A stretch of 64,000 nucleotides of DNA from NCBI GenBank assembly GCA_022749295.1, contig CP062007.1, positions 3,129,501 through 3,193,500 on the forward strand, written 5' to 3'. Positions within the stretch are counted from its first letter, which is position 1, and each line of letters starts with the position of its first letter. Below are positions 1-64,000 of this stretch, in pieces. The notes beneath the pieces were generated by a model. It was not told where the DNA came from. It was given only the letters and a program-made list of their open reading frames with translations, and did no database searches. Both the position numbers and the translations under genes were made by a program. Source of the DNA: Flavobacteriaceae bacterium GSB9. GTDB lineage: Bacteria > Bacteroidota > Bacteroidia > Flavobacteriales > Flavobacteriaceae.

Positions 1-1190
1 CGCTTCAATTTTGGTTTGGAGGAAAGTTGTTTGGTAAAATAGGAGCAAAACCTTCAAAAGTTTATGAAGTTGAAGATGTTCAGGATGGCAATAACACCAT
101 ATCAAAATTAGAAGATGAAAATGCCATTGAAAAAACGAATCCTTTCACCAGGCTAGATAAGGTTTTAATTGTAATCTGTTCGGTAATTGGCCTGGGATAT
201 GCTATAAACGATCCGATGTCTAAAATTGCTGGCATTGATATGTTTTCTGTTTTAAAAACCGAAAGTTTAGAAGGACAATATGTAGCTGTTTTATTTGCTT
301 TGGCCGTGTTTCTGTTTCTTGTAATTGGAAGAATTTTAAGGTACGCTGCAGTTGTTAGGGATAGAATGATTGCATTTATCATTTTTGCCTTTTTTACCGT
401 GTTTTTTTGGTTGTCGTTTGAGCAGGGCGCTTCATCTTTGGTATTGTTTGCTCGCGATAATGTAGACCGTGTTTTAGAGGGTAACTCGGCAATGGCTTTT
501 AACATTGTAAATGCATTGCTCACAGTAATACCACTAGTTATAATAACCTATGTGTTGTTTGTTTTATGGAAAAAAACATTTAAAAAAATACCCTTTTCAA
601 ATATTACGTTAGTCCTGTGCTTCTTAGGAATGTGGGGGTTAGTTATCTGGATGTTACAGAGAGAGTTTACTGCCGAAGTTTCTGAGATAACAGTGTCTTG
701 GTTTAGTATTTTAAACTCTTTCTTTATTATAGTTTTTGCTTCCTTTTTCTCAAAATGGTGGGAGAGTAAATACAATCCTTCGGCAGCTACAAAATATGCC
801 TTGGGTTTAATAATCATGGCTGTTGGTTTTGGTTTGTTGGCTTGGGGGGCTCATGGCATTTCAGAAGGTATGAAGGTAAGTATGGTTTGGCTTATTTTGG
901 CTTATTTGTTCCATACCCTTGGCGAACTTTGTTTGTCTCCTGTTGGTTTGTCGTACGTTAGTAAGTTGGTGCCGGCGAGAATGATAGCGCTAATGTTTGG
1001 TATGTGGTATTTAGCCATCGCAATCGGAAACAAACTTGCCGCAGTTGCTGGAGGGCAAATTGAAAACATAACAAAAGAGTATAACCTATCAACGTTCTTT
1101 TTAATTTTTACAATTGTTCCAGCCTTGGCAGGGGTGGTTATATTTGTATTAAACCCACTTCTTAAAAAACTGATGCACGGTGTCCGTTAA
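1..1190 (+). CDS. POT-family peptide:H+ symporter, C-terminal part (5' end outside window)
   Basis: The reading frame is open from base 3 to the TAA at 1188-1190, so the gene starts upstream of the window; the first ATG/TTG-like codons seen here are internal. The visible ~395 residues hold about eight hydrophobic segments. The motif FWLSFEQGASSL fits the conserved FWxxxEQ helix of proton-dependent oligopeptide (POT/PTR2) transporters, and the later segment around LGELCLSPVGLSYV is also typical of the family. Function by family: inner-membrane uptake of di- and tripeptides driven by protons. The central hydrophilic stretch (about residues 5-40 of the visible part) is the usual cytoplasmic linker between helices. 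Substrate range cannot be told. Confidence 0.9.
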   Translation, partial: LQFWFGGKLFGKIGAKPSKVYEVEDVQDGNNTISKLEDENAIEKTNPFTRLDKVLIVICSVIGLGYAINDPMSKIAGIDMFSVLKTESLEGQYVAVLFALAVFLFLVIGRILRYAAVVRDRMIAFIIFAFFTVFFWLSFEQGASSLVLFARDNVDRVLEGNSAMAFNIVNALLTVIPLVIITYVLFVLWKKTFKKIPFSNITLVLCFLGMWGLVIWMLQREFTAEVSEITVSWFSILNSFFIIVFASFFSKWWESKYNPSAATKYALGLIIMAVGFGLLAWGAHGISEGMKVSMVWLILAYLFHTLGELCLSPVGLSYVSKLVPARMIALMFGMWYLAIAIGNKLAAVAGGQIENITKEYNLSTFFLIFTIVPALAGVVIFVLNPLLKKLMHGVR

Positions 1191-1353
1191 TCTAAAATAG
1201 GACTAAAAAATTTAGGTTTTGCCACAATTTTTGTAAGTTCGGAATGACTTTTGCAACTTATGTTACTCTAAAATAAGTTGTTATTTCTAAATTGCGATTT
1301 TAGAAAAGGTTGTTGCAAGTGCAGTTAGAAGAATTATAAATAATGAAAAACAA

Positions 1354-1902
1354 ATGAAAAAGACACTACTTTTAATTTTAGCTATTGGTTTTGTAAGCTT
1401 AAATGCCATAGCGCAAGAGATAAATTGGGTGAGTCTTGAAGAGGCAGTGGCGCTTCAAAAGAAAAACCCAAAAAAAATTATGATTGATATTTATACCACA
1501 TGGTGTGGCCCTTGTAAAATGCTGGATAAAAACACATTTCAGCACAAGCAGGTTGCCGAATATGTAAACGAGCACTATTACGCCGTAAAATTCAATGGCG
1601 AGGGTAACGAAGTGGTAAATTATAAGAATAAATCGTTTACTAACCCAAATTACGACCCAGCAAAAGCCAAAAGAAGAAATTCGGCACATCAATTAGCACG
1701 TTATTTTAAAATTAGTGCCTATCCAACCATAGTGTTTTTAGATGAAAAGGCCGACGTGATTACACCTTTAAGAGGGTATTTAAAGCCCAGTCAACTCGAG
1801 TTGTATTTGAAGATGTTCAAAAAAGACGATCACAAAAACATCAAAACACAAGAAGAATTTAATACGTACTACAACAATTTTAAGTCAGAGTTTAAAAGTT
1901 AA
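1354..1902 (+). CDS. Secreted thioredoxin-fold protein
   Basis: 182 aa. Residues 1-20 form a signal peptide (KK, then a hydrophobic stretch ending NAIAQ), so the mature protein is periplasmic. A thioredoxin-fold domain follows with the redox motif WCGPCK at about residues 50-55 and the cis-proline region (SAYPTIVFLDE) near 125-135. An insertion of about 30 residues between the second and third fold elements is lysine and asparagine rich. By family it should reduce or exchange disulfides in the cell envelope; the exact partner is unknown. It stands alone, and its 3' end converges with the comEC gene, only 8 bp apart. Confidence 0.85.
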   Translation: MKKTLLLILAIGFVSLNAIAQEINWVSLEEAVALQKKNPKKIMIDIYTTWCGPCKMLDKNTFQHKQVAEYVNEHYYAVKFNGEGNEVVNYKNKSFTNPNYDPAKAKRRNSAHQLARYFKISAYPTIVFLDEKADVITPLRGYLKPSQLELYLKMFKKDDHKNIKTQEEFNTYYNNFKSEFKS

Positions 1903-1910
1903 GGATTGAT

Positions 1911-3950
1911 TTAATAACGAATTATAAAAGCTCCGTTTTTACCGGTTTGGTGGAAAGAGAGCTTTCTTTTTTTGCAGATTTTAGACCAGCGCTCAACATA
2001 AGTTTTGTAATTGCTTCCGTCTGCAATTATTTGTTTTGGCTGAATAGAATCAATTAAACGGTTTAGGTTTATTTTTGGGGAGTGCCTTAATAAAACAAAT
2101 TGAGGCCTAAAGGATGTAACGTTGTAAATACCCATGCTATCAATAATTAACAGTTTCCTTTCGCCAAGTTCATACACCGAACGCAGTGAGCCTTCCTCAA
2201 TAGTGTTAATGAAGTTTCCAATGGTATAATCTTTAATGCTTCTTATTTGGGAAATGGGAACACTATCTAAATCATGAAAAACCCGAATTTTATCGTGTGC
2301 TACGTTTGCCAACAGACTATTTCTACTTTTGTGAAACACAATAAATTCATTTGAGGGTTTATTCAATTTTGTATAAATAAAAGCACTTTGAACGCATAAA
2401 GCACCCATTAAAAAATATTTTAAACGGGATGCGTTTTTGTTGACGGTCCACCTAAAAAGAGTAAAAACAAGAATGTAAAACGCCAAAACGAGCCAGATGT
2501 TAAAGGAAATGTCCTTAAATAAGAAAGTCTCCTGTTTAGCAACCCAATCTACAACAATGTTCATTCCGCTGATGGCAATTCCGTAAAAATCAGCAAAAAA
2601 TTGGGGTAGTATATTTAATACAGCTAATAAAATAAGTAGTATGCCCATGCCTAAAAGAATGCCTAAAAACGGAACGATTAATAAATTTGAAACAAAGAAT
2701 AGCCCAGGAAACTGGTGAAAATAAAATAAGCTTAAGGGCAGGATTCCAATTTGAGCCGATACAGACACCGTTAGTGTATGCCAATAAAAATTGATTATTT
2801 TATTTTTAGGCTGCCAAAGTTTGTACAAAAATGGGTCGATGGAAACAATAGCAAACACGGCCAAATAACTCAATTGAAAACCAACGTCGAACAAAAACAA
2901 TGGCTTATAAAGTAAAATAATAAACATTGATATGGCCAAGGTATTGTATATGTTTGTTGGGCGTTTTAGGTTAAGGGCAATAGCTACAATGCTAAACATG
3001 GTAACCGCTCGGGTAATCGAAGCCGACAACCCTGCTATAATGGCAAATGCCCACAAAATACTTACAAGTAAAATTGTTTTAAGGAGTCTGCCATGCTTAA
3101 AGCGTTCTAATGGTTTAAAAACGTAGCTTAAAATGATTAGAATAATGCCGACGTGCAACCCAGAAACGGCAAGGATATGAATGACGCCAGCATTAGCGTA
3201 ACTGGTATAAACGTCTTGACTGATGTTTTGCCGCTGACCAAGTAAAAGAGCATTGATAATGGCTAATTCGTTTGGTTTAAAATGAAATGGTTTAAGTTTT
3301 TCATTGATATGGCTTCTAACGGCATCGGCTAAACCAAACAACGTATGTCGATTTGTGTTAACTTTAAGTATTTCATTTTCGTTTAAAACTAACTGGTGGT
3401 AAATGTATTTTTTTTCTAAATAGTTTTTGTAATTGAATTGGTTCGGGTTTAAAGGTTTGTAAACGTCTTGAAAATTTGTTTTACAAACGTATACGGCATC
3501 AACTCTAAAATCTGTTGTGAGTGAATCGTTTGCAATGTTCAACAAACATTTTCCAGAGGCTTTTTGGTCGTTTACCTTTAAAATATCTACAACATATTTG
3601 TTGTAAAAACTATTGGGTTTTATAACCTCGCGAACCCTAAAGGTGATTATGTTGGCTTCGTTAGTTTTACTTGAGATTTGATGTGAATAATGGTCTTTAA
3701 AGTGCTTTTGGTTGTGCAGACTTGTTGTTAAAACACCTATAGCAACCATTGTGCAAAACGTAAATACTCCAAACCAAATGGTTTTTTTAAACCGATTTCG
3801 ACCCAATACATAAAATAACCCTAAAATACTTAAAAGAAGCGTTGCGGCCATTAAGGCGCTTTGTACAGAAACATCAGCGAAATGCCCAATAACAACACCC
3901 AAAATAAGGCAAAGTGTGAGTTTTATGATAGTGAAATTGAGCATTTTCAT
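1911..3950 (-). CDS. comEC: ComEC/Rec2-family competence membrane protein
   Basis: 679 aa, polytopic. An N-terminal pair of membrane helices leads into a DUF4131-like extracytoplasmic domain (about 30-210), followed by the Competence domain with several helices (about 225-500; motif HILAVSGLHVGI near 255 is the family signature). In the family this is the inner-membrane channel for DNA uptake. The C-terminal ~170 residues are soluble, but I see no HxHxDH metal site, so the metallo-beta-lactamase domain of many ComEC proteins is absent or degenerate. The start could be M1 or M3. It is the last gene of the leftward block after the NlpC/P60 lipoprotein, 24 bp away. Confidence 0.85.
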   Translation of the reverse strand: MKMLNFTIIKLTLCLILGVVIGHFADVSVQSALMAATLLLSILGLFYVLGRNRFKKTIWFGVFTFCTMVAIGVLTTSLHNQKHFKDHYSHQISSKTNEANIITFRVREVIKPNSFYNKYVVDILKVNDQKASGKCLLNIANDSLTTDFRVDAVYVCKTNFQDVYKPLNPNQFNYKNYLEKKYIYHQLVLNENEILKVNTNRHTLFGLADAVRSHINEKLKPFHFKPNELAIINALLLGQRQNISQDVYTSYANAGVIHILAVSGLHVGIILIILSYVFKPLERFKHGRLLKTILLVSILWAFAIIAGLSASITRAVTMFSIVAIALNLKRPTNIYNTLAISMFIILLYKPLFLFDVGFQLSYLAVFAIVSIDPFLYKLWQPKNKIINFYWHTLTVSVSAQIGILPLSLFYFHQFPGLFFVSNLLIVPFLGILLGMGILLILLAVLNILPQFFADFYGIAISGMNIVVDWVAKQETFLFKDISFNIWLVLAFYILVFTLFRWTVNKNASRLKYFLMGALCVQSAFIYTKLNKPSNEFIVFHKSRNSLLANVAHDKIRVFHDLDSVPISQIRSIKDYTIGNFINTIEEGSLRSVYELGERKLLIIDSMGIYNVTSFRPQFVLLRHSPKINLNRLIDSIQPKQIIADGSNYKTYVERWSKICKKRKLSFHQTGKNGAFIIRY

Positions 3951-3974
3951 ACACTTCTAAGATATGAAAATATC

Positions 3975-4535
3975 CTAAAGAATACGCCTTGCTTCGTGAA
4001 AGGCATCCAGCCAATAGGGGGAGTTCAAACGCGATATAATAACGCCTTTACTAGTGGTGGCGTGAATAAACTCAATGTCATTGTTTTTAATGGCCACAAT
4101 AATGCCAACATGATTAATGGAGTTCCGGCGGTTTCCGGTTTTAAAAAACAATAAATCGCCATTCAATACTTTTTTTAGAGCTATTTTTTTACCCCGTTTA
4201 GCCATGTCTTTTGATGTTCTTGGCAGAATAATATTGTAAGATTTAAACGATTCGTAAACCAAACCCGAACAGTCCATCCCAGATTTTGTGGTGCCACCCC
4301 ATTTATAGCGCACGCCTTCAAATTGTTTGGCATAGTTTATAATGTAATCAGACGGGGATAGTGGCTTGGCAGGAGTTGTGATTTCGGCAGAATTTGTTTT
4401 TTCATTTTTATAATCAGTCGGGGCATCGGTGTCTTTTTTGGTGATTATGCTATGGTTTGTTTTTGCCCGCTTTGAAGATTTACAGCCGTTTAGGCTTACC
4501 ATTAAAATTAATATTAAAACAAATTGTTTTGCCAA
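3975..4535 (-). CDS. NlpC/P60 (C40) cell-wall peptidase lipoprotein
   Basis: 186 aa. A lipoprotein signal ends in LNGC with the lipid-bearing Cys at residue 18, followed by a polar linker to about residue 60. The NlpC/P60 domain covers about 62-186 with the catalytic Cys89 in GMDCSGLV, His142 in NHVGIIV and a third polar residue, His158, in FIHAT. The family hydrolyses D-gamma-glutamyl-diaminopimelate bonds in peptidoglycan peptides, so this is probably a membrane-anchored wall remodelling or recycling enzyme. It starts 3 bp after the lpxB stop, so the two are likely cotranscribed. Confidence 0.88.
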   Translation of the reverse strand: MAKQFVLILILMVSLNGCKSSKRAKTNHSIITKKDTDAPTDYKNEKTNSAEITTPAKPLSPSDYIINYAKQFEGVRYKWGGTTKSGMDCSGLVYESFKSYNIILPRTSKDMAKRGKKIALKKVLNGDLLFFKTGNRRNSINHVGIIVAIKNNDIEFIHATTSKGVIISRLNSPYWLDAFHEARRIL

Positions 4536-4538
4536 AAG

Positions 4539-5651
4539 TTAAGATTTTATGGATTCGTAGATAAGTTGGGCTGTTTTTTCGCTCGCACCTCTTCCACCCA
4601 GTATTTTTTCTAATTGGTAATAATCCAAAAAGATTTTTTTTCGATTTTCCGTATCTAAAATTTTATCAAGTTCTGCTTTTAGTCGTTTTTTATTGAAATC
4701 ATTTTGAATGAGTTCTGTTACAACTTCGCGATCCATTACCAAGTTCACTAACGATATAAACTTCAAGGTTATTATGCGTTTAGCGATATGGTACGAGATG
4801 GCACTCCCCTTATAACAAACCACTTGAGGTACTTTAAATAGAGCAGTTTCTAGCGTTGCAGTGCCAGAGGTAACTAAGGCTGCGGTAGAAATGCTAAGTA
4901 AGTCGTAGGTTTGGTTGTCTATAAATTTTACATTTTTGGATTTTATAAACTCTTCGTAAAAACTGAAATCCTGGCTTGGCGCACCAGCAATTACAAATTG
5001 ATAATCGGGATATTTGTCAACCATACCCAACATCACAGAAAGCATCTTCGTGATTTCTTGTTTGCGACTTCCGGGAAGTAATGCTATAATGGGTTTTTTT
5101 CCAAGTTGGTGTTCTTCTCTAAATTTAAACTCGCCTACCTGATGTCTGTTAGCTATGGCATCAATTAGCGGGTGACCAACAAAGGTGACATCGTAGCCGT
5201 ATTTTTTGTAAAAAGGTTTTACAAAAGGTAAGATAACGTACATGGCATCAATATCGCGCTTTATGGCTTTTATACGACTAGCTCTTGATGCCCAAACTTG
5301 TGGTGAAATGTAATAATTGGTTGTAAATCCAGCTGCTTTAGCCCATTTGGCTATTCTTAAATTAAAGCCTGAATTGTCGATAAAAACAATAACATCTGGA
5401 TTGAAATTTTGTATGTCTGTTTTACAGAAGTCAATATCCTTAAAAATTTTGTTGAGGTTGGTAATAACTTCAACAAAGCCCATAAAAGCGCGTTCTTTGT
5501 AGTGTTTTACCAAAGTGCCACCTACTTTGGCCATAAGGTCGCCGCCCCAAAACCTAATATTGGCATTGGTGTCTAATTTGAGCAAGCCTTTCATAAGATT
5601 CGAGCCGTGCAAATCACCAGAAGCTTCTCCCGCTATTATGTAATATTTCAT
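4539..5651 (-). CDS. lpxB: Lipid-A-disaccharide synthase
   Basis: 370 aa, the usual length. The N-terminus has the GT19 signature AGEASGDLHG (residues 8-17), and the middle holds GHPLID and LLPGSRKQEI, which match the UDP-sugar binding half. It condenses UDP-2,3-diacylglucosamine with lipid X to make the lipid A disaccharide, acting at the inner face of the cytoplasmic membrane. It follows surE and a small membrane protein in the same leftward block, an order common in flavobacteria. Confidence 0.95.
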   Translation of the reverse strand: MKYYIIAGEASGDLHGSNLMKGLLKLDTNANIRFWGGDLMAKVGGTLVKHYKERAFMGFVEVITNLNKIFKDIDFCKTDIQNFNPDVIVFIDNSGFNLRIAKWAKAAGFTTNYYISPQVWASRASRIKAIKRDIDAMYVILPFVKPFYKKYGYDVTFVGHPLIDAIANRHQVGEFKFREEHQLGKKPIIALLPGSRKQEITKMLSVMLGMVDKYPDYQFVIAGAPSQDFSFYEEFIKSKNVKFIDNQTYDLLSISTAALVTSGTATLETALFKVPQVVCYKGSAISYHIAKRIITLKFISLVNLVMDREVVTELIQNDFNKKRLKAELDKILDTENRKKIFLDYYQLEKILGGRGASEKTAQLIYESIKS

Positions 5652-5691
5652 GGCCTCTAGGTTTTAAGGGTTCTGGTTGAAACTTAAAGTT

Positions 5692-5976
5692 TTATTGAAA
5701 TAGTTTGAAAACAAAGGTAAAAACAGCAATAAAAACGGTAATGAGCAATACGCCCCTAGCGCGATAATCTTTTTTCTTCCTTATAAATATAAAAAATGCA
5801 ATAAGGTTTAAAATGGCGCCCAAGCTAATGAGCTTTCCTAAAAAACCTTCGGCTGCAGCCGCTTTAATAACCGTTGTAAAATCGTCGCCCTTACCCAAAA
5901 TGGTGGCTGCAAAAAACAAGCCCATAGCGTTGGCAACCAATCCTACAAACATGCCAATAAAAATATCCTTCTTCAT
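5692..5976 (-). CDS. Small conserved membrane protein, function unknown
   Basis: 94 aa from the ATG at 5974-5976. The frame is open 13 codons further up but that would overlap surE, and MKKDIFIGMFVG is the natural start. Three hydrophobic segments (about 4-26, 45-60, 70-92) are separated by short polar loops with a KKK charge after the second, so it is an inner-membrane protein. It lies between surE and lpxB with short gaps (23 and 40 bp), so probably one transcript. I do not recognise a functional family. Confidence 0.7.
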   Translation of the reverse strand: MKKDIFIGMFVGLVANAMGLFFAATILGKGDDFTTVIKAAAAEGFLGKLISLGAILNLIAFFIFIRKKKDYRARGVLLITVFIAVFTFVFKLFQ

Positions 5977-5999
5977 CAAAATTGTTATGTGATTTAAAA

Positions 6000-6773
6000 T
6001 TATTTTAAGTTCCAAGCATTTATTTCCTTTATAAAATGATGTGCCGTTAAATCAAATTGAGAGGGCACCAACGAAATATAACCATTTTCTAAGGCCCATT
6101 CATCTGTGTCTTCGCCACCATCTAAATTAACAAATTTACCGGTGAGCCAATAATAATCTTTTCCATTGGGGGTCTGGCGTTTGTCGAATTCTTCAACCCA
6201 ATTGGCTTTGGCCTGGCGGCAAACTTTGATGCCCTTAATGTTTTCTTTTGATAGGTTTGGAATGTTGACATTAAGGACAATGCCTTTGGGGAGCCCGTTT
6301 TTTAATACCTGCTGGGCAATGGTTTTTACGTAAGGTTTTGAAGCTTCAAAGTTGGCGTTCCATCCATAATCCAAAAGTGAAAAACCTATGGCGGGAATCC
6401 CTTCAATACCTGCTTCAATGGCTGCGCTCATAGTGCCAGAATATATGACATTAATCGACGAGTTTGAGCCATGGTTGATTCCTGAAACACAAAGATCAGG
6501 TGTCCTGTCCAGAATTTCCCTAATAGCAATTTTTACGCAATCGGCCGGAGTGCCAGAACAACTGTATTCTTTTTGTGGGCCATCGTCGAGGCGAATTTCT
6601 TCGGCAAAAAGTGTTGAATTTAAGGTTATGGCATGGCCCATGCCGCTTTGTGGGCTATCGGGGGCAACTACCACCACATCTCCAAGGGTGTTCATAATGC
6701 TAATTAAAGTCCTTACGCCAGGCGCATTAATCCCATCATCATTGGTAACTAGAATAAGTGGTTTTTTTGTCAT
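6000..6773 (-). CDS. surE: 5'/3'-nucleotidase SurE
   Basis: 257 aa, a normal SurE length. The metal-binding N-terminus reads LVTNDDGINAPG (residues 8-19), with Asp12 and Asp13 the conserved metal ligands, and SGTMSAAIEA and GINHGSN are the other family motifs. It dephosphorylates nucleoside monophosphates in the cytoplasm. It is the first gene of the leftward block surE - small membrane protein - lpxB - NlpC/P60 - comEC and is divergent from prc, with about 170 bp between them. Confidence 0.95.
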   Translation of the reverse strand: MTKKPLILVTNDDGINAPGVRTLISIMNTLGDVVVVAPDSPQSGMGHAITLNSTLFAEEIRLDDGPQKEYSCSGTPADCVKIAIREILDRTPDLCVSGINHGSNSSINVIYSGTMSAAIEAGIEGIPAIGFSLLDYGWNANFEASKPYVKTIAQQVLKNGLPKGIVLNVNIPNLSKENIKGIKVCRQAKANWVEEFDKRQTPNGKDYYWLTGKFVNLDGGEDTDEWALENGYISLVPSQFDLTAHHFIKEINAWNLK

Positions 6774-6951
6774 GATTGGTCATCAAAAATTATCGCTAAA
6801 ATACATAAATTACTCAGGAAACATCCAATTTCCTGTCTTTAACAAAAAATTAGCGACATTAAGCTCAATTGGCATGGTTTTTTCTTTATTTTAGTGAAAA
6901 AATATGTCGTGCTTAATAGAAGCAACTAAAATTGATTAGATGAGAAATATT

Positions 6952-9099
6952 ATGAAAAGGAATTTTAAGGCGCTGTTACTCTTATTGTTATTGGGTTTTG
7001 CATCCTGCAGTTTCACTACAAAAAAGTTCAGTAATCCAGATAAAGATAAGCTGCTCGTTCAAATTATAACCTTTGTTTTGGAGCAGGGGCATTATGACCC
7101 TGTTGACTTTGATGATGAGTTTTCAGAAGAATTGTTTACAGATTACATAGAAGTATTGGATCCTGTTAAAAGGTATTTTTATGAATCGGATTATAAGGAT
7201 TTTGAAAAATTCAAAATGAACATTGATGATCAGTTAAAAGCTACAGATATTACATTTTTTAATGTTGTGCATGAGCGTTTGCTAAAACGTATCGCAGAAG
7301 CTAAGGAGATATACCGAGACGTGTTGTCGAAACCTTTTGACTATACCATAGATGAAGAGTTTGACACAGATTATGAAAAAAGCTCCTTTCCGAAGAACAA
7401 AAAGGAAATGAAAGAGCGTTGGAGAAAACAGCTTAAATTTTCCACACTTTCAAATTATGATGATTTAATGAAGCAGGAAAAGCAAGCTAAAGAAAATGAT
7501 GCAAGCTATGTAATGAAAACCGAAGCGGAAATTGAAAAAGAAGCCAGAGAGGCCACGCTTAATTCAATCGATATTTATTTTAATGATAGTTTAGAGGATT
7601 TAAAACGCGAAGATTGGTTTGCGGTTTATGTAAATACCATTGTTGAAGAATTTGATCCCCATACCTATTATCTAGCACCAAAAAACAAAGAAGATTTCGA
7701 TCAACGTATGTCTGGTAAACTAGAAGGTATTGGTGCAAGGCTCCAAAAGCGTATGGACTACATAAAAGTAGTTGAGCTTATTTCTGGTGGTCCGGCATGG
7801 CGCAGTAAAGAGCTGGATGTTGAAGATGTTATTTTAAAAGTAAAACAAGAAGACGAAGAGTTTCCTATTAGCATAGTAGGAATGCGTATAAACGATGCCA
7901 TTAAATATATAAAAGGTCCAAAAGGGACCAAGGTTACACTTACCGTTAAAAAAGTTGACGGAACGATAAAAGATATTACCATTACCCGAGATGTGGTAGA
8001 GTTGGTCGAAACCTATGCTAAATCATCTATTGTAGAAAAAGAAGGGCAAAAATTTGGAGTCATCAATTTACCTGCCTTTTATGTAGATTTTAAAGATTAT
8101 AAAAATGTAAATGCAGCCAAAGATGTAAAAGAAGAGATAGAGCATTTAAAAAATGAAGGCATGCAGGGCTTGGTTTTAGATTTACGAAACAATGGAGGAG
8201 GTTCGTTGCCTACGGTTGTTGATATGGCCGGTCTCTTTATAAAAGATGGCCCGATTGTGCAGGTACGCTCAACGGGTAAGGCAAAAGAAGTATTGAACGA
8301 TCGTGATAAGTCTATTGTTTGGGATGGCCCCTTGGTTATATTGGTTAACGAAATTTCAGCATCTGCCTCCGAAATTATGGCGGCTGCAATGCAAGACTAC
8401 AAACGCGCCATTATTATAGGAAGTAAGCAAACCTACGGAAAAGGTACCGTACAAAATGTGATTAACCTTAATAATATGTTGAGAAACAATACCAGTGGCG
8501 ATTTAGGTGCTTTGGCCCTTACTACTCAAAAATATTACAGAATTAATGGTGGTTCGGTACAATTGGAAGGGGTTAAAAGTGATGTAAAAGTGCCAGGGCG
8601 TTTCAGTTTTATTGAGGTAGGTGAGAAAGATAAAGACAACCCGTTGCCATATGATGAAATTGATGCGGCAGATTATACGCCTTGGGAAAATTATTTTGAT
8701 TACGATGCCACGGTCGAAAAAAGCAAACAGCGTATGATGAATAATGAACAGTTGAAGCTCATTGAAGAAAATGCTAAGTGGGTGAAAAATAAAATTGACG
8801 AAACAGTTTACTCGCTTAACTACAAAACCTATAAAGCTCAAATAGAGGCAAATGAAGAAGAATCGAAAAAGTTCGATGCAATTTCAGATTACCAAACCAA
8901 TTTAACTTTCGATTCTACAAGTTTTGAAAAACAACTGTTCACTCAAGATACAACCGACTTAAAGGAAAAACGTGAGCGGTGGCATGAAAGCTTAAGCAAA
9001 GATGTTTACATTGAAGAAGCCTTAAATGTGCTTGAAGATTTAAAAATGTCGTATCCCATAAAAAATGTAGCAGCGACCAAAGGCGCTGTAAAAAATTAA
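6952..9099 (+). CDS. prc: Carboxy-terminal (tail-specific) processing protease, S41, lipoprotein
   Basis: About 715 aa. The ATG at 6952 gives a lipoprotein signal with GFASC (Cys19); an ATG at 6940 would add four residues. An N-terminal helical domain (to ~230) is followed by a PDZ domain (~250-340), the S41 protease core (~355-540) and a C-terminal helical domain. The catalytic serine sits in ISASASEIM and the lysine in QTYGKGTVQ, as in Prc/Tsp. By family it degrades or trims envelope proteins from their C-termini. It starts 12 bp upstream of the ABC permease gene, so the two may be cotranscribed, although no functional link is evident. Confidence 0.93.
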   Translation: MKRNFKALLLLLLLGFASCSFTTKKFSNPDKDKLLVQIITFVLEQGHYDPVDFDDEFSEELFTDYIEVLDPVKRYFYESDYKDFEKFKMNIDDQLKATDITFFNVVHERLLKRIAEAKEIYRDVLSKPFDYTIDEEFDTDYEKSSFPKNKKEMKERWRKQLKFSTLSNYDDLMKQEKQAKENDASYVMKTEAEIEKEAREATLNSIDIYFNDSLEDLKREDWFAVYVNTIVEEFDPHTYYLAPKNKEDFDQRMSGKLEGIGARLQKRMDYIKVVELISGGPAWRSKELDVEDVILKVKQEDEEFPISIVGMRINDAIKYIKGPKGTKVTLTVKKVDGTIKDITITRDVVELVETYAKSSIVEKEGQKFGVINLPAFYVDFKDYKNVNAAKDVKEEIEHLKNEGMQGLVLDLRNNGGGSLPTVVDMAGLFIKDGPIVQVRSTGKAKEVLNDRDKSIVWDGPLVILVNEISASASEIMAAAMQDYKRAIIIGSKQTYGKGTVQNVINLNNMLRNNTSGDLGALALTTQKYYRINGGSVQLEGVKSDVKVPGRFSFIEVGEKDKDNPLPYDEIDAADYTPWENYFDYDATVEKSKQRMMNNEQLKLIEENAKWVKNKIDETVYSLNYKTYKAQIEANEEESKKFDAISDYQTNLTFDSTSFEKQLFTQDTTDLKEKRERWHESLSKDVYIEEALNVLEDLKMSYPIKNVAATKGAVKN

Positions 9100-9111
9100 G
9101 ATTGGCTGTAT

Positions 9112-10203
9112 ATGGTTAAATCTGCCTCACTAAAACATTTGGCGCTCCAAAAGTTTAAAACAAACTTTTGGGGCGCTTTCAGTTTCTTTTTTATTGTGTT
9201 GGTGGGTGTTGTTTCTGTATTTGCTTACGTATTTGCGCCAGATAATTCCCAGTACGCCAATCAAATGCATTTGTCAATACATTCGAAAAATCCAGGTTTT
9301 AGCGTTACAATCTTAACCATGCCGTTAAAGTTTGAAGATGGGCAGTCTTTTTTTGATAAAATGTTCTTCGGAAAGAAAAATGCCTCTACCGAGGTTCCCA
9401 TTTCAGATTATAGTATAGAGAACAACACATTGACCTATACTGAATATGCTGCCGATGGTCTGCAAGGGGCAGAAAAGAGCGTAGCATTGTCTAATTTTCC
9501 TGAGAACTCGGTTAGAGATTATATATCGGAAAAAAAGTTTTTGTTGGGAACCGATAAATATGGTCGCGATTTGTTGAGCCGTGTTTTAGTGGGTGCCCGA
9601 ATATCTTTTTTTATAGGTTTTGTGGCGGTTTTTATTTCTTTGGTAATTGGTGTTTTAATGGGGAGCCTAGCGGGATATTTCGGTGGGAAGTTAGATACTG
9701 TGATTATGTGGCTTATTAATGTTACTTGGTCTATTCCTACCTTGCTTTTGGTTATTGCTATTACTTTGGCTTTGGGTAAAGGGTTTTGGCAGGTTTTTAT
9801 AGCTGTGGGTTTAACCATGTGGGTTGAGGTGGCACGGGTGGTACGTGGTCAAATAATAAGCGTTAAAGAGATGCAGTATGTTACGGCTGCAAAAGCTTTG
9901 GGCTATACCGATTTTAGGATTATCACCAAACACATTCTGCCCAATATTATGGCTCCTGTAATTGTAATTTCGGCAGCGAACTTCGCGGCGGCTATTTTAA
10001 TAGAAAGTGGATTAAGCTTTTTAGGAATTGGCGCACAACCACCCATGGCCAGTTGGGGGGCGATGATAAAGGACCACTACAACTATATTATTTTGGGAAA
10101 ACCGTATTTAGCTGTTATTCCAGGACTTTGTATTATGAGTTTGGTAATGGCCTTTATGCTTATTGGTAACGCCCTTAGGGATGCTTTGGATGTGAAAGGG
10201 TGA
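9112..10203 (+). CDS. Oligopeptide/dipeptide-type ABC transporter permease (DppC/OppC family)
   Basis: 363 aa. One N-terminal transmembrane segment (~18-42) is followed by an unusually long extracytoplasmic insert (~45-150) and then the BPD_transp_1 permease domain (~155-360). The EAA loop is visible around AAKALGYTDFRIITKHILP, where the permease contacts its ATPase. The sequence LLGTDKYGRDLLSRVLVGAR before the core is typical of OppC/DppC proteins. Function by family: inner-membrane half of a peptide or nickel importer. No partner permease, ATPase or binding protein lies in the window, so it is an orphan here. Confidence 0.88.
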   Translation: MVKSASLKHLALQKFKTNFWGAFSFFFIVLVGVVSVFAYVFAPDNSQYANQMHLSIHSKNPGFSVTILTMPLKFEDGQSFFDKMFFGKKNASTEVPISDYSIENNTLTYTEYAADGLQGAEKSVALSNFPENSVRDYISEKKFLLGTDKYGRDLLSRVLVGARISFFIGFVAVFISLVIGVLMGSLAGYFGGKLDTVIMWLINVTWSIPTLLLVIAITLALGKGFWQVFIAVGLTMWVEVARVVRGQIISVKEMQYVTAAKALGYTDFRIITKHILPNIMAPVIVISAANFAAAILIESGLSFLGIGAQPPMASWGAMIKDHYNYIILGKPYLAVIPGLCIMSLVMAFMLIGNALRDALDVKG

Positions 10204-10546
10204 TTTTTATTTGATTTACGAAAACTGTAAAATGACAAATTTTTCTTTTTAACAAAACTACTATTGGCTTTGCACCTTGGTAGCAAGTGTTCTTTTTAAT
10301 TTGGAGTTTAATGTTTTCATGTGTAGTTCTCGTTTAATTAAGTTTTCCACATTTGTTTCATATGTATTTATATGGCTTAGGTTAGGAAACGAAACCTTTT
10401 TTTTTAATGGATTTTGCTATTAGGATACTAAAATAATTGTAAGATAGAATTAACTTTTGAGTAAAATGACCTTATACTGTCTTAAAGCCAAACTTGTTAG
10501 CCGTAAGTTGATTAAAAAATAGCTTGCCCCTTGTATTTTAATATTT
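10204..10546. other. Non-coding AT-rich stretch left of the cassette-like patch
   Basis: 343 bp without a credible gene on either strand. It separates the ABC permease from the broken genes to the right. Near its right end, 10488-10503 reads CCAAACTTGTTAGCCG, which resembles the reverse complement of the repeat at 10902-10921 (CCCAAACGTTAGC on the minus strand). No terminator with a clear T-tract is visible after the permease gene. Confidence 0.5.
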
Positions 10547-10888
10547 TTATTTTGTCGATATTCTTTTATCAATAACAATAAACCTTCTATATGTTGTTGT
10601 AATATATATCGTTCTTTGCTCAGAATTCATTTTATCATCCAATAAAAAATAATAATCAAATGAAGAGCCTCCATGAATTTTAACGATTCCATTTTTAGGT
10701 TTTTCCACTAAAAGAAAATTAGAGAAATATTATAATTTACCATTTTTTACTAGCGAAGGGATATCAAAAAAAGGAGCGGTTATTGAAATTAAAATTATTA
10801 ATGTTAGAAATATAATTACAGCTAAACCTAAGGTAATCTGAATTTTGATTTGTTCTTTTGAGTTTTGCGCATAATATCTATTCTTCAT
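10547..10888 (-). pseudogene. Small membrane-anchored protein gene broken by an in-frame TAA
   Basis: From the ATG at 10886-10888 the minus strand encodes 52 residues with one transmembrane helix (about residues 20-40, starting LGLAVIIFLTLIILISI), then a TAA at 10730-10732. In the same frame, without a shift, another 60 sense codons follow (beginning YFSNFLLVEKPKNGIV) to a TAA at 10547-10549. The second half has normal amino-acid composition, so the intact ancestor was probably a ~113-aa protein with an N-terminal anchor and a small extracytoplasmic domain. A single change such as CAA to TAA would explain the break. The family is not recognised. A conserved repeat lies 14 bp upstream of its start. 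Confidence 0.6.
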
Positions 10889-10901
10889 TAATTTCAATTT
10901 G

Positions 10902-10921
10902 AATTATTGCTAACGTTTGGG
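10902..10921 (-). repeat. Cassette-boundary-like repeat, copy A
   Basis: On the plus strand AATTATTGCTAACGTTTGGG. It matches copy C (12113-12132) at 17 of 20 positions and copy B (11821-11840) at about 14 of 20. All three lie just upstream of the start codon of a leftward small gene. Confidence 0.6.
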
Positions 10922-11040
10922 TTGTGGTTTTCGTTGTATTAAAATCTTGCCGGATTTTTTGAAAGAGGTCCAAGATAGGAAATTTACGAGGACTTTGCGA
11001 GTAGGAAATTCAGTCGCAATATGCTAGGCATGGTGTTGTG
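10922..11040. repeat. About 120-bp spacer element bounded by similar short direct repeats
   Basis: Between copy A and the end of the DUF6090 gene there is no ORF. Its two ends are alike in the same orientation: GCTAACGTTTGGGTTGTG at 10910-10927 and GCTAGGCATGGTGTTGTG near 11023-11040. The interior is not AT-rich like its surroundings and contains GAGGACTTTGCGAGTAGG. It looks like a discrete repeated element rather than random intergenic DNA, but only one copy is in this window. Confidence 0.45.
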
Positions 11041-11047
11041 TTTTAGC

Positions 11048-11803
11048 TTAATCAATTTCACTATTAATAAGTTGTAGTATTTCATTTTGCATTGCTGAAA
11101 TACTGTTCAACTCACTTATAATCATTTTGTTGTAATAAAATCGTTGAGCTATTAACGAGCCTAATAAATTGGAATTTAATATCATTGATGATGAACTTAA
11201 TTTAACCTTATTGAGCCTATCAATTGTATAGGCATAAGTGTTTTGATATACATCAATCATATCACTATTTTGTCCTAATAACGGACATATTTGAATATTT
11301 GCTAAAACTCTCACATCCTTCTCATCTTCACTTAAATCAGCAACTTCTCTTTTAAAGCGACTTATTAAAGTTTTTAGTTTTTCATTTTTTATCAAATCAA
11401 TATTTCCAGTTGATATTATCACATCTATAGTCGACGTAGTAGGAATGTATGTTGGTGCGGCAATAGCGGCTATTGATAAGGTATCAGCAATTTTAATTTT
11501 AATGTCTTTTGGATTAGTTTTTAAAATTTCAATAAACTTGTTCAAATTGCGATGATATTTATTGTTTGCAAACGTTAATACTTTAATTTCTTTTTGATTT
11601 TTATTAAAATCTTCTTTCAGATTGTTTAAAATTGATTGTTCAGTTATTCTATTGTTTATTTCCTGTTTTTTACTATTGATTTGCAAAGCGATTAAAATCC
11701 CTATAACTACAAGGATAATTTCGCCAATGGCATAAATTAGATATTTGCTGAACTTATTTTTAGTCAGCATTTTGTGACGAATTTTTCTAAAGAATTTTAT
11801 CAT
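11048..11803 (-). CDS. DUF6090 family protein, membrane-anchored
   Basis: 251 aa. The N-terminus has a basic stretch (KFFRKIRHKML) and then one membrane helix (about 24-44, IGEIILVVIGILIALQI), which is the hallmark of the flavobacterial DUF6090 family; the remaining ~200 residues are predicted helical and probably extracytoplasmic. Function unknown. It is intact, unlike its two neighbours on the same strand. A repeat copy (11821-11840) lies about 18 bp upstream of its ATG and coincides with the point where the upstream gene is cut off, which suggests insertion at that site. Confidence 0.75.
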   Translation of the reverse strand: MIKFFRKIRHKMLTKNKFSKYLIYAIGEIILVVIGILIALQINSKKQEINNRITEQSILNNLKEDFNKNQKEIKVLTFANNKYHRNLNKFIEILKTNPKDIKIKIADTLSIAAIAAPTYIPTTSTIDVIISTGNIDLIKNEKLKTLISRFKREVADLSEDEKDVRVLANIQICPLLGQNSDMIDVYQNTYAYTIDRLNKVKLSSSSMILNSNLLGSLIAQRFYYNKMIISELNSISAMQNEILQLINSEID

Positions 11804-11818
11804 TGTTTAGCGGTTCTG

Positions 11819-12109
11819 TTAATGAATGCCAATGGTTGGTGTAAGAATAGTTCGGTTTTGTGTCTGAGGATTTTCCGTAGGAAAATCAGTCAGTTGAGTA
11901 TAGTAAATTTTAGTTCCGTCGCTTTACCAAGAAAATTTGGCCATTTTATCCCAAGAGTTTGAAATTAAAGAGTCCTTGAACAATTTTAATTCCACAATAT
12001 TTGCACTTTTAGTCGATTTCCAATGTCCGATTAAGTCAGAATTAATATTGTTTTTAGAACAACTTTGCGAAAATGAAACTATTATTAAAATTGTGATAAT
12101 GTTTTTCAT
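11819..12109 (-). pseudogene. Lipocalin-like lipoprotein gene, broken by in-frame TAA and truncated at 3' end
   Basis: From ATG 12107-12109 the minus strand encodes 61 residues: a lipoprotein signal ending FSQSC, then a lipocalin-like start (LIGHWKSTKSANIVELKLF). A TAA at 11924-11926 stops it, but 34 further sense codons in the same frame follow (SDGTKIYYTQLTDFPTENPQ...) to a TAA at 11819-11821. A typical member of such families needs roughly 30-50 more residues, so the 3' end is also missing. The break coincides with repeat copy B. Assignment to a lipocalin-like family is from pattern only. Confidence 0.6.
11821..11840 (-). repeat. Cassette-boundary-like repeat, copy B (degenerate)
   Basis: Plus strand AATGAATGCCAATGGTTGGT, matching about 14 of 20 positions of copies A and C. 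It overlaps the truncated end of the lipocalin-like pseudogene and sits just upstream of the DUF6090 start. Confidence 0.4.
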
Positions 12110-12112
12110 TCA

Positions 12113-12132
12113 AATTATTGCCAACGTATGGG
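12113..12132 (-). repeat. Cassette-boundary-like repeat, copy C
   Basis: Plus strand AATTATTGCCAACGTATGGG, 17 of 20 identical to copy A. It lies 3 bp upstream of the lipocalin-like pseudogene's start codon. It overlaps an inverted repeat TTGCC...GGCAA (12119-12134), so it could fold as a small hairpin. Confidence 0.6.
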
Positions 12133-12214
12133 CAACACTATTCCGCTTAGCACCATTATATTTATTCTGCTAAATATAAAAAATATTCTTACAAATAAAG
12201 AAGGTTGCTGAAAA

Positions 12215-12820
12215 TTAACCCAACTCCATATTGGCATTCAATTCATCAATATAACCTAAAAGTTCTTCTTTCCCTATGTCTTTAGAGGATGAGGTAATAA
12301 AATAATTGGGCATGGCTTCCCAAAATTGTAATAAGATATTTTTGTAGTCCTCGATATGTCGCGTTATGGCTCTTGGTTTTAATTTGTCGGCCTTAGTGAA
12401 TATAATAGAAAAAGGAATGCCGTTTTCTCCCATCCATTGCATAAACTCCAAGTCTATGCTTTGTGGCTTATGCCGAATATCCACTAAAACGAAGGCGCTA
12501 ACCAATTGCTCGCGAAAAGAAAAATATTGGGTAATGAATTTTTGAAAGGTTTTTTTGGAGCTTTTTGAAACACGGGCGTAACCATAACCTGGCAGATCGA
12601 CTAAATGCCAGTTTTTGTTGATTAAAAAGTGGTTTATGAGTTGTGTTTTTCCTGGTTTGCCAGAAGTTTTAGCTAAACTTTTTCTGCCTGTAAGCATGTT
12701 GATTAATGACGATTTCCCTACGTTACTTCTGCCAATAAAGGCATATTCGGGCAAACTGCTTTTAGGGCATTTTTCGACATTGGAATTGCTTACAATAAAT
12801 TCAGCTGATTTTATTTTCAT
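12215..12820 (-). CDS. engB: Ribosome biogenesis GTPase EngB (YihA/YsxC)
   Basis: 201 aa from the ATG at 12818-12820 (MKIKSAEF, the usual start in this group); the frame is open six codons further to 12838. GTPase motifs are in order: P-loop GRSNVGKS (about 27-34), switch II VDLPGYGYA (~73-81), FTKADK (~137-142) and ITSSSK near the end. EngB is a small essential GTPase that acts in assembly of the large ribosomal subunit. It lies leftward after the alpha/beta hydrolase, 54 bp apart, probably on the same transcript. Confidence 0.95.
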   Translation of the reverse strand: MKIKSAEFIVSNSNVEKCPKSSLPEYAFIGRSNVGKSSLINMLTGRKSLAKTSGKPGKTQLINHFLINKNWHLVDLPGYGYARVSKSSKKTFQKFITQYFSFREQLVSAFVLVDIRHKPQSIDLEFMQWMGENGIPFSIIFTKADKLKPRAITRHIEDYKNILLQFWEAMPNYFITSSSKDIGKEELLGYIDELNANMELG

Positions 12821-12874
12821 GCTTTTAGTCATTCCCACTAGGGCAGGAATCTTTTATTTGAATAAATCTACTGG

Positions 12875-13639
12875 CTAAAACCCTCTTTTTTGTAGCCATT
12901 CGTTCATTATTTGGTTGAACTCTATGGGGTGTTCCATCATGGCGGCATGCCCACATTTGTCTATCCAAAACAACTCAGAATCTGGTAACAATTCGTTAAA
13001 CTCCACCGCAACTTCAGGGGGGGTGACGTTGTCGTTTTTGCCCCAAATAATGCAGGTAGGGGTGGTCATTTTTGGTAAGTCTTTTGCCATGTTATGGCGT
13101 ATGGCGCTTTTAGCAATGGCTAAGGTTTTAACGAGTTTGTTGCGGTCGTTTACGGTTTCGTAAACTTCATCGACAATCTCTTTAGTGGCAACGGCGGGGT
13201 CGTAAAAAACATCTTGAGCTTTCTTTTTTATAACCTCGTAGTCACTGCGCTTAGTGTAGCCGCTACCCATGGCGCTTTCGTAAAGACCAGAGCTTCCAGT
13301 AATGATTAATGCTTTTATGCTTTCAGGGAACATTTTGGTGTGGTAAAGCCCTATGTGGCCTCCAAGTGAATTGCCCAATAAAATCACCTCTTTGTAGCCT
13401 TTAAATTCAATAAAATCGTGCAAATACTTGGCAAAGCTTTTTACGTTAGTTTTAAGCAGTGACATGCTGTAAATAGGGAGTTCTGGGATTAAGATTTTAT
13501 ATCCCTTGTTGCTGAAAAAGTCAGTAACCGAATCGAAGTTGCTTAAACCTCCCATTAAGCCGTGTAGCACAATAATTGGCGTGCCTTCACCTGCTTCAAT
13601 ATAATTGTAATTCTTTTCTTTTTTTAATCGATGCGCCAT
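12875..13639 (-). CDS. Alpha/beta hydrolase
   Basis: 254 aa, cytoplasmic (no signal). The oxyanion region is LHGLMGG (about 25-31), the nucleophile elbow GNSLGG (~89-94), the acid in WGKNDNVTPP (~200) and the catalytic His in KCGHAAMMEHP (~230), so the full triad is visible. The substrate is unknown; this gene next to engB and upstream of mraZ is a common flavobacterial arrangement. It is divergent from mraZ. A -7 element TATATTTG lies on the minus strand at 13666-13673, 27 bp upstream of the ATG. Confidence 0.88.
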   Translation of the reverse strand: MAHRLKKEKNYNYIEAGEGTPIIVLHGLMGGLSNFDSVTDFFSNKGYKILIPELPIYSMSLLKTNVKSFAKYLHDFIEFKGYKEVILLGNSLGGHIGLYHTKMFPESIKALIITGSSGLYESAMGSGYTKRSDYEVIKKKAQDVFYDPAVATKEIVDEVYETVNDRNKLVKTLAIAKSAIRHNMAKDLPKMTTPTCIIWGKNDNVTPPEVAVEFNELLPDSELFWIDKCGHAAMMEHPIEFNQIMNEWLQKRGF

Positions 13640-13665
13640 TAATAGTGTTAGTCATTCGTTAAAAA

Positions 13666-13673
13666 CAAATATA
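13666..13673 (-). promoter_or_regulatory. Bacteroidota -7 element for the hydrolase-engB transcript
   Basis: Minus strand TATATTTG matches TAnnTTTG exactly and lies about 27 bp before the hydrolase ATG. No clear TTG -33 element at the usual spacing is visible. Confidence 0.5.
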
Positions 13674-13890
13674 GTTATTTCATTCAAAATTCCACCATAT
13701 TAATTTTTTTCGGCAAAAATTGTTCTTCATTGTTTTTGGTCGATTCTTCTTTCTTCTGCAGGAGAAGATGTTAACAATTTCAATCCCACGATTTTAAGAT
13801 GTTTTCAAATTAAAGGAGGCAAGAGCCGATGCCGCTTTGCAAACGAAGCCGCTCGATAAAATACGGTTTTAGTCGAAAATTTATTAACAA
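13674..13890. other. Intergenic region between hydrolase and mraZ operator
   Basis: No gene. It contains a near-perfect 16-bp palindrome centred on CTGCAG at 13751-13766 (one mismatched pair) and a GC-richer stretch around 13826-13853 with the related words GCCGCTTTGC and GAAGCCGC. No rRNA, tRNA or obvious riboswitch is seen. Confidence 0.4.
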
Positions 13891-13918
13891 AGTGGTAATA
13901 AGTGGTAATAAGTGGTAA
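13891..13918 (+). promoter_or_regulatory. MraZ operator: three tandem AGTGGTAATA repeats
   Basis: AGTGGTAATA is repeated at 13891, 13901 and (as AGTGGTAAAT) 13911, with a strict 10-bp period, one helical turn. MraZ proteins are known to bind direct repeats with a GTGG/TGGG core spaced about 10 bp apart in front of their own gene. Its position overlapping the -33 region of the mraZ promoter predicts autoregulation of the dcw cluster. Confidence 0.85.
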
Positions 13919-13927
13919 ATTTTTCAA

Positions 13928-13935
13928 TATATTTG
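13928..13935 (+). promoter_or_regulatory. -7 element of the dcw (mraZ) promoter
   Basis: TATATTTG matches TAnnTTTG. It lies 34 bp before the GTG start of mraZ. The -33 position falls inside the second MraZ box, and no TTG is present there. Confidence 0.65.
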
Positions 13936-13968
13936 ACACTTAAACGTTTAATATTCAGCGCGCCGCTT

Positions 13969-14439
13969 GTGGACTTAATTACAGGAACATACGATTGCAA
14001 AGTTGATGCGAAGGGCAGGTTAATGATGCCAGCTTCCATCAAAAAGCAGCTTTCTGCCGTTTTGCAGGATGGGTTTGTTTTGCGCAGGTCGGTGTTTCAA
14101 AAGTGCTTGGAGCTCTACCCAATGGCCGAATGGCAAGCACTTATGCAGAAGATGAACAAGTTGAATAAGTTCAAAAAGAAGAACAACGATTTTATCAGAA
14201 GATTTACGGCGGGAGCAAAAATTGTTGAAGTTGACGTAAATGGAAGATTGTTGATCCCGAAGGAATTGACGGTTTTTGCGAATATTTCAAAAAACATTGT
14301 TGTGGCTTCGGCCATTAATATCATTGAGATATGGGATAAAGGCCTTTATGAACAGGCCATTGACGATGCGGCAATAGATTTTGCTGATTTAGCCGAAGAA
14401 GTAATGGGACAAGATGACGACGACCATGGAATATCATAA
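13969..14439 (+). CDS. mraZ: Transcriptional regulator MraZ (GTG start)
   Basis: 156 aa from the GTG at 13969. The frame is open upstream to 13912, but that would start inside the operator, and family alignment begins at DLITGTYDCKVDAKGR. Two AbrB-like SpoVT repeats are visible (about 3-50 and 80-125), each with a DxxGR motif: VDAKGRLMMP and VDVNGRLLIP. MraZ binds its tandem operator as a ring-shaped oligomer and controls the division and cell-wall cluster. It overlaps rsmH by 14 bp. Confidence 0.93.
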   Translation: MDLITGTYDCKVDAKGRLMMPASIKKQLSAVLQDGFVLRRSVFQKCLELYPMAEWQALMQKMNKLNKFKKKNNDFIRRFTAGAKIVEVDVNGRLLIPKELTVFANISKNIVVASAINIIEIWDKGLYEQAIDDAAIDFADLAEEVMGQDDDDHGIS

Positions 14440-15322
14440 TCCGGTATTGTTAAAAGAAACGGTTGATGGTTTAAATATAAAACCAGATGGTGTCTATGTT
14501 GACGTTACGTTTGGCGGTGGCGGCCACAGTAAAGAAATATTAAGTAGGCTTGGGGAAGATGGTAAGTTGTTTGCTTTCGACCAGGATCAAGACGCTCTTA
14601 AAAACACAATTGATGACGATAGGTTTACGCTTATCCATGAGAATTTCAGGTATGTGAAGCGCTTTTTGAGATTTCATGGCGTAAAAAAAGTGGATGGCAT
14701 TTTGGCAGATTTTGGTGTGTCGTCCCATCAGTTTGATGTTGCCGAACGGGGGTTTTCAACACGTTTTGAGGCTGATTTGGATATGCGAATGAATCAGCAA
14801 AATAAACTGTCTGCTTTTCATGTAGTTAATGAGTATGACGAAGAGCATTTGAAGCAGGTGTTGTTGCAATACGGTGAATTGCGTGCGGCTCCGGCTATGG
14901 CAAGGTTAATTGTAAGTGAGCGAAAAACAGCGCCAATTGTAACTAGCGGACAGTTAAAAGCCGTTTTGAAAAAGTTTTTGTCGCCTCGCCATGAAAACAA
15001 AATATTGGCTCAAATCTATCAGGCTATTAGGATTGAAGTGAATCAGGAAATAGAGGTTCTGAAAGAGTTTTTGGTGCAGACGCCAGAAATATTAAAAACA
15101 GGAGGCAGGTTGAGTTTTATATCCTATCATTCGTTGGAGGATAGGTTGGTAAAGCGTTTTATAAGAAACGGTTTGTTTGAGGGGGAGCCAGAACGCGATA
15201 TGTTTGGGCGTTTTGAGGTGCCGTTAAAAAAAGTAGGTGGCTTGATTGTGCCTTCGAAGGAAGAAATAAAACAAAACAACAGGGCGAGAAGTGCTAAGCT
15301 TCGTATTGCTGAAAAATTATAG
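14426..15322 (+). CDS. rsmH: 16S rRNA (cytosine(1402)-N4)-methyltransferase RsmH
   Basis: 298 aa from ATG 14426 (MEYHNPVLLKE, the family start); an in-frame ATG at 14414 would add four residues. The SAM-binding motif I is VDVTFGGGGHS, and GILADFGVSSHQ and SYHSLEDRLVKRF are diagnostic of RsmH/MraW. It methylates C1402 of 16S rRNA at the P site. It is second in the dcw cluster and translationally coupled to mraZ by overlap. Confidence 0.96.
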   Translation: MEYHNPVLLKETVDGLNIKPDGVYVDVTFGGGGHSKEILSRLGEDGKLFAFDQDQDALKNTIDDDRFTLIHENFRYVKRFLRFHGVKKVDGILADFGVSSHQFDVAERGFSTRFEADLDMRMNQQNKLSAFHVVNEYDEEHLKQVLLQYGELRAAPAMARLIVSERKTAPIVTSGQLKAVLKKFLSPRHENKILAQIYQAIRIEVNQEIEVLKEFLVQTPEILKTGGRLSFISYHSLEDRLVKRFIRNGLFEGEPERDMFGRFEVPLKKVGGLIVPSKEEIKQNNRARSAKLRIAEKL

Positions 15323-15337
15323 AGATAAGGTTGTTGA

Positions 15338-15655
15338 ATGAAAAAGAGTTTGTATAACATATTAAAGGGAACATTTTTAGTTAGCGATGACGCTTTTAAA
15401 AACTGGAGGTTCATTTTGTTTGTCTCGGGCTTGGCTATAATAATGATTGCAAGTTCGCATAGTGCCGATAAAAAGGTTTATGAAATTGCCCGGTTAAAGA
15501 ATGAGGTAAAGGAAATGCGTTCGGCTTTTGTTGATGGCCGTTCAAGGCTGATGAAGCTAAAAATGGAATCGCATGTTGTAAATGTTATGAAGAAAAAGGG
15601 GTTGGCGCCCTCGGTAATTCCACCAAAAAAAATAAAAGTAAAATCGCAAAACTGA
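15338..15655 (+). CDS. ftsL: FtsL-like cell division protein
   Basis: 105 aa. A short cytoplasmic N-terminus with the lineage motif FLVSDDAFKNWRF precedes one membrane helix (about 26-42), then a coiled-coil region (~45-90) with heptad-like spacing. Family: bitopic divisome protein that joins FtsQ and activates the FtsWI synthase. FtsL is poorly conserved, so the call leans on size, topology and position between rsmH and ftsI. Confidence 0.85.
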   Translation: MKKSLYNILKGTFLVSDDAFKNWRFILFVSGLAIIMIASSHSADKKVYEIARLKNEVKEMRSAFVDGRSRLMKLKMESHVVNVMKKKGLAPSVIPPKKIKVKSQN

Positions 15656-15664
15656 TAGGTTAAT

Positions 15665-17671
15665 TTGGCAGTAAACGAGAAAAGCATATTGAACCGTTTG
15701 TATTTTATAGCTGGATGTATGTTCGTCTTCGGCCTAGCTGTGGTATTTAAACTATTGAGTATCCAGTTTGTTCAGGGCGATAAATACCGGGCTTTAGCTA
15801 CCGAGCGTGTGGTTAAGGATGTTGTAATTCCTGCCAATCGCGGTAACGTGTATTCGGTGAATGGGAATTTATTGGCCACCTCGGTGCCCAAGTACGATAT
15901 TAGGTTTGATGCCCTAACGCCATCAGCTACAACTTTTGAGGAACATATCGGTCCGCTTTCAGATTCACTTTCAAAATATTCAGGGAAATCAGCTAGTGCA
16001 TACGAAAAAGCTTTAAGGCGAGCTCGAGCTAACAAACACCGCTACTACTTGTTGGCTAGGAATATTGGTTATTCTGATTATATCCGGTTTAGGAATTTTC
16101 CAATGCTAAACCTTGGTGCTTTTAAAGGCGGTTTAATTGTAGAACAAAAAACTAAGCGCGAGCACCCTATGGGAGCTATCGCCCAACGTTCTATAGGTTA
16201 CGAACGATTTGATGATCAAGGTAATGTTACCCGTGCAGGGATTGATGGAGCTTTTGGTGTAAAGTATTTGCGTGGCACCAATGGGCAGCGAAAGAAACAG
16301 AAAATTGGAAAAGGGCAATGGAAGCCCTTGAGTGATGCTAATGAAATTGAGCCTAAAGATGGCTATGATGTTTATACCACCATTGATGTTAATATTCAAG
16401 ATATAGCACATCATGCGTTGTTACGTCAATTGGAAGCTTATGAGGCCGATCATGGTTGTGTGGTGGTTATGGAAACCAAAACTGGAGAAATACGTGCTAT
16501 TTCTAACTTAGGAAGAAATAAAAACGGAACCTATTACGAACGCTTAAACTATGCGGTAGGCGAATCGCACGAACCGGGATCTACGTTCAAAGTGATGGCT
16601 TTGATGGCTGCTTTGGAAGATAAAGTGGTCGATACCTCAACAGTAATCGATACTAAGCTAGGTTACAAACGCTTTTATGGGCGTGCCATTTACGATACGC
16701 ATGGTCATGGTAAAATTTCAGCAGCGCGAACACTAGAGGTGTCTTCAAATATTGGGTTAGCGACCATTATTGATCGAGGGTATTCCAAGAACCCAAAACC
16801 ATTTATTCGTCATTTGAAAACTTGGGGTTTAGATGAGCCTTTAGGGCTTCCAATTATAGGCGAGGGCAAACCTGTAATTCCTGAGCCGGGCGATAAAATA
16901 TGGAGTAAAAATGCCTTGCCTTCTATGGCATATGGCTACAATCTGAAGTTAACGCCATTGCAAACCTTAACGTTTTATAATGCCATTGCTAATGATGGTG
17001 TTATGGTTAAACCAAGGTTTATCAGAGAGGTAAGGGAATTGGATCGGGTGGTCGAAACTTTTGATAGAAAAGACTCGGGTAAAAAAATATGCTCCGATAA
17101 GACATTGAAGTCCATCCAGACAATATTAAAAAATGTTGTGGAGCGTGGTACTGGACGTTCTCTATATTCAGAGCATTTTTCAATGGCGGGAAAAACTGGA
17201 ACAGCACAAACAGAATATTGGATGAAAGATTGGAAGGAGAACAGAAGGTATATTTCATCGTTTGCGGGGTATTTTCCGGCGGAAAACCCTAAATACTCTT
17301 GTATTGTCGTGATTCATAAGCCAAGTGTTGAAAAGGGGTATTATGGTGCAGATGTTACCGGGCCTGTATTCAAAAGAGTCGCTCAAAAAATCTTTACAGA
17401 TACGCCTATTGTTGATGAGGTTGAAAGTCTTGATGTAAAAGTGGCTGAAGTTGAAAACGAGTTTGAAGCGTATTACAAAACAGCCCAAACCTATAAGACC
17501 ATAATGCCAAATGTAGTTGGTATGCCTGCAATGGACGCCTTGGCCTTATTGGAAAACATGCAGGTGGATATAAAAGTGAAGTTGAGTGGACATGGTATTG
17601 TAAGGGTGCAATCTGTAGACAAGGATGCCAAATTAAAAAATAACCAAACAATTACGCTTAAAGCATCATGA
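15665..17671 (+). CDS. ftsI: Peptidoglycan transpeptidase PBP (FtsI type) with PASTA domain, TTG start
   Basis: 668 aa. The start is a TTG at 15665 (then AVNEKSILNR); no ATG fits the conserved N-terminus. One membrane anchor (~12-33) is followed by the PBP dimer domain (~50-215) and the transpeptidase domain (~250-565) with catalytic Ser306 in GSTFK, an SSN motif and KTGTAQ near 510. A C-terminal PASTA domain spans ~615-668. It crosslinks septal peptidoglycan. Its stop overlaps the murE ATG by 4 bp (ATGA). Confidence 0.95.
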   Translation: MAVNEKSILNRLYFIAGCMFVFGLAVVFKLLSIQFVQGDKYRALATERVVKDVVIPANRGNVYSVNGNLLATSVPKYDIRFDALTPSATTFEEHIGPLSDSLSKYSGKSASAYEKALRRARANKHRYYLLARNIGYSDYIRFRNFPMLNLGAFKGGLIVEQKTKREHPMGAIAQRSIGYERFDDQGNVTRAGIDGAFGVKYLRGTNGQRKKQKIGKGQWKPLSDANEIEPKDGYDVYTTIDVNIQDIAHHALLRQLEAYEADHGCVVVMETKTGEIRAISNLGRNKNGTYYERLNYAVGESHEPGSTFKVMALMAALEDKVVDTSTVIDTKLGYKRFYGRAIYDTHGHGKISAARTLEVSSNIGLATIIDRGYSKNPKPFIRHLKTWGLDEPLGLPIIGEGKPVIPEPGDKIWSKNALPSMAYGYNLKLTPLQTLTFYNAIANDGVMVKPRFIREVRELDRVVETFDRKDSGKKICSDKTLKSIQTILKNVVERGTGRSLYSEHFSMAGKTGTAQTEYWMKDWKENRRYISSFAGYFPAENPKYSCIVVIHKPSVEKGYYGADVTGPVFKRVAQKIFTDTPIVDEVESLDVKVAEVENEFEAYYKTAQTYKTIMPNVVGMPAMDALALLENMQVDIKVKLSGHGIVRVQSVDKDAKLKNNQTITLKAS

Positions 17672-19131
17672 TGGTACTTAAAGACATATTATACAAAGTA
17701 ACTCTCAATACCGTGGTTGGAAATACGGGTGTAGAGGTGCGTGCCATTCATTTTGATTCCAGAAAGGTTAAAAAAGGCGATTTGTTTGTTGCTATTCGTG
17801 GTTTGGTTGCCGATGGGCATGACTTTATTGAAATTGCAATAAAAAATGGAGCCAACATTGTGGTTTGTGAAGATCTGCCTAAAAACTTGTCTGAAGGTGT
17901 AACCTATGTAGAAGTCGATAATTCAAATAAGGCTTTGGCTTTTATGGCTTCTAATTTTTACGGAGCGCCTTCCGAAAACTTAAAACTTGTTGGGGTAACT
18001 GGTACCAACGGAAAAACTACCGTAGCAAGCTTGCTTTATCAGTTGTTTAAAAAGGCTGGTTATAAAGTCGGGTTGTTGTCAACCGTCAAAATTATGGTTG
18101 ATGATATAGAATATAAGGCTACACATACCACGCCTAACTCATTAACTATAAACAAGTATTTAAACGAAATGAATGCGATTGGTGTTGAGTTTTGCTTTAT
18201 GGAAGTGAGTTCGCATGGCATTCACCAGTTTAGAACCGAAGGTTTAAGTTTTGCGGGTGGCATTTTTACCAATTTGTCACACGATCATTTAGACTACCAT
18301 AAAACCTTTGCCGAGTACCGCGATGTTAAAAAGAAATTTTTTGACGGACTTACAAATAAGGCGTTTGCCTTGGTCAATGTTGATGATAAGAACGGTTTGG
18401 TGATGTTGCAAAATACAAAAGCCAAAAAGTACACATATGCACTTAAGCAATATGCCGATTACAAATCGCAGATATTGGAAAACCAATTTGGAGGATTGTT
18501 GCTTAAGGTCAACGATAGTGAGGTGTGGACGCGTTTGATAGGGGACTTTAATGCCTATAACGTTTTGGCTATTTATGCAACTGCCGATTTATTAGGACTC
18601 GAAAAGGTCGAGATTTTAAGATTGATAAGTGATTTGGAAAGTGTAAGCGGCCGTTTTCAGTACATTATTTCAGATGAAAAAATTACTGCTGTAGTCGATT
18701 ATGCCCATACACCCGATGCTCTAAAAAATGTCTTGGAAACCATTAACAGCATCCGTACAAAAAACGAAGCACTTATTACGGTTGTTGGTTGTGGTGGCGA
18801 TAGAGATAAAAGTAAGCGTCCAAAAATGGGGCATATCGCATCGGCGTTGAGTACCAAGGTTGTTTTTACAAGTGATAATCCGCGTAGCGAAAACCCTGAA
18901 GATATTTTAAAGGATGTGGAAGCAGGCGTAGAGCCTCAAAATTTTAAAAAAACATTGACCATTCAAGATAGAAGGCAGGCTATAAAAACGGCCTGTCAAA
19001 TGGCACAGCCGAACGATATTATTCTTATAGCTGGTAAGGGGCATGAAACGTATCAAGAAATAAAAGGAGAACGTTTCGATTTTGATGATTTTAAAATTGT
19101 TAAGGCGTTTTTAAAGCAATTGCAAAAATAA
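17668..19131 (+). CDS. murE: UDP-MurNAc-L-Ala-D-Glu:meso-diaminopimelate ligase
   Basis: 487 aa. Three Mur ligase domains: UDP-binding (~1-95), ATPase with P-loop GVTGTNGKTT (~107-116), and C-terminal domain. The amino-acid selectivity motif reads DNPR (in FTSDNPRSENP, ~410), which in MurE marks addition of meso-diaminopimelate rather than lysine. The start is ATG 17668 with a 4-bp overlap with ftsI; the second ATG at 17671 is equally possible. Confidence 0.95.
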   Translation: MMVLKDILYKVTLNTVVGNTGVEVRAIHFDSRKVKKGDLFVAIRGLVADGHDFIEIAIKNGANIVVCEDLPKNLSEGVTYVEVDNSNKALAFMASNFYGAPSENLKLVGVTGTNGKTTVASLLYQLFKKAGYKVGLLSTVKIMVDDIEYKATHTTPNSLTINKYLNEMNAIGVEFCFMEVSSHGIHQFRTEGLSFAGGIFTNLSHDHLDYHKTFAEYRDVKKKFFDGLTNKAFALVNVDDKNGLVMLQNTKAKKYTYALKQYADYKSQILENQFGGLLLKVNDSEVWTRLIGDFNAYNVLAIYATADLLGLEKVEILRLISDLESVSGRFQYIISDEKITAVVDYAHTPDALKNVLETINSIRTKNEALITVVGCGGDRDKSKRPKMGHIASALSTKVVFTSDNPRSENPEDILKDVEAGVEPQNFKKTLTIQDRRQAIKTACQMAQPNDIILIAGKGHETYQEIKGERFDFDDFKIVKAFLKQLQK

Positions 19132-19146
19132 AAGAAGAACATATAA

Positions 19147-20388
19147 ATGCTGTATTACCTATTTGAATATTTAGAAAAAGAATTTCAGTTCCCCGGAGCC
19201 ACGCTTTTTGGGTTTTTAACCTTCAGGGCTGCAGCTGCCATGATATTATCATTGCTGATTTCAACAATTTATGGTAAAAGGATTATTCAATTTTTAATTA
19301 AACAGCAAGTAGGTGAAACAGTGCGCGATTTAGGCCTCGAAGGTCAAAGCGAAAAAGCGGGCACACCTACTATGGGCGGTATCATCATTATTTTGGCGAC
19401 GCTTATTCCGGTGTTGCTCCTGGCTAAATTAGAAAACATCTATATCATTCTTTTAATTGTTACTACACTTTGGATGGGAGCCATTGGATTTATTGACGAT
19501 TACATTAAAAAATTTAAAAACGATAAAGAAGGCTTGAAAGGGCGCTTTAAGGTGATGGGGCAAATAGGTCTTGGCCTTATTGTAGGGGCGACCTTGTTTT
19601 TTCACCAAGATGTAACCATGAAGGAAAAACTGCCGTTAGAAGAGCAAAGGGTGCTTCTTGCTGAAAACCCAGATATTGAAGCGGCAAAATTGTTTAAGCC
19701 TGAGGTGAAGTCGACCAAAACAACCATACCGTTCGTTAAGGGTAATGAATTTGACTATGCCAAGGTTATTACTTGGATCAGTCCAAAATTGGAAAAACAC
19801 GCATGGGTGATATTCATTTTGGTAACCATTTTTATTATTGCGGCAGTTTCAAACGGAGCCAATCTTACCGATGGTATTGACGGCTTGGCAGCGGGTACTT
19901 CTGCGATAGTTGTGCTTACATTGGGAATTTTTGCATGGGTGTCAGGTAATATCATTTTTTCAGAATACCTGAACATTATGTACATCCCAAGGGTTGAGGA
20001 AATCACAATTTATATTACCGCATTTGTTGGGGCGCTAGTCGGTTTCTTGTGGTATAACACATATCCGGCCCAGGTTTTTATGGGGGATACGGGCAGTTTG
20101 ACTATTGGCGGAATTATAGCGGTAATAGCTATTGCGGTTCGTAAGGAATGGTTAATCCCTGTGCTATGTGGTATTTTCTTGGCAGAAAACTTATCGGTAG
20201 TCATGCAAGTGAGCTGGTTTAAGTACACCAAGAAAAAATTTGGCGAGGGGCGTCGCATTTTTTTAATGTCGCCGTTGCATCATCACTATCAGAAAAAGGG
20301 CTATCACGAAAGTAAAATAGTAACGCGCTTTTGGATTGTGGGAATATTATTGGCGATAGTTTCTATAGTAACACTTAAAATCCGATAA
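19147..20388 (+). CDS. mraY: Phospho-MurNAc-pentapeptide transferase
   Basis: 413 aa, about ten membrane helices. Signature motifs: GTPTMGG (~73), [19 protein letters not shown] (~117-135) with the catalytic aspartates, [15 protein letters not shown] (~237) and a C-terminal [10 protein letters not shown]. It is about 50 residues longer than the E. coli enzyme because of an inserted charged segment at about 155-205, usual in Bacteroidota. It makes lipid I at the inner membrane. It ends directly against murD. Confidence 0.95.
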
Positions 20389-21720
20389 ATGAAACGATTG
20401 GTGGTGCTTGGTGGAGGGGAGAGCGGTGTTGGAACGGCGCTCTTGGGGAAGCAAAAAGGATACGAAGTATTTGTTTCCGATAAAGGAAAAATAAAAGAGA
20501 AATATAAACAAGTTCTTTTACATAATGAGATTGAATGGGAAGATGAAACCCATACCGAATCGAAAATATTAAATGCCGATTTGGTGATGAAAAGTCCGGG
20601 GATACCAGATGCGGTGCCTTTGGTAAAACAAATTCGTGAAAAAGGTGTTCAAGTGGTTTCAGAAATTGAATTAGCCTCAAAATTTACAAAGGCTACACTG
20701 ATTGCCATAACTGGTAGCAACGGTAAAACCACCACGGCAACCTTGACACACCATCTCTTGAATAAGAGTTTGAATGTGGGTTTAGCCGGAAATATAGGCG
20801 ATAGTTTTGCGAAGCAGGTTTTAGAAAAAAATTTCGATAATTATGTTTTGGAGGTTAGTAGTTTTCAGTTGGATGACATCGTTGATTTTAAGCCTAAAAT
20901 AGCAGTAATCACCAATATTACGCCAGATCATTTGGACAGGTATGATTATAAGTTTGATAATTATATCCAATCAAAATTCAGGATAGCAAAGAATCAAACC
21001 AATGATGATTTTTTGATTTATGATGCCGATGATGAGGTGATTGTAAATCATCTAAAAAACAACCCAGTTCAATCAACATTACTACCATTTTCAATAGAAA
21101 AAATGATTGAGAATGGCGCATATTTTAAAAATAACGAAATAACAATAACAATAAATAACACTCAAATATCTATGCCAACAACAAAACTTACATTGGAGGG
21201 GAAGCACAATATTAAAAATGCCATGGCGGCTTCAACAGTGGCGCATTTACTTAAAATAAGAAAGCAAACCATTCGTGAGAGTTTGGAGAACTTTCAAGGT
21301 GTTGAGCACCGTTTGGAGCTGGTATTAAAAATTAACAAGGTCCAATACATAAACGACTCCAAAGCAACAAATGTTAACGCAACATATTATGCCTTGGAGA
21401 GTATGGATGCCCCAACCGTTTGGATAGTTGGCGGTGTTGATAAAGGCAATAATTACGAAGAGCTTTTTCCTTTTGTAAATGAAAAAGTAAAAGCTATTAT
21501 CTGTTTGGGTGTAGATAATGAGAAGCTAATGAGCACATTTGGTAATATGGTAGATGTTATAGTTGAAACCCAATTTATGAGCGAGGCCGTAAAGATTGCG
21601 TATAAATTGGCAGAATCAGGAGATAGTGTTTTGCTTTCGCCAGCTTGTGCAAGCTTCGATTTGTTTGAGAGTTACGAAGATCGAGGGCGTCAGTTTAAAG
21701 AGGCTGTTAGAAATTTATAG
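20389..21720 (+). CDS. murD: UDP-N-acetylmuramoyl-L-alanine--D-glutamate ligase
   Basis: 443 aa. A Rossmann-like UDP-binding domain (GGGESGVGTALLGKQKG, ~7-23), then the ATPase domain with ITGSNGKTTT (~105-114) and the ligase C-terminal domain with NDSKATN (~320). It adds D-glutamate in the cytoplasmic peptidoglycan pathway. The start codon follows the mraY stop with no gap. Confidence 0.95.
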   Translation: MKRLVVLGGGESGVGTALLGKQKGYEVFVSDKGKIKEKYKQVLLHNEIEWEDETHTESKILNADLVMKSPGIPDAVPLVKQIREKGVQVVSEIELASKFTKATLIAITGSNGKTTTATLTHHLLNKSLNVGLAGNIGDSFAKQVLEKNFDNYVLEVSSFQLDDIVDFKPKIAVITNITPDHLDRYDYKFDNYIQSKFRIAKNQTNDDFLIYDADDEVIVNHLKNNPVQSTLLPFSIEKMIENGAYFKNNEITITINNTQISMPTTKLTLEGKHNIKNAMAASTVAHLLKIRKQTIRESLENFQGVEHRLELVLKINKVQYINDSKATNVNATYYALESMDAPTVWIVGGVDKGNNYEELFPFVNEKVKAIICLGVDNEKLMSTFGNMVDVIVETQFMSEAVKIAYKLAESGDSVLLSPACASFDLFESYEDRGRQFKEAVRNL

Positions 21721-21769
21721 GCTGAATGGAATTCAAATTAAACTAAAAAGATTGCAAAACAAAGAATAA

Positions 21770-22963
21770 ATGCAAGCACTGTTTAAAAACATAAAAGGAG
21801 ATCGTTTAATATGGGCCATTGTGGCCTTATTGGCAATACTATCGTTCCTTCCTGTGTATAGTGCGGCCAGTAACTTAGCATATAAGGGTGGTGGGAGCAA
21901 TACGTTTGCGTTTTTTGTGAAGCATTTTGTACATCTGGTATTAGGGTTTTTTATTATGTATGGCGTTCATAAAATACCGTACCGTTATTTTAAGGGGCTA
22001 TCTCTAGTTATGATACCCATTGTGTTGGTGTTGCTAACACTTACGATGTTACAAGGCACAACAATAGAGGGCGCCAATGCCAGTAGATGGATACAAATTC
22101 CTTTTGTGGGTATGTCATTTCAAACGTCAACTTTGGCAGCAGTTGTGCTTATGGTTTATGTGGCTCGGTATATGTCGAAAATAAAAGATGAAGAAATAAC
22201 TTTTAAGTCATCAGTTTTGCCATTGTGGATGCCGGTGTTTTTAGTGCTCATATTAATACTGCCAGCTAACTTTTCAACAGCAGCTATTATGTTTTTAATG
22301 GTCTTGATGTTGGTGTTTTTAGGAGGGTACCCCATACGTTATTTGGCTGTTATTATAGGCTCTGGCGTTTTGGTGCTGACCTTATTTGTATTGTTGGCGA
22401 AAGCATTCCCTGATGCCATGCCCAATCGTGTAGATACTTGGATGGGAAGGCTTGAAAGTTTTTCGAACCCAGAAGATACAGAAGCCGATTATCAAATTGA
22501 AAAAGCAAAAATAGCCATTGCAACGGGGGGCGTTCAAGGTGTTGGGCCTGGAAAAAGCTTGCAGAAAAATTTTCTGCCTCAGTCTTCGTCCGATTTCATT
22601 TTCGCCATAATTATTGAAGAGTATGGTTTAATTGGTGGTTTTGTTATCATGGCTTTGTATTTGTGGTTGCTTTTTAGAATTGTAATAGCAGCACAAAAAG
22701 CCGATACAGTATTTGGTAAGCTTTTGGTTTTGGGCGTAGGACTTCCCATTGTGTTTCAGGCTTTAATTAATATGGCTGTGGCAGTAGAGCTTTTTCCGGT
22801 AACAGGGCAAACATTACCGTTAATAAGTAGTGGAGGTACCTCAATTTGGATGACCTGTTTGGCAATTGGAATTATTTTAAGTGTAAGTGCCAAGCGAGAA
22901 GAGATAAAGGAACAAGAAACAAACGAAGAAAATCCATTGGAAATTCTTTCGGAAACTATTTAA
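21770..22963 (+). CDS. ftsW: SEDS peptidoglycan glycosyltransferase FtsW
   Basis: 397 aa, about ten membrane helices. SEDS-family features are seen: [16 protein letters not shown] in the middle and the C-terminal region [20 protein letters not shown], which is diagnostic. It polymerises septal glycan strands together with the FtsI-type PBP above. The last residues are a charged cytoplasmic tail ([14 protein letters not shown]). Its stop TAA shares one base with the murG ATG. Confidence 0.95.
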
Positions 22964-24063
22964 TGAAGAACTACAAAATCATATTGTCTGGAGGAGGGAC
23001 TGGAGGTCATATTTACCCAGCCATAGCGATAGCAAACGAGCTAAAATCACGATATCCTGATGCTGAATTCTTGTTTGTTGGTGCTAAAGACCGTATGGAA
23101 ATGGAAAAAGTACCTCGTGCAGGCTACAAAATTGAAGGTTTGTGGATTTCGGGCATCCAACGTAAGTTGACTTTAAAAAACCTGAGTTTTCCGTTTAAGG
23201 TAATCAGCAGTTTGTTGAAGGCTCGAAAAATAGTGAAAACTTTTAAACCAGATGTGGCGATAGGTACTGGAGGCTTTGCCAGCGGACCACTGTTGCAAGT
23301 AGCGGCTTCAAATGGTGTTCCAACCTTAATCCAGGAACAGAATTCGTACCCAGGCATAACTAATAAATTGTTGGCCAAAAAGGCCAAAAAAATATGTGTG
23401 GCATACGATAATTTAGAGCGCTTTTTTCCAAAGGAAAAAACTGTAAAAACAGGAAATCCGGTGCGTCAAGGATTGTTGAATGTTGAGGCCAAAACAGTTG
23501 AGGCTAAAGATTTTTTTGGTCTAAAGCACGGTATGCATACGCTTTTGGTGATAGGGGGCAGTTTAGGGTCAAGACGAATAAACGAATTGATAGAAAAGGA
23601 ACTGGATTTTTTTGATACCCAAAATGTTCAGATTATTTGGCAATGTGGCAAATTGTACTACCAACGTTTTAAGATTTATAACCATACCAAAGATGTTCAG
23701 GTGTTTGAGTTTTTGAACAATATGGATTTGGCCTATGCTGCAGCAGATTTAGTGATTTCAAGGGCGGGTGCTAGTTCTGTTTCAGAGCTTTGTATCGTTG
23801 GTAAACCGGTTATTTTTATACCGTCACCAAATGTAGCCGAAGATCATCAAACTAAAAACGCTATGGCTATTGTAGAAAAAAACGCTGCAATGATTATAAA
23901 GGAGGAAGATTTGGAAGCTGATTTTGAAAATAAATTTTCACAATTAGTGGCTTCGACAGGTAAACAGAAAGAATTGGGCGAAAACATTAAAAAACTAGCC
24001 TTGGTTAACGCTACAAAAGAAATTGCAAACGAGGTAGAAAAACTGTTGAAAGTAAATAAATGA
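22963..24063 (+). CDS. murG: UDP-GlcNAc:lipid I N-acetylglucosaminyltransferase
   Basis: 366 aa from ATG 22963 ([20 protein letters not shown]). The open frame runs further upstream through ftsW but is not coding there. The [11 protein letters not shown] loop (~9-19) and the C-terminal [12 protein letters not shown] motif (~265) are diagnostic. It makes lipid II at the inner face of the membrane. The 3' end overlaps murC by 4 bp (ATGA). Confidence 0.95.
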
Positions 24064-25412
24064 ATTTAAACCAAATACATAACGTCTATTTTATTGGCAT
24101 CGGTGGCATTGGTATGAGTGCTTTGGCGCGTTATTTCCATGCTTACGGCAAAAATGTAGCTGGGTACGATAAAACATCAACCGATGTTGTTGATGGTTTG
24201 GTCGATTTGGGTATTCAAGTTCATTTTGAAGACGCTATTAAACACATTCCTTCGGCCTTTATAAATGTAGAAAACACATTGGTGGTATACACGCCGGCCG
24301 TTCCTAAGCAGCACACAGAACTGAATCATTTTATTGAAAACCAGTTTCAAGTCGTTAAGCGTTCTAAATTGCTGGGCTTAATTACCGAAAATACATTTTG
24401 TTTGGCTGTTGCGGGAACACACGGAAAAACAACAACAACCAGTATTTTGGGGCATTTAATGCATGAATGTAACGTGCCACTTACTGCGTTTTTGGGTGGT
24501 ATTAGTGAAAACTACAATTCAAATTTAATTTTAAAAGGAACTGAAGTTACAGTAGTTGAGGCCGATGAATTCGATAGGTCTTTTTTGGCCTTGTCGCCTA
24601 ATTTTGCTGGGATTACTTCAATGGATGCCGATCACCTTGATATCTATGGAGATGCTGAAGCTCTAAAGGAATCATTTGAAGATTTTTCAAAAAAAGTAAA
24701 ACCAAACGGGAAACTATTTGTTAAAAAGGGTTTGCCTATAAAAGGGATAACTTATGGAATTGAAGACGACTCAGATTATTCCTTGCAAAACATAAAAATA
24801 AAAAATGGCACTTATATTTTTGATGTAACAACACCAAAAGCTGTGCTTGAAAACATAGAATTTAACCTACCTGGTAGACATAATTTGTCGAATGCATTAA
24901 TAGCTTTGGCGATGGCTGTAGAATATGGTTGCCCACACCAACAGCTCGCCAAAGCTTTAGCATCCTATAAGGGGGTAAAACGTCGATTTACGGTTCATAT
25001 TAAAACCGAAGATTTCGTGTTTATTGACGATTATGCTCACCACCCCGAAGAAATAAGGGCAGTACATCAAGCCGTGAGGGAAATGTATCCCGGCAAGAGA
25101 GTATTGGCAGTTTTTCAGCCCCATTTATATAGCAGAACGCGCGATTTTGCTGAAGGCTTTGCAGAAAGTTTATCCTTGTTTGATGAGTTAATTTTATTAG
25201 ATGTTTATCCAGCCCGAGAGTTGCCAATAGAGGGGGTTACTTCAAAATGGCTGCTGGATAAAGTAAAAAGCAAAAATAAAAAATTGGTTGGTAAAGCAGC
25301 GTTGGTTTCGGAAATACGAAAAAGCAGTGCTTCAATAGTGTTAACCATAGGAGCAGGAGATATAGGAGAAGAGGCAAAACGAATTAAAAAAGAATTTAGT
25401 GTTGCAAATTAA
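24060..25412 (+). CDS. murC: UDP-N-acetylmuramate--L-alanine ligase
   Basis: 450 aa. N-terminal [16 protein letters not shown] (~11-26) is the UDP-binding domain, [13 protein letters not shown] (~117-129) the ATP loop, and [12 protein letters not shown] (~322) the C-terminal motif typical of MurC. It adds the first amino acid of the stem peptide. It overlaps ftsQ by 14 bp at its 3' end. Confidence 0.95.
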
Positions 25413-26121
25413 TTGGAATTACATAAAAATGATAGCCCTAATGGTTTTGGTGGTCTTCCTGTTTGCATTTGCATCAAAACGAAACATGGCAAGGGAAGTT
25501 TCAAAACCAAACGTAAAGTTTATCGGGGAAAACAACCTGTTTATAACCAATGAGGCTGTTAGTAAATTGTTAATACAAAATTATGGAGCCCTTAAAAAGG
25601 TAGCCAAAGAAACTTTAGTTTTGAATGAGTTAGAAAATGCCCTCAAATCTAATCCAATGATAAAGTCAGCAGAAGTGTATCTTGCTGTAAATGGTACACT
25701 TAATGCCGAAATTGAACAAAAAACACCTATTGCTCGGGTAAGCACTAATGCGTCATATTACATCGACGACAAAGGTTCGTTCATGCCATTGTCAAGCAAT
25801 TATTCCGCAAGAGTGCCATTGGTTACCGGTTATGTAGAAAAAAATAATTTAGATAACGTCTATAAAATAGCACGTAAAGTTCAGTCCGATGGGTTTTTAA
25901 AGAAGCATGTTATAGAAATCCACCAAGACATTAATAAACAACTTTACTTAAAGCTAAGGCAGTGTGCTTTTTTGGTGAAATTGGGTAGCACAGATTTTAT
26001 GGACAAAAAAATAAGCAATCTCAAGGCGTTTTACGGTAAAAACCTGAAGGATAAATCACTGAGTATTTACAGTAAAGTCAATTTGCAGTTTGAGAACCAA
26101 GTTATATGCACAAAAATTTAA
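25399..26121 (+). CDS. ftsQ: Cell division protein FtsQ (GTG start)
   Basis: 240 aa from the GTG at 25399, which overlaps murC by 14 bp; this start retains NWNYIK before the membrane helix (~10-26). The ATG at 25429 would remove most of the basic N-terminus. After the anchor come a POTRA-like segment (~35-105) and a beta domain (to ~235), as in FtsQ/DivIB. Sequence conservation is low, so the assignment rests on topology and its place between murC and ftsA. Confidence 0.9.
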   Translation: MLQINWNYIKMIALMVLVVFLFAFASKRNMAREVSKPNVKFIGENNLFITNEAVSKLLIQNYGALKKVAKETLVLNELENALKSNPMIKSAEVYLAVNGTLNAEIEQKTPIARVSTNASYYIDDKGSFMPLSSNYSARVPLVTGYVEKNNLDNVYKIARKVQSDGFLKKHVIEIHQDINKQLYLKLRQCAFLVKLGSTDFMDKKISNLKAFYGKNLKDKSLSIYSKVNLQFENQVICTKI

Positions 26122-26124
26122 ACT

Positions 26125-27450
26125 ATGGAGCATAATTTAGCGGTAGGATTAGACATAGGGACCACAAAAATAGTGGCGATGATTGGTCGTAAAAACGAAT
26201 ACGGCAAAGTCGAAATTTTTGGCATAGGAAGGTCAAAAAGTTTAGGCGTTCACCGTGGTGTGGTTAATAACATTACCCAGACCATACAATCCATTCAACA
26301 GGCTGTACAAGAAGCCGAAGCAGCGGCCGATATAAAAATTGAAGATGTTACCGTAGGTATAGCTGGTCAGCACATCAGAAGTCTTCAGCACAGCGATTAC
26401 ATAACACGGTCTAATTCTGAAACGGTTATTGATGAAGAGGATATTGACAGGTTAATAAATCAGGTACATAAGCTGGTGATGCTTCCAGGAGAGGAAATTA
26501 TTCATGTGTTACCACAAGAGTACAAAGTTGATGGTCAGGCTGAAATAAAAGAGCCCATCGGGATGTACGGTGGCCGTTTGGAAGCCAATTTCCATGTTGT
26601 AGTGGGGCAAGTGTCGTCCATTAGAAATATAGGACGTTGTGTACAAAGTTCGGGTTTAAATTTAGAAGGTATTACCCTCGAACCTTTAGCATCTGCAAAT
26701 GCTGTTTTAAGCCAGGAAGAAAAGGAAGCAGGAGTAGCTTTAATCGATATAGGGGGCGGAACAACTGATTTGGCAATTTTTAGAGATGGCATTATCCGTC
26801 ATACTGCGGTTATCCCCTTTGGAGGCAATGTGATTACTGAAGACATCAAAGAAGGCTGTTCCATAATAGAAAAGCAAGCAGAATTGTTAAAAATTAAATT
26901 CGGTTCGGCCTGGCCGGGTGAAAATAAGGATAACGAAATCGTTTCGATTCCAGGTTTGAGAGGAAGAGAACCAAAGGAAATCACCTTAAAAAACCTATCG
27001 AAAATCATACACGCACGTGTTGTTGAAATTATCGAGCAGGTATATGTTGAAATTAAAAATTACGGGCACGAAGAACAAAAGAAAAAGTTAATTGCAGGTA
27101 TTGTTTTAACAGGCGGAGGCAGTCAATTAAAACATTTAAAACAGTTAGTAGAATATATCACAGGAATGGATACCAGGATAGGGTATCCAAACGAACATTT
27201 GGCAGGCGATAGCGATGACGATATTACCAGTCCGTTGTTCGCAACAGCCGTTGGTTTGGTCTTGGATGGCCTTAAGCGAAACGAGCGAAAGAAAATTGAG
27301 CAGCAACACCAGCAACAACTCGAAGAACTAAAAAATGCAGATGAAGGAACAGTTGAAAACGAAATAAAAGAACCTCCTGTAAAGGAACGACGGTCATTTC
27401 TTGATAAGTTGACCGAACGCGTTAAAGATTTTTTAGATAACGCAGAGTGA
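26125..27450 (+). CDS. ftsA: Cell division protein FtsA
   Basis: 441 aa. Actin-fold phosphate-binding loops are visible: AVGLDIGTTKIVAMIG (~5-20) and ALIDIGGGTTDLAIF (~205-219). The 1C subdomain specific to FtsA lies between about 85 and 165. After a charged linker, the last ~15 residues (FLDKLTERVKDFLDNAE) form an amphipathic helix that should anchor FtsZ filaments to the membrane. It starts 3 bp after ftsQ. Confidence 0.96.
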   Translation: MEHNLAVGLDIGTTKIVAMIGRKNEYGKVEIFGIGRSKSLGVHRGVVNNITQTIQSIQQAVQEAEAAADIKIEDVTVGIAGQHIRSLQHSDYITRSNSETVIDEEDIDRLINQVHKLVMLPGEEIIHVLPQEYKVDGQAEIKEPIGMYGGRLEANFHVVVGQVSSIRNIGRCVQSSGLNLEGITLEPLASANAVLSQEEKEAGVALIDIGGGTTDLAIFRDGIIRHTAVIPFGGNVITEDIKEGCSIIEKQAELLKIKFGSAWPGENKDNEIVSIPGLRGREPKEITLKNLSKIIHARVVEIIEQVYVEIKNYGHEEQKKKLIAGIVLTGGGSQLKHLKQLVEYITGMDTRIGYPNEHLAGDSDDDITSPLFATAVGLVLDGLKRNERKKIEQQHQQQLEELKNADEGTVENEIKEPPVKERRSFLDKLTERVKDFLDNAE

Positions 27451-27506
27451 TAGTTTAATCCATTGAAATAGAGATAAAGTACAAAACCCCAAGAAAAAAA
27501 GAATTT

Positions 27507-29501
27507 ATGAGCAGCAAAAAAGAATTCGACAGTATCGCATTTGACTTACCTAAAAACCAATCAAGCGTTATTAAGGTTATTGGCGTTGGTGGTGGTGGAA
27601 GCAATGCCATTAATCACATGTTCCAACAGGGAATTAAAGGTGTGGATTTTTATATCTGCAATACCGATTCCCAAGCGTTGCAAAATAGCGGTGTTCCAAA
27701 TAAAATCCAATTAGGCGTTAACCTAACAGAAGGTTTGGGTGCCGGTGCTAATCCAGAAATTGGCGAGAAAGCCGCTCTAGAGAGCTTTGACGATATTTCA
27801 CAAATGCTCGATACCAACACAAAAATGGTTTTTATAACAGCTGGAATGGGGGGTGGAACAGGTACAGGAGCTGCGCCTATTATAGCAAAAATGGCTAAAG
27901 AACTTGATATTCTTACGGTGGGTATTGTAACCATGCCTTTTCAGTTTGAAGGTCGTATGCGTATTGAACAATCTCAAAAGGGCATCGAAAAATTAAGAGA
28001 TGTTGTGGATTCATTGATCGTAATAAACAATAATAAACTCCGTGAGGTTTATGGTAACCTAGGATTTAAAGCTGGGTTCTCGAAAGCTGACGAAGTGCTA
28101 TCTACCGCTGCTCGTGGTATAGCTGAAGTTATTACACATCACTATACACAAAATATTGATTTACGCGATGCCAAAACAGTATTAAGTAATAGTGGAACTG
28201 CCATTATGGGTTCTGCCTTGGCTTCGGGCCAAAACCGCGCGCAAGAGGCCATCAGAAAAGCGTTAGATTCACCATTGCTTAATGACAATAAAATTACAGG
28301 TGCTAAAAATGTACTGTTATTGATAGTTTCTGGCACACAGGAGATTACTATCGATGAAATAGGTGAAATTAACGACCACATCCAAAACGAAGCGGGACAT
28401 GGCGCCAATATTATTATGGGAGTTGGTGAAGATGAATCTTTAGAAGAATCAATAGGTGTAACCATTATAGCTACGGGATTTAACATTGAACAACAAGACG
28501 AAATTTCAAATACCGAAACAAAGAAAGTGGTTCACTCCCTAGGTGAAGACCAAGAGTTGGAGCCCAAGGACAAAGAGCCGGTAATTATTGCGCCTAGCAT
28601 AGAGCTTGAAAAGAAAGAAGAGCCGCCAGTGGTAAGGCATACATTAGATTTAGATTCTGAGGAAGAGGAGCCTAAGCCCATAAAGCAACCTTTTCCCAAA
28701 AATAGTAATGTAAATACGTCATCATCAAACGACTTTAATATAATTCCTACTTCAGATATCATTAAAAACATTGATGTTGTTTATGAAGAGGTAAGTGCCA
28801 ACATGCAAGAAGAGGACGATTTTATAATCAAGCCAGTAACGAGAATGGAGGCCGAAGCAGATGAAACAAAGGATATCGAAGTAGTTTCAGACCAAAATGA
28901 AGAAGAACAGCAAATTACATTAACTTTCGATTTACCTATTTCAGGAAAGGAAGAAGAGAAGAAATCGAATCAAGGTCATATTGTTTCACACGATTTCAAT
29001 GATGAGGTGAAAGAGATAAAAGTTAACGATTACACAGAAATAATAACCGTTAACGAAACAACCGAAGAGGGCAGTATTCGTTATGCTTTAGATGATTATG
29101 AGGAAATTGAGTCGTCCATTAACGACAAATCTGCAAAGTCTTCAAAAGTAAAAGAAGAAATTGATCAAGAAGTCGTTTTTGAAAAGAAGGTAGTAAAGCA
29201 ACCCATAAAAGAAGAAGCTGAAGAAGAGGACGTAGATCCAATGAACATGCCTATTTCAGAACTGCTAAAAGAACGGGCGGCAGAGCGTAGGCGCAAGATG
29301 AAAGATTTCAACTATAAATTCAATAATGCCAAAATTGATGATATAGAAAAAGTGCCTGCCTATAAGCGCCAAGGTTTGGATTTGACAGATACTAGGCATT
29401 CCTCTGAAAACGATATGTCGAGAACTAGTATTGGTACAGATGATAACGACGATGTGAAATTGAGGAGCAATAATTCATTTTTGCACGATAACGTAGATTA
29501 A
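27507..29501 (+). CDS. ftsZ: Cell division GTPase FtsZ with long C-terminal tail
   Basis: 664 aa, against about 380-400 in E. coli or B. subtilis. The tubulin-like core fills ~15-330: GVGGGGSNAINHM (~26-38) and the G-box GMGGGTGTGAAP (~113-124). The T7 loop with NxxD appears as FSKADEVLSTAARGI (~190). Residues ~335-640 are an acidic, Glu/Lys-rich, probably disordered linker, and the extreme end reads RSNNSFLHDNVD, the likely FtsA/partner-binding peptide. The long linker is common in flavobacteria. It is the last gene of the dcw cluster. Confidence 0.96.
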   Translation: MSSKKEFDSIAFDLPKNQSSVIKVIGVGGGGSNAINHMFQQGIKGVDFYICNTDSQALQNSGVPNKIQLGVNLTEGLGAGANPEIGEKAALESFDDISQMLDTNTKMVFITAGMGGGTGTGAAPIIAKMAKELDILTVGIVTMPFQFEGRMRIEQSQKGIEKLRDVVDSLIVINNNKLREVYGNLGFKAGFSKADEVLSTAARGIAEVITHHYTQNIDLRDAKTVLSNSGTAIMGSALASGQNRAQEAIRKALDSPLLNDNKITGAKNVLLLIVSGTQEITIDEIGEINDHIQNEAGHGANIIMGVGEDESLEESIGVTIIATGFNIEQQDEISNTETKKVVHSLGEDQELEPKDKEPVIIAPSIELEKKEEPPVVRHTLDLDSEEEEPKPIKQPFPKNSNVNTSSSNDFNIIPTSDIIKNIDVVYEEVSANMQEEDDFIIKPVTRMEAEADETKDIEVVSDQNEEEQQITLTFDLPISGKEEEKKSNQGHIVSHDFNDEVKEIKVNDYTEIITVNETTEEGSIRYALDDYEEIESSINDKSAKSSKVKEEIDQEVVFEKKVVKQPIKEEAEEEDVDPMNMPISELLKERAAERRRKMKDFNYKFNNAKIDDIEKVPAYKRQGLDLTDTRHSSENDMSRTSIGTDDNDDVKLRSNNSFLHDNVD

Positions 29502-29533
29502 TTACAATAGAATTTAACCGCTATGTTAATTTT

Positions 29534-29565
29534 AACCCGAAGAGTCCCTCACTTTTCGGGTTTTT
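29534..29565 (+). terminator. Rho-independent terminator of the dcw cluster
   Basis: AACCCGAA (29534-29541) pairs with TTCGGGTT (29555-29562) across a 13-nt loop and runs into TTTTT. It lies 33 bp after the ftsZ stop. Confidence 0.85.
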
Positions 29566-29609
29566 CATGTTTAAAATTGAAATTTTTGCAATAAAAAAAT
29601 AAGGCATTC

Positions 29610-29640
29610 TTGCCGAGACAGAAATCTATTTTTATCTTCG
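29610..29640 (+). promoter_or_regulatory. Bacteroidota promoter of the YqeY-like gene
   Basis: TTG at 29610-29612, 20 bp spacer, TATCTTCG at 29633-29640, 25 bp before the ATG. The last three bases deviate by one from TAnnTTTG. Confidence 0.55.
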
Positions 29641-29664
29641 CAGACACATTATCCTTAAAATAAA

Positions 29665-30117
29665 ATGAGTTTACAACAAGATGTTATGTCGGCTTTAAAA
29701 GAAGCCATGAAGTCGAAAGACCAAACGGCATTGGCGGCATTGCGCGCAGTTAAATCGGCTATTTTGCTGGCACAGACAGAAAATGGAGCCAAAGCGGAAT
29801 TGACCGAAGAGCAAGAACTTAAAATCCTTCAAAAGCAAGTAAAACAAAGACGCGATAGTGCGGCTGTTTATTTGGAACAAGGTCGTGAAGATTTAGCGTC
29901 TCCAGAACTTGCCGAAGCCGATATAATCACTCAATTTCTACCCGAAGCATTAACTGAAGAGGAAATTGAAAAAGTTGTTCTTGCCACAATTGAGCAAACA
30001 GGAGCTGCGGGCATGAAGGATATGGGTAAAGTTATGGGCATTGTGAGTAAAGAACTTGCAGGGCAAGCAGACGGTAAAACCATTTCAACTATTGTAAAGG
30101 CAAAGCTTTCAAATTAA
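29665..30117 (+). CDS. GatB/YqeY domain protein
   Basis: 150 aa, a complete stand-alone YqeY protein. It is helical, with the family features LRAVKSAI near 27 and YLEQGREDLASPELAEADII near 70. The domain resembles the tRNA-binding tail of GatB, the amidotransferase subunit that makes Gln-tRNA or Asn-tRNA, but the free protein has no firmly established role. It has its own promoter after the ftsZ terminator and is followed by tRNA-Arg. Confidence 0.9.
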   Translation: MSLQQDVMSALKEAMKSKDQTALAALRAVKSAILLAQTENGAKAELTEEQELKILQKQVKQRRDSAAVYLEQGREDLASPELAEADIITQFLPEALTEEEIEKVVLATIEQTGAAGMKDMGKVMGIVSKELAGQADGKTISTIVKAKLSN

Positions 30118-30132
30118 AATAATATCTCTAAT

Positions 30133-30206
30133 GGCCCCGTGGCGCAACTGAATAGCGCATCAGATTTCGGCTCTGAGGGTTGGGGGTTTGAATCCCTCCG
30201 GGGTCA
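30133..30206 (+). tRNA. tRNA-Arg (anticodon UCG)
   Basis: Complete cloverleaf by hand folding: acceptor GGCCCCG/CGGGGTC (30133-30139, 30199-30205), D stem GCGC/GCGC, anticodon stem TCAGA/TCTGA with loop TTTCGGC (anticodon TCG at 30167-30169), 5-nt variable loop, T stem GGGGG/CCCTC with loop TTTGAAT. The discriminator is A; CCA is not encoded. The D loop reads TGAA instead of TGG and the T loop TTT instead of TTC, so the G19-C56 tertiary pair is replaced by A19-U56. Reads CGA and probably other CGN codons. Confidence 0.93.
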
Positions 30207-30217
30207 CTGTTAAAACT

Positions 30218-30256
30218 CCGTAATAATCTAATAAGTAGATTATTGCGGATTTTTTA
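30218..30256 (+). terminator. Rho-independent terminator after tRNA-Arg
   Basis: CCGTAATAATCTA (30218-30230) pairs with TAGATTATTGCGG (30236-30248), 13 bp with one G-T pair, followed by a T-run from 30250. Confidence 0.88.
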
Positions 30257-30279
30257 TTTTATTATATGACCTAGGATAC

Positions 30280-30295
30280 AATGATAAATGTCATT
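30280..30295 (+). promoter_or_regulatory. CRP/FNR-like operator in front of the double UspA gene
   Basis: AATGATAAATGTCATT, an inverted repeat of the form TGA-N6-TCA. Its centre lies 29.5 bp upstream of the -7 element TAAATTTG (30317-30324), which has no TTG -33 partner. The geometry suits an activator contacting RNA polymerase. Confidence 0.55.
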
Positions 30296-30316
30296 TTAAA
30301 TACAGTAGAGGTGTGG

Positions 30317-30324
30317 TAAATTTG
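30317..30324 (+). promoter_or_regulatory. -7 element of the UspA gene
   Basis: TAAATTTG matches TAnnTTTG and lies 20 bp before the ATG at 30345. The -33 site has no TTG, which fits activator dependence. Confidence 0.55.
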
Positions 30325-30344
30325 TACAGTTAAAGCAAAATGTT

Positions 30345-31235
30345 ATGAAAACTATATTATATGCTACAGACTGTACTGCGAATGATACATCATCACTAAA
30401 ATATGCTTACCGGTTTAGCACGATTATGAAGGCCGATTTGCATGTTTTACATGTGTATGAATTTCCTCCCATATCATTCTCATCGATAAAGCCTGTAGAA
30501 TCGGTAAAAAGAAGAATACATAAAGAACAGATGGAACTGGTAGATAAGTACTGCAAAGAGACTTTAAAGAATGAATTTCACCAAAAGCCAATTACGACCC
30601 ATGTTGTTGAAAACAATTCCATATCAGACAGTATTTTGCGCCTTTCTAAGATACTAGACGCCGATTTAATTATTGTTGGTATGAAAGATAACCATAGTTC
30701 AAGAGGTTATTTTTCTGGTAACATAGCCAATGAATTATTGGATGAAATAGAAGCACCATTGTTAATTGTACCAAATAGAATGGCTTATAATACGGTTTCA
30801 TCTATAGTCTATGCCACAGATTTTGAAGATAGTGATATTTTATCACTAAAAAAACTCGCTGAAATTGCTAGACCTTTTTCGGCACTCATTGATGTTATAC
30901 ATATTTACAAAACAGATGTTTATAAAGCAAAATCAATGATGGCAGAATTTAAAGATAGGGTGTTACAGCAGTTGTCTTACCCCGAAATAACATTTAAAAT
31001 TATTGCGTCTACGAAAATAAAATCTGGCTTATTGAGTATTTTAAATATGGAAAGAGCCAATGTTTTGGGCATGTTGGAGCGCAAGCACAGTTGGAATCTA
31101 GCAAACGCATTCCATAAAGATTTGGTGAAAGATATAGAATCTGACATCTCAATTCCGCTGTTGGTTTTTAATGCGCATGGCCTGAAGTCTGGAAATTCTA
31201 ATGTTACAGACCATAATGGGGTTATGGTACATTAA
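30345..31235 (+). CDS. Universal stress protein, two Usp domains
   Basis: 296 aa. The N-terminal Usp domain (~1-145) starts TILYATDCT and ends with the nucleotide-loop-like motif IIVGMKDNHSSRGYFSGNIA...APLLIVP. A second, more degenerate Usp domain (~150-280) starts SIVYATDFEDSD and lacks a clear G-2x-G-9x-G(S/T) loop. Universal stress proteins act in stasis, oxygen limitation and stress survival. It is followed by an M90 peptidase and two CBS proteins on the same strand. Confidence 0.88.
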   Translation: MKTILYATDCTANDTSSLKYAYRFSTIMKADLHVLHVYEFPPISFSSIKPVESVKRRIHKEQMELVDKYCKETLKNEFHQKPITTHVVENNSISDSILRLSKILDADLIIVGMKDNHSSRGYFSGNIANELLDEIEAPLLIVPNRMAYNTVSSIVYATDFEDSDILSLKKLAEIARPFSALIDVIHIYKTDVYKAKSMMAEFKDRVLQQLSYPEITFKIIASTKIKSGLLSILNMERANVLGMLERKHSWNLANAFHKDLVKDIESDISIPLLVFNAHGLKSGNSNVTDHNGVMVH

Positions 31236-31443
31236 GTGGTTTATGTTTAAGGGCTATTTGCATATTTAATCTTCTTTTGGTTCTTTTATATCTTAGTTAA
31301 AAGAATCAAAGTTGTATTTTGTGACTGATACAATGCTCAAGCCCCATTCCTCATGTAAGTTGGCAACCTTTTAAGCAGTCCATTTTGAGTTTTAGTTTGA
31401 GCTATAATGTAACAAAAGTCAGAACGAGCTACTCAGGGAGCCT

Positions 31444-32313
31444 ATGATAGTCTTACAATCTGTTGTTTATTCTTATTTAGGAACTGTTATCCTTGGTATT
31501 TTAATATGTGGGGTAATCGTGTTGTTGTGGTTATATATTAGAAGATTGGTAACCGCTGTTTTGGATGCCTTTGAGATGGTTTATGCGACATTTGCCAAGC
31601 GTCCTATTCTGGTTCATTGTTATTTCTTTAAAAAAAATCTTAAACTAGCACAAATTAAAATATTAGAAGAGCAGTTTGCTTTTTACAATAGGCTTGATTC
31701 AAAACATAAAAGCCACTTTAGGCACAGAGTGGCCACATTTCTTAAAAGAAAGAACATTCAAGGAAAACAGGGTTTTGTAATTACCGAAGAGGCAAGAATT
31801 ATGATTTCGGCCACGGCCATTATGTTAACCTTTGGTTTTAGGAACTATACCATAGAATATATAAAAAACATTTTTGTTTACCCTACGAAATACTTTTCTC
31901 AAATAAACAAAGAATACCATAAAGGTGAGTATAATGCAAGGCTTGAAACCTTGGTGCTATCGTGGGATAATTTTGTTGAAGGGTTTAGGATAGAAGACGA
32001 TAAACTAAATTTGGGTATTCATGAATTCGCACATGCTATTCATTACAATAGCATTAAACAGGAAGATATTAATTCCATATTATTTGTAGATACCTTTAAC
32101 GAGCTTCGGGAAGAACTTGTTACCAACAAACGTTTAAAAAATAGGCTTGAAACTTCAAACTTTATAAGGCAATATGCTTGGACAAACGATTCTGAATTAT
32201 TGGCTGTCATCATAGAAACATTTGTCGAAGCGCCAAAAGAATTCAACAGGTTGTTTCCTGTGGTTTATGGTAAACTAAAACAAATGCTCAATTTTAATTT
32301 TCCAGGTTATTGA
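31444..32313 (+). CDS. MtfA-like zinc metallopeptidase (M90), membrane-anchored
   Basis: 289 aa. An N-terminal membrane helix (~10-33) precedes a cytoplasmic domain with the zinc motif in GIHEFAHAIHY (HExxH, about residues 195-199) and a downstream glutamate in NDSELLAVIIETFVEAP. These are features of the MtfA/DgsA-interacting peptidase family. In E. coli MtfA modulates the Mlc repressor; here the target is unknown. The N-terminal anchor is not part of classical MtfA. The ~208 bp upstream hold no gene. Confidence 0.8.
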   Translation: MIVLQSVVYSYLGTVILGILICGVIVLLWLYIRRLVTAVLDAFEMVYATFAKRPILVHCYFFKKNLKLAQIKILEEQFAFYNRLDSKHKSHFRHRVATFLKRKNIQGKQGFVITEEARIMISATAIMLTFGFRNYTIEYIKNIFVYPTKYFSQINKEYHKGEYNARLETLVLSWDNFVEGFRIEDDKLNLGIHEFAHAIHYNSIKQEDINSILFVDTFNELREELVTNKRLKNRLETSNFIRQYAWTNDSELLAVIIETFVEAPKEFNRLFPVVYGKLKQMLNFNFPGY

Positions 32314-32345
32314 TGGTTCTGTATTAATAACCAAATGGCTTTTAG

Positions 32346-32363
32346 TTATGATTTTTATCATAA
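32346..32363 (+). promoter_or_regulatory. CRP/FNR-like operator in front of the CBS gene pair
   Basis: TTATGATTTTTATCATAA, a perfect 7-bp inverted repeat with a 4-bp gap, of the form TGA-N6-TCA. Its centre is 29.5 bp upstream of TAATTTTA (32384-32391), exactly the same spacing as at the UspA gene. Confidence 0.65.
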
Positions 32364-32383
32364 TATTTTAAGGTTTCTATTAG

Positions 32384-32391
32384 TAATTTTA
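32384..32391 (+). promoter_or_regulatory. -7-like element for the first CBS gene
   Basis: TAATTTTA differs from TAnnTTTG only at the last base and lies 27 bp before the ATG. No TTG -33 element is present. Confidence 0.45.
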
Positions 32392-32418
32392 AAGATGATA
32401 AGTTGAAAACTAAATAAG

Positions 32419-32838
32419 ATGATACGAAAAGCACCCATTTCATTGATAATGACCAAGCGTGTTGTTACATTGAGCAGAAAAGATTCCCTTGAAAAAGCCG
32501 AGTACTTATTTAAGCATCATAAAATTAGGCATATACCAGTCGTGGATAATAAAATGGTTGTAGGAATGTTAAGCTATACCGATTTACTACGTTTAAGTTT
32601 TGCCGATGTAACAGATGAGGGCGATATGCCTGCCGATGTCATGTTGTATAATGCGTTTACCATTGGCCATGTAATGAAACAAAACGTTGTGACGGTTTCT
32701 TCGTCTAGTTCAATAAAGGAGGTGGCTACAATTTTGGCAACCCAAGAATTCCATGCTTTGCCCGTAGTAGATAATAATTCTTTAGTGGGAATAGTGACAA
32801 CAACAGATCTTATTAAATATCTGTTGAAGCAATTTTGA
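32419..32838 (+). CDS. CBS-pair protein, copy 1
   Basis: 139 aa made only of two CBS motifs (~5-60 and ~80-135), each ending in the typical IPVVDN...VGMLSYTDLLRL and LPVVDN...VGIVTTTDLIKY. CBS pairs bind adenine nucleotides and act as energy or redox sensors, here without an attached effector domain. It is close in sequence and equal in length to the next gene, so they are a tandem duplication. It belongs to the stress cluster with UspA. Confidence 0.9.
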   Translation: MIRKAPISLIMTKRVVTLSRKDSLEKAEYLFKHHKIRHIPVVDNKMVVGMLSYTDLLRLSFADVTDEGDMPADVMLYNAFTIGHVMKQNVVTVSSSSSIKEVATILATQEFHALPVVDNNSLVGIVTTTDLIKYLLKQF

Positions 32839-32928
32839 GCGAGTAAGGCAATGTTTATACACGATATGACAGCTTAAATATTAGCTTTTGAGACTTTTTT
32901 TATTGTTCGAATTTTAAAAACCATAACT

Positions 32929-33348
32929 ATGAAAACTTTTGAACCCGTTTCTTCAATTATGACAAAAAATATTATCGCTCTAACAAAGGCAGACGACTTA
33001 GAGCGCGCAGAGAAACTGTTTAATCGTTATAAGATTAAGCATATCCCGGTAGTATATGAAGAATCTATTATTGGGATGCTGAGTTTTACTGATTTGATGC
33101 GGATTAGTCAAGCTGAAGAATCAATGGCAGACAGTGGATCGCTTGATTCGGTGGTTTATAATAATTTTACTATAGAGCAGGTTATGGTTAAGGATGTTGT
33201 TACGGTTACAAGCGACACCAGTATTAAAGAGGTAACCCACATTCTGGCCCATCGTGAGTTTCATGCATTGCCGGTTGTTGATAATGACACTTTAGTGGGG
33301 ATTATAACAACCCGGGATTTGCTTAAATATTTTTACAAAAGGTTTTAA
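32929..33348 (+). CDS. CBS-pair protein, copy 2
   Basis: 139 aa, the same architecture and length as copy 1, with the shared cores KHIPVV...IIGMLSFTDLMRI and FHALPVVDNDTLVGI. It has 90 bp upstream without a clear promoter, so it may be read from the promoter of copy 1. The stop overlaps the convergent rpe gene by 4 bp. Confidence 0.9.
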   Translation: MKTFEPVSSIMTKNIIALTKADDLERAEKLFNRYKIKHIPVVYEESIIGMLSFTDLMRISQAEESMADSGSLDSVVYNNFTIEQVMVKDVVTVTSDTSIKEVTHILAHREFHALPVVDNDTLVGIITTRDLLKYFYKRF

Positions 33349-34007
33349 AAATTAGCTTTAGCTTTTAAGTCTTTTATTGTTTTCGCCTGGTCGTTACTTT
33401 TAAAAATAAAACTGCCAGCAACAAAGGTGTCGGCTCCAGCGTCAACAAGCTGTTTGATATTCTTGTCACTAACGCCACCATCAATTTCAATACGGGTATT
33501 TAAACCTTGTTCGTTTGCCATATGGCGTAATTTTGTTATGCGCTGATAAGTTATGTCTTCAAATTTTTGCCCGCCAAAACCAGGGTTAATAGACATTAAT
33601 AGAACCATATAGCATTTTGGTAAAATATCTTCTAAAACCGAAACAGGTGTTGTTAGGTTTAATACAACACCAGCTTTACAGCCAGCATTTTCTATTTGTG
33701 TTAATGTGCGGTGAAGGTGTACGGTAGACTCATAATGCACGGTTATAATATCTGCACCAACTTTAGCGAATTCTTCGATGTAACGTTCGGGTTTTTGAAT
33801 CATCAAATGAACGTCAAGAGGCTTTATTGCGTGTTTTTTAATGGCCTCAATTACAGGCATCCCATAAGAGATATTGGGTACAAAATGCCCATCCATAACA
33901 TCTATATGAAACCAGTCTGCCTCACTGTTGTTTACCATTTCGATATCACGTTGTAGATTGCCAAAATCTGCTGCAAGTAACGAAGGCGCTATTAGTTTAG
34001 AATTCAT
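33345..34007 (-). CDS. rpe: Ribulose-phosphate 3-epimerase
   Basis: 220 aa, the standard length. TIM-barrel motifs: SLLAADFGNL (~9), the metal-binding HIDVMDGHFVPN (~34-45), and INPGFGGQKF (~140-149). It interconverts ribulose-5-phosphate and xylulose-5-phosphate in the pentose phosphate pathway. It lies downstream of the BLUF gene, 48 bp apart. Confidence 0.95.
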   Translation of the reverse strand: MNSKLIAPSLLAADFGNLQRDIEMVNNSEADWFHIDVMDGHFVPNISYGMPVIEAIKKHAIKPLDVHLMIQKPERYIEEFAKVGADIITVHYESTVHLHRTLTQIENAGCKAGVVLNLTTPVSVLEDILPKCYMVLLMSINPGFGGQKFEDITYQRITKLRHMANEQGLNTRIEIDGGVSDKNIKQLVDAGADTFVAGSFIFKSNDQAKTIKDLKAKANF

Positions 34008-34055
34008 TAAAGTGGTTGTTTTTGTTTTGGTAAAAGTAATGGTTTTTTTGTTGAC

Positions 34056-34463
34056 TTAATTACTGTTGATAAAGTTTTCAACCATTAAAATAACTTTGTT
34101 TGCATAGGGGCTGTCAGCTTCTTTAAGCCATTCTAAGTATTGGTATAAATCGGTTAGTGCTTGTTTGTTGTCAACAATAGTAAATCCAAAGTTGTAATCT
34201 TCAAAAATACGTTCGTCCACTTCAGAGCTAATTACTTTGAATATATTTCGGTGTCTTTTATCTGCTTTAATTTTTTTAAAGGTTTCATCAACGGCATTTA
34301 CTTCTCCTTCCAATACTTGAAGAAAGGTATTGTTTTTGTAGATAAGAATTCCTGTTATATTTTGTTTTTTGTTGTTTGCGCTAGCTTTTAGGTATAACAA
34401 TTTTAAATTTTCTAAAGATTCATGTTTAACAGAGTCGCTTAAGTAGCAAATTGTTTTAATCAT
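34056..34463 (-). CDS. Stand-alone BLUF-type blue-light photosensor
   Basis: 135 aa. The BLUF fold is seen from ICYLSDS (conserved Tyr near residue 7), through ASANNKKQNITGILIYKN with the flavin-contact Asn near 31, to FLQVLEGE with the key Gln near 49 and the DKRHRNI segment near 70. Tyr and Gln are the residues needed for the FAD photocycle, so it is likely photoactive. No effector domain is fused; ~40 C-terminal residues are helical and probably contact a partner. It lies between rpoD's terminator and rpe. Confidence 0.8.
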   Translation of the reverse strand: MIKTICYLSDSVKHESLENLKLLYLKASANNKKQNITGILIYKNNTFLQVLEGEVNAVDETFKKIKADKRHRNIFKVISSEVDERIFEDYNFGFTIVDNKQALTDLYQYLEWLKEADSPYANKVILMVENFINSN

Positions 34464-34534
34464 TGGGTTTGTTAAGATTGGTTGAGCACTAAGTTAATAA
34501 AAACCTGAGGTATGTATTGGTGAAATCAAAAATA

Positions 34535-34559
34535 AACCCCCGGTAATCAGCCGGGGGTT
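34535..34559 (-). terminator. Terminator of rpoD
   Basis: AACCCCCGG (34535-34543) and CCGGGGGTT (34551-34559) form a perfect 9-bp stem with a 7-nt loop; on the minus strand it is followed by TATTTTTG. A short T-run (34561-34563) also follows on the plus strand. Confidence 0.8.
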
Positions 34560-34635
34560 CTTTCATCAATCAAAAAACGAACAGTTATGTGTGTAACTGT
34601 TGTTACTGTAATTTAGTCGTAATTTCAATTTGAAA

Positions 34636-35499
34636 CTATCCTAAATAAGTCTTTAATATTTTACTTCGAGACGTATGTTTTAATCTACGTATCGCTTTCT
34701 CTTTAATTTGTCTTACACGCTCGCGTGTTAAATCAAATGTTTCGCCTATTTCTTCTAGAGTCATAGGGTGTTGGTTGCCTAAACCAAAGTAAAGACGAAT
34801 AACGTCGGCTTCACGGGGTGTTAAAGTTTCAAGGGCACGTTCAATTTCTGTTCGCAAAGATTCGTGCAATAATTCTTTATCAGGGTTTGGCGATTCTCCA
34901 CTATTTAATACGTCATAAAGGTTAGAGTCTTCGCCTTCAACTAAAGGGGCATCCATACTTACATGACGTCCAGAATTTTTCATCGACTCCTTAACATCGT
35001 TAATGGTCATGTCTAATTCTTTGGCGATTTCTTCTGCAGAAGGTGGGCGCTCGTGGCTTTGCTCCAGAAAAGCAAAGGTTTTGTTGATTTTATTGATAGA
35101 ACCAATCTTGTTCAAAGGCAAGCGAACTATACGTGATTGTTCGGCCAATGCTTGAAGGATTGATTGGCGAATCCACCAAACGGCATACGAAATAAATTTA
35201 AAACCACGGGTTTCGTCAAAACGTTGTGCCGCTTTAATAAGTCCTAAATTTCCTTCGTTAATTAAGTCGGGAAGCGTTAAGCCTTGATTTTGGTATTGTT
35301 TGGCTACCGATACCACAAAACGTAAATTGGCTTTGGTTAATTTTTCTAGGGCAATTTGATCACCAGCTTTAATGCGTTGTGCTAACTCTACCTCTTCGTC
35401 GGCAGTAATTAAATCAACTTTTCCAATTTCTTGCAGGTATTTGTCTAACGAAGCGGTCTCTCTGTTGGTTACCTGCTTCGTAATTTTAAGTTGTCTCAT
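34636..35499 (-). CDS. rpoD: Primary sigma factor RpoD (short Bacteroidota type)
   Basis: 287 aa. Region 1.1 is absent. Region 1.2/2 begins [15 protein letters not shown], region 2.3-2.4 has [16 protein letters not shown], and region 4.2 has the [23 protein letters not shown]. It directs core RNA polymerase to the TTG/TAnnTTTG promoters seen in this window. Upstream 35500-35662 holds no gene. Expression ends at a strong hairpin about 75 bp downstream of the stop. Confidence 0.95.
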
Positions 35500-35662
35500 C
35501 TAAATTTTCTCCTGTTAATTATAACGTGAATAAAAGGGCGTTTAGTAGTTATACGTAAAAGACAGACTAAATGTTACAAAAAGATTATTTTTTTTATAAA
35601 GTCTTTGTTTTTGGACACCTAAAACTGTATTTGGTCACATAGATTTGTTTGAAAAGCCAAAA

Positions 35663-36037
35663 TTAAATTTTAATTAGTTTCTTGTCGCTGAGGTTTATAG
35701 CGTCTAGCATATCTTGAGAGAACTTATAGTGGCCGCGTTTGGTAATCAATTTGAAACGATGGGATTTAAGATTGCTAAGCGTATTAAGGAATAGCCATTT
35801 GGATTTTAAAAGCTTAGGTTTTTCTGATTTTAAGCTAATGTCGAAAATATGTTTTCTCCCTTCTTTTTCAGCGACTATATCGGGAGTAATGGCAATGTCG
35901 CTACCTCTTTTTATGTACGATTTTGGGCTTTCGTAACCTTCGTAGTCGGCCTTGATGTTTTCAAAACCATGATTTTCTAAATACGTTATTGATGCTTCTA
36001 AAATATCTGAATATTTTTCTTTATCTGTGTAAACCAT
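35663..36037 (-). CDS. Hypothetical protein, possible PD-(D/E)XK fold
   Basis: 124 aa, no signal peptide or membrane segment. The middle contains ITPDIVAEKEGRKHIFDISLK (about residues 51-71), spaced like a PD...(D/E)xK nuclease core although the usual ExK is DISLK, so activity is doubtful. The rest is mixed alpha/beta with many lysines. It stands alone between rpoD and a putative regulator. The family is not recognised with certainty. Confidence 0.6.
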   Translation of the reverse strand: MVYTDKEKYSDILEASITYLENHGFENIKADYEGYESPKSYIKRGSDIAITPDIVAEKEGRKHIFDISLKSEKPKLLKSKWLFLNTLSNLKSHRFKLITKRGHYKFSQDMLDAINLSDKKLIKI

Positions 36038-36094
36038 AAACTATAAAATAAAGAAAATGAGGTAAAAAGCAAGTTTTTAACATCATTTAACGTT

Positions 36095-37093
36095 TTACAG
36101 GAAGGTCATTTTATCATCCATATTAATACGTTCTTTGGCGATAGATATTTTTTGATGCACTTTTTTAAAGAAAAGTGTACGGTCTCTTTCGCCCGAGGTT
36201 GCCAATAATTTGGAGTTGGACATTTGTTTTTGTAAAAACTCGTACATCATATCGCAGGTTTCTTTTTGCTCTATTTTAAAATAACTTAAAACTGTAAAAG
36301 GTGTGAAGAATATTTTGCTAAAGGGGGTGGTAAGCATAATAGTATTGGTTAGCATGTGCAAGTCACATTTGTATAGCATGAACGACTTGTTGTTTTCTTT
36401 GTCTCCAACACTCTGGTTAATGGTCTGCTTTTCAATATGATCAATAACACTATGTATATCATTGCAAATTTCCAAAGCTAATTTTTTCGACACTAATCCC
36501 GCTTCAAAATAATAAAGTACCTGTTGTAGAGTGCCGTTTATAGTGTTATCGCTCCAGAGCTCTTTAATATTCATGTGCTTGTAGATTTCACCTAATTTGA
36601 ACGCCCTTTCTAATAAAGAATTAGGAATGGTTAGCACCCAATCGTCAAAAGTGATTTTGCTTTTGGCCATTTCTGTGCTGAGGTCTTTTAGCCATACGTA
36701 CATTTTGTACCGGGTTAAATAGGAGTCCGTTAAAGTATGAAATAAAGGAATGTCTTTACTCGAATAAATAAACTCGGCGTTTTTTACCTTTTTAAGAGCG
36801 CTAATATTTTCAATTGATTTTTCAATCCACAGTTCTAAGCTCTTAACATCATAAATTGGAGGAGATAGGTCTACAATAATGCTGTCTTGGCTGCCAACTT
36901 CAAATAATTTATTGAGTGAGATTTTGTAATATCTGGCAAGTTTAACACTTTCGTCTAGGGAAAGGCTAGTTTTTAAATTAATCCGTCTGTAAGCGGCATC
37001 GTATCCTATATCCAAAATACTGGCAACTTCATCTACAAATGAAGTGTTGTTTTTAGCCTTTTCCTTTAACGATTGAATAAATAAATCTTGCAT
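36095..37093 (-). CDS. Putative HTH transcriptional regulator
   Basis: 332 aa. The N-terminal ~65 residues look like a lambda-repressor/BetR type helix-turn-helix: FVDEVASILDIGYDAAYRRI followed by LSLDESVKLARYYKISLNKL. The remaining ~260 residues are helical with no recognised ligand-binding motif or membrane span. Similar proteins are common in flavobacteria but uncharacterised. It is divergent from the accessory region to the right, which it might control. Confidence 0.6.
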   Translation of the reverse strand: MQDLFIQSLKEKAKNNTSFVDEVASILDIGYDAAYRRINLKTSLSLDESVKLARYYKISLNKLFEVGSQDSIIVDLSPPIYDVKSLELWIEKSIENISALKKVKNAEFIYSSKDIPLFHTLTDSYLTRYKMYVWLKDLSTEMAKSKITFDDWVLTIPNSLLERAFKLGEIYKHMNIKELWSDNTINGTLQQVLYYFEAGLVSKKLALEICNDIHSVIDHIEKQTINQSVGDKENNKSFMLYKCDLHMLTNTIMLTTPFSKIFFTPFTVLSYFKIEQKETCDMMYEFLQKQMSNSKLLATSGERDRTLFFKKVHQKISIAKERINMDDKMTFL

Positions 37094-37263
37094 TTTTTGT
37101 AAAATTACAAGTTGGTTTTTAGTAGATTTTGTGAAATTTAATAAAATAAATTGAATTTTTAGACAATTTTGTTAGTTGTTTGTGAAAAGTATCAGGTAAT
37201 TTTATACCATCAGCAAAGTGCCGTTGGGCTATCTCGCTAAAACATAACTTAGCACAATAGAAT
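37094..37263. other. Intergenic region upstream of the accessory region
   Basis: AT-rich DNA with no gene. It contains the short inverted repeat GGTA...TACC at 37196-37209, and should hold the promoter of the leftward regulator. Confidence 0.4.
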
Positions 37264-37425
37264 ATGAAAACTAAGAAGCAACAATATTATCATTATTTTA
37301 ATGCTTTGATACTAAGTATAATTGATGCTTATCTTTATCATGTTGTTGTGAACAAAGCTCATAAAAAAGCGCTGAAAGGCAAATATGGTACAACTTCCAA
37401 GCACAAATGCTTAATTGTTAATTAA
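37264..37425 (+). CDS. Small hypothetical protein (53 aa)
   Basis: ATG at 37264 to TAA at 37423-37425, 53 aa, too short for ordinary gene callers. It starts MKTKKQQYYHYFNALILSI with a weakly hydrophobic stretch (~13-30) and ends in a basic tail with one Cys. No family recognised. It could be an AT-rich chance ORF; the regular base composition and ATGAAAAC start, common here, argue mildly for coding. Confidence 0.35.
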   Translation: MKTKKQQYYHYFNALILSIIDAYLYHVVVNKAHKKALKGKYGTTSKHKCLIVN

Positions 37426-37631
37426 TCTTACTTTTACTGAAAATTGTTTTAAATTTTTGGTCAACCTCAATGCTTTATGTGCTTATGATCTGTTTTTAGA
37501 TTATATTTATAAAAGTTTAGTGTTTATAATACTAGCCAATTTATCCCTAATTTAGTTTACTTTATAATATTGAGGCTTAAAGTGGCTTATGTAAACCTTT
37601 AAATATTTTTTAACATTTATATAGGCCGTAT
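37426..37631. other. Non-coding AT-rich region before the membrane AraC gene
   Basis: About 206 bp without an ORF of interest. No confident promoter or hairpin was found. Confidence 0.35.
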
Positions 37632-38774
37632 ATGAGTTTGGTAGAGATTATTAACTTTTTACTTATTGCTGGGGTTATTCAGGGGTTTGGTTTTAACCTG
37701 GTAACTTTATGTGTAAAGAAGAGGTTTAATATAACCATTGTTTTTCTTAACCTAACGGTTTTATTTTTATCCTTAAATAATTTACAACGTTGGCTTATTG
37801 AAAATGATTATGTCTGCAACTTATTTTTGATTCAACAATTGGAGGTGCCTTGGTATATGTTAATTGTACCTATGTTTTACGCTTTTACCATTAATTTTTT
37901 AAAAGTTCAAAACAAGGTTAATAATTTTATTAAGCTAACCTTAATCGTTTTTGTTTTAGAGCTTGTTATTAGGCTTTGCCTCATTTCTTATGTGTATCAT
38001 GAGGTGCCAAATAGAGACACAACGCTGATTTATAACTATACACTCATCGAAGACTCCTTTAACCTCCTTTATACTATTTTTTTCTTCACAAACACGTATT
38101 TATTGATTTTTAAAAGGCACAATTTATTGGAAGGCATTATGCCTTATGACGATTTAAATTGGATAAAATGGTTTGTTCGAATAGGGTCTATAGTCATTGG
38201 CTGTTGGGCCGTAGCTTTAGTTTTTGTTATTTTTACGGGCGATGAAACAGCCTATTTGCCGTTGCGCTTTAGTACTTCGGTATTGCTCTATTGGATAGGA
38301 TATCAAGGTTTTTATAAATACAACGTAGTACAGGACCGAATATCTTTAAGAAGCTCGATTAAAACTAACCAGGTTTTAATAGGTGTTGATTTAGAGTCAA
38401 AAGATATTGATTTGAGCGATGACTTCTTTAATGAAAAGCACCAAGCAGATTTCGAGAAAATAAAAAATTATATTGTTAAGCAAAAACTCTATTTAAACCC
38501 TCTTTTAAGTATGGAATCCACAGCTTTAGAGCTAGGCATGAGCAAGAGTTATTTTTCTAAGCTAATCAATTCTTATAGCGATTATAATTTTTCAGATTTT
38601 ATAAATTCACTCAGGGTAAAACAAGCAAAAAAGTTTTTGTCTGATGATGAATTTAGCGAATATACCATTGTAGCCATAGGTTTAGAGTGTGGTTTTAACT
38701 CAAAATCTACCTTTTATTCTGCTTTTAAGAAGTTTACTTCAAAAACACCTTCAGCTTACCGTTCACAACACTAA
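37632..38774 (+). CDS. Membrane-anchored AraC-family regulator
   Basis: 380 aa. The N-terminal ~225 residues contain about seven hydrophobic segments; a linker follows, and the C-terminal ~100 residues form an AraC-type double HTH with ALELGMSKSYFSKLI and VAIGLECGFNSKSTFYSAFK and the terminal motif TPSAYR. Such proteins sense a membrane or external signal and bind DNA from the membrane. It heads the accessory region and probably controls the genes to its right. Confidence 0.85.
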   Translation: MSLVEIINFLLIAGVIQGFGFNLVTLCVKKRFNITIVFLNLTVLFLSLNNLQRWLIENDYVCNLFLIQQLEVPWYMLIVPMFYAFTINFLKVQNKVNNFIKLTLIVFVLELVIRLCLISYVYHEVPNRDTTLIYNYTLIEDSFNLLYTIFFFTNTYLLIFKRHNLLEGIMPYDDLNWIKWFVRIGSIVIGCWAVALVFVIFTGDETAYLPLRFSTSVLLYWIGYQGFYKYNVVQDRISLRSSIKTNQVLIGVDLESKDIDLSDDFFNEKHQADFEKIKNYIVKQKLYLNPLLSMESTALELGMSKSYFSKLINSYSDYNFSDFINSLRVKQAKKFLSDDEFSEYTIVAIGLECGFNSKSTFYSAFKKFTSKTPSAYRSQH

Positions 38775-38903
38775 ATTGGAGTAGTACACCGTCCGAGATT
38801 ATCGTTGGACATCCTAATTTTTACACCTTAGAATTTCTTGGATATTGAAAAGCTTAATAGCCAATAAATTTACGATTAGAAAAGTAATCTAAAACTAATC
38901 GTT

Positions 38904-39566
38904 ATGATACCGGCACTCATTTTATATCTACTTAAAAGATTCAGGAAAAGTAATAACACGAATAAAATCAAGGTAAACCTTAAAAAGGTGGCTTTAAAAA
39001 TAAAGTCGGTTTTCTTGTTGCCTGCCATTTTATGTACACTAGCCTTTTCAAATGTAAACGAAGACAAATCGCTTACCTATAATGTTTTAAAAAACGATAG
39101 TGTTATAGGTACAATTATAATAAACAAAGAAGGGTATGGCGATTCTATAGTTTATAATTTGAAAAGCAATATTCAAGCCAAATTTCTTTTCAAATTCAAA
39201 GTAAAGGGAAGGGAAAAGGCGGTCTTCAAAAAAGGCGTGTTGGTGTACTCTTCGGTTTATAGAACACTTAACAATAAAACAAAGGTTAACCATGAAATAG
39301 TATTCAAAGAGGGTAAGTATAATGTTAACATAAACAATTTAATTAAGCGCAATCTAATTACACTCTATTATAACGAGCCCACTAATGTTAAAACTGTTTT
39401 TTGCGATAACCTCAAGAAAATGGTAAAAGTTCAACCCATCGGAAACGGACGTTACAGAGTGGATTTTGAAAACGGCAAGTACAATATTTTTCATTACAAA
39501 AGCGGAAAATGTATTAAGGTAGAAGCCGTGAGCAGACTTTTTAATGTCATAATAATTCCTGCATAG
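38904..39566 (+). CDS. DUF6134-like exported protein
   Basis: 220 aa. A basic N-terminus (KRFRKSNN...KKVALKIK) is followed by a hydrophobic helix (~33-48, VFLLPAILCTLAF), which could be a long signal peptide or an anchor, then a beta-rich domain beginning LTYNVLKNDSVIGTI, which fits flavobacterial DUF6134 proteins. Function unknown. Its stop is 2 bp before the next ATG, so it is part of an operon with the CPBP and SDR genes. Confidence 0.65.
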   Translation: MIPALILYLLKRFRKSNNTNKIKVNLKKVALKIKSVFLLPAILCTLAFSNVNEDKSLTYNVLKNDSVIGTIIINKEGYGDSIVYNLKSNIQAKFLFKFKVKGREKAVFKKGVLVYSSVYRTLNNKTKVNHEIVFKEGKYNVNINNLIKRNLITLYYNEPTNVKTVFCDNLKKMVKVQPIGNGRYRVDFENGKYNIFHYKSGKCIKVEAVSRLFNVIIIPA

Positions 39567-39568
39567 TT

Positions 39569-40246
39569 ATGCCTAATTCAATTTACATATGGGTTTTTAT
39601 TGGTGTTTGTTTTACATTGTATTTCGTCACCAGTTCGGTTTACAATAAACTAGGAATTAATAATTTGTATACAGCTTTGCTATCTGCAAACGGTTTACGG
39701 TTATTAAATTTAAAGCACGCCTTTGGGATTGTTCTTTTTGGTCTTCTTTCATACATCCAAACCCCCGATTTGAATTACTTGATAAGTTCGCTTGAAATTC
39801 CAAAACTGCATGTTCTTTTGTTGTTCTTTGTTGTAGCGTTTCTCTCTGCTACGGCATCTTATGTTAGTGTGAAAAAGAATGAAGGCTTTCAGGAAGTACA
39901 AGTCCAAACTTATAGTTTATCAAATGCATGGGTTTACTTTTTAATAAGGTTTACATTCTTGTTGGGCTATGAATACTTTTTTAGAGGTATATTATTATTC
40001 AAGTTTCTTGATTTTACCAATCTGTACATGGCCATATTTTACAGTACTGTTCTGTATGTGCTCATTCATATTTTCGATTCAAAAAAAGAAATTTTAGGCG
40101 CGGTACCATTTGGTATTATTCTGTGCTTGTTCACCTATTTCACAAATAGTGTTTGGTGTGCGTTTTTAATACACATAGCATTGTCTGCTGTTTATGAAAT
40201 TTCGGTATTCTATTATTTAACCTTAAAAAGCAGAACCACATCATGA
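39569..40246 (+). CDS. CPBP-type intramembrane protease homologue with altered active site
   Basis: 225 aa, about seven membrane helices. The CPBP/Abi motif EExxxR appears as YEYFFRG (about residue 136), that is with the first glutamate replaced by tyrosine; later histidine-containing helices (VLIHIFD near 166 and FLIHIALSAVYE near 203) match motifs 2 and 3. CPBP proteins cleave prenylated or membrane peptides, but the missing Glu makes activity uncertain. It overlaps the next gene by 4 bp (ATGA). Confidence 0.7.
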   Translation: MPNSIYIWVFIGVCFTLYFVTSSVYNKLGINNLYTALLSANGLRLLNLKHAFGIVLFGLLSYIQTPDLNYLISSLEIPKLHVLLLFFVVAFLSATASYVSVKKNEGFQEVQVQTYSLSNAWVYFLIRFTFLLGYEYFFRGILLFKFLDFTNLYMAIFYSTVLYVLIHIFDSKKEILGAVPFGIILCLFTYFTNSVWCAFLIHIALSAVYEISVFYYLTLKSRTTS

Positions 40247-41223
40247 AAGTATTTATAACAGGTGCCACAGGTTATGTTGGCCATCAATTAGCGTTAAAAC
40301 TAGCCAATAAAGAGTTTGAAGTTATTGCGCTGGTAAGAGATCTTAATTCGGGAAAAATTCCAAAGCATCAAAATATTATACCTGTAAAAGGCGATGTGTG
40401 TGATTTAGGTTCTATTGAAAGCGCCATAAAAGGATGCAGTTATGTTTTTCATTCGGCTGAGTACACCAATTTAAAATGCAGAAAGGTTGATAACTTTTAT
40501 AGAGCAAATGTTTTGGGTACAGAAAATGTTTTGAAAGCTGCCCAACAAACAAGCGTTAAAAAAGTAATTTATTCCAGCACACTTTCTGTTTTCGGTCCTT
40601 CGTATAAGGATATACCTATTACAGAATCTCAGCCTAGGTTGGAATCTTATGCGAATGATTACGAACTAACTAAAAGTATGGCCGAAGAATTGGTTTTGGA
40701 TTACGAAAGGAAAGGTTTGCCAAGTGTTATTCTGAACCTTTCTAGGGTTTATGGACCTGGGTTGAAAACTTATTCCAACGGTGTTAACAAGCTAGTGAAT
40801 ATGATTAGAAAAAATGATTTTTTAATCGTTCCTTCAAAGCTTGATATTGTTGCGAATTATGTGTACATCGATGATGTGGTAAATGCCCACCTTTTGGCCA
40901 TAGAGAAAGGCGAAAGCGGCGAAAAATATATTATAGGAGGGGAAAATGCCAGTTATAACCAACTCTTTAAAAAGATAAAAGCGCTTACAGAAAGTAAGAT
41001 TAAAATTTTAAAAGTTAACTATAATATGGTAAAAGGTGCGCTCATGCTATACTATAAACTCAATGGACTATTTGAATTTGGAGGGTCTTTAACCCCTAAG
41101 GTATTAGACTCATTGTTCACAAACAGGGGAGCTTCTTCAAATAAAGCAATTTCTCAATTGGAATATAGAATAACCCCGTTTGATATGGGGTTAAAAAGAA
41201 CCATTAATTTTTTATCAAAATAA
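40243..41223 (+). CDS. NAD-dependent epimerase/dehydratase (extended SDR)
   Basis: 326 aa. The Rossmann motif is TGATGYVGHQLA (~6-17), and the active-site pair appears as YELTK (~144-148) after the Ser-rich strand IYSSTLSVFG. It resembles dihydroflavonol-reductase/3-beta-HSD-like extended SDRs. The substrate is unknown; the neighbouring SDR genes suggest successive steps on one small molecule or lipid. Its start overlaps the CPBP gene and the next gene begins 6 bp downstream. Confidence 0.85.
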   Translation: MKVFITGATGYVGHQLALKLANKEFEVIALVRDLNSGKIPKHQNIIPVKGDVCDLGSIESAIKGCSYVFHSAEYTNLKCRKVDNFYRANVLGTENVLKAAQQTSVKKVIYSSTLSVFGPSYKDIPITESQPRLESYANDYELTKSMAEELVLDYERKGLPSVILNLSRVYGPGLKTYSNGVNKLVNMIRKNDFLIVPSKLDIVANYVYIDDVVNAHLLAIEKGESGEKYIIGGENASYNQLFKKIKALTESKIKILKVNYNMVKGALMLYYKLNGLFEFGGSLTPKVLDSLFTNRGASSNKAISQLEYRITPFDMGLKRTINFLSK

Positions 41224-41228
41224 CCATC

Positions 41229-42047
41229 ATGGAAGCATATACATTAAAAAATAAAGTGGTATTAATAACGGGATCTAGTCAGGGCATTGGTAAAGCTACG
41301 GCTTTATGTTTTGGGGCTCAAGGGGCTTGCATAATGCTAAACGGGAGGAATAAGGAAAAATTGATAAAAGCAGAAAAGGAATTACGGCTGAAGGGAGTAA
41401 ATGTTGATTCTTTTTGTGCGGATATTACTAATCTTGATAATGCAAAAAAACTGATAGACAAAACAATAAATAGTTTTGGGAAGTTAGATATTTTGGTTAA
41501 TAACGCAGGTGTGTCTATGCGTGGTAAATTTTCAAATTTAAATTCAGATGTGTTTAAAAGAGTGTTTGATATTAATGTTTTTGCCTCGGTTAACCTATCA
41601 AAATTAGCTTTGCCTTATTTAAGAAATTCAAAAGGAAGTTTAGTATTTATCTCAAGCGTTGCAGGTATAAGGGGGCTACCAAAAAACTCAGCCTATTGTT
41701 CTTCCAAGATGGCATTAAGGGCTATTGCTGAATCCATAAGAATTGAAGAGGCCAAATCTGATATCCATGTTGGTTTAATATATGTTGGCATAACAGAAAT
41801 TGAAAGAGGTAAAACAACTATTTCAGAAAATGGTTCATTAATTAAATTAAAAAAAAGGTCTGGATCCAATATACAAACCAAGAAACAAGTGGCAAATGCC
41901 ATATTAAATAATATAAGAAGAAGAAAATTTACAACAACGCTTACCTGGTTAGGTAAATTAAATTTTGTGATGCAAAAATTTGCGCCTCGATTCGCTGAAC
42001 TGATTCTAACCTGGTCAAATAGAAAAATTGAAGCTAGATGTCAATAA
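41229..42047 (+). CDS. Short-chain dehydrogenase/reductase 1
   Basis: 272 aa, classical SDR. Cofactor motif TGSSQGIGKA (~14-23), NNAG (~91), catalytic Ser in FISSVAG and YCSSK (~157-161). The loop after the cofactor strand has NGRN, which often favours NADP. The C-terminal ~50 residues are basic with a hydrophobic patch, perhaps for membrane contact. Substrate unknown. Confidence 0.88.
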   Translation: MEAYTLKNKVVLITGSSQGIGKATALCFGAQGACIMLNGRNKEKLIKAEKELRLKGVNVDSFCADITNLDNAKKLIDKTINSFGKLDILVNNAGVSMRGKFSNLNSDVFKRVFDINVFASVNLSKLALPYLRNSKGSLVFISSVAGIRGLPKNSAYCSSKMALRAIAESIRIEEAKSDIHVGLIYVGITEIERGKTTISENGSLIKLKKRSGSNIQTKKQVANAILNNIRRRKFTTTLTWLGKLNFVMQKFAPRFAELILTWSNRKIEARCQ

Positions 42048-42082
42048 ATGCCATTTGATAAGAAAATTAAATTATAGAAATC

Positions 42083-42883
42083 ATGAAAACATATACATTA
42101 ATTACAGGTGCTAGCCAAGGTTTTGGAAAAGCCATGACCTTAGAGTTTGCGGATAGAAAAATGAATTTAATGCTTGTTGCCTTACCTAATTCTGGCTTAC
42201 CAGAATTGTCAAGTTTTATCAAAGAACATATGCATGTGGATGTCCACTATTTGGAGCTCGATTTAAGTTTAGCTGAAAGCTGTTATAACATTGCTGAATA
42301 TGTGGAAGAACATAAACTTCAAATTAAATATCTAGTAAACAATGCAGGAGTATTAAGTAGAGGTTTGTTTGAAAGATTGAACGAGGATTTCATTCTCAAG
42401 CAAATAGCTGTAAATGTAACCACCCCAACACTCTTAATTAAGCTATTGCTCAGCAATATGAAAGCTGTTGGCCCTGCAGCCATATTAAATATAAGTAGTA
42501 TGGCCAGCTTTTTTGCATTGCCTAAAAAGCAGGTTTACGGTGCTACTAAGGCATACTTGACATCATTTTCAAAAAGCTTGGGTAAAGAATTGAAAAAAGA
42601 CAATATTTCCGTAACAACTATTTGTCCAGGTGGGTTAAATACAACCACTAGATTGTGTTATCAAAACCGAATTTTAGGTTGGATACCAAGAAATACGGTA
42701 CTAAGTCCAAAAGAAGCTTCAAGAATAGCTATAAATGCTATGTTGAAAAAGCGAAAGCTAATCGTACCAGGTTTTATAAATAAATGTTTAATGGTTTTAG
42801 ATAAATTATTACCTGAATTTATAAAAGATGCATTGACCAATAAGGAGATTAACAAGTTTCCTGCTGGTAAATTGCAGATATGA
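42083..42883 (+). CDS. Short-chain dehydrogenase/reductase 2
   Basis: 266 aa, classical SDR: TGASQGFGKA (~6-15), NNAG (~85), NISSMAS and YGATK (~150-154). The C-terminus ends in a hydrophobic stretch (KCLMVLDKLLPEFI), so it may be membrane-associated like 17-beta-HSD type enzymes. Similar in layout to SDR 1 but not a close duplicate. 35 bp separate it from SDR 1. Confidence 0.88.
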   Translation: MKTYTLITGASQGFGKAMTLEFADRKMNLMLVALPNSGLPELSSFIKEHMHVDVHYLELDLSLAESCYNIAEYVEEHKLQIKYLVNNAGVLSRGLFERLNEDFILKQIAVNVTTPTLLIKLLLSNMKAVGPAAILNISSMASFFALPKKQVYGATKAYLTSFSKSLGKELKKDNISVTTICPGGLNTTTRLCYQNRILGWIPRNTVLSPKEASRIAINAMLKKRKLIVPGFINKCLMVLDKLLPEFIKDALTNKEINKFPAGKLQI

Positions 42884-43071
42884 ATGACTTGCAATTTCTA
42901 ACATTGAAGCTTTTAAAACTTAATAGAACCATATTGTTTGGTAAACTGAAAAAAGTGAACAGCCCCTGTCATTTAGGTGAGTCCATTGTTTTAGAGACAT
43001 GTCCTAAATCATCCATCAGCCATGAAGTAGGATATCAATTTTTCTGGTCTACTGTAGTTTTGAATAATTAA
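42880..43071 (+). CDS. Short ORF overlapping the end of SDR 2 (doubtful)
   Basis: 63 codons, starting with an ATG that overlaps the SDR stop by 4 bp (ATGA), the arrangement used elsewhere in this operon. It begins MNDLQFLTLKLLKLNRTILF. No domain or hydrophobic segment is recognisable and three Cys-containing short words occur. It may be a remnant or chance ORF; only the coupling supports it. Confidence 0.25.
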   Translation: MNDLQFLTLKLLKLNRTILFGKLKKVNSPCHLGESIVLETCPKSSISHEVGYQFFWSTVVLNN

Positions 43072-43082
43072 TCGTTTTAGTC

Positions 43083-43847
43083 ATGAAAACTTTAATTTAC
43101 ATTATTAACGTATTGCTTTTAATGTCATGTGGTGAGGAAAGAGTTTACACAACGGGGTCTTACGGAACCCTAAAGTCTTTTACGGAAAAACAACATTATG
43201 TAGACCATAAAACTAGTGAAACTTATATTTCTGGAGACCTAAGCTTTGGTCTCCATATGCAGGACGACAGCTCGTTTGATGATACCAAAACTATAGCATC
43301 ACTGCATATTCATCGTAATGCCACCGGAAAATTTTACAATTATTACTATGGTTTGGGGGCTTCCCTTGGAGCCTATCGATTTAAAGAAGGTTATAAAAAT
43401 TTGGCAAGAAAAGACAAGAAGGCCAGTTTTTACAATGTTAATTTTAAAAGTGGAATCAACTACACCTATACAAGACCAAAAATTGATTATCGGTTTTTGG
43501 GTGTGGAAGTGGCTTATAATAACGAGTTTGGTGATTACCAAAAAAAGATAGCTGACCTGGCTAAAGTAAACGATCCAGAGCTGATTGTTGTAAATCAAAA
43601 ATCATTTTTTACTTATCACCTCTTTTCAGAATACGTCTTTAAATTGTCCAGTGAAGAAGCACTTACAGTGGGCTTTTATGCAGGAGGATTAATTGGTATA
43701 AAAGAAACAGATATGTTTGATGGAGATAATGCTTTTAGAGGGTTCACAGTAGGGGTTAGATTAAAAAAGCATAGCCTTAATTTTATTTATGAACTTGGGC
43801 AAAACGAAATTCGTTCTGCAAAATTAGGGCTTACATATCAACTTTAA
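43083..43847 (+). CDS. Hypothetical lipoprotein with beta-barrel-like repeats
   Basis: 254 aa. Lipoprotein signal with LLLMSC (Cys ~16). The rest is rich in alternating polar/aromatic strands (KFYNYYYGLGASLGAYRF, LGVEVAYNNEF, LTVGFYAGGLIGI) and ends KLGLTYQL, a pattern like outer-membrane barrels, though a lipidated barrel would be odd. It may be a periplasm-facing outer-membrane lipoprotein. Family unknown; first of the small envelope genes after the SDR operon. Confidence 0.6.
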   Translation: MKTLIYIINVLLLMSCGEERVYTTGSYGTLKSFTEKQHYVDHKTSETYISGDLSFGLHMQDDSSFDDTKTIASLHIHRNATGKFYNYYYGLGASLGAYRFKEGYKNLARKDKKASFYNVNFKSGINYTYTRPKIDYRFLGVEVAYNNEFGDYQKKIADLAKVNDPELIVVNQKSFFTYHLFSEYVFKLSSEEALTVGFYAGGLIGIKETDMFDGDNAFRGFTVGVRLKKHSLNFIYELGQNEIRSAKLGLTYQL

Positions 43848-43876
43848 TATGATTACTCAATTTTAAATTTTAAGTT

Positions 43877-44389
43877 ATGAAAACATTTAATAAAATATTT
43901 AAAAAGGTCGCTCTTGTAGCCGCTATTTTTTGTGTTCTATGCTCAGGCGCACAAAAGAAATTTATAGATTTTGACACATTTGTTAGGGTTTATAATTTGA
44001 GCGGAAAAAAAATAGCCAAAGGGCAAATGGCTTTTCTGAACGATTCCATAATTGGAATTAAAAGTAGGGATAAAATAAAGAAGATTAACTTTTTAGAAAT
44101 AGGTAAAATAAAAACAAAACGGTCAGGAGGGCATAATGTACTAATGGGGTCGGTGATGGGGGCTTCTCTAGGAATTGTTGCCGGAATTTCTACGGCAGAT
44201 CCCGATGCATGGATTTTTGGTTACTCTGCAAGTGAGGGAGCTGCTGGCTTTGGTATTTTGGGAGCCCTTGGCGGAGGTGCGCTGGGAGGTATAGTGGCTG
44301 GTTTAAAAAATTCTGAAACTCTATTCATCAATGGAAATGCAGCCAATTGGAAAGCTTTTAAAAACTCAGTTGAAATTAAAAACCAATAA
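43877..44389 (+). CDS. Hypothetical exported protein with Gly-rich hydrophobic segment
   Basis: 170 aa. Signal peptide ending LCSGAQ (~26). A small beta-rich domain follows (~28-80, VRVYNLSGKKIAKGQMAFLN and IKKINFLEIGKIKTK), then a Gly/Ala-rich hydrophobic stretch (~90-145, VMGASLGIVAGI and GALGGGALGGIVAGL). The plan resembles the two SCTVY lipoproteins downstream. Function unknown; such Gly-zipper segments often insert in membranes. Confidence 0.6.
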   Translation: MKTFNKIFKKVALVAAIFCVLCSGAQKKFIDFDTFVRVYNLSGKKIAKGQMAFLNDSIIGIKSRDKIKKINFLEIGKIKTKRSGGHNVLMGSVMGASLGIVAGISTADPDAWIFGYSASEGAAGFGILGALGGGALGGIVAGLKNSETLFINGNAANWKAFKNSVEIKNQ

Positions 44390-44405
44390 GTTGAATTAAA
44401 TAGTC

Positions 44406-44822
44406 ATGAAGCCATATATCAAGATATCATTTTTAGGATTAATCGCTTCTATTTTATTTGCGGTATTCGCCTTTTTTAGTTGTGAAGCTGCTCTTAATTG
44501 CTTAAAGGGTTTAAAACCTCCCGAGTTTCCGTCTAAACAATTAAAAATAGCGTATTTAGGCCAGGCGTATTATGATGATTTGATTCCGTATGTGCCTCAA
44601 AGGACAAATACGGATGTTTATGTGTGGGATTTTCAAATTGAAGGCTAAGTACCTAAAGGGATAAATGTCTATTTAAGCTCAGGGAGAATAATATTTGAAG
44701 GTGTACCAACAGGGGCCGGGATTTATGAGTTTAAAATTCTTTTGAGTGTTGATTCACTTAACGGTGTAAGTTTATGTGATTCTGCTACGGCATCCAAAGA
44801 ATACACAATTCAAATAAAATAG
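44406..44822 (+). pseudogene. Small exported protein gene broken by in-frame TAA
   Basis: From ATG 44406 an 80-aa product is read (signal/anchor FLGLIASILFAVFAFFSC, then ALNCLKGLKPPEF...), ending at TAA 44646-44648. In the same frame 57 more sense codons follow (VPKGINVYLSSGRIIFEGVP and GAGIYEFKILLSVDSLNG) to TAG 44820-44822. The continuation reads like an Ig-like beta domain, so the intact protein had about 138 residues. A CAA to TAA change (giving ...IEG-Q-VPKG) would explain it. Confidence 0.6.
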
Positions 44823-44857
44823 TATGCTGTAAAAGCGAAGTAATATTGAATAGAATT

Positions 44858-45235
44858 ATGAAAACAATTAAAAAATTAATCAGGTTAATTGCTAAGTTTT
44901 TTGCTTTGGTTGTGCTTTTGCAAAGCTGTACAGTTTATAAATCGGCCAATAGTACTTTAGAACATGCGTTTAAAAGTAAATCGAAAGTTAAGGTTACAAC
45001 CACTAATAATGATTCATATAGGTTTAAGCGGATTGATTTTGAGCAAGGAAAATTTTATGGCGTTCAAAAAGTTAAAGGTGAATTAAAATATATAACTCTG
45101 GATGAGGGTTCGGTTTTAAGTGTAAATGAAGAAAATAGGGCAGTATCCTCAATTTCAACATTTGGAGTTTTTATTGGTTCTATCCTGGGTATAATTGTTA
45201 CGGCATTTTATTTAGATACCGGAGGGTCTTTATAG
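44858..45235 (+). CDS. Small SCTVY lipoprotein, copy 1
   Basis: 125 aa from ATG 44858 (TTG at 44846 rejected). Lipoprotein signal ending LLQSCTVYKS; a beta-rich domain (~35-90: SKVKVTTTNNDSYRFKRIDF); a C-terminal hydrophobic helix (~95-115, FGVFIGSILGIIVTAFYL). Paralogous to the gene at 46379, with identical DNA around both starts. Function unknown. Confidence 0.7.
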   Translation: MKTIKKLIRLIAKFFALVVLLQSCTVYKSANSTLEHAFKSKSKVKVTTTNNDSYRFKRIDFEQGKFYGVQKVKGELKYITLDEGSVLSVNEENRAVSSISTFGVFIGSILGIIVTAFYLDTGGSL

Positions 45236-45332
45236 TGACCATTTTAATGGTTATAACTTAGTGCCAGTAAACTACATTTATTAATTAGCTAATCAATAAG
45301 TGCTTTTTGTACAATTTTAAAAAAATAATATC

Positions 45333-46121
45333 ATGAAAACAATCGAACAAATTTTTTATACAATTCTATTGAGTGTTTGCTTTCAATTGGCTTTTACTCA
45401 TCCCATATCTGCCCAAAAAAAGATAAAAATTGATGAGCAACTTAAGGAAAATAGTCAATTCTTCACCGTTAAACGAAAAGGAATCAGAGCTATTGGAAGA
45501 TATAAGTTTGGGCCATTTAAAATAATTTCGGGAAAACAGGGTTGGGTAAAAGTTCGCTCTAAATCACCTTTTTTTGGTGATCATACATCTATAAAATCTT
45601 CTTCCAAACAGTCCTTTGTTTTTGTGAATAAAATAGGCGATACCTGTATCGCAAATATCCGTATAACAGAAAATATCGAAACAGATGACGGGAATTGGTT
45701 TTCTCGCACTTTCTTAAATTGGTCCGATTCTGAAGTTAAAAAAGGAGAAGGGGTATTTGAAACAGATTTTTCATTTTCAAGAGACACAATTCCATGGAGG
45801 CTAACTTTAGTTTATCCTGTTTATGCAGAAGTTCAAAATGGAGATATAAAGCAGGATACTATCACAAAATTTCGGGGCGCTTTGATCGGTGCAAATACCA
45901 CTATTGAAATTAAAAAAGTTACCGTAAGAGAAGACGGCAAAAAAAGGTCTTGGCTTAACCCCATATTAGGTTATGAACTTTGGCAAGGATCAAAGTCTCT
46001 GGCTGCTGTTCAAGTGATGCCAGCTAATAGAATGCATGTCTGGATTCGTGATGATTTAGATTCTTCATTAAAGTTTATTCTGGCCAGTAGCTTGTCAGCC
46101 TTACTTGTACATACTCTTTAA
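45333..46121 (+). CDS. Hypothetical exported protein
   Basis: 262 aa. Signal peptide ending HPISAQ (~28). A beta-rich, lysine-rich mature part with no recognised motif; conserved-looking words are RAIGRYKFGPFKI and KRSWLNPILGYELWQG. The C-terminus ends in a mildly hydrophobic stretch (LKFILASSLSALLVHTL). Probably periplasmic or outer-membrane associated. It sits between the two SCTVY lipoprotein genes. Confidence 0.55.
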   Translation: MKTIEQIFYTILLSVCFQLAFTHPISAQKKIKIDEQLKENSQFFTVKRKGIRAIGRYKFGPFKIISGKQGWVKVRSKSPFFGDHTSIKSSSKQSFVFVNKIGDTCIANIRITENIETDDGNWFSRTFLNWSDSEVKKGEGVFETDFSFSRDTIPWRLTLVYPVYAEVQNGDIKQDTITKFRGALIGANTTIEIKKVTVREDGKKRSWLNPILGYELWQGSKSLAAVQVMPANRMHVWIRDDLDSSLKFILASSLSALLVHTL

Positions 46122-46129
46122 AGTAGATT

Positions 46130-46222
46130 TTGTATAAAAAAATCTTTTTAACAATTGTGTTTCTGTTTGCTATTGGAGCTTCTGCAACTTTAGTGTTTCA
46201 AGATGACTTTAAGGTGAGGTAG
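46130..46222 (+). pseudogene. Signal-peptide-like remnant ending at in-frame TAG
   Basis: From TTG 46130 the frame reads a signal-like stretch (YKKIFLTIVFLFAIGASAT) to a TAG at 46220-46222, then continues open in the same frame up to and through the next gene. It may be the start of a lost exported protein. No ATG is available, so support is weak. Confidence 0.25.
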
Positions 46223-46378
46223 GGGAATCTAAAATTGGATAGTATTTATGCAAACAACAGAAAACCACCGATTTTATCAGTGGCCTATAAACAAATAAAT
46301 GCTCGGTTTCAAATTAACCAAAGAGTGAAAGCTTATCATTCATACTGTTACAATTTTAAAACGTTTAAAAATAGAATT

Positions 46379-46750
46379 ATGAAAACAATTAACAAACAAC
46401 TCAATCTAATCTCACTAATATTTAGTGTAACTATCCTTTTTCAAAGCTGCACGGTTTACCGATCTGACCAGATATCACTAGGACAGGCTGTTGCAAAAGA
46501 GTCCAAGGTTAGAATCGAATCCAAAAACAATAATATTGATAAATTTCACAGGATAATACTTGAAGATGGCCATTACTATGGTATCAAGAGAATTAATGGC
46601 AAAATCTTAAAATTTGCTTTAAATGAAGATTATACTCACACTGTTAAAGAAAAGGATAAAACAACATCAACAATTTTAACTATTGCGCTGCCCGTAGTGG
46701 CAATTGCCACACTCGTTTTAATATCTCAGGATGCCTTTAAATGGTGGTAG
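46379..46750 (+). CDS. Small SCTVY lipoprotein, copy 2
   Basis: 123 aa from ATG 46379; the frame is open further up but only from a TTG. Lipoprotein signal ending LFQSCTVYRS, a beta-rich domain (~35-90: SKVRIESKNNNIDKFHRIIL, then GHYYGIKRINGKILKFAL) and a C-terminal hydrophobic helix (~98-115). It matches copy 1 in length, domain order and many residues. The 23 bp around the start (46370-46392) are identical to 44849-44871. Confidence 0.7.
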   Translation: MKTINKQLNLISLIFSVTILFQSCTVYRSDQISLGQAVAKESKVRIESKNNNIDKFHRIILEDGHYYGIKRINGKILKFALNEDYTHTVKEKDKTTSTILTIALPVVAIATLVLISQDAFKWW

Positions 46751-46821
46751 GAATTTTTATTTGAAGCGCTGTACAGAGCTACGGTTATTGTACCAATAAT
46801 TGTGACATAGAGTTTAAGTGA

Positions 46822-46848
46822 AGAACCACCTAAAATATAGGTGGTTCT
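46822..46848. terminator. Hairpin between convergent genes
   Basis: AGAACCACCTA (46822-46832) pairs perfectly with TAGGTGGTTCT (46838-46848), 11 bp with a 5-nt loop. No strong T-run on either side, so termination may be weak or Rho-aided. It separates the accessory region from proA. Confidence 0.55.
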
Positions 46849-46872
46849 GGGATTTATAGATAAATTATGGTT

Positions 46873-48072
46873 TTAGACTCTAACATGCCCATCACCAAAA
46901 ACATAATATTTATTGGTAACCAATTGCTTTAATCCAAGTGGGCCACGATGGTGTAACTTATCGGTACTAATGGCCAATTCGGCGCCAACGCCCATTTGTC
47001 CACCATCGGTAAAGCGGGTAGAGGCATTGTGGTAAACAGCGGCACTATCCACTTGCTCCATAAATAAATTGGCTTTCTCTTTATCCTCTGTTAGGATGGC
47101 TGCAGAGTGCCCGCCAGAATATGTGTTTATGGTTTCTATGGCTTGGTCTAATGAATCAACTTCGGCCAAAAGAATTTTTAAAGCTAAAAACTCTTCGTAC
47201 CAAGTATCTTCGTTAGGAATTTTATTTTCATTTGGAAGAATTTTTCCAATATTTTCATCTACAAGAATATCAACATTCACATTCTGTAAAACCTGCTGAA
47301 GTTCTTTTACTTTTCCTTCGTAGTTAGGTATATTTTTATTGATTAAAACCTTATCCAAGGCGTTGCAACCTGATATTTTGTGGGTTTTGGCATTTACCAA
47401 TACTTTAACTGTTTTTTTCCAATCAGCATCTTCTGCAACATACAAAAAGTTGTTGCCTCTTCCGCTTATCAATACGGCGCAACTGGCATGGTCTTTAACA
47501 AACTTAATAAGACGTTCGCCACCTCGAGGTACGATTAAATCTAAGGGTTCTGATGGATTTCTTAAAAATTCTTGAGTTTCTTCGCGTTTTAGGTGCAAAA
47601 GCCTAATCCAGTCTTTATCTAATCCATTTTCAGCTAGAGCTTCATGCCAGCACTCTTCTAAAATCAGGTTGCTATTAATAGCTTCTTTGCCTCCTTTTAA
47701 TAGTATTTTGTTATTGGCCTTAAACGCCAAAACAGCCGCTTCAATGGTCACATCTGGTCGTGATTCATAAATAATTAAAATAGTTCCGAAAGGAGCTGTT
47801 TTGTTAGTTATTTTTAAACCACTATCAAGCGTTACGTTTGAGATTTCCTTTCCAACAGGGTCGTCTTGATCTTTCACTTCTTTTATGGCTTGAATCATAC
47901 CGTTTACTTTTGCGGAGTCAACTACCAAACGGTCGTAAAGCGCTTGGTCGTCACGGTTAAAAGCGTCGAGGTCTTTTTTGTTGGCTTTTATAATGTTATC
48001 ACGCTCTCTATCTATAATATTTATCATAGATTGAAGAACATTATTTTTTATATCTGAACTTAAAAGTTTCAT
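46873..48072 (-). CDS. proA: Gamma-glutamyl phosphate reductase
   Basis: 399 aa, aldehyde-dehydrogenase fold. Motifs NKTAPFGTILIIYESRPDVT near 89-108, DLIVPRGGERLIKFV (~180) and the catalytic-Cys region KISGCNALDKVL (~232-243) are seen. It reduces glutamyl-5-phosphate to glutamate-5-semialdehyde in proline synthesis. It follows proB by 14 bp and is last of the proC-proB-proA operon. Confidence 0.95.
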   Translation of the reverse strand: MKLLSSDIKNNVLQSMINIIDRERDNIIKANKKDLDAFNRDDQALYDRLVVDSAKVNGMIQAIKEVKDQDDPVGKEISNVTLDSGLKITNKTAPFGTILIIYESRPDVTIEAAVLAFKANNKILLKGGKEAINSNLILEECWHEALAENGLDKDWIRLLHLKREETQEFLRNPSEPLDLIVPRGGERLIKFVKDHASCAVLISGRGNNFLYVAEDADWKKTVKVLVNAKTHKISGCNALDKVLINKNIPNYEGKVKELQQVLQNVNVDILVDENIGKILPNENKIPNEDTWYEEFLALKILLAEVDSLDQAIETINTYSGGHSAAILTEDKEKANLFMEQVDSAAVYHNASTRFTDGGQMGVGAELAISTDKLHHRGPLGLKQLVTNKYYVFGDGHVRV

Positions 48073-48086
48073 GATTTTTTTGTGTT

Positions 48087-48872
48087 TTAGTGTATAAATT
48101 TTGTACCTATTTCTTTATCGTCAATAATGTCGACGATAACATTCTCGCGTTTTCCGTTAGCGATAAAGGTTGGGATGTCTTTTTCGGCAGTGCCTTTGGC
48201 TATTTTAATTTTGGAAGCCATACCACCACGGCCTTCGCCTTCTTTTTTGTTAGATGCTTTTACGTATTTCTCAACGTTTTCGTCAACTTTTACTTCTCTA
48301 AGTTTTTTTGAACCTTCATCGTCAGGATGCCCTGTGTATAGCCCATCTGTATCAGACAATATAATCAATCTATCAACATCAAGCAACTCGGCAACCAAAC
48401 TTGCCAATTCATCGTTATCCGAAAACATTGACATGGTAAGCGATACCGCATCGTCCTCATTGGCAATTGGAATAACGCCTTCAGATAAAAGGCCTTCGTA
48501 GCAATTAATCATGTTTTCACGGTGCAAGCCAGCATCAAAATCACGTTTTGTAGCTAATACTTGAGCACAATACATACCGTAATCGGCAAAAATATTATAA
48601 TAATAACGCATCAAACGAGGTTGGCCGATAGACGAATAAATCTGTCTGCGAATCGATTTGTCCTTGGTTTTAGTTGCGCCAAGTACTTCTCTTCCTGCTA
48701 TGGCCGAACCCGATGATACTAAAATCACCATAATGCCACGCTCATAAAGTACTGCGATTTGTCTAACTAATTCCCTCAAAACAGGGCCTAAAATTCGGTT
48801 GTCTCTGTTGGTTAGTACATTGGTGCCAACCTTAACAACTACTCTTTTAATTTCTTCTTGATCTTCTGCCAT
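48087..48872 (-). CDS. proB: Glutamate 5-kinase, without PUA domain
   Basis: 261 aa: amino-acid kinase fold only. VVKVGTNVLTN (~7-17), VSSGSAIAGREVLG (~51-64) and ILSDTDGLYTGHP (~170-182) are the family motifs. The C-terminal PUA domain present in the 367-aa E. coli enzyme is missing, as in some other bacteria. It phosphorylates glutamate and is usually feedback-inhibited by proline. It starts 1 bp after proC. Confidence 0.93.
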   Translation of the reverse strand: MAEDQEEIKRVVVKVGTNVLTNRDNRILGPVLRELVRQIAVLYERGIMVILVSSGSAIAGREVLGATKTKDKSIRRQIYSSIGQPRLMRYYYNIFADYGMYCAQVLATKRDFDAGLHRENMINCYEGLLSEGVIPIANEDDAVSLTMSMFSDNDELASLVAELLDVDRLIILSDTDGLYTGHPDDEGSKKLREVKVDENVEKYVKASNKKEGEGRGGMASKIKIAKGTAEKDIPTFIANGKRENVIVDIIDDKEIGTKFIH

Positions 48873-48873
48873 T

Positions 48874-49680
48874 TTATTTGTTTTTACCTAGTTCAACAGC
48901 TCTGTTGAAAGCGGCAAATGCCCCTTCTTGAATAAATTGATTTACATTGTTGCTTACCATCGAATCTATGGCTGCTTGCGTTGTACCTCCTTTTGAAGCT
49001 ACTCGGCTTATCCAAGTTTCTGGTGTTATGTCCGATTGTTTATAGAGTTCAACAGCGCCTTCAAAGGTGTTGGTTACCATGGTTTTAGAGTCTTTTTCGG
49101 AGAAGCCCATTTTTTTTGCGGCTTCCATCATGGCTTGCATGAAATAGAACACGTATGCAGGACCACTTCCCGAAATACCAGTTGAAGCATCAATAAAATT
49201 TTGCGTGCTTACATGGATGGATGCTCCCGTAGTATCTAAAAGGCCTTGAACCATAATAAGTTCTACGTTTGAAACCTCGCTAGAGGCGGTAAAAGAGGTT
49301 ACGCCTTTACCAACTTGAGCTGGTAAATTGGGCATAGTTCTAACTACTTTTGTAGCGTCTAATTTTTGTTGAATGGTTTCTATGGTAACACCGGCCATTA
49401 AAGAAACAAATATCTGCCCTTTATTAATCATGGGCTTGATTTCTTCAAACAGCGCATCACTGTGGTAAGGCTTAACTGCTATAAAAACGACATCGGCCTC
49501 TGGTAGGCAGTCGTTCAAATTGTCGTAAACATCAAATCGTTCGTCTTTGCTTAAAGTTGTAATTTTTTCTGGGTCAGTGTCGTAAATTTTGAGTTTGTTT
49601 TTACTCAATAGTGGCGATTTTGCCATGCCTTCTGAGTATGTTAAACCCATGTTTCCTGCTCCAATTACTAATACTTTCAT
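48874..49680 (-). CDS. proC: Pyrroline-5-carboxylate reductase
   Basis: 268 aa from ATG 49678-49680 (MKVLVIGAGNMG); the frame is open 16 codons further but without the conserved start. The Rossmann GxGxxG (~6-11), FVSLMAGVTIETI (~100) and GSGPAYVFYFMQAM (~163-176) are typical of P5CR. It performs the last step of proline synthesis. As first gene of the operon it carries the promoter described at 49698-49728. Confidence 0.95.
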   Translation of the reverse strand: MKVLVIGAGNMGLTYSEGMAKSPLLSKNKLKIYDTDPEKITTLSKDERFDVYDNLNDCLPEADVVFIAVKPYHSDALFEEIKPMINKGQIFVSLMAGVTIETIQQKLDATKVVRTMPNLPAQVGKGVTSFTASSEVSNVELIMVQGLLDTTGASIHVSTQNFIDASTGISGSGPAYVFYFMQAMMEAAKKMGFSEKDSKTMVTNTFEGAVELYKQSDITPETWISRVASKGGTTQAAIDSMVSNNVNQFIQEGAFAAFNRAVELGKNK

Positions 49681-49697
49681 AAATGTTTTTTGGTTAA

Positions 49698-49728
49698 TAA
49701 ACTTATTTGTTTGGCTTATAAGCCGCAA
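49698..49728 (-). promoter_or_regulatory. proCBA promoter with embedded palindrome
   Basis: On the minus strand: TTG (49728-49726), 20-bp spacer, TAAGTTTA (49705-49698), 18 bp before the proC ATG. The perfect 12-bp palindrome GGCTTATAAGCC (49713-49724) lies inside the spacer, where a repressor would block RNA polymerase. Confidence 0.6.
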
Positions 49729-49936
49729 TTTTTATGCGACAATGCCAAAATGGAATTTAGTTTTTTAGATTTTTGGTAATTTAATGTTTTTTGAAGTTTT
49801 GTTAAAATATTTGTAGGCAAAATGCCGAAAAGGTTGTATAAATGACAATTTCATAATTTACATAAACAAATAAAACTGACAGTATGTCGGTGACATTTTG
49901 TGGAAAAGCAAAGAGGTTTATTGAGAATAACAAAAA
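49729..49936. other. Intergenic region with tandem TGACA-N3-TGT sites
   Basis: No gene. It holds TGACAGTATGTC (49877-49888) and TGACATTTTGTG (49891-49902), two copies of TGACAnnnTGTs spaced 14 bp; see findings. The rest is AT-rich. Confidence 0.5.
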
Positions 49937-49965
49937 AAGTCCGTCTCAAATTTTGAAACGGACTT
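49937..49965 (-). terminator. Terminator of pnp
   Basis: AAGTCCGT (49937-49944) and ACGGACTT (49958-49965) form the stem, extended by TCAAA/TTTGA inside; the minus strand continues TTTTTTTG. It lies about 23 bp after the pnp stop. Confidence 0.88.
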
Positions 49966-49988
49966 AACTTTATTAAGATTAAAAGAAA

Positions 49989-52238
49989 TTAATTATCTCT
50001 TTTGTCTCCTCTTGGTCTTCTATCGTCACGACGGTTGTCCCGTCCACGATTGTCTCTACCTCTATTGTCGCGTCCACCACGGTTGTTGTCGCGCGGAGGT
50101 CTTTCTTTAAAACCTTCAGGTTTTGGTAAAAGCGCTTTTCTAGACACTTTTTCCTTTTTCGTTCTAGAATCAATACCAAAGTATTTTACATCAAAAACAT
50201 CGCCCATGTTAACCACGTCGCTAACGTTTTCGGTACGTTCCCAAGCCAATTCGCTTACGTGCAACAATACTTCGTTTCCTGGAGCTTCGGTATATTCAAC
50301 TACAGCACCAAAATCAAGCATTTTAATTACTTTTACTTCGTAAACGCTGCCTACTTCAGGTTTAAACATTAACGCATCAATTTTTGCTAGAACGGCCTCG
50401 ATACCTTCTTGTCCGGTACCTAAGATTTCAACGATACCTTCTTCGGTAACAGGGTCTTCATTGATAACGATGGTTGTATTGGTTTCTTTCTGTAATTCTT
50501 GGATTACTTTTCCGCCAGGACCAATAAGTGCGCCAATAAATTCGTTAGGAATAATTCGTGTAACCATTTTAGGCGCATGCGATTTAACATCGGTACTTGG
50601 TGTGGCAATAGTTTCAGTAATCTTACCTAATATATGTAAACGACCCTCGCGAGCTTGTTTTAAAGCGTTAACAAGTATTTCGTATGAAAGGCCTTTTACT
50701 TTAATGTCCATTTGGCAAGCCGTAATACCATCAGCTGTACCGGTTACTTTAAAGTCCATATCACCTAAGTGGTCTTCATCTCCTAATATATCTGAAAGTA
50801 CGGCGTATTTTCCGCTTTCGGTATCGGTAATCAATCCCATGGCAATACCAGAAACAGGTTTTTTAAGTTGAACCCCAGCATCCATCATGGCCATAGTTCC
50901 GGCGCAAACCGTTGCCATAGATGACGAACCGTTAGATTCTAATATTTCAGAAACAACACGAACGGTGTATGGGCAATCTTCTGGAACCATGCCTTTTAAT
51001 GCACGTTGTGCTAAGTTTCCATGGCCAATTTCACGACGCGATGTGCCACGAATTGGACGGGCTTCACCGGTTGAAAAAGGAGGGAAGTTATAGTGTAAAT
51101 AAAAACGTTCTTCGCCTTCAAATGACGGCATGTCTATTTGGTTGGCTTCTCTCGATGTTCCTAAGGTAACAGTGGCCAAGGCTTGAGTTTCGCCACGTGT
51201 AAAGATTGACGAACCGTGGGTTGATGGTAAATAATCGACTTCGCACCAAATTGGGCGGATGTCGGTCGTTTTACGGCCATCTAAGCGTAAACCTTCATTT
51301 AGAGTGAGGTCTCTTACGGCTGCTTTTTCAGCTTTGCTGTAGTATTTTGAGATTAAATCGGCTAATTCTTCTTGTTCTTCTTCAGAAAAGGAAGCAATAA
51401 TTTCTTCTTTTATTTCTGCAAATGCAGCCCCTCTTTCGTGTTTTGAAGAGCCTGCTTTGGCTACGGCGTATACTTTGTCGTACGCCATATCATGAATTTT
51501 CTTGGCCAAATCTTCATCTTCTGCTTCCGGCTCATATTCACGGGTTTCTTTTTTGCCAAAAGCTTCAGCTAATTTTACTTGAGCTTCACATTGCACTTTA
51601 ATAGCTTCGTGTGCAAATTTGATAGCTTCTGTCATTTCTTCTTCAGAAATCTCATCCATCTCTCCTTCAACCATCATTACTGAGTCTGCACTGGCACCAA
51701 TAATCATGTCGATATCAGATTCTTCTAATTGCGCTAAAGATGGGTTGATGATAAGCTCACCATTTATGCGGCCAACTCTAACCTCAGAAATAGGGCACTC
51801 AAATGGGAAATCTGATAATTGAATGGCAGCAGAAGCCGCTAAGCCTGCCATAGCATCGGGCATAACGTTTTCGTCATGAGACATCAATTGAATCATCACT
51901 TGGGTTTCGCTGTGGTAATCTTTTGGGAAAAGCGGACGCAATACGCGGTCTACTAAACGCATAGTTAAAACCTCGCCGTCGCTTGGTCGGGCTTCTCTTT
52001 TAAAGAATCCACCAGGGTAGCGACCTGCAGCGGCAAACTTTTCACGGTAATCTACCGTTAATGGTAAAAAGTCAACATCGGCCGACTTGTAATTGGAAAC
52101 TACTGTACAAAGCAGCATGCAGTTTCCAGATTGCACAACAACGCTACCATGAGCTTGTTTTGCTAATTTTCCGGTTTCGATAGAAATTTCTCTACCGTCA
52201 CCAAGGTCTATAACCTCTTTAAAAACTTGTGGAATCAT
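49989..52238 (-). CDS. pnp: Polyribonucleotide nucleotidyltransferase (PNPase) with RG-rich tail
   Basis: 749 aa from ATG 52236-52238 ([15 protein letters not shown]); the frame is open 11 codons further up. Two RNase PH domains (~10-230 and ~325-545), KH domain with [12 protein letters not shown] (~568-579) and S1 domain (~635-700) are in the usual order. The last ~45 residues are an Arg/Gly/Asp-rich repeat tail ([10 protein letters not shown] units), absent from E. coli PNPase. It degrades RNA 3' to 5' by phosphorolysis. It lies after rpsO, the order conserved in most bacteria. Confidence 0.95.
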
Positions 52239-52391
52239 AAAATTTTTCTTGTAATTTAGGCGCAAGCCCAAATCGTGTTAAACAATGGTCGTGTGTTGTT
52301 GTGTGTAGTTGTTGTAAATGACCAATGAAAAACTGTGATAAGCTTCTTCAAAACGCTTTTATACTCGACGCAGAGTTGTATTTAAAACAAA

Positions 52392-52414
52392 AAAGAGGCC
52401 GTAATAGCCTCTTT
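52392..52414 (-). terminator. Terminator of rpsO
   Basis: AAGAGGC (52393-52399) pairs with GCCTCTT (52407-52413) with a 7-nt loop; the minus strand continues TTTTTTG. It would separate rpsO from pnp, so pnp partly depends on read-through or on its own promoter. Confidence 0.7.
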
Positions 52415-52417
52415 CTT

Positions 52418-52687
52418 TTATTTTCTTAGTCCTAATTCTTTAACTATCGCACGATATCTTAAGATATCTTTTTTGGTTAGATAGTCAAGCAAAGCACGAC
52501 GTTTACCTACTAGGCTAACTAACGAGCGCTCAGTGTTAAAGTCTTTTTGATTGTTTTTTAAATGCTTTGTTAAGTGGTTGATTCTGTGTGTAAACAACGC
52601 AATTTGCCCTTCAGTGCTACCGGTGTCGTTTTTACCTTTACCGTGTTTAGCAAAGAGGTTTTCTTTTTCTTCTTTTGATAAATACAT
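52418..52687 (-). CDS. rpsO: 30S ribosomal protein S15
   Basis: 89 aa from ATG 52685-52687 (MYLSKEEKENLF); the 29 codons open upstream are not part of S15. GSTEGQIALFTHRINHLTKHL and RSLVSLVGKRRALLDYL are the family signatures. It binds 16S rRNA in the small-subunit platform. pnp follows 180 bp downstream on the same strand. Confidence 0.96.
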   Translation of the reverse strand: MYLSKEEKENLFAKHGKGKNDTGSTEGQIALFTHRINHLTKHLKNNQKDFNTERSLVSLVGKRRALLDYLTKKDILRYRAIVKELGLRK

Positions 52688-52919
52688 GCTAATATTATTG
52701 TAAATGATTGTTATGTACACGAAAGCCTTTCTTTCGAGCGGCAAAGATAGATAATTTTTATGATTCGGCAACATTTCTTTTCTTATAAAGTTTTACTGTA
52801 GCAAAGCAAAATAAAATTGAAGCTTTTCCTGAAAATTAAATCCGAATGAATAAAATGTAGTTTTTAGGTTTTAGGTTGCCTAAGGACTGTTTGGGTTGGT
52901 TATGGCTAAGTGTTTAAAA

Positions 52920-52955
52920 CCAAAAGCGCCCAAAACAAATTTCGGGCGCTTTTGG
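52920..52955 (-). terminator. Strong terminator of accD
   Basis: CCAAAAGCGCCC (52920-52931) pairs perfectly with GGGCGCTTTTGG (52944-52955), 12 bp with a 12-nt loop. Flanking T/A runs make it usable in both directions. Confidence 0.85.
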
Positions 52956-52971
52956 TTTTGTTGATTGTGAT

Positions 52972-53829
52972 TTAAACTCTTAAAGGTTGGTTTAATATTA
53001 AATCGAGATATTGGTTTACTTTATTTTTTAGGTCTTTTCTTAGTGTGATAAAATCTAAGAAGCCATGTTCTAAAAGAAACTCCGAAGTTTGAAAGCCTTC
53101 AGGTAAATCTTTACCGGTGGTGTCTCTTACAATTCTTGGGCCTGCAAAACCAATGAGGGCACCAGGCTCGCTAATATTAATGTCTCCTAGCATAGCAAAA
53201 GAGGCTGTTGTTCCTCCAGTTGTTGGATCGGTACAAAGTGAGATATAAGGAATTCCTGCGTCTGCCAACTGCGCCAATTTAACCGATGTTTTGGCCAATT
53301 GCATTAACGAAAATGCAGCTTCCATCATACGGGCGCCTCCAGATTTAGAGATTACCATAAGCGGTATTTTTTTCTTCAAAGCATAATCCGCAGCTCTGGC
53401 AATCTTCTCCCCAACTACGCTTCCCATAGAACCACCAATAAAAGCAAAATCCATACAGGCAACAACTAAATCTTTGCCTTTAGATTTTCCAACAGCTGTT
53501 CTAATGGCGTCTTTTAATTCTGTTTTTTCCTGAGCAGATTTTAAACGGTCTGGGTATTTTTTTGTATCAACGAATTTCAAAGGATCTTTAGATTCTAAGT
53601 TGGCATCTAATTCTTTGAATTTATTATCGTCAAAAAGTATTTCGAAGTACTCTTTACTGCCAATTCTAACGTGGTAACCGTCTTCAGGACTTACGTAAAA
53701 GTTTTTTTCAAGTTCTTCTGCGTCAACTATTTTTCCAGTAGGCGATTTATACCACAGCCCTTTTGGGGTGTCTTTCTTTTCCTCTGTTGTTGTTGTTATT
53801 CCTTTTGTTTTTCTTTTAAACCAAGACAT
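52972..53829 (-). CDS. accD: Acetyl-CoA carboxylase carboxyltransferase beta subunit, zinc-ribbon cysteines lost
   Basis: 285 aa. The carboxyltransferase core is present: [15 protein letters not shown] (~128-142), [17 protein letters not shown], and [13 protein letters not shown] and GFAGPRIV. In typical AccD the N-terminus has a C4 zinc ribbon (WxKCPxC...VCPxCxxH). Here the equivalent stretch reads WYKSPTGK...YVSPEDGYH, so all four cysteines are gone while the surrounding pattern is kept. It transfers the carboxyl group to acetyl-CoA with AccA, starting fatty-acid synthesis. Confidence 0.93.
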
Positions 53830-54079
53830 ACTAATTTTTCTGTTTTTTATCTTCCTCTTATAAAAAAGAGAATTTTGTTTTAGTTAGACCGCTTGGGCTT
53901 TTGCATCAAAAAATTAAGAAAGCCCCAAATATTTTCATATATGCAATTAACGGTTTGCAAAAAAACCAATTACAAAATTAAGTCTTTTTTTGATTTTGAG
54001 GTAACCAATAAAGGTTTTGTTTGTCGTTTCTTTTTTCTACTTCTGTTAAGATACTGTTTTTAAACCGTATAACAAAAAA

Positions 54080-54102
54080 AAGACCTCTGTGGGAGAGGTC
54101 TT
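54080..54102 (-). terminator. Terminator of fbaA
   Basis: AAGACCTCT (54080-54088) pairs with AGAGGTCTT (54094-54102), 5-nt loop, with a T-run on both strands (seven or more). Works for the leftward fbaA. Confidence 0.88.
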
Positions 54103-54126
54103 TTTTGTGCGTATTTTAAACTATAA

Positions 54127-55194
54127 TTATAGTGTGTTTACGTTGTTTAGGTCTTCGAAAGCTTTTTTCAAGCGCTCCACAAACGATTTTTCTCCTTCGC
54201 GCAACCAAACACGAGGGTCGTAGTATTTTTTGTTTGGAACGTCGGCGCCATCGGGATTTCCTATTTGAGCTTTCAAATATTCGGCTTTCTCTCCCATATA
54301 ATCCCTAATGCCACTCATAAAGGCGTATTGCAAATCGGTATCGATATTCATTTTTATAACACCATAGCTGATACCTTCTCTGATTTCCTCAACTGAAGAA
54401 CCCGAACCACCATGGAATACAAAATCGATGTGGTTATGCTCTACGCCGTATTTTTTAGTGATATACTCTTGCGAGTTTTTCAAGATTTTTGGAGTTAATT
54501 TTACGTTACCAGGCTTGTAAACCCCATGAACGTTACCAAAAGCAGCGGCAATGGTAAACCTTGGGCTTACTTTGCTCAATTCTTCGAATGCATACGCTAC
54601 TTCTTCGGGTTGTGTATATAATTTAGAGTCATCAACATCTGTGTTGTCTACACCATCTTCTTCGCCACCTGTTATGCCAAGCTCAATTTCTAAAGTCATG
54701 TCCATTTTGCTCATGCGCTCTAGATATTGCTTGCAGATTTCTATATTTTCTTCGATAGGTTCTTCTGAAAGATCGATCATATGAGAACTGAACAGCGACT
54801 TTCCTGTTTCTTTATAATGTTGTTCGCTGGCATCTAGCATACCATCAATCCAAGGCAATAGTTTTTTTGCACAGTGGTCGGTATGTAAAATTACGGGAAC
54901 ACCATAAGCTTCAGATAAAGTGTGTACGTGCTTAGCACCAGCAATAGCACCAGCAATAGCAGCTTTTTGGTTGTCGTTGCTTAAGCCTTTTCCTGCGTTA
55001 AATTGAGCGCCACCGTTTGAAAATTGGATAATTACAGGAGCGTTTAAATCGCGAGCCGTTTCTAAAACACCGTTGATAGTGTCAGAACCTATAACGTTAA
55101 CTGCGGGTAACGCATAGTTGTTGGCCTTTGCATGGTTGAATATAGCTTGAACTTCATCGCCTGTGGCTACACCTGGTTTTATGTTGTGTCCCAT
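54127..55194 (-). CDS. fbaA: Class II fructose-bisphosphate aldolase
   Basis: 355 aa, class IIA length. Zinc ligands and active-site motifs are seen: ILHTDHCAKKLLPW (~107-120), ELGITGGEEDGVDN (~170-183), AFGNVHGVYKPG (~220) and FVFHGGSGS (~258-266). It cleaves fructose-1,6-bisphosphate in glycolysis and runs the reverse in gluconeogenesis. It has its own terminator; no close operon partner. Confidence 0.96.
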   Translation of the reverse strand: MGHNIKPGVATGDEVQAIFNHAKANNYALPAVNVIGSDTINGVLETARDLNAPVIIQFSNGGAQFNAGKGLSNDNQKAAIAGAIAGAKHVHTLSEAYGVPVILHTDHCAKKLLPWIDGMLDASEQHYKETGKSLFSSHMIDLSEEPIEENIEICKQYLERMSKMDMTLEIELGITGGEEDGVDNTDVDDSKLYTQPEEVAYAFEELSKVSPRFTIAAAFGNVHGVYKPGNVKLTPKILKNSQEYITKKYGVEHNHIDFVFHGGSGSSVEEIREGISYGVIKMNIDTDLQYAFMSGIRDYMGEKAEYLKAQIGNPDGADVPNKKYYDPRVWLREGEKSFVERLKKAFEDLNNVNTL

Positions 55195-55367
55195 ATTTTT
55201 CTATTTGAGTGATTAGTAAATTAATATGTTTTCAAAAGTAATCAATTTTTAAATAAATCATTGAGATTTTAAGTTGGGAAACAGTATAAAAAGTACTAAA
55301 ACGTTATAGTTTTTTTAGTTCAAGAGAAAAATTAAAGTAATTTGATAAAATGCACTGATCCTTTTAT

Positions 55368-57893
55368 TTAGAATGGATAGTTTATACCAATGTTATAAAC
55401 GGCGTTAGAAAAGTTGTAATCGTTAAACCATCGGTTTTGGTCGCCATAAAAAGGGTCGTAGGTTTTAAAGCCAATATCAAACCTAAAAACAAAAAAGCTA
55501 AAATCGTAACGCAGGCCAAATCCTGAGCCAACGGCAATATCTTTTAACGAGTTGAAACTATTGAATACGGCACCTTCGGTTGTAGTGTTGTCCAGAACAT
55601 TCCAAATATTTCCAGCATCAACAAAAATGGCACCATTGAGGTCTTCAAAAATGTTGAATCGCTGTTCGGCACTCAATGCTAATTTTAAGTTAGCCTCATT
55701 AAACTCGTTGGTAGTATTAGAGCTTCCCGGTCCTAAACTATAAGCTGTCCATGCTCTATTATCGTTGGGGCCACCAGCAAAGAAACTCTTTGCGAACGGA
55801 ATACTGTTAGAATTGCCATAGGGTATAGCAAGACCGAAAAAGCTTCGCATTGCTAGTACGTTTTTCTTGCCTAAATCCCAGTGTTTGGTGTATTCAAATT
55901 CGGTTTTCGCGTATTGCGAATAGGCGACATCAAACAATTCAAAACGATTGTTGCTGTTTTTTTGAAATCCTAGAAGTTCAGATCCTGTTGCCAGCAAATT
56001 GCCCGCCAATTCTAGTTTAGCTCGAAAAATGAAGAAATCTTCATCAAATAAATTGGTACGCTCGTCGTAAGTTAAACTGTAACTTGACGAGATAATTAGG
56101 TTGTTTTCGGTGAGTCGTTCTTTTCGTTCTTTAATATTGCTTACCGTAGAAACTTGTTCGTTGTTGATATCGGGGGGCAAGGGGCTGGTTAATGCGTAAT
56201 CAATAAATTCGTCGGCCTGGTTAGGGAATTCTAAATTTTCTTCTTGGTTTATGTATCCAATATCTCTGGCCACTTCATTTAATGAGGCTAAAGAGTTTTG
56301 GTAAACACCAAAATAATTATCAATATTTAGGTTTCTAACATATTGCACATTAAAAACATCTAGCCTATTGGTAGCATTGTTGTTAGGGTGCCAATTGTAA
56401 TTGAATATCCCGCTAAAAGTTTGTTTGTCAAGACCGATATTAGTCTGGCTTGTCGAGGCTAAACTAATTCTTGTACTGGGCAGCATATACTTAGGAATGA
56501 GGTTTTCGGTGTAAAACGGGGTAAATAATCTAGGAATAGTTAGTTTAAAATCGAGCCCAAACTCGTTAATATCGAAAAACGGATCGCCCTTTTCTCTGGC
56601 ATCATCAGATGCGCCGATAGACCCAATGGCTGATATTTGTAAAGTTTCAGCGCCCCTAAAAATATTTCTAATAAGCAAGCTAGGGTTTAGTGAAAAGCCC
56701 ACAGTCTGTATGTTGCTCGTGGATACATCGGTGTTAAGTCCTAAGCTAAACTTTTTTAGTGGTGTTAGTCTAATGGTGTCTGTAAGGGTGTGGTCTGCAT
56801 TTTCAATGTATTCAATATTGGGGTATTTAAATGTGCGCAGTTCGTTTAAATGACGATAGGTTCGAGTTCGGTCAATATCCCTAAAAACTTCGCCGGGTGT
56901 AATGAAAACGGCATCGGTTAATGCTTTGGGTTGGTAACGCATTTTGCCATAGCTGTAAAGTTTGTAGCTATTGTACGAAATAGAATCCTGAAAAGGTTTG
57001 CCTCGGTTTTCAAATGTATAATCGGTAATAATGTTTACATTTTTAACCTTGTAAATTTCAAAGGGTTCGTGTCTAATCGAGTCTGGTGTTCTTATGGCTC
57101 TGTCTTGAACAATAATGTCTACGTTTACCTTTTTGTTTGTTCCAATGGTATCCATTTCAAAAGCAATATAATCTTGGTTAAAATGGTATAAACCAGAATT
57201 TCTTAACGCGCTGGAAATACGTTCGCGCTCGCCTTCAAAGTTTGAGGTTTTATACTGTTGCCCCGATTTAATTATGGCATTGTCCTTTATGTCTTTATAG
57301 AGTTGTTTAACCGCAGGCGATGTAATGATTTCAGAAATAGAGTCGAGAATAAAGGGCGCACCTGTTTCTACATGATATTCGATTTCGGCACGTTGCTTTT
57401 CTGTTTTATTGATGTCATAATCGGTTTTTACATTAAACCATCCGTTGTTAATGTGATAGTCTTGAAGTCTTTTTTCGGTTTTTTTAGTGAGATTCTCGTC
57501 AACAACAGTGGGCGGTTCGCCTGTTCTTTTTAACCAATGGTTAAAACCCACTAAAGACGTTTTTAGTTTGTCGACCTGTTTTTTTGAGTATCTTTTTATA
57601 AGGCGTTCTCGTCGTTTGGGCTTTTTGTCTAACCAAGCCTCAAAAAGCGAATCTCTGTTGGGGCGGGCTAGATTATAAATGTGCAATCTAAGCGGGATGC
57701 CGGCTATTTTTCGGTTCGCCTTTTGGTGGATTAGGTTGTTTAAGGTAACGCTGTTGTCTTTTTTGTTATTTACGGTTATGGTGTTTTTTGTTAATAAATA
57801 CTCGTCTTCGGCAACTCTTTTTGCAGCGTCACAAGAGATAAAACATCTCATAAAAATGATTAGAATGAATATTTTTGAGAGTCGTCGTTTCAA
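55368..57893 (-). CDS. BamA/TamA-family outer-membrane assembly lipoprotein
   Basis: 841 aa. Lipoprotein signal with FISC (Cys ~21). POTRA-like repeats occupy ~30-420, including HINNGWFNVKTDYDI and RTFKYPNIEYIENADHTL; the C-terminal half (~440-841) is a 16-strand-type barrel ending YNIGINYPF. Features GGPNDNRAW and GLRYDFSFFVFRFDIG match the Omp85 L6/strand signatures. The lipidated TamA-like form (TamL type) is a Bacteroidota feature; it should insert outer-membrane or surface proteins. It is divergent from the methyltransferase gene. Confidence 0.88.
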   Translation of the reverse strand: MKRRLSKIFILIIFMRCFISCDAAKRVAEDEYLLTKNTITVNNKKDNSVTLNNLIHQKANRKIAGIPLRLHIYNLARPNRDSLFEAWLDKKPKRRERLIKRYSKKQVDKLKTSLVGFNHWLKRTGEPPTVVDENLTKKTEKRLQDYHINNGWFNVKTDYDINKTEKQRAEIEYHVETGAPFILDSISEIITSPAVKQLYKDIKDNAIIKSGQQYKTSNFEGERERISSALRNSGLYHFNQDYIAFEMDTIGTNKKVNVDIIVQDRAIRTPDSIRHEPFEIYKVKNVNIITDYTFENRGKPFQDSISYNSYKLYSYGKMRYQPKALTDAVFITPGEVFRDIDRTRTYRHLNELRTFKYPNIEYIENADHTLTDTIRLTPLKKFSLGLNTDVSTSNIQTVGFSLNPSLLIRNIFRGAETLQISAIGSIGASDDAREKGDPFFDINEFGLDFKLTIPRLFTPFYTENLIPKYMLPSTRISLASTSQTNIGLDKQTFSGIFNYNWHPNNNATNRLDVFNVQYVRNLNIDNYFGVYQNSLASLNEVARDIGYINQEENLEFPNQADEFIDYALTSPLPPDINNEQVSTVSNIKERKERLTENNLIISSSYSLTYDERTNLFDEDFFIFRAKLELAGNLLATGSELLGFQKNSNNRFELFDVAYSQYAKTEFEYTKHWDLGKKNVLAMRSFFGLAIPYGNSNSIPFAKSFFAGGPNDNRAWTAYSLGPGSSNTTNEFNEANLKLALSAEQRFNIFEDLNGAIFVDAGNIWNVLDNTTTEGAVFNSFNSLKDIAVGSGFGLRYDFSFFVFRFDIGFKTYDPFYGDQNRWFNDYNFSNAVYNIGINYPF

Positions 57894-58029
57894 ATGAAAT
57901 TTCGGTTAATTTAAGTGCTGTTCGAGTTATTTTTTGTTCAAAAATACACTATTTAGGCTGAAATAAATAGTATAATTGCTAGGGCATAATATTATTTTCT
58001 TTTCTTTATAAAAATTTTATGGAAACCTT

Positions 58030-58767
58030 ATGATTTCTAAAAACCAAATCAAGTTAATAACGTGCTTAAACCAAAAAAAGTTTAGGCAAAAGCATGGTTT
58101 TTTTGTTGCTGAAGGTGTTAAAACCATTAACGAACTACTACATTCTTCGCTTAAGCTCCACGAATTATTTACGACTGAATCCTTCAAAATGGATGCCATA
58201 AATGAAACGATTATTTCAGAAAAGGAGCTGAAACGCATAAGTTTTTTAAAAACACCAAATAAAGCCTTGGCTATTTTTGAAATTCCAGACTCAAAGCCTA
58301 TAAGCAATAAGGGTTTGATTGTAGCATTAGATGCTGTTAGCGATCCTGGAAATCTTGGTACAATTATTAGGCTTTGTGATTGGTTTGGAGTAAGCGATTT
58401 GATTTGTAGCAGTCATACTGTAGATTGTTTTAACCCCAAAGTCGTGCAGGCTACTATGGGTTCCATAACACGGGTTAATGTTTGTTATGTTGATTTAGCC
58501 AACTTTTTAAGTACCTACAATGGCTCTGTTTTTGGTGCCTCTATGGATGGTGAAAATGTGTATCAATCAAGCTTACCAAAAAGTGGCGTGTTGGTTATGG
58601 GAAATGAGGCTAAAGGTATTTCAAACCAAATTGAAAGACTGATTACAGAAAAAATAGCTATCCCTAGGTTTGGAGACTTGCAAGCCACTGAAAGTTTAAA
58701 CGTGGCAACAGCTACCGCTATTTTATTGAGTGAGTTTAAGCGAGGGGGCATAATTACTGAAACGTAA
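58030..58767 (+). CDS. TrmH/SpoU-family rRNA/tRNA 2'-O-methyltransferase
   Basis: 245 aa. An N-terminal substrate-binding domain (~1-85, KKFRQKHGFFVAEGVKTINE) is followed by the SPOUT knot with DPGNLGTIIRLCDWFG (~102-117), VLVMGNEAKGIS (~193-204) and ESLNVATATAILLSEF (~222-237), the three family motifs. It methylates a ribose 2'-OH using SAM; which RNA is unknown. Its last 14 bp overlap the convergent porT gene. Confidence 0.92.
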   Translation: MISKNQIKLITCLNQKKFRQKHGFFVAEGVKTINELLHSSLKLHELFTTESFKMDAINETIISEKELKRISFLKTPNKALAIFEIPDSKPISNKGLIVALDAVSDPGNLGTIIRLCDWFGVSDLICSSHTVDCFNPKVVQATMGSITRVNVCYVDLANFLSTYNGSVFGASMDGENVYQSSLPKSGVLVMGNEAKGISNQIERLITEKIAIPRFGDLQATESLNVATATAILLSEFKRGGIITET

Positions 58768-59485
58768 AATTAATAAAAACACCACGTGTTTTCATACTAT
58801 TAATGTTGCTGGTCCAAGGGCTGTTGGGGTCTTCGTCGCGCACCAATTCATCATTTATTCCAAAAACACCACGTATGGAAGGGGTGAACTTAAAATTGTA
58901 CAAATAAAAATCGATACCGAAACCTAGCTCGTAAAAAATAGAATTTTTAGTAGTTCTAAACTGTCCGTTGCTATTATCCTCAGGATTTTTTTCGTTACTA
59001 GACAAATTTAAAGCCGTTGAGAAACCGCCAACAATAAACGGTTTGAAATTATTGATGCGCTTGGTGGAAACTTTTACCAAAAGCGGCACGTGAATGTAGG
59101 TCGATTTAACTTCCCTTATTAAATCTGAAGATTTTACATCCGGAATGCCCTCAAAATATTCTTGATTGTAATAGAGTTCCCTTGTGGTAATTAAAAGTCC
59201 TGGTTCTAAACGCAAGTCTATAAAATTGTTAACACGCAGGTTTCCTATTAGCCCAACGTTAAAACCGGCATTTCTTTTTACATATATATCTTTAAGGTCG
59301 TCGTTATAGTCAAAATTAAAATCGTAACTACTAAAACCCAAAAAGTAGCCCCAACGTAGTAATTTGTTATCGGTTGAACCACGACCTTGGTTAGCATCGT
59401 AGGTTACTTTTTCTTTTTTAAAGAGCTGGGCGCAGGAGGTTTGCGATATAAATAAAAAAGCAAATAATACAAAAACGTACTTCAT
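58754..59485 (-). CDS. porT: PorT family outer-membrane protein
   Basis: 243 aa from ATG 59483-59485 (MKYVFVLFAFLFISQ); the frame is open 21 codons further, into ubiE. Signal peptide ends QTSCAQ (~19). The rest is a beta-barrel pattern with many aromatic alternations and ends RGVFINFTFQ. PorT in Porphyromonas and Flavobacterium is needed for type IX secretion and gliding, and the ubiE-porT order matches those genomes. It starts 1 bp after ubiE. Confidence 0.85.
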   Translation of the reverse strand: MKYVFVLFAFLFISQTSCAQLFKKEKVTYDANQGRGSTDNKLLRWGYFLGFSSYDFNFDYNDDLKDIYVKRNAGFNVGLIGNLRVNNFIDLRLEPGLLITTRELYYNQEYFEGIPDVKSSDLIREVKSTYIHVPLLVKVSTKRINNFKPFIVGGFSTALNLSSNEKNPEDNSNGQFRTTKNSIFYELGFGIDFYLYNFKFTPSIRGVFGINDELVRDEDPNSPWTSNINSMKTRGVFINFTFQ

Positions 59486-59486
59486 G

Positions 59487-60215
59487 TTATGACTTGGATG
59501 ATTTATAGATTGTGGCCACACCAAACGTTTGTGGAAAATCTTCAACATTTATAAACCCAATTTTACGCAAAATATTGTTTAAAGCTTCTCCATAAGGAAA
59601 AACAGATGCCGATTCGCTTAAGTATTTATAGGCACTTCGGTCTTTAGAAAATATTTTACCAATAATAGGTAAAATATTGTTAGAGTAGAATTTGTAGCCT
59701 TGTTTGTACGGTGTTTTAGTGGGGACCGAGGTTTCCAAAATAACAAAAGTACCACCTGGCTTTAACACTCTTAAAATTTCTTTGAGTCCGTTTTCTAAGG
59801 TTTCAAAATTACGAACGCCGAAAGCTACAGTAATGGCATCGAAAGTATTGTCTGCAAAAGGCATATTTTCGCTATCGCCCAAAACCATTTCAATTCTGGA
59901 ATCTAAATTTTTCTTTCTTACTTTCTGTTTTCCTATTTCAAGCATGCCGGAGCTAATATCTAAGCCAACTATTTTTTTAGCATTGGTTTCTGCTAGATTT
60001 ATGGCCAAATCGCCAGTGCCGGTAGCAATATCTAAAATAGTTTTAGGGTCGTTTTCGGCAACAAGCTTTACTACTTTTTTTCGCCATTTTATATCTATTC
60101 CGAACGAAATAACACGGTTCAAACCATCATAGTCTCCAGAAATGGTGTCGAACATTTTAGTGACTTGTTCCTTTTTGCCCAAATCACTGTTTTTATAAGG
60201 CTTTACTTTTGACAA
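59487..60215 (-). CDS. ubiE: Demethylmenaquinone methyltransferase
   Basis: 242 aa. SAM motif I is [12 protein letters not shown] (~61-72), with LDISSGML and [17 protein letters not shown] (~131-147), diagnostic of UbiE/MenG. It makes menaquinone from demethylmenaquinone; Bacteroidota use menaquinone for respiration. It is cotranscribed with porT. Confidence 0.95.
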
Positions 60216-60319
60216 ACTTGAAAATTTTTCGACAAATATAAACTTTTACTAATGCATAAAATAATAAGTGGCTGAATATTATAAAGAAGCAATTTAATAT
60301 GTGAGTATCTAATTTATAG

Positions 60320-60327
60320 TATATTTG
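60320..60327 (+). promoter_or_regulatory. -7 element of the trkA gene
   Basis: TATATTTG matches TAnnTTTG and lies 26 bp before the ATG. No TTG at the -33 distance. Confidence 0.5.
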
Positions 60328-60353
60328 CCGTACTTTTTATGATTATATAGATA

Positions 60354-61703
60354 ATGAAAATTATTATTGCCGGAGCTGGTGAAGTTGGATTTCATTTAGC
60401 AAAACTGCTGTCTTACGAATCTCAAGAGATTACGTTAATAGACACCGACAAGGAGTGTTTAGCCTATGCCGATACCCATTTGGATATTAAGGTAATTCGC
60501 GGCGATGCCACATCCATAGCCATTTTAAAAGATGCCAGAGTGGAGTCTTCCGATTTGTTTATTGCCGTAACATCTAGCGAAACCACAAATATTACAGCTT
60601 GTGTGTTGGCCAAGCAGTTGGGCTCCAAAAAAACCATTGCCAGAATATCAAACACAGAATTTATACGCCACAAAGACGAGGTGGGGTTCACCGAATTTGG
60701 AATTGATGAATTAATTTCACCTGAGTCGTTGGCAGCTTCAGAGATTGAATTGTCACTTAAACAGTCGTCCTTTAACGATACTTATGAGTTTGAAAATGGC
60801 GCTTTAACCATGGTAGGTTTAACTTTGTCTAAGTCAGCCTCATTTGTTGGCAAAACAGTAAAAGAAGCTGCCAGAATATTTCCTGAGATTCATTTTGTGC
60901 CCATTGCCATTCAGCGTTTTGGTACGCAATATACCATAATTCCGCGTGGCGATACTCAGTTTAAGCGTGGCGATAATGTAGTTTTTATTACAACCGAAGG
61001 CGGCGGGGAAGAATTGTGCCGACTCACTGGAAAATCCAACACGGAAATAAAAAATGTCATGATTTTGGGCGGAAGTCAAATTGGTTTTAAAACGGCTCGC
61101 GATCTGTCAAGTAAGGGCTTTAATGTAAAATTATTTGAAGCCAATAGAGAACGTGCTTTCGATATAGCCGATGAACTGCCCAACGTGTTGGTAATTAACA
61201 GTGACGGAAAAAATGTTGATGTATTAGAGGAAGAAAACATTACCGAAATGGACGCGTTTATTGCGGTAGGGGCCAATTCTGAAACCAATATTATGTCTTG
61301 TTTAGTGGCAAAATCGAAAGAGGTTAAGAAAACGGTAGCTTTGGTTGAAAATATGGACTATTTTGAACTTTCGCATTCTGTGGGCATTGAAACGCTAATC
61401 AATAAAAAACTGCTTGCTGCAAATACCATCTTTAGATACATTAGAAAAGGAGAGGTTGTGGCTATGACAAAACTTAACAATATGAATGCCGAATTGTTGG
61501 AGTTCGAGGTTAAGTCAACTTCTGCAATATGCAATAAATACATCAAGAATATTGATTTTCCTAGATCGGCCATTATTGGAGGTGTTGTTAGGAACGGGGA
61601 AGGTATTATCGCCTTAGGAGGATTTAAAATTCGTGAAGGCGATCGTGTTGTGGTGTGTAGCCTGTTGCAATCCATAAAGGGTGTAGAACGATTATTTCGT
61701 TAA
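60354..61703 (+). CDS. trkA: Trk potassium transporter regulatory NAD-binding subunit
   Basis: 449 aa. Two tandem RCK units: N-terminal Rossmann IIAGAGEVGFHLAKLL (~4-19) with acidic LIDTDK, then TrkA_C (~140-220), a second Rossmann MILGGSQIGFKTARDL (~233-248) and a second TrkA_C (~365-449). TrkA gates the TrkH channel in response to nucleotides. It starts the trkA-trkH pair, 64 bp apart. Confidence 0.94.
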   Translation: MKIIIAGAGEVGFHLAKLLSYESQEITLIDTDKECLAYADTHLDIKVIRGDATSIAILKDARVESSDLFIAVTSSETTNITACVLAKQLGSKKTIARISNTEFIRHKDEVGFTEFGIDELISPESLAASEIELSLKQSSFNDTYEFENGALTMVGLTLSKSASFVGKTVKEAARIFPEIHFVPIAIQRFGTQYTIIPRGDTQFKRGDNVVFITTEGGGEELCRLTGKSNTEIKNVMILGGSQIGFKTARDLSSKGFNVKLFEANRERAFDIADELPNVLVINSDGKNVDVLEEENITEMDAFIAVGANSETNIMSCLVAKSKEVKKTVALVENMDYFELSHSVGIETLINKKLLAANTIFRYIRKGEVVAMTKLNNMNAELLEFEVKSTSAICNKYIKNIDFPRSAIIGGVVRNGEGIIALGGFKIREGDRVVVCSLLQSIKGVERLFR

Positions 61704-61767
61704 CCTAAATCACTTAAATTATTCTCAATTGAAGCATGACACACTTGTCTTAAGTTAAAAAAACATT

Positions 61768-63261
61768 ATGAAGCTTAACTACAAAATCATTTTTCATTTT
61801 CTAGGGTTATTATTGCTTTTTAATGGTAGTTTTATGCTCCTATCATCGCTCATTAGTTTTATTTACCAAGATGGGGTGAGTCTACAATTGTTTATGTCTG
61901 GTATTATAACAGCGATAATTGGAGGCATAAGCATGGTGTTAACACGATCGCACAGAAAAGAAATAAATAAGCGCGAGGGCTATATAGTAGTAGGTTTTGG
62001 TTGGGTAATTATGTCGCTTTCAGGAACCTTGCCTTATTTGCTTACAGAAAGTATTCCAAGTTTTACTAATGCTTTTTTTGAAACAATGTCGGGTTACACC
62101 ACAACGGGAGCCTCTATTTTAAACGATATCGAGGCTGTACCAAAAGGTGTTTTGTTTTGGCGAAGTTTAACCCATTGGATTGGGGGTATGGGTATTATTG
62201 TTTTGGCTATTGCTATTTTACCTTTATTGGGTATTGGTGGTATGCAGCTTTTTGCTGCAGAAGCGCCTGGCCCAAGTGCCGATAAATTACACCCTAGAAT
62301 TACAGATACAGCAAAACGCTTATGGCTTATTTATTTTGGTTATACCGCGGCAGAAACATTGCTTTTAAATCTTGCGGGGATGTCGTTTTTCGATGCCATA
62401 AACCATGCCTTATGTACCTTGTCAACTGGTGGGTTTTCAACCAAAAATGCAAGTGTAGCCTATTGGAATGATAGCCCTGTAATCCAGTATATTATAATTT
62501 TATTCATGTTTTTGGCGGGCACCAACTTTGTGTTGAGTTATTTTGCCTTTAAGGGAAAGGTGCAAAAAGTAATTCATGACGAAGAGTTTAAACTCTATTT
62601 TAAGTTTATAACTATTTTTACGGCTATTGCAGCCCTGCTTATTTATTTTAAGGCAGATGTTTCGGCTTCAACTATCGACCATCCCATGGTTTGGGGTAAG
62701 GGCGAAAGCGCGTTTAGGCATGCCTTGTTTCAGGTTTTAACCGTAATAACCACAACGGGCTTTGTGTCTGCCGATTATACTATGTGGACACCCTTTTTAG
62801 TAGTGTTCTTTTTCGGACTCATGTTTTTGGGGGGCTCTGCAGGTAGTACCTCGGGAGGGGTTAAAGTGGTACGCCATCTTATCCTTATAAAAAATGGTTT
62901 TCTGGAATTTAAGCGTACGCTACACCCGAGTGCTATTTTGCCAGTGCGTTATAACAAAAGAGCCATTTCGGGCGATATTGTGTTCAATATCTTAGGGTTC
63001 TTCATTCTATATATGCTTTCGTTTATAATTGGGGCTTTGGTGTTTGCTATGTTTGGTCTCGATTTTAAGTCGGCTATTGGTTTGGCCGCATCCACGCTTG
63101 GTAACGTTGGTCCAGCATTAGGCGATTTTGGGCCGGTTAACAACTACGCAGCACTGCCCGATTTGGCACAATGGTGGGCGTCGTTTTTAATGCTTATTGG
63201 CCGTCTAGAACTCTTTACGGTGCTTATTTTGTTTACGCCGTTCTTTTGGCGAAATAGGTAG
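61768..63261 (+). CDS. trkH: Trk potassium uptake channel TrkH
   Basis: 497 aa, about ten membrane helices in four M1-P-M2 repeats. Selectivity-filter-like turns are seen: GYTTTGASIL (~110), STGGFSTKNAS (~217), TTTGFVSADY (~330) and TLGNVGPALGDFGP (~442). It takes up K+ together with TrkA. The sequence GSAGSTSGGVKVVRH (~355) matches the conserved TrkH loop. Confidence 0.94.
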   Translation: MKLNYKIIFHFLGLLLLFNGSFMLLSSLISFIYQDGVSLQLFMSGIITAIIGGISMVLTRSHRKEINKREGYIVVGFGWVIMSLSGTLPYLLTESIPSFTNAFFETMSGYTTTGASILNDIEAVPKGVLFWRSLTHWIGGMGIIVLAIAILPLLGIGGMQLFAAEAPGPSADKLHPRITDTAKRLWLIYFGYTAAETLLLNLAGMSFFDAINHALCTLSTGGFSTKNASVAYWNDSPVIQYIIILFMFLAGTNFVLSYFAFKGKVQKVIHDEEFKLYFKFITIFTAIAALLIYFKADVSASTIDHPMVWGKGESAFRHALFQVLTVITTTGFVSADYTMWTPFLVVFFFGLMFLGGSAGSTSGGVKVVRHLILIKNGFLEFKRTLHPSAILPVRYNKRAISGDIVFNILGFFILYMLSFIIGALVFAMFGLDFKSAIGLAASTLGNVGPALGDFGPVNNYAALPDLAQWWASFLMLIGRLELFTVLILFTPFFWRNR

Positions 63262-63389
63262 GCTTATATTGTTATTCAATAATCCAGCATAACCAATTTA
63301 CTAGTCTTAAATGTGACTAGTGCTAGTTCGTGTTGTAACATTTTATTCATTTATGATACTAATACTTATGAATTTAAACTTTATAAATT

Positions 63390-63653
63390 ATGAGTTTTGG
63401 TGTCGTGCAATCAGCTATTTCTTCTATAAAAAACAATAGAAGTTTACTGTCTAAAAAGGATAAATTCAAAAATATGCTATCGGCTAAAAATGCCAATAAA
63501 CTAGAGTTTAAAACTGCTAATGCCTCTTCTTATGAATTAAAAAAGTTACGAGATCGATTACGAAAAGAAAACAGAAGAATAAAACTCAAACGAAATATAT
63601 TTGTTGGAAGTGTGATGCTCGTTTTGATTGTGCTGTTCCTGTATTTCATATAA
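63390..63653 (+). CDS. Small hypothetical membrane protein
   Basis: 87 aa. A long charged, helical N-terminal part (KKDKFKNMLSAKNANKLEFK, RDRLRKENRRIKLKRN) precedes one C-terminal membrane helix (~69-87, GSVMLVLIVLFLYFI). Topology suggests a tail-anchored inner-membrane protein with a basic cytoplasmic domain. Such genes are common in flavobacteria but uncharacterised. It ends 7 bp before a bidirectional terminator. Confidence 0.65.
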   Translation: MSFGVVQSAISSIKNNRSLLSKKDKFKNMLSAKNANKLEFKTANASSYELKKLRDRLRKENRRIKLKRNIFVGSVMLVLIVLFLYFI

Positions 63654-63659
63654 TAAAAA

Positions 63660-63683
63660 AGCCACTAAACTTACTTAGTGGCT
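63660..63683. terminator. Bidirectional terminator between convergent genes
   Basis: AGCCACTAA (63660-63668) pairs with TTAGTGGCT (63675-63683), 9 bp with a 6-nt loop, preceded by AAAAA (a T-run for the leftward aminotransferase). Confidence 0.75.
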
Positions 63684-63706
63684 AATTCATTTTATAAAAT
63701 TAAAGT

Positions 63707-64000
63707 TTAGCTTACAGCCTCTTTAATACGTTTTATAGCTTCGATAATTTGCTCGTTTGAGGCCGCGTAAGAAATCCTGATACAATCTGGGTTTCCAAAA
63801 GCTTCACCGGTAACGGTAGCTACAAGCGCTTCTTCCAAAAGGAATAATGAAAAATCTGAAGCATTGTTTATTTTCTTGCCTTTTAAGGTTTTTCCGAAGA
63901 AGTGGGTCACATTAGGGAACACGTAAAAAGCACCTTCGGGTACGTTGCACTTAAAGCCTTCAATTTCATTTAATAAGCCTAAAATTAAATCGCGACGTTG
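63707..64000 (-). CDS. PLP-dependent aspartate-type aminotransferase, C-terminal end (start outside window)
   Basis: 98 codons to the right edge, frame open into the next window; the internal ATG at 63920-63922 is not a start. The C-terminal signature is clear: NVPEGAFYVFPNVT, then LLEEALVATVTGEAFGNPDCIRISYA, with the conserved Arg that binds the substrate carboxylate. The fold type I aminotransferase (AspC-like) exchanges amino groups between aspartate and 2-oxoglutarate or related acids. Confidence 0.88.
   Translation of the reverse strand, partial: QRRDLILGLLNEIEGFKCNVPEGAFYVFPNVTHFFGKTLKGKKINNASDFSLFLLEEALVATVTGEAFGNPDCIRISYAASNEQIIEAIKRIKEAVS

Follow-up and report, generated by a model that had tools for sequence, protein, structure and literature searches.

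Paired operators upstream of a usp gene and CBS-domain genes in a Flavobacteriaceae genome predict an FNR-type oxygen-limitation regulon

Two palindromic sites, upstream of a universal stress protein (Usp) gene and of a pair of CBS-domain genes, were analysed in a 64-kb stretch of the genome of Flavobacteriaceae bacterium GSB9, hereafter the window. Both are most likely operators of the class II activator type, predicted from their sequence context to be bound by a CRP/FNR-family protein governing an FNR-type oxygen-limitation regulon. The finding is real, and it is broader and more interpretable than the preliminary description of this DNA had held: the proposed local stress module gives way to a genome-wide set of about 30 promoters that reads as oxygen limitation and of which the two window sites are members.

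Results

Two promoters of identical geometry in the window

Predicted operator 1 (core TGATAAATGTCA, 30282..30293, + strand, within AATGATAAATGTCATT, 30280-30295) is centred at 30287.5 and precedes the usp gene; predicted operator 2 (core TGATTTTTATCA, 32349..32360, + strand, within TTATGATTTTTATCATAA, 32346-32363) is centred at 32354.5 and precedes the CBS genes. At both sites the operator centre lies 29.5 bp before the first T of a TAnnTTTR -7 element, TAAATTTG (30317..30324, +) for usp and TAATTTTA (32384..32391, +) for the CBS genes, with predicted transcription start sites near 30329 and 32396, and inspection by eye of the two promoters revealed no TTG at -33. The pair of TGA-N6-TCA palindromes, their common spacing and the missing -33 TTG had all been noted in the preliminary description, and all were confirmed.

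The usp gene (30345..31235, +) encodes a protein of 296 aa in which Pfam recognises a single Usp domain (residues 1-143), the other half being unrecognised. A gene for a peptidase M90 (MtfA-like) of 289 aa (31444..32313, +) sits between operators 1 and 2; it had been counted as a member of the stress module, and a motif scan of the window found no TGA-N6-TCA site of its own. Operator 2 is followed by CBS-domain-pair gene 1 (32419..32838, +; 139 aa) and CBS-domain-pair gene 2 (32929..33348, +; 139 aa), the latter probably co-transcribed with the former, as judged from the 90-nt gap between them. The tRNA-Arg(TCG) gene directly upstream of operator 1 (30133..30207, +) is outside the switch. On its own the palindrome shows no enrichment in the window, where 18 TGA-N6-TCA sites compare with 15.5 expected and 28 of 100 shuffles reach 18, and the claim about spacing therefore needed testing beyond the window.

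Operator spacing is fixed genome-wide

The genome searched is one contig of 3,630,376 bp (3.63 Mb). TGA-N6-TCA followed by 23 nt and TAnnTTTR is found at 33 sites, compared with 9 at 22 nt, 5 at 24 nt and 2 for the reversed pattern. Shifted spacings were preferred as the control because reversal alters composition too and is the less fair comparison. Sampling 464 kb, made up of the window and 20 stretches of 20 kb at even intervals (234 oriented sites and 0.00189 TAnnTTTR per position), leads to an expectation of about 3.5 chance sites per spacing genome-wide; three of the 33 sites, near this expectation, are internal to long frames (L017, L025 and L026). A refined core, TGAY-N4-RTCA, is present in 29 of the 33 sites; combined with TAnnTTTR it gives 29 sites when the gap is 23 nt and 2 when it is 25 nt. 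A fixed operator-to-core-promoter spacing of this sort is a trait of class II CRP/FNR promoters. The earlier argument that an identical geometry at two genes is hard to explain by chance is borne out by the low counts at the neighbouring spacings; the same argument would have failed had the sites stood at random distances before unrelated genes, and the scan returned a fixed spacing and many coherent targets. At 477554 and 2065505 the palindrome has a -7 element at equal distance on both strands, so that a pair of divergent promoters might share the operator there, a case weakened at 477554 because the minus-strand frame starts about 470 nt away.

Extended operator and its place in the promoter

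Alignment of 29 sites reveals a longer palindrome, roughly AAnATGAY-W4-RTCATnTT, in which the base preceding TGA is A in 19 and G in one. The sigma-A box of Flavobacterium psychrophilum, TAnnTTTG, is placed at -12 to -5 in the available text of PMC9723704. If the -7 box takes the same position here, the operator centre falls at -41.5, a class II activator position; the distance of 29.5 bp between centre and -7 element holds in the 33 sites, and -41.5 holds only with the box position of F. psychrophilum. Positions 39.5 and 41.5 are termed almost optimal for Fnr promoters in the accessible part of PMC5398030. At +8.5 and +9.5 from the centre, T is found in 21 and 23 of the 29 sites, respectively, and the following base is G in one of 29. 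This TT would fall at -33/-32, and with G so rare at the next base the full TTG is missing. We infer that the activator replaces the -33 contact.

Genes downstream of the operators

The 33 sites comprise the two in the window, the three inside long frames and 28 that were examined for their first downstream frame. Pfam was run on 27 first-gene proteins, the distant frame behind 477523 being omitted, and 5 of the 27 had no match at E<=1e-5. The recognised proteins include a COX1 + FixO protein (cbb3 oxidase), a HemN-like radical-SAM protein, a molybdopterin oxidoreductase, a cytochrome c, a ferredoxin-type protein, a thioredoxin and a pyridoxamine oxidase-like protein, together with pyruvate formate-lyase, two POR-family proteins, Pta, PPDK and a citrate-type transporter. 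Two Usp proteins, EF-G, a CBS protein and MlaE were also recognised; MlaE has no evident low-oxygen role, nor have a pectate lyase/pectinesterase, a TonB protein, a DUF3857 protein and an alginate-export-type protein. The names HemN, cbb3 and nitrate-reductase-like are our own presumptive assignments from domain content and neighbouring genes.

By our reading, many of these first genes are known FNR-type low-oxygen targets. PMC4634722 describes ccoN, uspA and fusA as directly activated by FnrL in two Rhodobacter species, with hemN as a further direct target in R. sphaeroides, and PMC5398030 places Usp genes among the FnrL targets of Dinoroseobacter shibae. As a combination, the targets resemble FnrL regulons. 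The low-oxygen reading also agrees with F. psychrophilum, a different organism from this one, in which the cbb3 oxidase is strongly up and heme biosynthesis enzymes are up under oxygen limitation, as given in the accessible part of PMC9723704.

Candidate regulators

Five HTH_Crp_2 proteins are encoded in the genome, which answers the suggestion that a CRP/FNR-family gene be sought. The same preliminary description had predicted one activator from this family: the family stands, but more than one activator may act, since three of the five proteins have a suitable recognition helix in which, by eye, Glu and Arg are kept. These are the FNR-like protein P0002, the receiver-cNMP-HTH fusion P0001 and a protein of a nitrate cluster. 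The remaining two, L034 and L035, were rejected as drivers on inspection by eye, their recognition helix being devoid of Glu.

P0002 (C1:106798-107475; 225 aa) is the best binder candidate. It has the CRP/FNR architecture, with Pfam cNMP_binding and HTH_Crp_2 domains and the Glu/Arg recognition helix; by eye, it keeps counterparts of Glu181 and of Arg185, a recognition residue of CRP, and has none for CRP Arg180. Together with the rarity of G before TGA, the missing Arg180 counterpart would count toward an FNR-type reading. P0002 can be aligned with chains that the PDB lists as FNR type regulator, which we take to be from A. fischeri (E 2e-22 to 1.8e-21), with the CxxC motif and the C122-equivalent cysteine matched. 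Among PDB sequences its best match is 2gau, which bears the name Crp/Fnr family regulator. Its NCBIfam Fnr score, 96.2 bits, is below the cut-off of 228 bits, yet Fnr is the top-scoring family among those listed.

The P0002 cysteines of interest are C4, C7, C53 and C106. A motif count finds CxxC together with C53 and C106 in every one of the 110 closest homologues read, made up of 80 loci from named records and 30 from genomes of the order, own protein included, and a MAFFT column count over the latter 30 gives C53 in 28 and C106 in 28. The cysteine that known FNRs have 3-6 residues beyond CxxC is missing in 109 of the 110, and P0002 departs in this respect from the canonical set of CxxC, nearby third cysteine and C122 equivalent. 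Because this nearby cysteine is absent and the score stays under the NCBIfam cut-off, we do not class P0002 as a canonical FNR. The C4/C7/C53/C106 set nevertheless leads us to infer that the protein may hold an oxygen-labile Fe-S cluster. Among the homologues of family f5, CxxC is absent in all six proteins read. One of the 33 sites precedes the Usp gene immediately upstream of fnr, which suggests that fnr is autoregulated.

P0001 (C1:104769-105821; 350 aa) combines receiver, cNMP_binding and HTH_Crp_2 domains, as recognised by Pfam. It is grouped with P0002, a PAS histidine kinase (PAS, HisKA and HATPase_c domains) and a Usp gene next to the cbb3 genes. Among the matches listed, full-length relatives of the fusion at 54-64% identity occur in seven other genomes, and in all seven a kinase 50-61% identical to that of the present genome adjoins the fusion. 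A histidine in a FixL-like PAS stretch is found in eight of eight kinases; the stretch resembles the heme-binding region of FixL, and the histidine may be a heme ligand. A Usp homologue lies beside the kinase-fusion pair in six of the eight cases; none was found at L290, and the stretch at L284 ended first. The third paralogue with a Glu/Arg helix, the nitrate-cluster protein (C1:1140228-1140986), has a CxxCx4C motif and a later Cys, and sites 1131643 and 1148293 belong to the gene cluster beside it.

Conservation in relatives and across the order

A search for CBS gene 1 in 40 genomes matched 35, and the best 20 of the 30 returned loci, own included, were examined. TGA-N6-TCA lies within 250 bp upstream of the CBS orthologue in 17 of the 20 (16 of 19 without the own locus), against about 1.3 expected from the density of the palindrome in the 464-kb sample, and three loci have no operator in these 250 bp. 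TAnnTTTR stands exactly at +23 in nine loci, a relaxed -7 element occupies that place in three more (12 of 20 in total), and GAnnTTTA was recognised there by eye in a further three. These upstream regions show that relatives have conserved the CBS promoter. Among the same 40 genomes, two of them congeneric, no close orthologue of the window Usp gene was found (best E-value 7.7e-28, 28% identity), and operator 1 therefore cannot be footprinted; taken alone, it could be due to chance.

Relatives of the FNR-like protein in named genome records were represented by the best 80 of 271 (73-88% identity), from Algibacter, Tamlana, Gaetbulibacter, Flavivirga and others, MAGs included. The operator-promoter geometry is present in 77 of these best 80 loci, which are related and do not represent independent events. 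The 85 sites that they contain precede a ccoN frame (70), a Usp frame (5), a short frame starting MSVIY (5) or something else (5). A gap-9 signal was also seen in 72 cases among the 80 FNR loci; it may be one homologous ccoN promoter counted repeatedly.

The refined core was then counted at 23 nt and at 25 nt in 148 genomes of the order, sampled evenly from a larger group, and gave 691 and 119 sites in all. Genome sizes vary between groups, which are therefore best compared by the ratio of the two spacings and not by the count. In the 18 genomes, own included, whose FNR homologue reaches 53% identity or more, there are 343 sites vs 23, and in the 24 whose homologue is more distant (E<=1e-45) there are 138 vs 24. 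The 19 genomes of family f5, three of which also carry a full-length fusion at 41-43% identity, have 113 vs 36. Three genomes with the receiver-CRP fusion and no FNR homologue at E<=1e-45 have 34 vs 2. In the other 84, which carry neither regulator at the cut-offs used and include five whose FNR matches are weaker (E 1e-40 to 1e-21), the figures are 63 vs 34.

Discussion

In the mechanism that we propose, a fall in oxygen would lead a dimer, most likely of P0002, to bind ATGAY-N4-RTCAT centred at -41.5. The bound dimer would stand in for the missing -33 TTG and recruit the Bacteroidota sigma-A polymerase to TAnnTTTR, and some 30 promoters, those of the cbb3 oxidase, HemN-like, pyruvate formate-lyase, POR-family, Usp and CBS genes among them, would be turned on jointly. 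The operators, their fixed spacing, the target genes, the conservation and the cysteines are read directly from the sequence; binding, activation, the signal, the cluster and the acting paralogue are predictions in this scheme. Several observations count against it: some first genes have no evident low-oxygen role, the third cysteine is displaced and the NCBIfam Fnr score low, two other CRP/FNR proteins share the Glu...Arg residues, family f5 keeps a surplus at 23 nt although its FNR-like proteins lack CxxC in the six read, and a surplus persists even in the 84 genomes with neither regulator.

The choice of P0002 has to be weighed against its paralogues. The main binder could instead be the fusion P0001, phosphorylated by the adjacent PAS kinase, the FNR-like protein being a secondary or autoregulated partner. 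The fusion has the same recognition residues as the FNR-like protein, its relatives are accompanied by the kinase in all seven other genomes, the FixL-like histidine is kept in every kinase, and the site ratio of the three fusion-only genomes means that the FNR-like protein cannot be the sole binder everywhere. Against it stand the 24 genomes with a distant FNR homologue, in which the fixed spacing prevails while the full-length fusion is absent among the matches listed (for example G053, G025 and G013, with 10, 9 and 11 sites), and the presence of the fusion within 6 kb of FNR in 7 of the 80 named-record loci, the others of which could still have it at another place in the genome; on balance we regard a leading role of the fusion as unlikely. 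For an arrangement in which two or three paralogues (FNR-like, fusion and nitrate-cluster) share the operator code on overlapping promoter subsets, in the manner of FnrL and Dnr of Dinoroseobacter, the prospects are evenly balanced. The common Glu...Arg pattern seen by eye in three of the five CRP/FNR proteins and the two sites near the third paralogue argue for it, as does the FnrL/Dnr overlap in D. shibae described in the available part of PMC5398030. A looser pattern, since superseded by the refined core, points the same way, with 195 sites vs 10 reversed in five genomes, the own one among them, that encode close homologues of both regulators and 117 vs 34 reversed in eight with a close FNR and no full-length fusion. 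Overlapping paralogues may quite possibly operate alongside an FNR-type class II activator.

A CRP-like protein sensing carbon or cAMP in place of oxygen, likened to MalR, is very improbable. Both P0002 and P0001 contain a cNMP_binding Pfam domain, and the accessible part of PMC8510549 predicts carbon sensing for CRP/FNR homologues of a Flavobacteriales MAG. The targets, by contrast, include respiration, heme and fermentation genes, and all four cysteines recur in each of the 110 closest homologues. G before TGA, which is typical of CRP sites, occurs in one of the 29. The coincidence of short palindromes in AT-rich DNA with a degenerate -7 consensus has a negligible probability: TGA-N6-TCA is unenriched in the window and about three of the 33 sites look random, but chance as the origin of the site set is ruled out by the specificity of the spacing in the genome and the order and by the conservation of the operator before CBS orthologues.

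The FNR-type reading finds its closest parallels in the regulons of E. coli FNR and of Rhodobacter and Dinoroseobacter FnrL, which have in common with the present set the TGA-N6-TCA core, the class II-type position predicted here and targets such as ccoN, hemN, uspA and EF-G, and whose CxxC and C122-equivalent cysteine recur in P0002. The differences concern the third cysteine, at position 53 in P0002 and shortly after CxxC in known FNRs, and the Bacteroidota -7 element and phylum, unlike the FNR/FnrL systems of Proteobacteria. The outer base is mostly A here and mostly T in the Rhodobacter sites given in the available text of PMC4634722. The system most likely works like FNR, yet we do not file the protein as canonical FNR.

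The FixL-FixJ-FixK system of alphaproteobacteria is alike in having a PAS kinase and a CRP/FNR output beside cbb3 genes, and the receiver and CRP parts of P0001 resemble the roles of FixJ and FixK. Here receiver and CRP/FNR parts are in one protein, unlike FixJ, a receiver with a LuxR output, and FixK, and the PAS kinase scores far under the FixL equivalog cut-off (106 vs 850 bits). CRP/FNR regulators of Bacteroidota also include HcpR, PgRsp and CrpPg of Porphyromonas gingivalis; these differ in that HcpR and PgRsp are described as heme-binding in the accessible parts of PMC12750200 and PMC6955866. The HcpR2 motif GTAAC-N4-GTTAC, reported for most genomes in the available text of PMC1274295 with hcp alone as the regulon in most Bacteroides and P. 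gingivalis, differs from the operator code here. Novelty is judged against the open-access literature, subscription papers being mostly outside its scope, a search of which turned up no account of such an oxygen regulon in flavobacteria.

Tentatively, and with some reserve, these features may be drawn together as a phylum-specific oxygen-limitation regulon of Flavobacteriaceae and related families. In it, an FNR-type sensor whose third cysteine has moved (C4, C7, C53 and C106) would be joined in some genera by a FixL-like kinase paired with a FixJ-FixK fusion in one protein, and the two would converge on ATGAY-N4-RTCAT and activate -33-less TAnnTTTR promoters at -41.5. The rule of operator core, 23 nt and TAnnTTTR makes candidate low-oxygen genes readable from genomes of the order and offers an alternative to the carbon-sensing prediction for Flavobacteriales CRP/FNR homologues made in the available part of PMC8510549. 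The pattern ties Usp and CBS genes to oxygen limitation, points to altered presumed Fe-S ligands in an FNR-type sensor and hints at the way in which an activator engages the unusual promoter of Bacteroidota.

Genes and promoter elements at the operator

The M90 peptidase gene (window positions 31444–32313) has no operator of its own and lies between the usp and CBS genes. In several relatives an M90 gene likewise appears to stand before the CBS gene, as judged by eye from the similar 3′ ends found upstream of the CBS operator. Near the CBS genes, the minus strand (34056–34463) encodes a protein with a BLUF blue-light sensor domain.

Across the 80 FNR loci analysed (L137–L216), an additional TAnnTTTR element was found 9 nt from the operator core in 72 cases, which may represent a single conserved promoter, repeatedly counted.

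FNR-like proteins and the kinase-associated fusion

A second FNR-like protein of the genome, carrying a CxxCx4C motif, is encoded on the minus strand at G000:C1:1140228–1140986, within a gene cluster that appears to serve nitrate reduction; this cluster contains sites with the operator geometry at 1131643 and 1148293. The N-terminal CxxC is absent from all six FNR-like homologues of family f5 examined (L277–L282); in these proteins the cysteines presumed to sense oxygen appear to have been lost naturally.

In all eight genomes examined for this arrangement (G000:C1:103300–107600 in this genome and L284–L290 in seven others), a PAS histidine kinase adjoins a receiver-cNMP-HTH_Crp fusion protein, with a Usp homologue adjoining the pair in six. 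Next to its kinase, the fusion reads like FixJ-FixK combined in one protein.
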